Source: Phycisphaeraceae bacterium (GTDB lineage: Bacteria > Planctomycetota > Phycisphaerae > Phycisphaerales > Phycisphaeraceae). From it: a DNA stretch of 34,039 bases. Shown one piece after another: positions 1-34,039 of the stretch. The notes beneath the pieces are model-generated. The model worked only from the letters and a program-made list of their open reading frames with translations. It was not told the origin of the DNA and ran no database searches. Numbering within the stretch: the stretch's first letter is position 1; every line of letters begins with the position of its first letter. The DNA is taken from positions 1 through 34,039 of the forward strand of contig JADLAP010000004.1 in NCBI GenBank assembly GCA_020848195.1, in the 5' to 3' direction. The position numbers and the translations under genes are program-made.

Positions 1-194
1 AGCCAAAGGTGAACCCAGCGCGTAGCCGCCGCGCGAAACCGGCGCGCGGGCCTGGTCTGGACCGGGCTACTCTCGAATGGAACACTACCTCGCCCGTGGA
101 AGAGGACACCCTTTTTAGACAGAAACCTCGACGTTCCCTGTCTGTCAGGCGTTATGTATCGTCTGTGACGATCCTGCGGGCGAAGTGTGCCGAC

Positions 195-1073
195 TTATCT
201 GGACTTCGGGGCCGGGATGTTCAAGCGTTCATAGAACTCCGGCTTCAGATCAAACGTCAGATGCACGGGGTTGTCCGTCAACGGTCGGGACAAGATCAGC
301 AGGCCGGGGTTGTAGTCGCCGTGGACCTGTCCGAGCACGTAGGTTTGGCCTTCGACGACAAGCGAGAGTTTGGCGTCGAATTTGAACCGGGTGGTGATCT
401 TCGGATCCGTCACCAGACGTGGACTGGTCAGCGAGATCGCGGTAAGGCCCTCGATATGATCGCGCTGCACGCCGCGACGCACCAGCTCGTCGGTCAGTTT
501 GTCGGGAAGGATGTTGTTGAGGTAGGAGATGCGTCCGTTTTCAGTGTTGGACCAGATAGCCAGACCGAGACCAAACAGTCCGAGCATGAAGATCATCGCC
601 ACGCCGCCGGAGAGCGTGGGGGAAATCCCTCGCGGGGTGATGAAGGTGAGGATGTCCCTGAGCAGACCGCCGAGGGCCAGCATCCAGGTGGGCAGGATCA
701 TCCGACGGCGGCGGCGAGGCAAGAGATGGGCGGTGGAGGCGATGTGGATGCCGGTTTCGACATTAGCGCCGCAGTGCGGGCAGGCGACATCCTCGCGGGG
801 CACGGAAGCCCCGCAGCCGCGGCATGTGGTCATCTGCGCAGGAGCGGCATCCCGGCTCGGCATCTGAAACAGCGGGGTCGGCGGCTCCGCGGACGGCGGC
901 GTCGCGGGAGAAATCCTGGACGCCGGCATTTCCAGCGTCGCGGCCATGGAATCATCCGACGCGCCGGGGATGCGCAGCGCGTTGCCGCACGCCGGGCACC
1001 GAACCCGCTTGCCGCGAAGTTCCGGCTTGACGTTGAACTTCCTGCCGCACACGCATGTCACAGGAATGCTCAT
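195..1073 (-). CDS. Zinc-ribbon (MJ0042-type) domain membrane protein of unknown function
   Basis: ORF 195..1109; probable start at MSIPVTCVCGRKFNVKPELRGKRVRCPACG (CxC...CPxC ribbon), second CRGCGASVPREDVACPHCG ribbon, one hydrophobic segment (GGVAMIFMLGLFGLGLAIW). Confidence 0.75.
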   Translation of the reverse strand: MSIPVTCVCGRKFNVKPELRGKRVRCPACGNALRIPGASDDSMAATLEMPASRISPATPPSAEPPTPLFQMPSRDAAPAQMTTCRGCGASVPREDVACPHCGANVETGIHIASTAHLLPRRRRRMILPTWMLALGGLLRDILTFITPRGISPTLSGGVAMIFMLGLFGLGLAIWSNTENGRISYLNNILPDKLTDELVRRGVQRDHIEGLTAISLTSPRLVTDPKITTRFKFDAKLSLVVEGQTYVLGQVHGDYNPGLLILSRPLTDNPVHLTFDLKPEFYERLNIPAPKSR

Positions 1074-1124
1074 GGTGGATGGATTATAGAGCAAGGCGCA
1101 GCGCAACACAGTCGCGGGTTCCGC

Positions 1125-3785
1125 TTACGCGGCGGCGTCGCGTTTTGAAGGGTTGAGCAGCTTGTTGCATATCTGGAGCAAAGCCGACTGATTGACGGGC
1201 TTTCGTGCGTAATCGTCGCAGCCGCACCGCAGGCAACGGTCGCGGTCATGCGCCATCGCGTGAGCGGTCAGCGCGATGATAGGCATGATGCAGCCTTCGT
1301 TGCGAAGGGTGGTGGCAAGCGTGTAGCCGTCCATTTCCGGCATCTGCATGTCGGTCACAAGCAGGCGGTAGGGCTTGCCTGTGTTCTGGGCTTCATGAAT
1401 CATGTCCAGGGCGATGCGGCCGTTCTCGGCGGTGTCCACGTCCGCGCCGGCGCGGCGGAGGATCAGCGCGATGAGATTGCGGTTGTCCTTGCCGTCTTCC
1501 GCCAGCAGCACGCGACCGGCGATCTGGGAGGATGTCGAGGCCGCGGGTTGGCGAACGGGGGCGTCCAAGTCGGGCAATTTCGCCACGAGCGTGGCTGAAG
1601 GCGTGGATTCCAGCGGGACATAGAAGCGGAAGAGCGAGCCTTGTCCTTCCCTGGTCCAGACCAGTTCGACGTTGCCGCCGAGCAGTTGCGCCAGACGACG
1701 GCTGATGGTCAGGCCCAGTCCGCTGCCGCCGTGCTTGCGGGTCATGCTGGCGTCGGCCTGCACGAACCATTCAAACGACCGCTGAGCCTGTGCGGCGGAC
1801 ATGCCCACGCCGGTGTCCCGCACTTCGAGCTTCAGCCACTGGCGCGGGCCGTCTGGTTGATGAAGTTTCGCTTCGGCGGACACCGAGGGCATCTGCTCGA
1901 CGACGGCGACTTCCATCGCCACTTCGCCGTATTCCGTGAATTTGACGGCATTGCCGACCAGATTGAGCAGAATCTGCCTTAACCGGGTGGGGTCGCCCCA
2001 GATCCGCGTGGGAATCTCGGTGAGCAGCTTCGCCCCAAGACTGACGCCCTTGCCCGCCGCACGGGGCTGCATCAGGGCGACGATGGCGCTGAGCAGGTCG
2101 GGCAGATCGACTTCGACGCGCTCCGGTTCCAACCGACCAGCCTCGATGCGCGACAGGTCCAGCACGTCGTTGACGATGGTCAGCAGGTGATCGCTGGCGC
2201 GGCGGATGGTGGTCACCGCGTCGATCCGCCGGCGCGGATCGTTCGACACCGCTTCGTCCTCGAGCAGCTCCGCGTAGCCGACGATCGCCGTCAGCGGCGT
2301 GCGGATTTCGTGGCTCATGTTCGCCAGGAACTGGCTCTTGACCCGCGTGGCGATCTCCGCTTCCTCCTTGGCGGTGGACAACTCCGACTGAATCTGTTTC
2401 AGGTTCGTGATGTCGGTGCGCAGACTGACCACGCCGCCGTCGGCCGTGGGACGATCGCTGACGCGGATCCACTGGCCTTCCAGAAGCTGTTCCCACTCGC
2501 TCGGAGCGCGGTGGTGCTGATCGAGCCGGTGCTGAACCCAGGCTTCACGCTCCTGTCCCTTGAGGATGGCGGGATAGCGGCGTGCGTACAGATCCAGCAG
2601 GTCGCCCAGGTTCATGCCAGGCTTGATTTCCTCCCGCACCTGCCAGTACAGCCAGCGGTACTGCTGATTGCAGAACACCAGGCGGTCTTCCGCATCGTAC
2701 ATCGCCAGGGCGGCGCCGATGGCGTTGATGGCGTCTTCCAGATGCTGGCGCGTGCGGGCCAGTTCGGCCATCGCCTCGCGCTCCGCGGTGACGTCCATCT
2801 GCGTGCCGACCAGTCGCGTCGGCCTGCCCTCGCGGTCGCGACAGACCACCCGGCCCCGACCGAGAATCCAGCGCCACGTGCCGTCGTGGTGACGCATCCG
2901 GAACGTCGCCTCGAAAAAATCGCTCTGGCCGTCAAAATGTTCCTGCAGCTTTTTCTGGACATCCATCTGGTCATCCGGATGCAGCCGGCCGCACCACTGG
3001 TCACGACAACCGCGCAGACCTTCGATGTCTTCACCGATCATCGCCGCCCAGCGTGAGTCGAACCGCATTTCTCCGGTCTGCGGATTCCAGTCCCAGGTGC
3101 CCAGTTCCGCGCCGGAGAGGGCCAGGTCCAGCCGTTCCCGTTCGTGACGCAACAGCGACTCCATCCGCCGTCGCTCGGTCACATCCGTGGCGATGCCCAG
3201 AAATCCGCCGGGCTGCCCCTGCTCTTCGGGAAGAGGATGAAGCTCCACATACAGCGACAGCTCATCGCCGCCGCGGGTATAGCCGACGGTTTCCATCTGG
3301 ATCGTCCGGCGTTTGCGCATGAATGTCAGAAACTGCCGCACGCCGCCCGGTTCGGTCATCGGAACATGCAGCACGGACGCCGGCTTGCGATCCCGCACGT
3401 CGTCAAGCGAGTACCCGGTCATCCGCTCGAAGCTCGCGTTGACCCAGACGATGCGACCGTGGTGATCGAGAATCACCACGGCATTAGGTATGTTCTGCGC
3501 CACGAGCGCCAGTCGGTGCGCCTGGTCGTGGTCAAAAAGCAGGCGCTGATGCGCCCGGGCCAGCCAGAGGTGATAACCGGCGACGACCACGACGGCGACC
3601 ATGCCCACGCCGGCCGTGAGCCAGGTCCAGCCCCGCAGCGCGCCGGATACATCGACCAGCACCGCCAGCCGGACCATCGCGCCGATCAGCGCCAACATGC
3701 CCGCCGCCATCACCACCCGGCCCACCAGGCGAATCGGATCATTCAGTAACGAACGACGCGCCGGCTTGCCGCGCGTGCCGCGCAT
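1125..3785 (-). CDS. Multi-PAS hybrid sensor histidine kinase with C-terminal receiver domain
   Basis: ORF 1125..3851; two N-terminal TM segments, PAS/PAC-like blocks, HisKA motif FLANMSHEIRTPLTAIVGYAELL, HATPase motifs (NLVGNAVKFT, DTGVGMS, GGSGLGLTISRRL), REC motif LLVTDMQMPEMDGYTLA. Confidence 0.92.
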   Translation of the reverse strand: MRGTRGKPARRSLLNDPIRLVGRVVMAAGMLALIGAMVRLAVLVDVSGALRGWTWLTAGVGMVAVVVVAGYHLWLARAHQRLLFDHDQAHRLALVAQNIPNAVVILDHHGRIVWVNASFERMTGYSLDDVRDRKPASVLHVPMTEPGGVRQFLTFMRKRRTIQMETVGYTRGGDELSLYVELHPLPEEQGQPGGFLGIATDVTERRRMESLLRHERERLDLALSGAELGTWDWNPQTGEMRFDSRWAAMIGEDIEGLRGCRDQWCGRLHPDDQMDVQKKLQEHFDGQSDFFEATFRMRHHDGTWRWILGRGRVVCRDREGRPTRLVGTQMDVTAEREAMAELARTRQHLEDAINAIGAALAMYDAEDRLVFCNQQYRWLYWQVREEIKPGMNLGDLLDLYARRYPAILKGQEREAWVQHRLDQHHRAPSEWEQLLEGQWIRVSDRPTADGGVVSLRTDITNLKQIQSELSTAKEEAEIATRVKSQFLANMSHEIRTPLTAIVGYAELLEDEAVSNDPRRRIDAVTTIRRASDHLLTIVNDVLDLSRIEAGRLEPERVEVDLPDLLSAIVALMQPRAAGKGVSLGAKLLTEIPTRIWGDPTRLRQILLNLVGNAVKFTEYGEVAMEVAVVEQMPSVSAEAKLHQPDGPRQWLKLEVRDTGVGMSAAQAQRSFEWFVQADASMTRKHGGSGLGLTISRRLAQLLGGNVELVWTREGQGSLFRFYVPLESTPSATLVAKLPDLDAPVRQPAASTSSQIAGRVLLAEDGKDNRNLIALILRRAGADVDTAENGRIALDMIHEAQNTGKPYRLLVTDMQMPEMDGYTLATTLRNEGCIMPIIALTAHAMAHDRDRCLRCGCDDYARKPVNQSALLQICNKLLNPSKRDAAA

Positions 3786-4076
3786 GGACCGACACCCCTG
3801 ACCCTTCCTCGGATCAACAGCCGGACGGATATTATTGGACCCTTCATACATCCCGGAGGTTCCATGTGGCGAGACATCCTTCGGTATCGACCGTTGTGGC
3901 CGTCACCTGCAGTTACACAGGGTAAAAGTCACGATAGATATCCCGCGATTGTCTCCTCAGACGCCACACGCCTGCTTCGCGCGGGATACGCCGGCCGGCC
4001 CGAACCACGATGGAAATCGCCTTCCCCCGTTCGACGGTCCATTGTCCATCCCCGGACGGGATGCTACATTTCACAT

Positions 4077-4098
4077 CGTCCGAAACGATAATCGGACG
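4077..4098. promoter_or_regulatory. Inverted repeat (CGTCCGA-N8-TCGGACG) just upstream of the metallophosphoesterase start
   Basis: Perfect 7-bp arms 4077-4083 and 4092-4098, 15 bp before the GTG start at 4113. Confidence 0.3.
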
Positions 4099-4112
4099 GC
4101 AAGGACGACGTT

Positions 4113-4937
4113 GTGGCGGAACCCCGCGAATTCAGCCTTGAAGAAGTGATGCCGGAGGAAGCGCTGGAAGCCAGCTCGGACGAGCCGGTGGCGCTGGTGT
4201 CGGACATCCACGCCAACGTCGACGCCTTGCGCGTGGTGCTGGACGACATCGAATCCCGCGGCGTCAAACGCATCCTCTGTCTCGGCGACATCATCGGCTA
4301 CGGGCCTAATCCCTGCGAATGCCTCGATCTGGTCATGGAACGCTGCGAATGGGCGCTCATGGGCAATCACGACTTCGCATGCCTGTATGAGCCGACGGCC
4401 TTCAACGCCAGCGCCGAGGCGGCCGCGTTCTGGACGAGAAGGCAATTCGAGCTGGAGCCGGACGTCAAGAAGCGCCGCCGGCGGTGGGAGTTCCTCGGCG
4501 GCCTGGCCGTTCGCAGGTTCTTCAACGGCGCGCTGTGCGTCCATGCCTCGCCCCGCAGGCCCATCAATGAGTACATCTTTCCCGACGACGTCATCACCTC
4601 GCCTTCCAAGATGGCCCAGATTTTCGATCGCATCGAAACCCGCTGCTACTGCGGCCACACCCATGTCACCGGAGTCTTCACCGACGAGCCGGACTTCTAC
4701 CCCCCCGCCGACCTGGACAACCGCTACCAGTTCAGCAAGGGCGAAAAGTGCATCATCAACCCCGGCTCCGTCGGCCAGCCGCGAGACCGCGACCCCCGCG
4801 CCAGCTACGCCATCCTCTATGCCGACTACGCCGAATTCGTCCGGCTGGAGTACGACATTCAGGCGGTGATCGACAAGATCGACCAGGTTCCCGATCTCAA
4901 CGAATTTCTCGGTCAGCGCCTGCTGGAAGGTCGATGA
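4113..4937 (+). CDS. Calcineurin-like metallophosphoesterase (YfcE/diadenosine tetraphosphatase-like)
   Basis: Motifs LVSDIHANVDALRVVL, CLGDIIGYGPNP, LMGNHDFA, CGHTHVTGVF, NPGSVGQPRDRDPRASYAI. Confidence 0.9.
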   Translation: MAEPREFSLEEVMPEEALEASSDEPVALVSDIHANVDALRVVLDDIESRGVKRILCLGDIIGYGPNPCECLDLVMERCEWALMGNHDFACLYEPTAFNASAEAAAFWTRRQFELEPDVKKRRRRWEFLGGLAVRRFFNGALCVHASPRRPINEYIFPDDVITSPSKMAQIFDRIETRCYCGHTHVTGVFTDEPDFYPPADLDNRYQFSKGEKCIINPGSVGQPRDRDPRASYAILYADYAEFVRLEYDIQAVIDKIDQVPDLNEFLGQRLLEGR

Positions 4938-4949
4938 CGCGGGAAGAAT

Positions 4950-5016
4950 GCCGGATTCACAGAATCCGGCTCGGATCATGCTGCGATTCGTCAGAGCCGG
5001 ATTTTGTAAATCCGGC
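4950..5016. repeat. REPIN-like element: two near-identical hairpins in inverted orientation
   Basis: GCCGGATTC-ACA-GAATCCGGC (4950-4970) and GCCGGATTT-TGT-AAATCCGGC (4996-5016), each a 9-bp stem with 3-nt loop, separated by 25 nt; the units are also near-perfect reverse complements of each other. Confidence 0.75.
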
Positions 5017-5829
5017 ATTTTCCCGCTCGATTCCGCCGCCCTGCGTGAAGTGGTACAGGCACACCGCCGCAGCCACCGCGACGTTCAGCGAATCCGTGCC
5101 CATCGACATGGGTATCGTCACCGGCAGATCGCAGGCGTCGATCCACGCATCCTCAAGCCCCTGATCCTCCGGCCCCATGAGCAGCGCCAGCCGGCCGGGA
5201 TGTTTCGTCTGGGACAGCGGGATCGCGCCAGGCTTGAGCACGGTGGCGGCGCTTTGCACGCCATGTTCCTCCCGCAGCCGACGCAGGTCTGCCGGCAGGT
5301 CGTCGCACATCACCGTGGGCATTCGGAACACCGCGCCCATGGATACCCGCAGCGCGCGCCTGGACCACGGATCGCACGCACTTTTCCCCAGCAATACCGC
5401 GGTGACGCCAAACGCCCCGGCAATGCGGTACAGCGCGCCGAGATTCTCGTTGCTGATGACCTTGGGCAGCACCAGCAGCGTCGCGCGGTCGGGCCAGTGG
5501 GATGTGATGTCCGACAGCGACAGCGGTTGAGGGCGAATGCCATACGCCAGCACGCCGCTGTGAAACTCATAGCCCACGATTTTCCGCACGAAATCGTCGG
5601 GCACTTCCAGCACCAGTGTGTGGTCGGGCACAAAGGCAAGCACTTCGTCCCGCCTCTTGCGCGAAGTCAGCACAAGCTCAGCTTCAAGCCTGGCGGCGAA
5701 CAGCCGCTGCGCCAGCCAGTGCCCCTCGGCAATGAACCGCCCGCAGCCGGCGGGCGCATCCCGGCCTTTCAGCGAACGAAATGCCGCCAAACGTGGGTCA
5801 TTCAGATCGTCGATCACTTCCACAGGCAT
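4957..5829 (-). CDS. TrmH/SpoU family RNA 2'-O-methyltransferase
   Basis: SPOUT motifs: LLVLPKVISNENLGALYRIAGAFGVTAVLL, LALLMGPEDQGLEDAWIDACDLPVTIPMSMGTDSLNVAVAAAVCLY; probable start MPVEVIDDLNDPRL. Confidence 0.88.
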   Translation of the reverse strand: MPVEVIDDLNDPRLAAFRSLKGRDAPAGCGRFIAEGHWLAQRLFAARLEAELVLTSRKRRDEVLAFVPDHTLVLEVPDDFVRKIVGYEFHSGVLAYGIRPQPLSLSDITSHWPDRATLLVLPKVISNENLGALYRIAGAFGVTAVLLGKSACDPWSRRALRVSMGAVFRMPTVMCDDLPADLRRLREEHGVQSAATVLKPGAIPLSQTKHPGRLALLMGPEDQGLEDAWIDACDLPVTIPMSMGTDSLNVAVAAAVCLYHFTQGGGIERENAGFTKSGSDESQHDPSRIL

Positions 5830-5879
5830 GGCGGGGATTGTAAGCCATGTCGATGATGCGATCAGAGACAGGTTGAGGA

Positions 5880-7169
5880 TCACGCCGCGGCGACGGTCAG
5901 GCCGAGATCAGTCGCCAGGCGTTGTGCGGACGTATACGTGGGATTGACGCGAAGGGCGTCGGCCACCGCGTCCACCGCCATGGCCTTCTCCCCCATCGCT
6001 TTCGAGCAGACCGCCAGGTGATAGTGCGTGTCGGCGCGACGGGGCCAGTGTTCGCAATGCTCCGCGAAAGTGCGCTGCGCCGAAGCCAGCAGGCAATCCA
6101 GCACGGAAGCCTGCGGCACGGGCTGCACGTCGGGTTCGCCGCGTAGCTGCGCCATGACCCGGCCCGCACAGGCCACGGACCAGAGCGTGGCGACGAGTTG
6201 CCTGCGCTGCTGTTTGCTCGCGTGGATTCGCAGATGCTTGCGGGCATGGTCAACCAGCTTCGGTCGGTGTACCTGCAGCGCACAGACCAGCAATCCCGCC
6301 CATGCGGCGGCGTCCTGAGGCTGATGTCGCGTCAGTTGCCACCAGCATCGCCCCGCCATGCCGAACCGTCCGTTGTGCATGAGCACCTTGGCCTGCACCG
6401 CCAGCGCCGCGGAAGACGCCTCCCCTCCTTGCGTCTTCGCGTGGCTGGCGCGGTGCAGGGCCAATGCGCTGGCCCCCTGTTCATCGGCGATCTGGGCTGC
6501 TTCCAGCCACAGCGCCTGTTCCCGGGGCTGCTGATCCAGCAGATTCCGGATGGATTCCTCCGCGTCGCACAAACGTCCGCTCTGACGGCAGAGCTTGGCG
6601 CGTTCCCATTGCCTGGCCTCGCGGGCGTCGTCGGACGCCGGCTGATTCGCCGGCGTTTCGCCGAGCAAGTCGGCGGCATCCGATGGCTGATCGTGTTCCA
6701 CCAGCCGCGCCAGCAGCCGCGCGGAGGCGGCATCTTCCGGGCAGAGCATGCGGACGAGGCGAAGCTGTCGCACCGCGTCGCCGGTCTGTCCCATGCGCCG
6801 GTACAGTTGCGCCAGCAGCCTGGCGATGCGTGCGTCGGACGGCTGGTTTTCCTGCAGGATTTCCAGCCGTTCCACGGCGTCCTTGAACCGCCGGCTTCGA
6901 GCCAGCGCCACGGCATACAACCACTGCGCGTCCGGGGTGGTTTCGCCGTGCGCGTGAAGCTGCTGCATGTCCAGCGTGTGCAGGGCCAGATGCGGCCGAT
7001 TGCGTGCCAGTTCGATGCGGGCCTGAAGCAGCCGGGCGGGCAGGTGGCCGGGGTCCAGTTCCAGGGCTTTGGCGATGGCGCGGGAAGCGACGTCGTAAAC
7101 CTGGGCGTCGAAGGCTGCGCCGGCTTCGTCGATCCATCGCTCCACATTCATCCGCCGTTGCAGACTCAT
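5880..7169 (-). CDS. TPR-repeat protein
   Basis: Repeated helical TPR-like units (e.g. SRAIAKALELDPGHLPARLLQARIELARN, DAVRQLRLVRMLCPEDAASARLLARLVE); start ATG at 7169 overlaps upstream stop (ATGA). Confidence 0.75.
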   Translation of the reverse strand: MSLQRRMNVERWIDEAGAAFDAQVYDVASRAIAKALELDPGHLPARLLQARIELARNRPHLALHTLDMQQLHAHGETTPDAQWLYAVALARSRRFKDAVERLEILQENQPSDARIARLLAQLYRRMGQTGDAVRQLRLVRMLCPEDAASARLLARLVEHDQPSDAADLLGETPANQPASDDAREARQWERAKLCRQSGRLCDAEESIRNLLDQQPREQALWLEAAQIADEQGASALALHRASHAKTQGGEASSAALAVQAKVLMHNGRFGMAGRCWWQLTRHQPQDAAAWAGLLVCALQVHRPKLVDHARKHLRIHASKQQRRQLVATLWSVACAGRVMAQLRGEPDVQPVPQASVLDCLLASAQRTFAEHCEHWPRRADTHYHLAVCSKAMGEKAMAVDAVADALRVNPTYTSAQRLATDLGLTVAAA

Positions 7170-8161
7170 GCCGCCAGTTCCTGTTTCAGTCGCACCGCCA
7201 CGGGATGGTTCGGCGTCTGGGCCAGCCACAATTTCAGACGATGCTTCGCAACGTGAACCTTGCCGTCCTGATGGTCGCGGCGAATCCACGCGGCACGAAG
7301 ATCGGGGTAGGTCGGATGTTCGTGACACGCCTGCGCGAGCACGTGCGTGGCCGCGGGTCCGACCGCCGGATCGTCCGCGACTTTCGCCAGCACCAGCGCC
7401 AGCGGCGCGGCATAGGGATTGGCCTTGAGGCCGCGATGCGCCCAGCGCCGGGCTTCATCCTCATCGCCAAGCATCATGGACAATTCCGCCATGGCGCGAC
7501 AAAGCATTTCGGCGTGGCCGTCCTGTTCCATGTCACGGGCGGCACGGTTCAAGGCGGTACGCAGAAGCGAAGCCGATTCGGCATCAAAGCTGATTTTCTG
7601 AGCAGCCACCAGGCTCGGGACCACGTTCGGGCGACGAACCAGGTCCAGCGCGAGTTGTTCGATCAACGCCGGATTGGCGCCGGTCAGTTCCGACGTTCCC
7701 GGCATATCGGTGGCGGCCAGCCAGGTCATGACCTGCGCATCGTGGCCGAAATCACGGTAAAGCTGGGCCGCCAGATGCCTGGCCGTGTCGAGCATGTCCA
7801 GACGAACCAGCACGCTGATGAGCATCTCCAGTCGCTGTGGCTGCGCGGCTTCCCGACCGGCCGGATTGGCCAGCGGCGTGACGAGCACCGCCCTGGCGTC
7901 ATCCCAGCGATCCTGCCGGGCCAGCAGCGATGCCAGTAGCAGCACCGCCTCGGCCGGGCAGTCCGGCTCGCGCCGCCAGGCGTGCAGTTCCAGCGTCGCG
8001 CCGGCCATCTGTCCCTGCCAGCACGCCTCCGCCAGTCGCCCAAGCCGCTGTTCCGCGGATTCGGTTGTGATCGGGCGCGTCGTTCGGGGTTGTGTCTGCG
8101 GTATGGACATCTGGCCGTCCTGCGGTTCCACCTGGATCGGGCCTGCACAATGCCACCCCAT
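7166..8161 (-). CDS. TPR-like protein, translationally coupled to downstream TPR gene
   Basis: ORF 331 aa; helical repeat composition; stop TGA 7166-7168 overlaps ATG of next gene at 7169. Start may be internal (MSIPQTQ). Confidence 0.65.
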   Translation of the reverse strand: MGWHCAGPIQVEPQDGQMSIPQTQPRTTRPITTESAEQRLGRLAEACWQGQMAGATLELHAWRREPDCPAEAVLLLASLLARQDRWDDARAVLVTPLANPAGREAAQPQRLEMLISVLVRLDMLDTARHLAAQLYRDFGHDAQVMTWLAATDMPGTSELTGANPALIEQLALDLVRRPNVVPSLVAAQKISFDAESASLLRTALNRAARDMEQDGHAEMLCRAMAELSMMLGDEDEARRWAHRGLKANPYAAPLALVLAKVADDPAVGPAATHVLAQACHEHPTYPDLRAAWIRRDHQDGKVHVAKHRLKLWLAQTPNHPVAVRLKQELAA

Positions 8162-8358
8162 GCCCTGTCGCGTGGGATGGCTCTGCCGGTTGTATCGGCT
8201 GTAACGACGGCAGGGTTTAGGCGGATACTATGAAACCGGGTTATGGCGTGAAGATGAAGCTGGTGTGAAGAAAAAGAGCATTCGCACTGAGGCTGCGAGG
8301 CATGACAGCAAAACAGGATCTGCTTCCGTGTTGTTCCGGCCTGATCTGAAGTTCGGCG

Positions 8359-8754
8359 TCACATCGTCTTGGCACGAGGTTGCTCTTGCTCTGCGCGGTT
8401 CAGGTCCAACGGTTCCGGCATGGGAGCGTCAGGAGGTGCCGACCGGTCTTGCATGTAACGTGCATACGCACCCACCAGCGTCCCCAGCGGCACAAATTCC
8501 GTGAAGGGAACCGTGCAGTACACCGCTGCCGCCAAGGCACAGAGCAGACGACTCCGCCTGCTCAAGCCCAGCGACTGTCCCAGCCAGTAACCGGCAAACG
8601 CGCCCACGGGGATGCCCGCCACCAGTCCGAAAGAGCCGAAAGTCAGCAGATCAACCACATCAATGATCATCCCCGCGACAACAGGCCCGAACACGCGATT
8701 AATCCGCGTAGAGGTGTCGTTGGACGTTTCTGTGTTGACAGTTCCATCCACCAT
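8359..8754 (-). CDS. Small integral membrane protein of unknown function
   Basis: 131 aa, hydrophobic segments GPVVAGMIIDVVDLLTFGSFGLVAGIPVGAFAGYWLG and LLCALAAAVYCTVPFTEFVPLGTLVGAYARY. Confidence 0.6.
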   Translation of the reverse strand: MVDGTVNTETSNDTSTRINRVFGPVVAGMIIDVVDLLTFGSFGLVAGIPVGAFAGYWLGQSLGLSRRSRLLCALAAAVYCTVPFTEFVPLGTLVGAYARYMQDRSAPPDAPMPEPLDLNRAEQEQPRAKTM

Positions 8755-8795
8755 GTGAGCAGCGTATCAGCGGCCGAAACCGTCATCAAGAACCA

Positions 8796-9764
8796 TCACC
8801 GCTGCCGCGGCGCGGCGCCGGGGACGGCTTCGAGCAGGCGGACCAGGCCGTTGCGCTGGTCGATGGCGACGGTGAATTGCGACAGCAGTTGGCCGCCCAG
8901 CAGCGATCCAGGCTGGCCGAAGAGCGGCTCCAGTTCGGAGGAGGAAAGCACCATCACGCTGTCGGTCAGGGCATAGGCGATGATATTGGATAGCTGGATG
9001 GATCCGATGCGAAGCGGATCCCGCAGCCGGCCGACGGTGAGTTTCATGCCGCCGGTGGCGCTGGCGCTGTTGCCGGCGGAGATGGGGCCGTGCGCCCAGC
9101 GTTGTTGCGCGGCGTCGCCGGGCAGCAGGAGCAGGCCCATGCTGGTGCCGGTGTCGAGCATCAGGCGAAGCGGCTGATCGCCGATGGCGGCGGGAAGGAG
9201 CAGGTGCTGTCCATCCTGAAGCTGAAAGCGGATCACCTGCGGATCGGCGGGATTCAGTTCGCCGGCGGGGTCCAGGATCAGTCGGCGGGCCGGATAGTCC
9301 ACGGTCAGGAGCATGTCGTGGAACACGCGAAGTCCGAGCAGGCCGTCGATGGCCAGATCGGAATCCCGATACGCCGAGGGAAGCTTGAGTACTTTGGCGT
9401 CGAGTTGTTCAAACACCGCATCGCCAACCTTGAGGGCATCGATGCGGACATACTGAACGGAGGTCACCGCTCCGTTGGCGGACTGGACGAATGTGGAGCC
9501 GGTGACCGCGCCGGGCGGCAAGGCCAGCCGCTGCGCCAGTTCCGGCGGCACCGCCACCGTGGCGCAGCCGGTGTCGAGCAGGAACCGGAACGGCCCGCGC
9601 CCGTTGATCATCACCGGCACAATGGGCAGATAGCTGGGCATCTCCATCGCCACCTGCGCGACATGATCGAGCGTAACCTTCCGAGGCACCGCCTGGGGCC
9701 AGTTCGATTGACAGCCCATCAGGATCAGCCCGATCAGCAGGAAGGTTGCGTGCATACGATTCAT
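8796..9764 (-). CDS. Retropepsin-like (clan AA) aspartic protease, predicted lipoprotein with two DTG motifs
   Basis: Start MNRMHATFLLIGLILMGCQ (lipobox LMGC); FLLDTGCATVAVP and LMLDTGTSMGLLL. Confidence 0.8.
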   Translation of the reverse strand: MNRMHATFLLIGLILMGCQSNWPQAVPRKVTLDHVAQVAMEMPSYLPIVPVMINGRGPFRFLLDTGCATVAVPPELAQRLALPPGAVTGSTFVQSANGAVTSVQYVRIDALKVGDAVFEQLDAKVLKLPSAYRDSDLAIDGLLGLRVFHDMLLTVDYPARRLILDPAGELNPADPQVIRFQLQDGQHLLLPAAIGDQPLRLMLDTGTSMGLLLLPGDAAQQRWAHGPISAGNSASATGGMKLTVGRLRDPLRIGSIQLSNIIAYALTDSVMVLSSSELEPLFGQPGSLLGGQLLSQFTVAIDQRNGLVRLLEAVPGAAPRQR

Positions 9765-9873
9765 GCCGGAATTGTAGTCCGCGGACGCGCGGGCAGTTTG
9801 CCCGCGGCTGGAATAAGAGAACGCCCGTGTCATACCGACTTGCACGACCTGCGAGGCGGGATACTCTGACATC

Positions 9874-10656
9874 ATGATAGAACTCGGCGTCAATATCGAT
9901 CACGTGGCGACGGTGCGGCAGGCGCGACGGACCTACGAGCCGGACCCGGTCTGGGCCGCGGCGGAAGCGCAGCTCGGCGGCGCGGACGGCATCACCATGC
10001 ACCTGCGCGAGGATCGCCGGCACATCCAGGACCATGACGTGGAACGCGTCAAGGGCATGTGCCACGTGAAACTGAACCTGGAGATGGCGGCCACGGAAGA
10101 GATGGTCGCCGTCGCGTGCCGGGTCAAGCCGCATCTGTCGATGCTCGTGCCCGAAGGCCGAACGGAAATCACCACGGAAGGCGGCCTGGACGTGGCGGGC
10201 CAGTTGCCGCGGCTGAAGGATGTGGTGACGAAGCTGAAGGCTGCGGGCCTGATGGTCAGTGCGTTCATCGATGCCGACCCGCGTCAGGTGGAAGCGGCTG
10301 CGGTCGCGGGGTTCGACACCTGTGAAATCCACACCGGCCCATGGGCGCATCGGTACTACGAACACGGGGGCAATCTGCGTCACCCGGCTGTACTGGCGGA
10401 ACTGAGCAAGGTCGCGGACAACGGCCGGCGCATCGTCGCCGCGGGAATGCAGTTCAACGCGGGCCACGCCCTGAACTATCGCAACGTCCAGCCGATCGCC
10501 GCGTTGCCGGCCCTGAAGGAACTGCACATCGGCCACGCCATCGTCAGCCGGGCCGTGTTCGTCGGCCTGCGCCAGGCGGTGGGTGAAATGAAGAAGCTGA
10601 TGGTCGAAGCCAGCGGCTACGCGGGTCAGTGGGTGGCGAAAGAAACCGCGCCGTAA
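9874..10656 (+). CDS. pdxJ: Pyridoxine 5'-phosphate synthase
   Basis: Characteristic PdxJ sequence MIELGVNIDHVATVRQARRTYEPDPVWAA...GADGITMHLREDRRHIQDHDV...KLNLEMA...SMLVPEGRTEITTEGGLDV...FIDADPRQVEAA...ELHIGHAIVSRAVFVGL. Confidence 0.97.
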   Translation: MIELGVNIDHVATVRQARRTYEPDPVWAAAEAQLGGADGITMHLREDRRHIQDHDVERVKGMCHVKLNLEMAATEEMVAVACRVKPHLSMLVPEGRTEITTEGGLDVAGQLPRLKDVVTKLKAAGLMVSAFIDADPRQVEAAAVAGFDTCEIHTGPWAHRYYEHGGNLRHPAVLAELSKVADNGRRIVAAGMQFNAGHALNYRNVQPIAALPALKELHIGHAIVSRAVFVGLRQAVGEMKKLMVEASGYAGQWVAKETAP

Positions 10657-10677
10657 TCCCCCGGCCATCGCCCATCA

Positions 10678-11880
10678 TCACGCGGGCGTCTGACTCGGCG
10701 TGGCGAGAGACGGGTGTTGCAGCCTGTGCCACAGGGTGGGCCAGAACAGCAGCACTCCGGCGGGCAGCGCCATGGCGAGCATGCCGTAAGCCTGGATCGG
10801 CCGGCTCCACGGCATGGAAGCAATCGCCATGCAGCCGGCGGCGACCATGAACTGATAGAACACCATGAACGACGACGCCGAGCCGACGTCGGTGTGGACC
10901 TGTTCGAGCACGAGATGATTGCTCAGCGGCCGGCTCATGCCTCCGCAGAACGTGCATACGCCCATGGGAACGGCGAAGCCCAGCGGATGCAGGCCGCCGA
11001 AGAGGACGATGCCCAGTCCGCCCGCGATGCCGCCGACCATGCAGAGGGTCAGCAGCACGCCGTCGGACATGAACTTCACCAGCCGGGTGCAAACGAAAGC
11101 GCCGAGCATGGACATGCCCGCATTGATGCCGAAGAGGATGCTGAACATCTGCTCGGAAAGTTTGAAGAATTCGATGTAAACCATGGAGACGATGGCCAGG
11201 TAACCGAAGTAGGGACCGATGAGCAGGCCCATGACCTTATTGGCCATCACGTAGCGTCGGTTGCCCAGCAGGACGACATAGCGAGCCAGCCAGTTGCCGA
11301 TGTGGCCTGGCACGCGGCTGGCGATGGTTTCGCGGAAGCGGATGGAAGCGGCGAGGGGGATCATGGCCGCGGCGCCCTGGACGATGAAGATCGCCCGCCA
11401 ATGGAATGCCTTGAGCATCATCGCGCCGATCATGGGCGACACCATGGGCGCGACGGCAAGGATGACGCCGAGCCACGCGAGGGCGGTTTTGCGCTGCTGG
11501 CCTTCAAAGCGGTCGCGGCAGATGGCCATGCACATCGACGAAGGCCCAGCCGCGCCGGCGCCCTGAAGGATGCGACAGAGGATGAGCTGCCCCACCGTGC
11601 CCGTTCCCGCGCAGGCCAGCGACGCGCCGGCGAACAGCGTCAGCCCGCCGATCAGCACCGGCTTGCGGCCATAATGATCCGACACCGGCCCGCACAGCAG
11701 CAAACCCACGCTGAAGCTGACGAACCACAGCACCAGCGTCAATCCCACCTGATTCGTCGGCACGCGCCACTGCTCGGCGATCACCGGCATCGCGGCCAGA
11801 TACATGTCCGTCGCCATCGGCGGCAGCGCGGCAATCAGAGCCAGAAACACCACATCACGTAAAGTCGCCTTGGCGTGCAT
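10678..11880 (-). CDS. MFS transporter, Bcr/CflA-like multidrug efflux family
   Basis: 12-TM-like hydrophobicity; LPPMATDMYLAAMPVIAEQW N-terminus and GPVSDHYGRKPVLIGGL motif typical of Bcr/CflA. Confidence 0.88.
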   Translation of the reverse strand: MHAKATLRDVVFLALIAALPPMATDMYLAAMPVIAEQWRVPTNQVGLTLVLWFVSFSVGLLLCGPVSDHYGRKPVLIGGLTLFAGASLACAGTGTVGQLILCRILQGAGAAGPSSMCMAICRDRFEGQQRKTALAWLGVILAVAPMVSPMIGAMMLKAFHWRAIFIVQGAAAMIPLAASIRFRETIASRVPGHIGNWLARYVVLLGNRRYVMANKVMGLLIGPYFGYLAIVSMVYIEFFKLSEQMFSILFGINAGMSMLGAFVCTRLVKFMSDGVLLTLCMVGGIAGGLGIVLFGGLHPLGFAVPMGVCTFCGGMSRPLSNHLVLEQVHTDVGSASSFMVFYQFMVAAGCMAIASMPWSRPIQAYGMLAMALPAGVLLFWPTLWHRLQHPSLATPSQTPA

Positions 11881-11908
11881 CGCGGTGATGATACTGATCC
11901 GCAGGCGA

Positions 11909-13771
11909 TCACGGAGCCGGCGGCGTGTTATCCACCCGCATCAAGGCCCGCTGCCCCGCCGCGTATTTGGGGTCCAGCTTCAGCGCCTGGACGATCTCCG
12001 CGCGGGCTTCGTCGCGGCGTCCCTTCGCCAGCAGCGCCAGGCCGAGATTCACGCGGGCCACGGCTTCCTCCTTGCCGGAAGGCGACATGCCGATGGCCTT
12101 GCGGTAATGCTCGATCGCCTCATCAAAGCGGCTCTGCGAGGCGAAGCTCATGCCCAGGTTGAGCTGTGCCTGATGCAGTCCGGGCGAAACTTCCACCGCG
12201 CGGGAAAAGGCGTGGAACGCCTCTTCGTGCCGGCCCAGTTTCGTCAGTGCCGTCCCCATGTTGTTCCACGCCCGCGCCATCTGAGGCCGAGCCGTCACCG
12301 CCTGCTGATACAGGAACAGGGCTTTCTCATGCTCGCCACGTTTGAAGTACACCACGCCGAGATTGTCCAGCACCAGTTCGCTGCTGCGAACGCTGAGCGC
12401 ATGTTCGAGCAACCGCTGCGCCTGGTCCAGATCGCCGCGATCCGAAAGGATTTTCGCCGCCCCGTTGAGCGACTGCACATCGTTGGGATACAGGGCCAGG
12501 GCGCTGGTCCAGATGGTCAGCTCATCCTGATAATCGTTCAGCCGCAGGTTGCACAGGCCGACCATGCCCGCCACGACCGCGCCGACCAGCGTCCAGCCGG
12601 CCACCCGACCCGCCTTCGGCGACGATGCGAACCAGCGCGACCCGGCTTTGACGAACAGCACCACCAGCCACGCCAGCACCGCCGCCAGGGGCAGATACAT
12701 CCGCCGCTCGGCCACGACTTCAATGGGTATGGCGATGATGCTCGACGTCGGCGCGAGGATGAAAAAGAACCATACCGCACTCAATCCGGCCACGCGGTTT
12801 TTCACCACCGCCCACGCCCCGGCCACGAACATCGCGGTCAGCACCAATGCCGGCCCCAACACCTGCGACACGGATGTCGCCACCGGCCAGTCGTACGACA
12901 CCGACAGCGGCCACGGAATCACGCACAGCCTCAGGTACCAGCCGATCACTCCCGACTGCGTGAGCAGATTCACCCATGGGCTGTATTGGAAACCGAACCC
13001 GGCCGACGCGCTGCGCGGATTGGGAATGTTCAGATACGCCAGCAGCGCCCACGATGCAGCCAGACCCACATACAGCCCGCGATGCCGGCTCAGCGCCTCG
13101 CGGAACGTGCCGCTGAAGATGGCGCGATCGCACAACAGCACCAGCAGCGGCGCTGAGACCATGACCTCCTTGCTCGCCATGCCCGCGAAACAGGCGAGGA
13201 CGGAAACCGCCATCCACGCCTCGGCAGCGGCTTTGCGGCCAGGCGGCGTCTGGGCCTCCCACATGCGAAACGCGGCATAGATCGTCAGCAGGCAGCACAG
13301 GGACATCAGCAGCTCGGTGCGCTGCATGACGTAGACGACCGTTTCGCTCAGCAGCGGATGGGCGACCCAGAGCAGTGCCGCCGCCAGCGCCAGCTCGTCC
13401 GGCCGAACCAATCGGGCCGCGCGAAACACCCGTCGCAGCACGCCCCACAGCAGCAGCGCACACAGCAGATGGCAGCCGTGGCTGAACAGGTGATAGCCCA
13501 GCGGATGCACACCGCCGATCGCGTAATTGAGGGCGAAGCTCAGATTCACCAGCGGCCGGCCGGCGACGGACGTTTCCCGCGGCGGCTGCAGAGCCTGCCA
13601 CGGCGGCAGCAACTGGCGGATCGTCGGATTCTCGACAATCGCATGAATGTCGTCGAAGAACATCGGCGTCATCCACCCCCGGGCAAACGCCAGCAGTCCG
13701 ACGACCAGCAGCAGGATGGGCCGCCAGGGAATGGTTCGTTTTACGCCCAGTTGCGCAGGTTGATCGAGCAT
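11909..13771 (-). CDS. Polytopic membrane protein with C-terminal TPR repeats
   Basis: N-terminal multi-TM region followed by TPR units (LVLDNLGVVYFKRGEHEKALFLYQQAV, ARAWNNMGTALTKLGRHEEAFHAFSRAVEVSP, AQLNLGMSFASQSRFDEAIEHYRKAIGMSP). Confidence 0.85.
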   Translation of the reverse strand: MLDQPAQLGVKRTIPWRPILLLVVGLLAFARGWMTPMFFDDIHAIVENPTIRQLLPPWQALQPPRETSVAGRPLVNLSFALNYAIGGVHPLGYHLFSHGCHLLCALLLWGVLRRVFRAARLVRPDELALAAALLWVAHPLLSETVVYVMQRTELLMSLCCLLTIYAAFRMWEAQTPPGRKAAAEAWMAVSVLACFAGMASKEVMVSAPLLVLLCDRAIFSGTFREALSRHRGLYVGLAASWALLAYLNIPNPRSASAGFGFQYSPWVNLLTQSGVIGWYLRLCVIPWPLSVSYDWPVATSVSQVLGPALVLTAMFVAGAWAVVKNRVAGLSAVWFFFILAPTSSIIAIPIEVVAERRMYLPLAAVLAWLVVLFVKAGSRWFASSPKAGRVAGWTLVGAVVAGMVGLCNLRLNDYQDELTIWTSALALYPNDVQSLNGAAKILSDRGDLDQAQRLLEHALSVRSSELVLDNLGVVYFKRGEHEKALFLYQQAVTARPQMARAWNNMGTALTKLGRHEEAFHAFSRAVEVSPGLHQAQLNLGMSFASQSRFDEAIEHYRKAIGMSPSGKEEAVARVNLGLALLAKGRRDEARAEIVQALKLDPKYAAGQRALMRVDNTPPAP

Positions 13772-13904
13772 CGGTTCGCCTTACCTGAACTCCACCGGCC
13801 GGAAGGGTTAACACGCGTCTTACAACAATGTAGGATGACGACGGTCTGGACCCAAATCGCCGGCCATCGGGCGATGGCTGGTTCCGCACTGGAGAACAAG
13901 GGTT

Positions 13905-14894
13905 ATGCAACAGCCGGATTCCCAAGCATCCACCTGTGCCGCCGCTGAGGACCATCTGTCCAAGTGGCCCATCATCCGCCGGATATTCATCTTCGCCCTG
14001 GTGCTCGGCGTCGGCGTGTACGTGGCATGGTGGGCGGCCCTGTATTTCATGCAGGATGAGCTGCTCTTCCCCGGCAAGAGCCTGCCCGTGCCCGCCCGAA
14101 CGCTACGGTTTCCCAACGCCAAAGTCATCGTCACCAACCTGCCCGACGGCGGTCAGGCCGAGGCGTGGCTGATCCCCGGCATCGGCGTCGACGATCAGCA
14201 TCCCGGCCCGATGGTCATGTACTTCCACGGCAACGCGGAACTGATCGACTACCTCGACGATGTCATTCTGGCTTACTGGCAGCGCGGCATTTCCGTCCTG
14301 CTGCCGGAGTACCGGGGCTATGGCCGGGTCTCCGGCGAACCTTCCCAGCAGGCCCTCCGCGAAGACTGTCTGCAGTTCTTCGACATCGCGATGGAACAGC
14401 CCATGGTCGATCGCAACCGGATCGTGTTCCATGGCCGCTCGCTCGGTTCGGCTGTCGCGGTGGATCTGGCTTCCTATCGCAAACCGGCGGGACTGGTCAT
14501 CGAATCCGCATTCACCAGCATGGTCGAATTGGCGCACGACCTGGCGGCTCCGGGCTTCCTCGTCCGCAATCCCTACCTCACCGATCAGGTGCTGCCCCTG
14601 CTTCACGTGCCCACGCTGATCATGCACGGCGCGGACGATGACATCATTCCCGTGAAATACGGCCGAAAACTCGCGGCCCTGACCCCCGACGCCGCTTATG
14701 TGGAACTCAAAGCAGGCCACAACGATCTGGCGATGCTCCCGGAATACTGGCCCCACATCTTCGACCTGCTCCACAAGCTGAACATCCGCACGGAAATCCT
14801 GGCCCGGAAACTGCCCGCTTCGGGCGAAATCCCGGACAGCACCACCCAGCCGGACACGCAACCCGCCGCCACCGCGCCGGCGACGCAACCCTGA
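13905..14894 (+). CDS. Membrane-anchored alpha/beta hydrolase (Bem46-like)
   Basis: N-terminal TM helix; MVMYFHGNAE, nucleophile elbow VFHGRSLGSAVAVDLA, LIMHGADDDIIPVKYGRKLA, LKAGHNDL. Confidence 0.88.
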   Translation: MQQPDSQASTCAAAEDHLSKWPIIRRIFIFALVLGVGVYVAWWAALYFMQDELLFPGKSLPVPARTLRFPNAKVIVTNLPDGGQAEAWLIPGIGVDDQHPGPMVMYFHGNAELIDYLDDVILAYWQRGISVLLPEYRGYGRVSGEPSQQALREDCLQFFDIAMEQPMVDRNRIVFHGRSLGSAVAVDLASYRKPAGLVIESAFTSMVELAHDLAAPGFLVRNPYLTDQVLPLLHVPTLIMHGADDDIIPVKYGRKLAALTPDAAYVELKAGHNDLAMLPEYWPHIFDLLHKLNIRTEILARKLPASGEIPDSTTQPDTQPAATAPATQP

Positions 14895-14955
14895 GACGCC
14901 TTGCCCGACGTGTTTTGCGCGTTACCATCCCTTGACGATTGCTACAGGGTTACTC

Positions 14956-15348
14956 ATGGCTGATCGCGTTCCGCCTGTGAAAATCAAACCGCTGGACGAC
15001 AGCTACGTCGATGTGCAGGAAATCGGGCTGGTCACGGTCGTCAGTCCGCGGGACAAGCACCTGACCGGCGAAGGCTGGACCCGCCTGCTGCGCCGCGTCA
15101 TCGGCGACCAGATCGACAAATCCGACAGCCCGCTCATCCTGCTCGATCTGGGCAAGGTGGAGCACATGTCCTCGGCGATTCTGGGCGAACTCATCGGCCT
15201 CAACCGCAAAATCACCCTGCGCGGCGGCAAATTCCGACTGGCGGCGATGAGGCCCGAAGTGGCGGAAATCTTCGCCATCACCCGATTGCACCAGTCCTTT
15301 GAAATCCGGCCCTCCGTCGAAGCGGCGCTGACCAACTTTCAACCCTGA
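14956..15348 (+). CDS. STAS-domain protein (anti-sigma factor antagonist-like)
   Basis: VTVVSPRDKHLTGEG...LILLDLGKVEHMSSAILGELIGLNRKITLRGGKFRLAAMRPEVAEIFAITRL; Ser-containing VEHMSSAILG motif. Confidence 0.85.
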   Translation: MADRVPPVKIKPLDDSYVDVQEIGLVTVVSPRDKHLTGEGWTRLLRRVIGDQIDKSDSPLILLDLGKVEHMSSAILGELIGLNRKITLRGGKFRLAAMRPEVAEIFAITRLHQSFEIRPSVEAALTNFQP

Positions 15349-15376
15349 TCTTCCCGGTTTTGGTTACGCCCCCGCC

Positions 15377-16420
15377 TCATTCCATCCGCACCTGTCGCAG
15401 CACGTCGCTCAATTGTGCTTCCGTGCTGATCTCCCGGATCACCGCCGGATTTTCGGTCCAGTCGATCGTGCCGAAGAACAGCCGGTTGCGATCCCCGTGC
15501 CAGCGGAAATAGCACACGAACCAGCATTCCCCGGACGTCGCGATCCGTTCGATGGACAGCGGCGTGGGACACGGAACACGCAGCTCCGGGCTGGGAACCG
15601 TTCCCGGCGTGTCGCAGACAAACCGGAACGTGCGAACATCCCCGGGCGAAAAGGACAACGGATTGTCCGACAACGCATATGCGGCACGAAATCCCGCCAG
15701 CTTCGGTCCGTAGTCATTCATCCACAACACATACCGGCCGCCAAGCGGATGAACGGAACACGACTCGGCGGCGGAGCCGGGAATCCTGTTGAGCGCGATG
15801 ACATCGGGCAGAGGTTCCCACGTCACCATGTCCCGGCTGGCGCAAGCACACACGCAAGCCCCGTCGTGGCCGGTGTAGAGCAGAACGGTTTGCCCCTGAT
15901 GATCGAACACGAACGGATCGCGGCCGACGGCGGCGCGGATCGGACCCTGTTCCCATCGCGTCCATCGTTGCAAATCCGACGAGGTGGCGTAGGAGATGAA
16001 CACATCCTCGCCGCCGCTGCCCATATAGAACATGTAGTAGACGCCGAGCCGCTGATAGACGTATGGGGCCCAGACGTGTGCGTTTTCCCATGGCCGGTCG
16101 CCGACGGCCAGCGGCATGGGATGGCGAATCCAATGGCAATAGTCCGTCGTGCTGGCGTGACCGAAGGAGATTTCGTTGCCGGTGACCCAGCAGACTTCGC
16201 CCGGCCTGCCGTCAATGTGGAACAGATGCAGGCGACCATCGACCCGGATGACGCCAAAGTCCTTGACGTAGCCGCCGGGCGGCGCGTAGCCGATCGACAG
16301 AAAATCCCGGTCTGGAAAGTGGTAGTCCTCCGCCTTCGCATGAAGCCGAACGCCCGGATGGATATTGAACTGCTTGGACAGCCTCTGGACTTCTTTTTCA
16401 TTCCATGCCATGAGGGACAA
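15377..16420 (-). CDS. Glycoside hydrolase-like five-bladed beta-propeller protein (GH32/GH43 superfamily)
   Basis: KDFGVIRVDGRLHLFHI, GRDPFVFDHQGQTVLLYTGHD (RDP-like) and ESCSVHPLGGRYVLWMND blocks; probable start MAWNEKE. Confidence 0.7.
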   Translation of the reverse strand: MSLMAWNEKEVQRLSKQFNIHPGVRLHAKAEDYHFPDRDFLSIGYAPPGGYVKDFGVIRVDGRLHLFHIDGRPGEVCWVTGNEISFGHASTTDYCHWIRHPMPLAVGDRPWENAHVWAPYVYQRLGVYYMFYMGSGGEDVFISYATSSDLQRWTRWEQGPIRAAVGRDPFVFDHQGQTVLLYTGHDGACVCACASRDMVTWEPLPDVIALNRIPGSAAESCSVHPLGGRYVLWMNDYGPKLAGFRAAYALSDNPLSFSPGDVRTFRFVCDTPGTVPSPELRVPCPTPLSIERIATSGECWFVCYFRWHGDRNRLFFGTIDWTENPAVIREISTEAQLSDVLRQVRME

Positions 16421-16478
16421 CCTATGCCATTGAACCTCTGTTCGGTGCAGCCCGCGGGACCATCCATCGGGATCAGCA

Positions 16479-18014
16479 TCAGCCCGCCACCAGCTTCGCC
16501 ATCAGGTCGAACTCACCGGCCAGCGCGCCGTACAGCCGCTGGTACTGGGCGTGATGTTTGGCGTACAGGGCGGCGAGCTTGCGGTTGGGCTTGAGTTTTT
16601 CCGTTTCGTGGATGACCGCCTTGCACGCCTGGGGCACGTTCTTCCAGACGCCGGCTCCGACGCCGGCGAGGATGGCCACGCCATACGCGGGGCCTTCCTG
16701 GGCGTTGATGGTCGCCACGGGTTTGCCGTAGATGTCCGCCTGAAGCTGACGCCAGAAGCTGGACCTTGCGCCGCCGCCGGAGAGTCGTACGGTGTTGACG
16801 GCGATGCCCATGCCGTCCATCACCTGCAGGGCGTCGGCCATGCCGAAGGTGACGCCCTCCAGCACGGATCGCACGAGCATGGGACGGTTGTGCCGGCTGG
16901 TCAGGCCGATCCATCCGCCGCGTGCGTTGGGATTGGCATACGGACATCGTTCGCCGGTCAGATAGGGCAGGAAGAACAGCCCTTCGCAGCCCGCGGGGGC
17001 TTTGTCCGCCTCGGCGATCAGCAGTTCGTACGGATCGACCTTGCGTTTTTTCGCTTCCGCCAGTTCCACGCGGGCCAGATGGTTGCGGAACCACTGGAAC
17101 GAGCCGCCGGCGGCGAGCATGCAGCCGAACACGCACCACTTGCCCTCCACTGCCGCGCACATGGTGTGTACGCGCCCCTGCGGGTCGTAGGTTGGCTTGT
17201 CGGCGTGAGCGAAGACGACGCCGCTGGTGCCGAGGGTGGCGCTGACGATGCCGGAGGCGACGATGCCGTTGCCCACCGCGCCGGCCGGCTGATCGCCGCT
17301 GCCGCCGACGACGGGCGTTCCCTTTTTCAGCCCCATCGCCGCCGCCGCCGCCGCGTGGATTTCACCACTGACGACATGCGACTCGAAGCACCGCGGCATC
17401 AGGGCGGAATCGATTTCCAGCATCGACAGCACATCCTTGTTCCACGCCCGCTTGCGGACATCGAGCAGCAGCGTGCCGGAGGCGTCGCCGACTTCCGTGG
17501 CGTACTGGCCGGTCATGCAATAGCGGATGTAGTCCTTGGGCAGCAGGATGTGTTTGGTCTTGTCGTAGACTTTCGGTTCATGCTGACGGACCCAGAGGAT
17601 TTTGGGTGCGGTGAAGCCGGTGAGCGCCGGATTGCCGACCATGTCGATAAGCTTGGCCCGACCGCCGGCCTTGGCTTCGATCCGGGCGCATTGTTCGCTG
17701 GTGCGTTGATCGTTCCACAGCAGCGCGGGGCGAAGGGGTTTGTCGCCGTCGGCGAGGAACACCGAGCCGTGCATCTGGCCGGAGAGTCCCACGGCAATCA
17801 CCTGCTCGGCCTTGACTTTGGCTTTCTTCATCACGGCTTTCGTGGCCTGACAGGTCGCCTGCCACCACTGGCGCGGGTCCTGTTCCGACCAGCCTGGACG
17901 GGGGGAATACAGGTCATGTTCCGCGGTGGCGGTGGCGTAGACCTTGCCTTTTGTGTCGCAGATGAGCGTTTTGGTGCCGGACGTTCCGATGTCGATGCCG
18001 AGCAGGTAGGCCAT
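16479..18014 (-). CDS. xylB: Xylulokinase (FGGY carbohydrate kinase)
   Basis: MAYLLGIDIGTSGTKTLICD, VGLSGQMHGSVFL, LLWNDQRTSEQCARI, VGGSGDQPAGAVGNGIV, LTGERCPYANPNARGGWIGL, RLSGGGARSSFWRQLQADIYG. Confidence 0.93.
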   Translation of the reverse strand: MAYLLGIDIGTSGTKTLICDTKGKVYATATAEHDLYSPRPGWSEQDPRQWWQATCQATKAVMKKAKVKAEQVIAVGLSGQMHGSVFLADGDKPLRPALLWNDQRTSEQCARIEAKAGGRAKLIDMVGNPALTGFTAPKILWVRQHEPKVYDKTKHILLPKDYIRYCMTGQYATEVGDASGTLLLDVRKRAWNKDVLSMLEIDSALMPRCFESHVVSGEIHAAAAAAMGLKKGTPVVGGSGDQPAGAVGNGIVASGIVSATLGTSGVVFAHADKPTYDPQGRVHTMCAAVEGKWCVFGCMLAAGGSFQWFRNHLARVELAEAKKRKVDPYELLIAEADKAPAGCEGLFFLPYLTGERCPYANPNARGGWIGLTSRHNRPMLVRSVLEGVTFGMADALQVMDGMGIAVNTVRLSGGGARSSFWRQLQADIYGKPVATINAQEGPAYGVAILAGVGAGVWKNVPQACKAVIHETEKLKPNRKLAALYAKHHAQYQRLYGALAGEFDLMAKLVAG

Positions 18015-18154
18015 GGGTGGTCTCCGTGAGGTTGCGGCGGAGTTGGTGAATCTACGGAGACGCAGACGAAACGCAAGTGGAAGTGATTCTGTCCCGTCAG
18101 GGTTCCGCGACGCCGCGAGCGGCGGAAGCGAAAGAGAGGATACGATACAGCGAT

Positions 18155-19462
18155 ATGCGAACGATGCGAGGGGGCATGGAGTTTGAGTCCGGGGAGATGG
18201 TTGAGATGTCTCAACCGCCGGAGCGTCTGGCGACGGCGAAGCTGCGATGGCGTTTGCGTCATCGGCCGGAAGTGCCCATTGGCCAGATCATGGAATCGGG
18301 TCAGCCGCTGACGAAACCGACGGATCCGCGTTACGGCGGGCAGTCCTCGCCGTTCGACGCGAAACTGGAAGACGTGCGGGAATGCGTCGAAGACGACGGC
18401 GGCTGGGAGGTATCCCTCGTTCCGCAGGAGCCGGACGCGCCGACGAGCATCTCGCTTCCCGCGCCGCGAACGCGTCAGCTTGACCCGTGGCTGGACCTGA
18501 TCCGGCTGCATGGCCCGTGGGACGACCAGGACGGCGGCGTGGGGCTGGTGGCCCAGATGGAAGCCGCGAAGCTGACCCGCGCGGAAACCGTGTTGTGCGT
18601 CGGCGTGGACGAGTTTCCGCCCTATCCTCACCACACCAGCCTGCTGCGCAGCTTTCCTGATGCCGCGGTGATGGGACTGCGGCTGATGAGCGACCTGGTC
18701 GGTGCGTCGGCCCCGGTGATGGTGATCGGCCCGGATGGCTCGCTGCGGCAGGATCTGCGAGGCCGATGCGTGGATCAGTGGGTGAAACTGGTGACGACGG
18801 AAGGCGTGTACCCGCAGGCCGACCCGACGCTGGCGGTATGGTGCGCCGCCAAGGGCAAACGAAAGCTCGCGCCGGGCCGCAACCCCATGGAACAACGTGT
18901 GGTGGTGATAGGGCCGTGGACGGCGATCCGCCTGGGTCGCTGGCTCTCGCGGGACCGGCTGGACATGGTGCGTCCCTTGTGGATCGGCTGGCCGGAGCGC
19001 GACGCGCTGATGCACGCCGCATGGGTTTGGCCGGGGCAGTCCGCTTTCACCCTGCACACGCGACTCGCCGCGGAAACGCATGGCCACGAGGGCGTGCTCG
19101 TGCGGGGGCATCCCCTGACTGGACAGCGACTGATCCCGGAAGAAGCCGGAGCGAATCCGTTTGCCTCCATCGAGGAAGCGGAGCTGATTACGGTCTGCCG
19201 TCCAGGCCCGGCGGTGACGCCTTCGGCGTGCATTTCGTGTTCCTGGTGCGCCCAGGCGTGTCCGACCTCGCTGAGGCCGGCACGGATGTACCGGCGTGCC
19301 CAGGCCCCCGGACGCGATCTGACGCTGGCCGAATCGCTGCAATGGTGCGTGGACTGCGGCCTGTGCACGCAGGTATGTCCCTCTTCCCTGCCGCTGGCGG
19401 CGACATTCCGCACCGCCCGGCGGCGCTTGGCGAAAATGATCCGCCAGTTGGAGCCGTCATGA
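18155..19462 (+). CDS. RnfC-like ferredoxin-type protein (divergent)
   Basis: C-terminal two 4Fe-4S motifs CISCSWCAQACP and CVDCGLCTQVCPSSLPLAATFR matching RnfC architecture; the GGAGFP-type motif and AECEPY motif of RnfC are not present. Confidence 0.75.
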   Translation: MRTMRGGMEFESGEMVEMSQPPERLATAKLRWRLRHRPEVPIGQIMESGQPLTKPTDPRYGGQSSPFDAKLEDVRECVEDDGGWEVSLVPQEPDAPTSISLPAPRTRQLDPWLDLIRLHGPWDDQDGGVGLVAQMEAAKLTRAETVLCVGVDEFPPYPHHTSLLRSFPDAAVMGLRLMSDLVGASAPVMVIGPDGSLRQDLRGRCVDQWVKLVTTEGVYPQADPTLAVWCAAKGKRKLAPGRNPMEQRVVVIGPWTAIRLGRWLSRDRLDMVRPLWIGWPERDALMHAAWVWPGQSAFTLHTRLAAETHGHEGVLVRGHPLTGQRLIPEEAGANPFASIEEAELITVCRPGPAVTPSACISCSWCAQACPTSLRPARMYRRAQAPGRDLTLAESLQWCVDCGLCTQVCPSSLPLAATFRTARRRLAKMIRQLEPS

Positions 19463-20676
19463 CCGCGGACGCGACCAACACGAAGCCCGCAGCCTCGCCC
19501 TCGGCCGCAAAGCCCGGGAAGCCGCTCCGACGCGCCAAGTCGGATCCGCCCTGGCTCGGGCCGTTCGTGACGCGGAAATCGGTCGACAACCGCTGGCTGT
19601 TCGTGGGCGAGACGATGACCGTCGCGGCCATGGGATTCTTCGGTTTCCCCGGCGCTTCGCAGGTGCTGACCACCGCGACGACGGCCTTCGCCGTGTTTCT
19701 GCTGATCTCCATCATCATGCAACTTCTCCAGCCCAACGTGGCGATGGAGAGCATGCGTCAGGCCGTGGCCCAGGGTCTGATCCTCGGCGCGCTGATGCCG
19801 GTGACCGCCAGCCTGTGGCGCAAGGCGATGACCGGCGCGTTTCTCGGGTTGGCGCTGCACCTCTGCGGCCGATGCCGATCGGTGCGGGTGCATCCGATCG
19901 CCGCGGCGATGCTCGCCGGATGGCTGGCGCCGATGATCTTCAGCGGCGGTCATCCGTTGCATCAGGCGCTCTTTGAAGCAGGCTTTCCGCCCGCGGTGCT
20001 CAGGCCCGACCGGATGTTCGTCGGCGCGATCGAAAGCCATGCGAAAGTCGATCCGTTCACGTCATGGTGGAACGCCGTCGGCGAAACGCAGCATCACGAC
20101 GCGGTGCTGCGTCCCGTGCCGTTCGATCGCCTGATCCGGGACCAGGTCACGATCCTCCAGCACCCGTCGCAGTTGGCGAACATGCTGGTGGCGGGCGAAC
20201 TGCCCCGCGTGGTGGAACTGGTCATCGGCTGCGTCCCCGGCCCGCTGGGCGCGACAAGCGTGGGATTGATCCTTCTGCTCGGATTGATGCTGATGATGTG
20301 GCGGATGGCCTGGCTGTCGCTCGCCGTGACGATCTGCATCTCCGCGGCGATCGCGCTGCAGGCGATGCCCCTGGCCGGGGATGGCGGACATACTGTGGCG
20401 TTCTGGCTGCTGGCGGACATGACGCCGACGACGGCGATGACGTATGTGGGCTATCTGCTGCTGACCGGGCCCCTGCTGTCGATCGCGCTGCTGCTGGCGC
20501 CACAGGGCGCGCCCATGACGCGACTGGGCCGGCTGATCTACGGCATCATCATCGGCGCGGGCGTCGTGGCCGGTCCGTGGTGGTTCCAGGCCCCGTCCGC
20601 GGGATTCATCGGTCTGGCCGTCGCCGGATGCCTCGCCCGGCCTCTGGACGCGGTGCGCCGCATCGGTTTGCACTGA
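19459..20676 (+). CDS. RnfD/NqrB-like integral membrane protein (divergent)
   Basis: ATG at 19459 overlaps RnfC-like stop (ATGA); multi-TM; segments resembling RnfD (VIGCVPGPLGATSVGLILLLG, RLGRLIYGIIIGAG). The longer ORF from 18766 is antecedent frame only. Confidence 0.6.
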   Translation: MTADATNTKPAASPSAAKPGKPLRRAKSDPPWLGPFVTRKSVDNRWLFVGETMTVAAMGFFGFPGASQVLTTATTAFAVFLLISIIMQLLQPNVAMESMRQAVAQGLILGALMPVTASLWRKAMTGAFLGLALHLCGRCRSVRVHPIAAAMLAGWLAPMIFSGGHPLHQALFEAGFPPAVLRPDRMFVGAIESHAKVDPFTSWWNAVGETQHHDAVLRPVPFDRLIRDQVTILQHPSQLANMLVAGELPRVVELVIGCVPGPLGATSVGLILLLGLMLMMWRMAWLSLAVTICISAAIALQAMPLAGDGGHTVAFWLLADMTPTTAMTYVGYLLLTGPLLSIALLLAPQGAPMTRLGRLIYGIIIGAGVVAGPWWFQAPSAGFIGLAVAGCLARPLDAVRRIGLH

Positions 20677-20733
20677 ACCGCCGATTGCCATGCTAAAATG
20701 GTACGGTTGGCGCGCCATAGGGAGATAGATGCC

Positions 20734-21021
20734 ATGACACGGAACCTCTTCCGTTATGCAATGGTCTGGATGGTGATCGCGGGCCTGTTGCTGATGTCCG
20801 CGGGTTGTGAAACCAAGGCACAGACGGGCACGCTGGTGGGCGCGGGCGCGGGCGCGGCCGCCGGAGCGGGCATCGGAGCCGGCGTCGGCAGCGTCAACGG
20901 CAGCGCCGGGCGCGGCGCGCTGATCGGCGCGGGCGCCGGAGCCGCCATCGGCGCGCTCGGAGGCTATCTCATCGGCAATGAAGCCGACAAGAGCCAACGA
21001 CGCGAGGCCAACAGCTACTGA
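20734..21021 (+). CDS. Glycine-zipper lipoprotein
   Basis: Start MTRNLFRYAMVWMVIAGLLLMSAGCETK (lipobox) and GTLVGAGAGAAAGAGIGAGVGSVNG...GALIGAGAGAAIGALGGYLIG; SD-like GGAGATA upstream. Confidence 0.85.
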   Translation: MTRNLFRYAMVWMVIAGLLLMSAGCETKAQTGTLVGAGAGAAAGAGIGAGVGSVNGSAGRGALIGAGAGAAIGALGGYLIGNEADKSQRREANSY

Positions 21022-21659
21022 TCCTCGTCCGGCTTCGGCAGATGCGTCGATTCCCGGCTCCACAGCCCCACGCGCTGCTGTCGGGCCGTCTGCTCCAGCA
21101 TGTCGTACCGCGCCTCCAGGTCGTGCGCGAATCGCCGGTCCACTCTGGCCAGACCCGCCAGCACCAGTTCCTCATTGATCGTCTGGCCGTCCGGCAGCGT
21201 CACGAACGCCAGCAATCGGCCGTACCGATCCCGCATCCGATGCTGCTGCAGATGCAGCGTCACCGGCTGCTGATCGCACCGCTTCCGCGTCAACTCCGTG
21301 GCTTCGTTCGCCCACGGCTCGGCCGGCGTGTCCCTGTACGCATTGGGCATCTCCGGGCAGTCGACCGCCCACAGCCGGATGCGCGTGGTGGCGCGAGACC
21401 CGTCGGATCGCTCGATGTCGATGGTGTCGCCGTCGATGACGTGATGGACGAGAAAGGTCCGGCCCTGATAGCGGGACCAGTCATCGTCCTGCGCCAGCAA
21501 CAGGCCTCGCCGGTCCAGAACGATCAGGACGCCCAGCACGAGCAGGCCCGCGAGAATCAGCGTCGCGCGCAGCCGGCTCTTGCGGAGAACGTAGGCGGTC
21601 AGGGGCCATCGCCGCGAAGGCGCGTCGAGACGAATCCGCGCTCGACCCGGTCGCGCCAC
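21015..21659 (-). CDS. Thermonuclease (SNase-like) family protein
   Basis: HHVIDGDTIDIERSDGSRATTRIRLWAVDCPE...DRYGRLLAFVTLPDGQTINEELVLAGLARV; N-terminal TM segment. Confidence 0.85.
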   Translation of the reverse strand: MARPGRARIRLDAPSRRWPLTAYVLRKSRLRATLILAGLLVLGVLIVLDRRGLLLAQDDDWSRYQGRTFLVHHVIDGDTIDIERSDGSRATTRIRLWAVDCPEMPNAYRDTPAEPWANEATELTRKRCDQQPVTLHLQQHRMRDRYGRLLAFVTLPDGQTINEELVLAGLARVDRRFAHDLEARYDMLEQTARQQRVGLWSRESTHLPKPDEDQ

Positions 21660-21661
21660 GT

Positions 21662-22108
21662 TCAGGCTGCTCCGTGATACAGTTGAAGATACCGGAGAAT
21701 CCCGGCCAGCAGGATGATGACCGCCGCGAGATGGAGATTGATCATGCCCGCGAGTTTGTCGGATTTGAGGATGCCGCTGCTTCGCATCCAGACGACGGCG
21801 AACAGGATCAGCGCGAGCAGAACCTTGATGCCGATCATGGCGTTGGCGGCCGGACCGATGGCCTTGTACGCCGCGGCGCTGAGTATCCAGCCATAGACGC
21901 CGCTGATCACGAGCAGGGCGATGGCGATGAGCTGCACCTTGAGGAATCGGCCACGAACCGCGCCGGCCAGCGCGTCGCGCTGGTCCTGCGGCAAGCTCTT
22001 GAGCGACGGACGAAAACAGGCGGCGATGAACGACAAGCCGCCCACCGCGAGAATCGCGCCCGTGATGTGGAGAAAGCGCATCAGGACAATCAGTACGGGA
22101 TGATCCAT
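21662..22108 (-). CDS. Small integral membrane protein (CopD-like topology)
   Basis: MDHPVLIVLMRFLHITGAILAVGGLSFIAACF...; four hydrophobic helices. Confidence 0.65.
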   Translation of the reverse strand: MDHPVLIVLMRFLHITGAILAVGGLSFIAACFRPSLKSLPQDQRDALAGAVRGRFLKVQLIAIALLVISGVYGWILSAAAYKAIGPAANAMIGIKVLLALILFAVVWMRSSGILKSDKLAGMINLHLAAVIILLAGILRYLQLYHGAA

Positions 22109-22124
22109 CCGTGGGTCTCCATGG

Positions 22125-25100
22125 TCAGGGTTGCGGGTTGTCCTGGACCGGTTCCGGGACATCGGGGCTGGGCATTGGAACCGGCGCCGCCGGCAGCCCC
22201 GGCACCCCCGGAACCCCCGGCACCGCCGGCACCGCCGGCACGCCCTGCGGCATCAGTCCGCCCGGCGTTTCGGGGGTGGATTTGAGCACCGCGCCTTCGG
22301 ACAATGGAACCGTCGAGTCCGCCACCGGCGAGATCTGGCCTTTTCGCAGCGATTCCAGCTTGTTTTCCAGCCGTTTGTCCAGATTCTTCAGGTCCGGATC
22401 CTCGTCCGACCGCAGACTCGGTTCCTGCATCAACTGTTGAGCCTGACGCCAGTACTGGTCCGCCTCCTTCGCTTCGCCCACACGGTACGACGCGTCGCCA
22501 AGGTGATCGAGAATCACCGGATGATCGCCTCCGCCGACATGGGTCGCCTGTTTGAGCAGGCGCACCGCGTCCTTGAACCGGCCCAGCTTGTACATCACCC
22601 ACGCCAGCGAATCGAGATAAGCGGCGCTGTCAGGCTCGGCGGCAAGCGCCTGTTCGATCATCGCTTTCGCCTGCTCCAGATTCCGACCGCGATTGGCCCA
22701 CCCGTAGCCCAGCGCGTTGAGCGTCGGCGCGTGGTCCGGATGCTTCTTCAGCGACTCGACCAGCATCGCTTCGCCGCGGTCGTACTTGTCCCGCATCTCC
22801 AGATTCGACGCCCACGCCAGACGCAGTTCGGCGTCCTGATCCGGATGTTTCCTGAGCATGTCGGTGAACATCGCATCGACCTGATCCGCCTTGTCCGCCC
22901 GGCACATCGCTCGGCCGAGCATCGAAGCCAGCATCGTCGCGTCGTCCGCCTCCGGCGCAAACTGAACCATGGCCTCCTGTAACACCGCCACCGCCTGCCG
23001 AGGCTTGTCCAGGCGCAGATAAAACTCCGACAGCCGGGCGGCGCGCGGCACGCCGGGCGGCATCTGCTGGTAGATCCGCTCCTCCAGTTCGTTCATCCGC
23101 GCGACGTTGTGCTTCTGCTCGTAGTAGCCCCGCGCGATCGCCAGCAGGTCCGGCCTGCCCGACGGTTCGATCTGTTCGCGGATCAGCTTCTCCGCGTCGT
23201 CCTGCCGGTCAGCGACCCGGAACAGGTCCAGCAGGTGGGCGATGGCACGGGGATCGGCCGGATCTTCGCGCAGCACGGACTGGAGCAATCGTTCGGCGCT
23301 GGTGAAATCCTGCTGTGCCGCGTGCATTTCCGACAGCTTGATCCGCGCCAGCCGGCTCTGCGGAATGGTTCCGAGCATCCGCCGCATCAGACGCTGATAC
23401 TGATCCCCCGCGTCGGCGACTTTGCCGGTTTCGTACAGATTGAAAAGCGATTCGTACAGCAGTTCGGACGTCGGATTCACATTGATCGCATCCAGCAGCA
23501 GGCGTTCGGCCGCGGAGGCCTGGTCCACGATCATCAGCAGCCGCGCCTTCTGGAGCAGCAGTGGAATACTGGCCGGCTCCTTGTCGAGCATCCGGGTGAC
23601 GAGGTCGACCGCCTGATCGGCGTGGCCGGTCTCCGCGAGAATCTGCACGCGAAGCAGCGCCACCTCGGCGTCCGGGTCGTTTTCGAGCGGTTTGAGCAGA
23701 TCGACGGCCTGGTCGTATTTCCGCTGCGCCACCAGCAACGTCGCCAGACGGGTACGCGCGGGACGGAAGGCGGGCTGGGCATGGATCACCGCTTCGAGTT
23801 CCTGACGGGCCGCGGTGAACTGGAGATTCTGCATCAGCAGGCCGGCCTTGAGAAAACGGGTCATCGGCCTGGCTTGGGCTTCCGCGCCCAGATGATCCAC
23901 CGTCTTGAGCAGAAGATTCGCATTGTTCACCCGGGCAATCAGCGCGCCGGCGTATTCCGTGGCGTGGTCCGGCGCGGCGTCAATGGCGGCCAAGGTCCGT
24001 TTGACCAGCGGTTCGGCTTCCGCGACGGTCGCCACGGGCTTGCGGGTATCGGAAGGCCCCTGCAGCCACTCGGAGAAGACGGCCTGATCGTCCGGCTTGA
24101 GCTTGAGATGCTGTTCCAGAAAGGCCTGACCCGCTTTGCCGCCCAGGAGTTCCGCGATCACCAACGCCATTCGTGAAGGCCGGCCTCGCTGTTCGTACAG
24201 ACGCTGATAGCTGGCGGCAAGTCTGGACCCGGACACGCCTTTGGCCACCGCCCAACGGGTCAGGTCCACCGGCGGGTCGGCTTTGGCGTCGCGGTTGATC
24301 GCTTCTTCCAGCGCCTTCTCCGCCTGTTCGGGATGGCCGTCGAGGATGTGGGCCAGCACCAGCCGGGCGAGCAGTTGCTGCGGGTCCGCGCCATCCTCGG
24401 CCTGGGCGCGGGTGTAGGCGTCCACCGCTTCGGCAAACCGGCCCAGACGGATGTTGCTGTCGCCCACGGAAAGCCACAACAGGCCGCTTTGACGGGAAAG
24501 GATCGCCAGCTTGCGGGCCAGCGGGTGCGATCGCGTGGTCGGCTCCGGCTGATCCAGATACAGCTTCATCTGCGTCACGCTGGCCAGGTCGTATCCGGCG
24601 CTTTCCAGGGCGCTGCCGAGGTAGAACGCCGCCAGGGGCTTGACCATGCCCGCTTCGGTCGAATCCTGGCCGCTTTGCCGCATCGCGTGGGCGAAGACGC
24701 TGATGGCCACGTCGCTTCGCCCCTGCTCCAACGCCTGCCGCCCCAGCAGCAGCGCGGTGTCGATGTCGTTGGGGTCCGACGCCATGGCGCGTTCAAGGTA
24801 CTGCGCGCTCTGCGTACGGTTGCCGGAGGCGGCCCAGATCTGACCGAGCATCTTCAACAGGTAAGGATCGTTGGGTGTCAGGGTCAGGGCGATTTCAATC
24901 TGGCGACGGGCTTCAAACAGATGGCCGGCACGCCAGGCTTCAAAGCCCTGGAGAAACGCATGCTGTGCGGCCAGCGGCGGGTCCATCGCCTTGACGTCAA
25001 CCGGACCCGGCACGGTCGCGGCCGCGGCAAGGAACGCGGGCCTGGGCAGGTCCGCCAGCACCTGGTCCAATGTTTTCCGGGCACGCTGGAGATCATTGCC

Positions 25101-25340
25101 CCGCCACGGCATCAGTCGATCGGCCGGCAATCCCGGAGGAACCGGAGCCTGCGGGTCCACCGTCGCGGGCGATGTCGTCGCGGCGGTGGATTGCCGTGAG
25201 GCCGGCGACTGACCGTGAACCGGATCGGCCTGACACCCCCAGGCTGCGCATGCGGTCAGGACGAACGCCACCCATCGCACCGTTCCCATCCGACGGAATC
25301 GCCCTGACGACGGCACGACCTGCGACCGCTGTATGTTCAC
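22125..25340 (-). CDS. Large TPR-repeat exported protein or lipoprotein with Pro/Val-rich tail
   Basis: Signal/lipobox-like WVAFVLTACAAWGCQ; many TPR units (e.g. APTLNALGYGWANRGRNLEQAKAMIEQALAAEPDSAAYLDSLAWVMYKLGRFKDAVRLLKQA); C-terminal VPAVPAVPGVPGVPGLPAAP. Confidence 0.85.
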   Translation of the reverse strand: MNIQRSQVVPSSGRFRRMGTVRWVAFVLTACAAWGCQADPVHGQSPASRQSTAATTSPATVDPQAPVPPGLPADRLMPWRGNDLQRARKTLDQVLADLPRPAFLAAAATVPGPVDVKAMDPPLAAQHAFLQGFEAWRAGHLFEARRQIEIALTLTPNDPYLLKMLGQIWAASGNRTQSAQYLERAMASDPNDIDTALLLGRQALEQGRSDVAISVFAHAMRQSGQDSTEAGMVKPLAAFYLGSALESAGYDLASVTQMKLYLDQPEPTTRSHPLARKLAILSRQSGLLWLSVGDSNIRLGRFAEAVDAYTRAQAEDGADPQQLLARLVLAHILDGHPEQAEKALEEAINRDAKADPPVDLTRWAVAKGVSGSRLAASYQRLYEQRGRPSRMALVIAELLGGKAGQAFLEQHLKLKPDDQAVFSEWLQGPSDTRKPVATVAEAEPLVKRTLAAIDAAPDHATEYAGALIARVNNANLLLKTVDHLGAEAQARPMTRFLKAGLLMQNLQFTAARQELEAVIHAQPAFRPARTRLATLLVAQRKYDQAVDLLKPLENDPDAEVALLRVQILAETGHADQAVDLVTRMLDKEPASIPLLLQKARLLMIVDQASAAERLLLDAINVNPTSELLYESLFNLYETGKVADAGDQYQRLMRRMLGTIPQSRLARIKLSEMHAAQQDFTSAERLLQSVLREDPADPRAIAHLLDLFRVADRQDDAEKLIREQIEPSGRPDLLAIARGYYEQKHNVARMNELEERIYQQMPPGVPRAARLSEFYLRLDKPRQAVAVLQEAMVQFAPEADDATMLASMLGRAMCRADKADQVDAMFTDMLRKHPDQDAELRLAWASNLEMRDKYDRGEAMLVESLKKHPDHAPTLNALGYGWANRGRNLEQAKAMIEQALAAEPDSAAYLDSLAWVMYKLGRFKDAVRLLKQATHVGGGDHPVILDHLGDASYRVGEAKEADQYWRQAQQLMQEPSLRSDEDPDLKNLDKRLENKLESLRKGQISPVADSTVPLSEGAVLKSTPETPGGLMPQGVPAVPAVPGVPGVPGLPAAPVPMPSPDVPEPVQDNPQP
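22192..22245. repeat. In-frame 9-bp tandem repeat (about 6 units of GGCACCSCC-type)
   Basis: ggcagcccc ggcaccccc ggaaccccc ggcaccgcc ggcaccgcc ggcacgccc; encodes VP-rich tail on minus strand. Confidence 0.75.
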
Positions 25341-25356
25341 GTATGCGTCCCCTCGA

Positions 25357-26247
25357 TCACGGTATCACCTTGTTGAGCGGGTAACTGAAAATCGCGGCGG
25401 CGCCGGCCCGGCTGAGCTTGGGCACCAGATCCCGTTCCACGATTTCGTCGACGATCACCTCCAGGGCGCACCACTGGCCGTCCGCCAGAGGATTGACCGT
25501 GGGCGACTTCTCGGCCGGCAGCACCGCCAGCAGTTCGCTGAGTTTGTCCTTCGGCACATTCATCTTCAGACCCACCTTCTGCCGGGCGTTGATCGCGCCG
25601 AGCAACAGCATGGCCAGGTCTTCGATCTTATGCCGGCGAACCGGGTCCGCCCACGCCTGATGATTGGCGATCAGACGGGTCGTGCTGGTGAGGATGGTGT
25701 CCACCACGCGGAGCTTGTTGGCGCGCAGGGACGAGCCGGTCTCCGTGCAGTCCACGATGGCGCTGACGAGACGGGCTTTGACTTCCGTCGCGCCCCAACT
25801 GAACTCCACCTTGCGCACGGGAATGTTCTTCTTGGCGAAGTAGCGTTTGACCGTATCGACCAGTTCGGTGGCGATGATGCCGCCGGCGAGGTCTTCCGGC
25901 TTGTGGATGCTGGATTCCTCGGGCACAGCCAGAACCCAGCGGATCGGGTTCCTGGTGGCCTTGGAGTATTCCAGTTCGCAGACTTCGTGGACGTCGGAAT
26001 TGTTCTCGATGACCCAGTCGTGGCCGGTGATGCCGATGTCGATCACGCCGTCCTCGACATAGCGGCTGATTTCCTGAGCGCGGAAGAGGATCGCTTCGAG
26101 TTGGGGATCGTCGAGGGTTGGGAAGTAGGACCGGTCGCGGATATCGACTTTGTAGCCGGCCCGCTGGAACAGATTGACGGTGGAATCCTGCAGGCTGCCC
26201 TTGGGCAGTCCGATGCGGAGCAGCACTTGTTGGGATGGCTGGTTCAT
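25357..26247 (-). CDS. hisG: ATP phosphoribosyltransferase (long form)
   Basis: LLRIGLPKGSLQDSTVNLFQRAGYKV...VEDGVIDIGITGHDWVIEN...GGIIATELVDTVKRYF...AIVDCTETGSSLRANKLRVVDTIL plus C-terminal regulatory-like domain; internal ATG at 26247 is the likely start. Confidence 0.95.
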   Translation of the reverse strand: MNQPSQQVLLRIGLPKGSLQDSTVNLFQRAGYKVDIRDRSYFPTLDDPQLEAILFRAQEISRYVEDGVIDIGITGHDWVIENNSDVHEVCELEYSKATRNPIRWVLAVPEESSIHKPEDLAGGIIATELVDTVKRYFAKKNIPVRKVEFSWGATEVKARLVSAIVDCTETGSSLRANKLRVVDTILTSTTRLIANHQAWADPVRRHKIEDLAMLLLGAINARQKVGLKMNVPKDKLSELLAVLPAEKSPTVNPLADGQWCALEVIVDEIVERDLVPKLSRAGAAAIFSYPLNKVIP

Positions 26248-26312
26248 GATCGATGGATCATCCGTGTCAGGAGGAACGGGAATCGGCGCGGGACGGGAGG
26301 CCCTGGCCGGGG

Positions 26313-26993
26313 TCAGGACTTGCGTTTGGACGAGGGTTTGGTTGTGGTTTTGCCGCGTGAAGCGGCGGCCTTGCGCTCCAGCGCGGCGGGCATCGGCTGG
26401 CTGTCGGCCCAGCATCGCATGGCATGATGAATCTCGATGCCTTCGCCGGCCTTGACCTGCCGCTCCATGAACGCGCTGATCTCCTCGACCGTGGACCCCG
26501 GCTCGACGCAGCCCTCGGCCTCCAGCAGCGCGGCCATGCGGTCGTCGACGGGAATCGCGTGGCCGGCGAAATTCAGCAGCGTCACCTGCGCCGCCACATA
26601 GCCGGGCATGCCGGGCAGCGTGTCCAGATATTGCCGCACGACTTTCTTCGGCTTGCCGCTGAGCACTTCCAGCGACACCTCGTACTCGCGGATGAACACC
26701 TCCTGCAACGATTCCTGCATCCGGATGCAGCGGACTTCCGCGTCGGGATAGTCCGTGCCCAGCAGGACCACGACATCGTCCGTCAGGCTCACGCGCAGGT
26801 CGTTGCAATCGACCAGTTCCGCCATGAGGCGCTGGTGGGCCGCTTCGGCCTGATCGCGGGTGGCGTTCCATTCCAGGAAACCGAGAACCATCTGCGTGAT
26901 CGAATCCCGCGCCGCGGGCGGCGTGACCTTGGCGGTGCGGATCTTCTTCAGCAACGTAGCGATCGGCTTGGCGTATTGGGCTTCATTCTTCAC
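26313..26993 (-). CDS. HhH-GPD/endonuclease III-like protein, probably non-canonical
   Basis: YLDTLPGMPGYVAAQVTLLNFAGHAIPVDDRMAALLEAEG resembles EndoIII LPGVGRKTA...AVDTHV region; no C-terminal Fe-S cysteines; start overlaps rbfA stop (ATGA). Confidence 0.55.
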   Translation of the reverse strand: MKNEAQYAKPIATLLKKIRTAKVTPPAARDSITQMVLGFLEWNATRDQAEAAHQRLMAELVDCNDLRVSLTDDVVVLLGTDYPDAEVRCIRMQESLQEVFIREYEVSLEVLSGKPKKVVRQYLDTLPGMPGYVAAQVTLLNFAGHAIPVDDRMAALLEAEGCVEPGSTVEEISAFMERQVKAGEGIEIHHAMRCWADSQPMPAALERKAAASRGKTTTKPSSKRKS

Positions 26994-27433
26994 CGGGACG
27001 ACTCCTGCTCGTGGGGCGGGACCGTTGGCGTTTCGGGCACATCAGTACGATTTTCCTCGGAAGCGGCCTCGCTTTCGCGGCCCTGGCGGGCTTCCGTTTC
27101 CAACCCTTCGCGGATGGCATCATAGACTGCCGCCTGGCGCTTGAGCGAGTCGTCGACGCGGAACTGAAGCCGCGGCGTGCGCCGCATGGACACCAGTGCC
27201 CTGACGGCCGACTGGATGTATTTGGACGCGCTGTTCAAACCCGCCACCGTCAGATCCTGTCGTTCGGACGGGACGACGGACACCTGGATGTACGCCTCGG
27301 ACAGATCGGGGCTGACCTGCACTTTCGTGATGCTGACCAGGCCGCTGACGCGCGGGTCCGCCAGGCCGCGCGAAATGACCTGGCTGACGGCGCGCATCAG
27401 AGCGGATTCGACCTGGGGTATGCGGTGACTCAT
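26990..27433 (-). CDS. rbfA: Ribosome-binding factor A
   Basis: MSHRIPQVESALMRAVSQVISRGLADPRVSGLVSITKVQVSPDLSEAYIQVSV...LNSASKYIQSAVRALVSMRRTPRLQFRVDDSLKR; position downstream of infB/ylxP. Confidence 0.92.
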   Translation of the reverse strand: MSHRIPQVESALMRAVSQVISRGLADPRVSGLVSITKVQVSPDLSEAYIQVSVVPSERQDLTVAGLNSASKYIQSAVRALVSMRRTPRLQFRVDDSLKRQAAVYDAIREGLETEARQGRESEAASEENRTDVPETPTVPPHEQESSR

Positions 27434-27459
27434 GTTGCGTTTCGCCTGCGCGGGGCTGG

Positions 27460-27765
27460 TCAGATGGAATCCGCCTCGACGCCTGTGAGTATCTGCTTGT
27501 GATGATTGCTCAGATGGCAATCCCGATGGTGACGCGCCTTGTCGAGGATGCGGTCCAGCACGCTGTTGGCGTAGGCGACGTCCGAAGCCGCCAGGGCAAT
27601 GCCCAGCACGGCGATGCGGCAGTCGTCCTGCGAGGCCACCTCGGCGACGGAGACCTGGTGGTCCCGGTGCAGCCGGTCCTTGAGGCTCTGGACGACGCGG
27701 CGTTTGTCCTTGAGACTGGCGGCGTCATCGATAGCCAGTTCGATCTGGAGTATGCCCACAACCAT
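27460..27765 (-). CDS. ylxP: DUF503 (YlxP-like) protein
   Basis: MVVGILQIELAIDDAASLKDKRRVVQSLKDRLHRDHQVSVAEV...DCRIAVLGIALAASD; conserved position between infB and rbfA. Confidence 0.88.
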   Translation of the reverse strand: MVVGILQIELAIDDAASLKDKRRVVQSLKDRLHRDHQVSVAEVASQDDCRIAVLGIALAASDVAYANSVLDRILDKARHHRDCHLSNHHKQILTGVEADSI

Positions 27766-27806
27766 AGCGCGCTTAGGCGGCCGTCCGCCGCGTCACGAAG
27801 GTCAAT

Positions 27807-27835
27807 GGAGCCTCGCGGCGTTCCCGCGAAGCTCC
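27807..27835. repeat. Imperfect hairpin between infB and ylxP
   Basis: GGAGCcTCGCGG-cgttc-CCGCGAaGCTCC in the 88-bp gap between infB stop and ylxP start. Confidence 0.5.
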
Positions 27836-27853
27836 GCCGACCGATGTTGGTGC

Positions 27854-30763
27854 TCAAACCAGTTTCCGCGCCACGGTTTGCCGCTGGTAACAGACCAGGC
27901 GGTCGCCGGGCTTGATGTCGTCGAAGCCGGTGATGCGGATGCCGCATTCCGTGCCCATGCGCACTTCGCGGGCGTCGTCCTTGACGCGGCGGAGGGTGTC
28001 GATTTCACGGTTGTCGGTGACGACCACGTTGTCGCGGACCACGCGAACCTTGGCTCCGCGCTGCACCGTGCCTTCGACGACGAGGCAGCCGGCGATGGTG
28101 CCGACCTTGCTGACCTTGAAGACCTGTCGAACCTCGGCCGCGCCGAGTTCCTGTTCGCGGGTTTCAGGCGCCAGCAGACCTTCGAGGCCAGCCTTGACGT
28201 CGTCCACAAGGTCGTAGATCACGCGGTAGGTGCGGATGTCCACGTGACGCGACTCGGCGATGTCGCGGACCAGCGAGGGCGCCACGACGTGGAAGCCGAG
28301 GATGATGGCGTCGGAGGCGTCGGCCAGCACGACGTCGCTTTCCGTGATGCCGCCGACGGCCGCATGAAGCACCTTGACCGCCACTTCATCGTTGCCGACC
28401 TCGGAGAGCTGTTTGCGGAGCACGTCCACGGAGCCTTGCACGTCGGCCTTGAGCACGACGCGAAGCTCCCTGGTCTGGCCGGCCTTGAGTTGCGCGGCGA
28501 AGTTGTCCAGCGTGAGCTTGGTCTGCGTCGCCAGTTGCTTCTGCCGCTCGCGTTCGCGGAACTGCGAGGCGATTTCCTCGGCTTTCTGGTACGTGCCGGT
28601 GATGTAGAACTTGTCGCCGGCGTCGGGAATCATGTCGATGCCGGACAGTTCCAGCGGCGTGGCGGGGCCGGCTTCGGCGAGGTTGCGACCGCGATCGTCC
28701 GTCATGTCGCGCACGCGACCGAACGCACGACCGATGACGATGAAGTCGCCCAGCCGCAGCGTGCCCTGCTGCACCAGCACGCGAGCCACGGGTCCGCGGC
28801 CTTCCTGCATTTCCGCTTCGATGACCGTGCCGCGTGCCGGGCCGCCGTAGTCGGACTTGAGGTCCAGCAGCTCCGCCTGGTAGTCCAGGATTTCCAGCAG
28901 GTCGGTGACGCCCCGGCCCGAAGTGGCGCTGGTCTTGATGATTTCCGTTTCGCCGCCCCATTCGGTGGGATTCAGCCCGTGTTCGGCGAGCTGACCGAAG
29001 ATCTTGTGCAGGTTGCCTTCGGTGGCTTCCTGCTTGTCGATCTTGTTCAGGGCGACAATGATCGGGACTTCCGCGGCCTTGGCGTGGTTGATCGACTCGA
29101 CGGTCTGGGGCATCACGCCGTCGTCGGCGGCGACGACCAGCACGACCAGGTCGGTCAGGTTCGCGCCGCGCGAACGCATGGAGGTGAACGCCTCGTGGCC
29201 GGGGGTGTCGAGGAAGACCACGGTCTTGTCGGTGCCGTCGGAGCCGGCCACGGTGACGCGGTACGCGCCGACGTGCTGGGTGATGCCGCCGTCCTCGTGA
29301 GCCGCCACATCGGACTTGCGGATGCGGTCGAGCAGGCTGGTCTTGCCGTGGTCGACGTGGCCGAGGATGGTCACGACCGGGGGCCGCTTGCGGACGTCGA
29401 TTTCTTCCTGGGCGTCGAACTCGCCGATGACGACTTCTTCCGCCGTCTGCTGTTCGCGGACGACCAGTTCGATGTTGTGCTCCAGGGCGACTTCCATGGC
29501 CGCCTCGGAGTCGATGGCGGAGTTGATGGTGGCCATGATGCCCTTGCTGAAGAGGTATTTGATGATGTCGGCCGTCTTGATGCCGGTGGCGGAGGAGAGG
29601 CCTTTGATGGTGATGGGTTCGGCGATTTCGACTTTTCCGCCGGTCTGGACGGGGGTGGCGGCCTGCTGGGAGTTGCCGGATTTTCGGAGGGTTCGCCTGC
29701 GTTGCTTGAGATAGCCTGGCGCGCCCTTGAGACGGGCGTCGAGTTCGATGAGGTCCTGTTCGCTGATTTTGCCCGGTCCCAGCGGCATGGCGTCGGCGGA
29801 GCGGCCGCGACGGGTGCTGAGGCTTCGGCGTTTGCCGCCCTTGGCCGGGGTGTCCTGCGCGCCGGGATCGACCTGCGGGCCTGCGCCGCGGCCACGAACC
29901 GGGCCGCGGGACCGCGTGATGCCGGGGACGGCCGGGTCCATGGAATTGCCGCCGCCCATCGGCGAGCCGCCGGAGGGCGCGGGCCTTCGCGCCCGAGGCG
30001 CCGGCGTCTGTTCCGGGGCTTCGATGCGCACGACGCGCGGACCTTTGAGCACCGCCTGCTGCGGCTTCTTGAGTTGTTCGCCCATCGGCTTGACGATCGC
30101 GGGACGCTCCGGCACGTTCGGCTGAGCGATGGAACCATCCGCCCGGGGCCTGGTCGCCCGGGCAGGCGCATGGGCCGGCGCCGCGGACGGCGGCACAACC
30201 GCCGGTTGGGCTGGAGCCTGGGCGGCGACGTGCGCCGTCGGCGCGGGAATTGCGGATCCTTCAACCTCGGCGACTTCCGCCGACAGAGTCTCAGCAATCG
30301 TTTCGCCCTGCCGGGGCGCGGACTCGGTCGCCGGCTCATCCACAGCCGGCGCCTCGGGTTCCTCGACCATCACCGCGGAATCGGCGGACATATCCATGTC
30401 CATCCCTTCTCCGGGCTCTGCCGCCAGCACGGGCGACTCGATCACTTCCGGATCCTCCTCTGCCGTCGCGGCGCCATCGGCCGTCGTCGGCTCCTCCCCC
30501 CCATGTTTCCGCGCCGCGCGGCGACGCGGGATACGCACCTTGTCCAGGTCCACCTTCTCCGCCGTTTCCACGGCTGTGGACGAGGTGTCATGCTGCGTGC
30601 TGAACCATTCACCAATGGTCACCACCAGGCCCACCTTCACCACCGACATGTGGTTGGTGATGCCCGGCACGCCTTCCGCCTTGCACTTGTCGATGATCGC
30701 CTTGCTCGTGACGCCGAGTTCCTTGGCGACCTCGAATACTCGTTTGGCCTTGGCCAAGACCAT
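27854..30763 (-). CDS. infB: Translation initiation factor IF-2
   Basis: IF2_N-like [24 protein letters not shown] domain [42 protein letters not shown]...[18 protein letters not shown]...ALNKIDK; ORF extends to 30775 with an alternative TTG start. Confidence 0.97.
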
Positions 30764-30847
30764 CTCCTTATCCAACCTCAGTGCATGACTGGCTTCGACC
30801 CGAACGGCCGCATCGGCGGGAACGGGTGCGACGCAGCGAATGAACGC

Positions 30848-32269
30848 TTACTCCGCGGACTCCGGCTTGACCGGATTGTCCGATGATTCCGTCGACTGCG
30901 ACTCCGCCGCACCGCCCTGACGGCTGGCCAGCAGGTCGAGAACCGACAAACCTTCGTCGGCGGCGGCAGCCTTGGGCGATTCGCCTGCCGATCCCCCCGC
31001 AATCGGCGCGACGCCGCCCAGCAGACCCAGCACAGCCGCCGCCTGCTGCTCGCCCGCGGAGCCGGCCATCTCCGCCTTGCGGCGCTCGGCCTCCGCCTTG
31101 TCCTTCGCCTGTTCCTCCGCCACCTTCTTCGCCCGCGACGACGCCACTTCCACCATCTTCGCCGCCTGGTCGCTGGTGACTCCGACCTGTTCCATCAAAT
31201 AGTCCACGCCGACCTCTTCCACGTCGAAGACGCTGATCACGCCGAGCGCCGCCAGCCGGTCGATCTGGTCTTCGTTGACCCCTTCAATCGCCTTGAGCGT
31301 CTCTTCCATCGTGTCCAGACCCTTCGAGAACTCGGGCGGCGTCAGGATGTCCACATCCCAGCCCGTCAGCCTCGCCGCCAGACGCACGTTCTGGCCCCGC
31401 TTGCCGATCGCCAGCGAGAGCTGGTCATCGTTGACCACCACCGTCGCCCGGCCCAGCTCGAAGCAGAGGCTGATTTCCACCACTTCCGCCGGCTTCAGCG
31501 AGTTCTGGATCAGAATCTGGCTCGATTCGTTCCAACGCACGATGTCGATCTTCTCGCCACCAAGCTCATCCACGATGTTCTTGATCCGGCTGCCCCGCAC
31601 CCCCACGCAGGCACCCACCGCATCGACCTTCGAGTCGATCGAGCTGACGGCGATCTTCGTGCGATGGCCCGGCTCGCGCGCCATGGCCTTGATCTCGATG
31701 ATGCGCTCGGCGACCTCCGGCACTTCCACCTCGAACAGACGGCGGATGAAGTCCGGATGCGCGCGGGAGAGAACGATCTTGACCTGGTTGCCCGCGTCGC
31801 GGACGTCGAGAATCAGACACCGCACGCGTTCGCCGGGCTGGTGCTGTTCGCCGGGAATCTGCTCGCTGCGGGGCATGAAGCCCTCGGCCCGGCCGATCTG
31901 CACGACCAGCGCGCCGCCTTCGTAGCGTTGCGACATGCCGGTGGTCAGCTCGCCCACGCGGTCGGCGAATTCGTTGTAGATGCTGCTGCGTTCATCCTCG
32001 CGGAATCGCTGGATCATCACCTGCTTGGCGGTCTGGGCGGGAATGCGACCGAGCGATTCAAGCGTCAGTTCCACCCCGCCGCGCCACAGGCGGATTTTGC
32101 CGCTGATCCGGTCGAGTTCGCACTTGAACTCTTCCGTGTCCACGGCATTGAAGTGCTTGCGGGCCGCCGACACCATGGCCTGCTCGATGTCCGTCAGCAG
32201 CGACTCCTTGTCCACGTTGCGGTCACGGGAAATGGAGTCGACCAGTCGCAGCAGTTCCTGTGGATTCAT
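30848..32269 (-). CDS. nusA: Transcription termination/antitermination factor NusA
   Basis: S1/KH architecture: SRAHPDFIRRLFEVEVPEVAERIIEIKAMAREPGHRTKIAV...DAVGACVGVRGSRIKNIVDELGGEKIDIVRWNES...LAIGKRGQNVRLAARLTGWDVDI. Confidence 0.97.
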   Translation of the reverse strand: MNPQELLRLVDSISRDRNVDKESLLTDIEQAMVSAARKHFNAVDTEEFKCELDRISGKIRLWRGGVELTLESLGRIPAQTAKQVMIQRFREDERSSIYNEFADRVGELTTGMSQRYEGGALVVQIGRAEGFMPRSEQIPGEQHQPGERVRCLILDVRDAGNQVKIVLSRAHPDFIRRLFEVEVPEVAERIIEIKAMAREPGHRTKIAVSSIDSKVDAVGACVGVRGSRIKNIVDELGGEKIDIVRWNESSQILIQNSLKPAEVVEISLCFELGRATVVVNDDQLSLAIGKRGQNVRLAARLTGWDVDILTPPEFSKGLDTMEETLKAIEGVNEDQIDRLAALGVISVFDVEEVGVDYLMEQVGVTSDQAAKMVEVASSRAKKVAEEQAKDKAEAERRKAEMAGSAGEQQAAAVLGLLGGVAPIAGGSAGESPKAAAADEGLSVLDLLASRQGGAAESQSTESSDNPVKPESAE

Positions 32270-32307
32270 GCTTAGCCTGTCCTGTTAACTCGCGTTCCTC
32301 ATCCACG

Positions 32308-32324
32308 CCGCGGCAACGCCGCGG
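32308..32324. repeat. Perfect hairpin CCGCGGC-AAC-GCCGCGG in nusA upstream region
   Basis: 7-bp stem, 3-nt loop; identical 17-mer also at 33427-33443. Confidence 0.7.
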
Positions 32325-32453
32325 ATTCATCAACCCTTTTCCGATCCGACCCTCGCCCCCGAAAAAAGCAAGACCACGAATCGCGGCTTGCGCTCGTGGC
32401 CCTGGGGTCGGGGCTGTCCCGATGGACCGTGGCCCATCCGACAAACCCGGTCG

Positions 32454-32472
32454 TGATGCACGGTGTGCATCA
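32454..32472. repeat. Perfect hairpin TGATGCAC-GGT-GTGCATCA in nusA upstream region
   Basis: 8-bp stem, 3-nt loop. Confidence 0.5.
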
Positions 32473-32677
32473 AGCCATGGGCAGGCCCTCCTTAGCCGCC
32501 GCGAACCGCGAACCGCCGCGAAGGCCGGTCCGTGTCCGCCAAGCCGTCCCGCGATGAAACGTCGCGCTGCTCACAGCGCCGCCGTTCCCACGCAGGTCTT
32601 TCCCATCGCCCCATCCATAGCGCAACCTCCATGTCATCGACGACCACAATGGACGCCGACGCAGGTGCAGAATCATC

Positions 32678-32705
32678 AGTGTACGACCGCCCCCCGCCTT
32701 GTCAA
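32678..32705 (-). promoter_or_regulatory. Candidate sigma-70-type promoter for the nusA-infB cluster
   Basis: Minus strand reads TTGACA-N16-TACACT; oriented toward nusA, about 400 bp from its start. Confidence 0.4.
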
Positions 32706-33096
32706 GGATGCCTGACCCCGCAAAGCCTTGTCATTGCAGGACAAGTTGCGAGAAATCAACGAGCGATGCCGACAACAACCAACATCATAGCCCACGATCG
32801 CGGATTGGGGAACAGGCTCAGGTCAATGTCAGCCTCGATCCAGACCCGGTTGAACTATTTCGCCGTCTTCCGGGGCTGGCTTGTTCGCACCGCGTCCGCC
32901 CGTTCCCGTCGCCGAGTTTCCAGAACAGGTAACGCGGCCTGACCGTGGCAATGGCCGAAATCTCCACCACCATACACAGCACATGCCGGTCCCTGCCCTC
33001 CAGTTCATCGGTGACCATGATGATGGTTTGAACCTGCTTGCCCACTTCCGGGAGTGCGAGGCCGAAGGTGGAGGCGGCGGTGATGGCGTCCGTTTA

Positions 33097-33146
33097 CCGG
33101 GGGATGCCGGGGGACGCCGGGGGACGCCGGGGGACACCGGGGGACC
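33097..33146. repeat. 10-bp minisatellite, 5 units of CCGGGGGAYG-type
   Basis: ccgggggatg ccgggggacg ccgggggacg ccgggggaca ccgggggacc. Confidence 0.9.
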
Positions 33147-33426
33147 AGAGGCGTTTGTCCAGCTTCGCCGTGGTGCAGCCGCAGCTTGTGTCCATGGAGA
33201 GGATGTTCACCGGCTCGTCCCCAGCCACGATGAAGTTGAATGTGTGCCGAATCTTCAGCTCCTCCGGCGGAGCCACATGCTCGAACGTCGTCCCCTCCAG
33301 CCACACCAAGCCACTCGCCACACTTTCGGGGGCGGGCAGCGAGCCGCCGCGTGTCGCGGCGGTTCCGGCAACACTTCCGGGGGCGGGGATACTTCCGGGT
33401 GCAGGGGCGGTTTGCGGCACGTCAAG

Positions 33427-33443
33427 CCGCGGCAACGCCGCGG
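33427..33443. repeat. Hairpin CCGCGGC-AAC-GCCGCGG, second copy
   Basis: Identical to 32308-32324; here extended by outer CGTCA (33420-33424) / TGACG (33445-33449) arms. Confidence 0.7.
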
Positions 33444-33692
33444 GTGACGACGACGTCCCCGTCTGCTCCGCCGCCCAAACCTCCGCCCCCCGCAAGCCTG
33501 TCCCATCGGCCAAAACCCCCAGCAGCGCCAGCACGCACGCCACGCCGAAGAACCCACGCACGCCGCACGTTCATCCACGCTTCATCATGTCACCGCATTC
33601 ATGTCAGAATGGTACTGTCCGTCGTATCCGCCGAATTTCGCCTGAAATATCCCAAAGTATCAGGTATCAGTCGTTGCCCTCGTGTCCTGATT

Positions 33693-33760
33693 CCTCCGTG
33701 ATCGCCGTGCCTCCGTGAGAAAACATCTTTGTCTCTTACGGAGGCACGGAGATCACGGAA
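33693..33760. repeat. Long imperfect inverted repeat of CTCCGTGATC(T/G)CCGTGCCTCCGT type
   Basis: Left arm CTCCGTGATCGCCGTGCCTCCGTGAGA (33694-33720) is nearly the reverse complement of TCTCTTACGGAGGCACGGAGATCACGGAA (33732-33760). Confidence 0.8.
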
Positions 33761-34014
33761 ATGAAAGACTCACGCCGAATCGCACCGAATGTCAATTGTC
33801 AAGCGTTGGCTCCTGAGTTCTCCGACTTTCATGCCGGATTGGGCCCATCATTCATTCGCCGACAGGCCTGGAATCCGATCCGCCGGCCGCCTCGGCATCG
33901 CTGGGATCACTCTTTGGAGGCTCGGAAATATATGTACTTATCCCCTCCTATGAAGCCGGGTTTGTCAAGGCGTAAGGTTCGCAGTTTCGGCGGATGGATT
34001 CAGCCTCCTATCCG

Positions 34015-34031
34015 GGCTTCGCGGCGAAGCC
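34015..34031. repeat. Perfect hairpin GGCTTCG-CGG-CGAAGCC at window end
   Basis: 7-bp stem, 3-nt loop. Confidence 0.55.
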
Positions 34032-34039
34032 GCGGCCCA

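Follow-up and report, generated by a model that had tools for sequence, protein, structure and literature searches.

In a group of Phycisphaeraceae (Planctomycetota), two modified proteins of the Rnf respiratory complex persist as a gene pair on their own; our analysis suggests that they form a minimal membrane electron-transfer device working without NADH or the usual attached flavin. The Rnf complex comprises six or so proteins (RnfABCDGE), and electrons in Rnf and Nqr are thought to pass the [2Fe-2S] cluster of RnfA/E, two covalent FMNs, then the riboflavin of RnfD and, in Rnf only, RnfC as well. A naturally occurring module of the RnfC-like and RnfD-like proteins (hereafter C and D) without RnfA/E, covalent FMNs and the NAD chemistry of RnfC would isolate the last leg of this path, and could show what RnfD is able to do by itself, for instance whether covalent FMN is required and whether ions can be moved. 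For Phycisphaerae, a class of which few members are in culture, the pair would be an additional respiratory component, as yet uncharacterised.

The gene pair and its distribution

The window, i.e. the whole stretch of 34,039 nucleotides that was analysed, is one whole contig (G000:C5) of a genome in 404 contigs (3.77 Mb, 84% complete). As anticipated by the original prediction, which had been made from the sequence of the window, it carries two genes that share an ATGA. The features of the locus are as follows:

18155-19462, plus strand: gene C, an RnfC-fold protein of 435 aa with two C-terminal [4Fe-4S] motifs and without the FMN/NADH motif
19229-19381, plus strand: double [4Fe-4S] domain of C, residues C359-P409 of 435, matching Fer4 families, with invariant cysteines
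19459-20676, plus strand: gene D, an RnfD/NqrB-fold integral membrane protein of 405 aa
19459-19462, plus strand: ATGA overlap of the C stop and the D start (nine of the 17 adjacent pairs overlap by 4 bp)
19981-20208, plus strand: enlarged loop of D before Thr266 (approximately residues 175-250), with conserved L181, G189, W203, D214 and A215
20254-20256, plus strand: Thr266 of D (PGPLGATS), corresponding to the flavinylation threonine of RnfD; relatives have T, S, G or V here
21015-21659, minus strand: SNase-like gene downstream of the pair (PF00565)
Downstream of the pair: gene for a glycine-zipper protein (PF13488 match)

The last two genes had been called thermonuclease-like and glycine-zipper from the sequence, and both domain matches agree. 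Among the neighbours examined, no further rnf or nqr gene adjoins C-D, again as predicted. Divergently upstream (15377-18014, minus strand) lie a glycoside-hydrolase-like gene, with matches to GH32/GH43/GH130, and an FGGY sugar kinase, which look like unrelated sugar metabolism.

Protein searches covered 151 genomes of the order, including 45 sampled, not exhaustive, genomes of the window's own family, Phycisphaeraceae (f1). D was recovered in 22 of the 151 genomes, 19 of them in f1 and three in a second family (f6). Named relatives place the group in Phycisphaeraceae and Phycisphaerales; searched with D alone they gave no match, and alignment of C worked. Complete chromosomes are among the carriers ('Planctomycetes bacterium syqfu', G031; ZRK34, G025; ZRK32, G055). 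Recurring across these genomes, the pair is real and not an assembly accident. Of the 21 loci read, one of them the window's, 17 have C directly 5' of D. C was recovered from all carriers but G136 and G030, where D sits at a contig edge. Even after the operon has split, C and D are retained together: the genes are about 47 kb apart in G055 and on separate contigs in G058. Flanking genes differ between most genera, and the pair is thus a two-gene unit. Conversely, C was found in none of the seven f1 genomes without D that were tested, some of which gave weak ferredoxin-type matches.

Distant pairs occur in other Planctomycetota bins (L059-L062), where D adjoins C. The distant versions of C, two more of which were found through C itself (L063 and L064), are shorter and lack the N-terminal region. 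At L063:5509-6732, a short C homologue with no adjoining D lies downstream of an smpB-like gene, so a C-only version may exist. A phylum-wide search with D gave strong matches in f1 and f6 only; the many weak matches (E down to about 1e-15), mainly over the second half of D, are read, collectively and not case by case, as probable ordinary RnfD/NqrB.

Folds, iron-sulfur clusters and lost motifs

The RnfC models TIGR01945 and PRK05035 match C over its C-terminal ferredoxin region only and well under the family cut-offs (TIGR01945, 62.6 bits against a cut-off of 245.95 bits), and the Complex1_51K match to the window protein is sub-threshold. Since C fails the full RnfC cut-off and matches mostly in the ferredoxin domain, it is by sequence alone a divergent relative. 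The single-chain structure model of C (pLDDT 90) has RnfC of Azotobacter as its best match (8ahx_C, TM 0.82), followed by other RnfC and NqrA, and the predicted structure thereby confirms the RnfC fold for the full-length protein. Eight cysteines form two CxxCxxCxxxCP motifs (C359/362/365/369 and C398/401/404/408), and all eight are invariant in 17 close homologues and in the alignment with six distant ones. The RnfC fold and the two C-terminal [4Fe-4S] motifs of Rnf are thus present, and the FMN/NAD(H) motif (GxGGAxFP, CECEP) is missing: in a joint alignment, GxGGAAFPxxVK and C/AECEP are kept in seven canonical RnfC of the same order and in 0 of the 24 pair C proteins. The earlier description of C as a double-4Fe-4S, RnfC-like protein therefore stands for clusters and fold but must not imply an NADH-linked protein, since the NADH/FMN motif has been lost. 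In G103, C (L030:9688-11493, 601 aa) is extended at the C-terminus and also carries a long insertion, rich in Pro, Ala and Thr, ahead of the ferredoxin domain.

For D, the assignment as an RnfD/NqrB-like membrane protein was likewise upheld. PF03116 (NQR2_RnfD_RnfE) is the sole domain passing its cut-off (38.4 bits against 27.7), all 15 significant matches to the single-chain structure model (pLDDT 80) are RnfD/NqrB, and transporter matches lie at E above 0.1; the model thus confirms the predicted RnfD/NqrB fold. The segment preceding the flavinylation site exceeds its canonical RnfD counterpart by about 35 residues and shows conserved positions of its own; by analogy with RnfD, this enlarged loop would be extracytoplasmic. 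At the flavinylation position, the 21 sequences of the order have T in 15, S in two, G in three and V in one. The window protein has Thr, as do 14 of the 20 other D proteins of the order; Gly or Val replaces it in G016, G049, G106 and G121, and Gly stands there in all four distant homologues examined. The six canonical RnfD proteins compared all have T. This drift to T/S/G/V is in line with the absence of ApbE described below. With the cluster cysteines invariant, the FMN/NADH motif gone and the flavinylation threonine adrift, selection appears to have kept the Fe-S wire, dropped the NAD chemistry and relaxed the covalent flavin.

Missing subunits, ApbE and genomic context

In these comparisons, a family is called absent when nothing came within reach of its Pfam model. 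The RnfA/RnfE/NqrD/NqrE family (PF02508) was found in nine genomes of the order and in 0 of the 22 carriers, including the single-contig carriers G025, G031, G039, G049 and G055; the same searches did detect the control genomes with Rnf/Nqr. The FMN_bind domain of RnfG/NqrC (PF04205) is absent from the window's own genome and from all 19 f1 carriers; G010 and G025 have one unlinked match each. The RnfB FeS domain (PF04060) is absent from the own genome and most f1 carriers, and single weak matches fall in frames of 527-570 aa in G031, G043, G052, G058, G112 and G136. As the own genome is incomplete, these absences rest mainly on the relatives, five of them single-contig. The presence of other Rnf/Nqr subunits elsewhere in the genome was rejected by the PF02508, FMN_bind and PF04060 searches.

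ApbE was found in 0 of the 19 f1 carriers and in 16 other f1 genomes, and ApbE-dependent flavinylation in the f1 carriers was therefore rejected; all three f6 carriers have ApbE. The non-overlap of ApbE and the pair in f1 (16 versus 19 of 45) has a chance p of 8e-6 over genomes and 0.003 over genera, both inflated by shared ancestry. Nearly all f1 genomes with ApbE have no RnfA/E.

Two findings that would have spoken against the original prediction, a complete rnf or nqr operon elsewhere in the genome or an unrelated family for either protein, did not materialise: PF02508 occurs in none of the 22 pair genomes, the own genome included, and C and D belong by fold to the families of RnfC and RnfD. 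Conservation of the pair without the other subunits in related genomes was borne out. The loss of the NADH/FMN motif of C, and the apparent dispensability of both the flavin-attachment threonine of D and ApbE, go beyond what had been observed from the window.

Complex I (NuoF/NuoD) is nearly universal in f1, most carriers included. The pair as a replacement for complex I was accordingly rejected, and most carriers have the pair besides complex I. NadA, NadB and complex I occur in carriers and non-carriers alike. In the carrier G094 (95% complete), NuoD was not detected and the sole NuoF-type match is the C gene itself; NuoD was also not found in the incomplete own genome. In several genera the quinolinate synthase gene nadA stands upstream of C in divergent orientation, next to it or within a few kb (L032:6217-7422, minus strand, with equivalents in G011, G016, G049, G103, G106 and G115). 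Because neither nadA nor nadB follows the distribution of the pair, a link to NAD synthesis was rejected, and the proximity is probably an ancestral gene order. Neighbourhoods vary, and no genomic link of the pair to a donor or acceptor was found in them.

Proposed electron path, alternatives and known systems

We judge it an even proposition that the pair descends by reduction from the RnfC-RnfD end of an Rnf/Nqr-type complex, its two subunits working without the others and passing electrons from an Fe-S donor through the clusters of C and through D to an acceptor. A little short of even confidence, we propose an undescribed minimal two-protein RnfC+RnfD membrane oxidoreductase that would carry electrons from an Fe-S donor to a quinone or extracytoplasmic acceptor without NADH chemistry, ApbE-type covalent flavin or an RnfA/E core. 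We infer that C and D form a complex, C being seated on the cytoplasmic face of D as RnfC is on RnfD. C would take electrons from a soluble Fe-S donor, ferredoxin likeliest and not NADH, because its FMN/NADH motif is gone. Electrons would then move through the two [4Fe-4S] clusters of C into D, probably by way of a bound flavin, not attached by ApbE, at the RnfD riboflavin/FMN site, and would finally reach either menaquinone or an extracytoplasmic acceptor that docks on the enlarged loop of D. Removal of the FMN end of RnfC and of the RnfA/E/G end would leave this short path from C clusters to D flavin; the known two-way redox ion pump is not expected, since RnfA/E and RnfG are missing. A cytoplasmic Fe-S donor with a quinone or extracytoplasmic partner as acceptor is the simplest working model.

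Against an unattached flavin counts the threonine kept at the flavinylation site by most carriers despite the lack of ApbE. D might instead be covalently flavinylated by an unrecognised transferase, with electrons from C-D reaching an extracytoplasmic partner through FMN. We think this improbable: in its favour, Thr persists within a PGxxGATS-type motif that aligns with the RnfD site in 15 of the 21 D proteins, the window's included, and ApbE occurs in the three f6 carriers, but it is missing from every f1 carrier and Gly or Val stands in for Thr in four carriers as well as in the distant homologues. In a second alternative, D is a channel for ions or solutes, free of flavin, or else a membrane anchor, and C serves it as a redox sensor or regulator of the Fe-S type, with no electron wire. 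RnfD/NqrB are related to ammonium/urea transporters (PMC12174285), the flavinylation threonine is not fixed and C has lost its catalytic motif; however, C retains both clusters with the spacing of RnfC, a better fit to electron transfer than to one-cluster sensing, and the significant structural matches of D are RnfD/NqrB only, with transporters at E above 0.1. This reading, too, is unlikely.

We likewise give low odds to a C-D that is not self-sufficient and acts as an accessory module at the input or output of another respiratory complex, for instance complex I or a hydrogenase. NuoD occurs in nearly all f1 genomes, which would offer most carriers a larger partner, yet no neighbourhood examined links the pair to complex I or hydrogenase genes, and NuoD does not track the pair, being missing in G094 and in the incomplete own genome. 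Very improbable, and largely refuted, is a complete Rnf/Nqr complex of which C and D are dispersed or duplicated subunits. Both folds are Rnf/Nqr subunit folds, the two genes are dispersed in G055 and G058, and the own genome is just 84% complete; set against this, PF02508 is missing from all carriers, single-contig genomes included, FMN_bind and ApbE are absent in f1 carriers although the same searches detected the controls, and C has no NADH/FMN motif.

Compared with known systems, the pair passes as a relative of RnfC and RnfD and fails several of the Rnf-complex features tested. It resembles Rnf in both folds, in the domain order of C, in the double [4Fe-4S] domain and in the C-D gene order, which is that of Rnf operons of the same order. 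In contrast to Rnf, it stands without RnfA, E and G, with the RnfB-type FeS domain missing in its own genome and in most carriers; C is without the FMN/NADH motif, and D appears to have no obligatory flavinylation threonine and has a longer loop before that site. In RNF, the two clusters of RnfC bridge the riboflavin of RnfD and the FMN of RnfC (PMC12174285). Na+-NQR is similar in that NqrA has the fold of C and likewise no FMN/NADH chemistry, and NqrB has the fold of D; it differs in that NqrA has no redox cofactors (PMC12174285), whereas C has eight cluster cysteines, and NqrD/E (PF02508) and NqrC (FMN_bind) are absent for the pair. No description of an RnfC-RnfD-only pair was found in the open-access literature searched; the search being limited, the novelty of the pair is provisional.

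A further comparison is with the NQR/RNF-like systems of an earlier survey (PMC8238504), whose NqrB/RnfD membrane domains carry a fused NqrF-type NAD domain and occur together with ApbE. Like the pair, these have a stand-alone NqrB/RnfD-type membrane domain and a proposed one-way electron transfer. They carry a NAD-binding domain and accompany ApbE and extracytosolic FMN-binding domains (PMC8238504), whereas in D only PF03116 passes its cut-off, without an NqrF-type fusion, the own genome, like the other f1 carriers, has no ApbE, and the partner of D is a separate Fe-S, RnfC-like protein.
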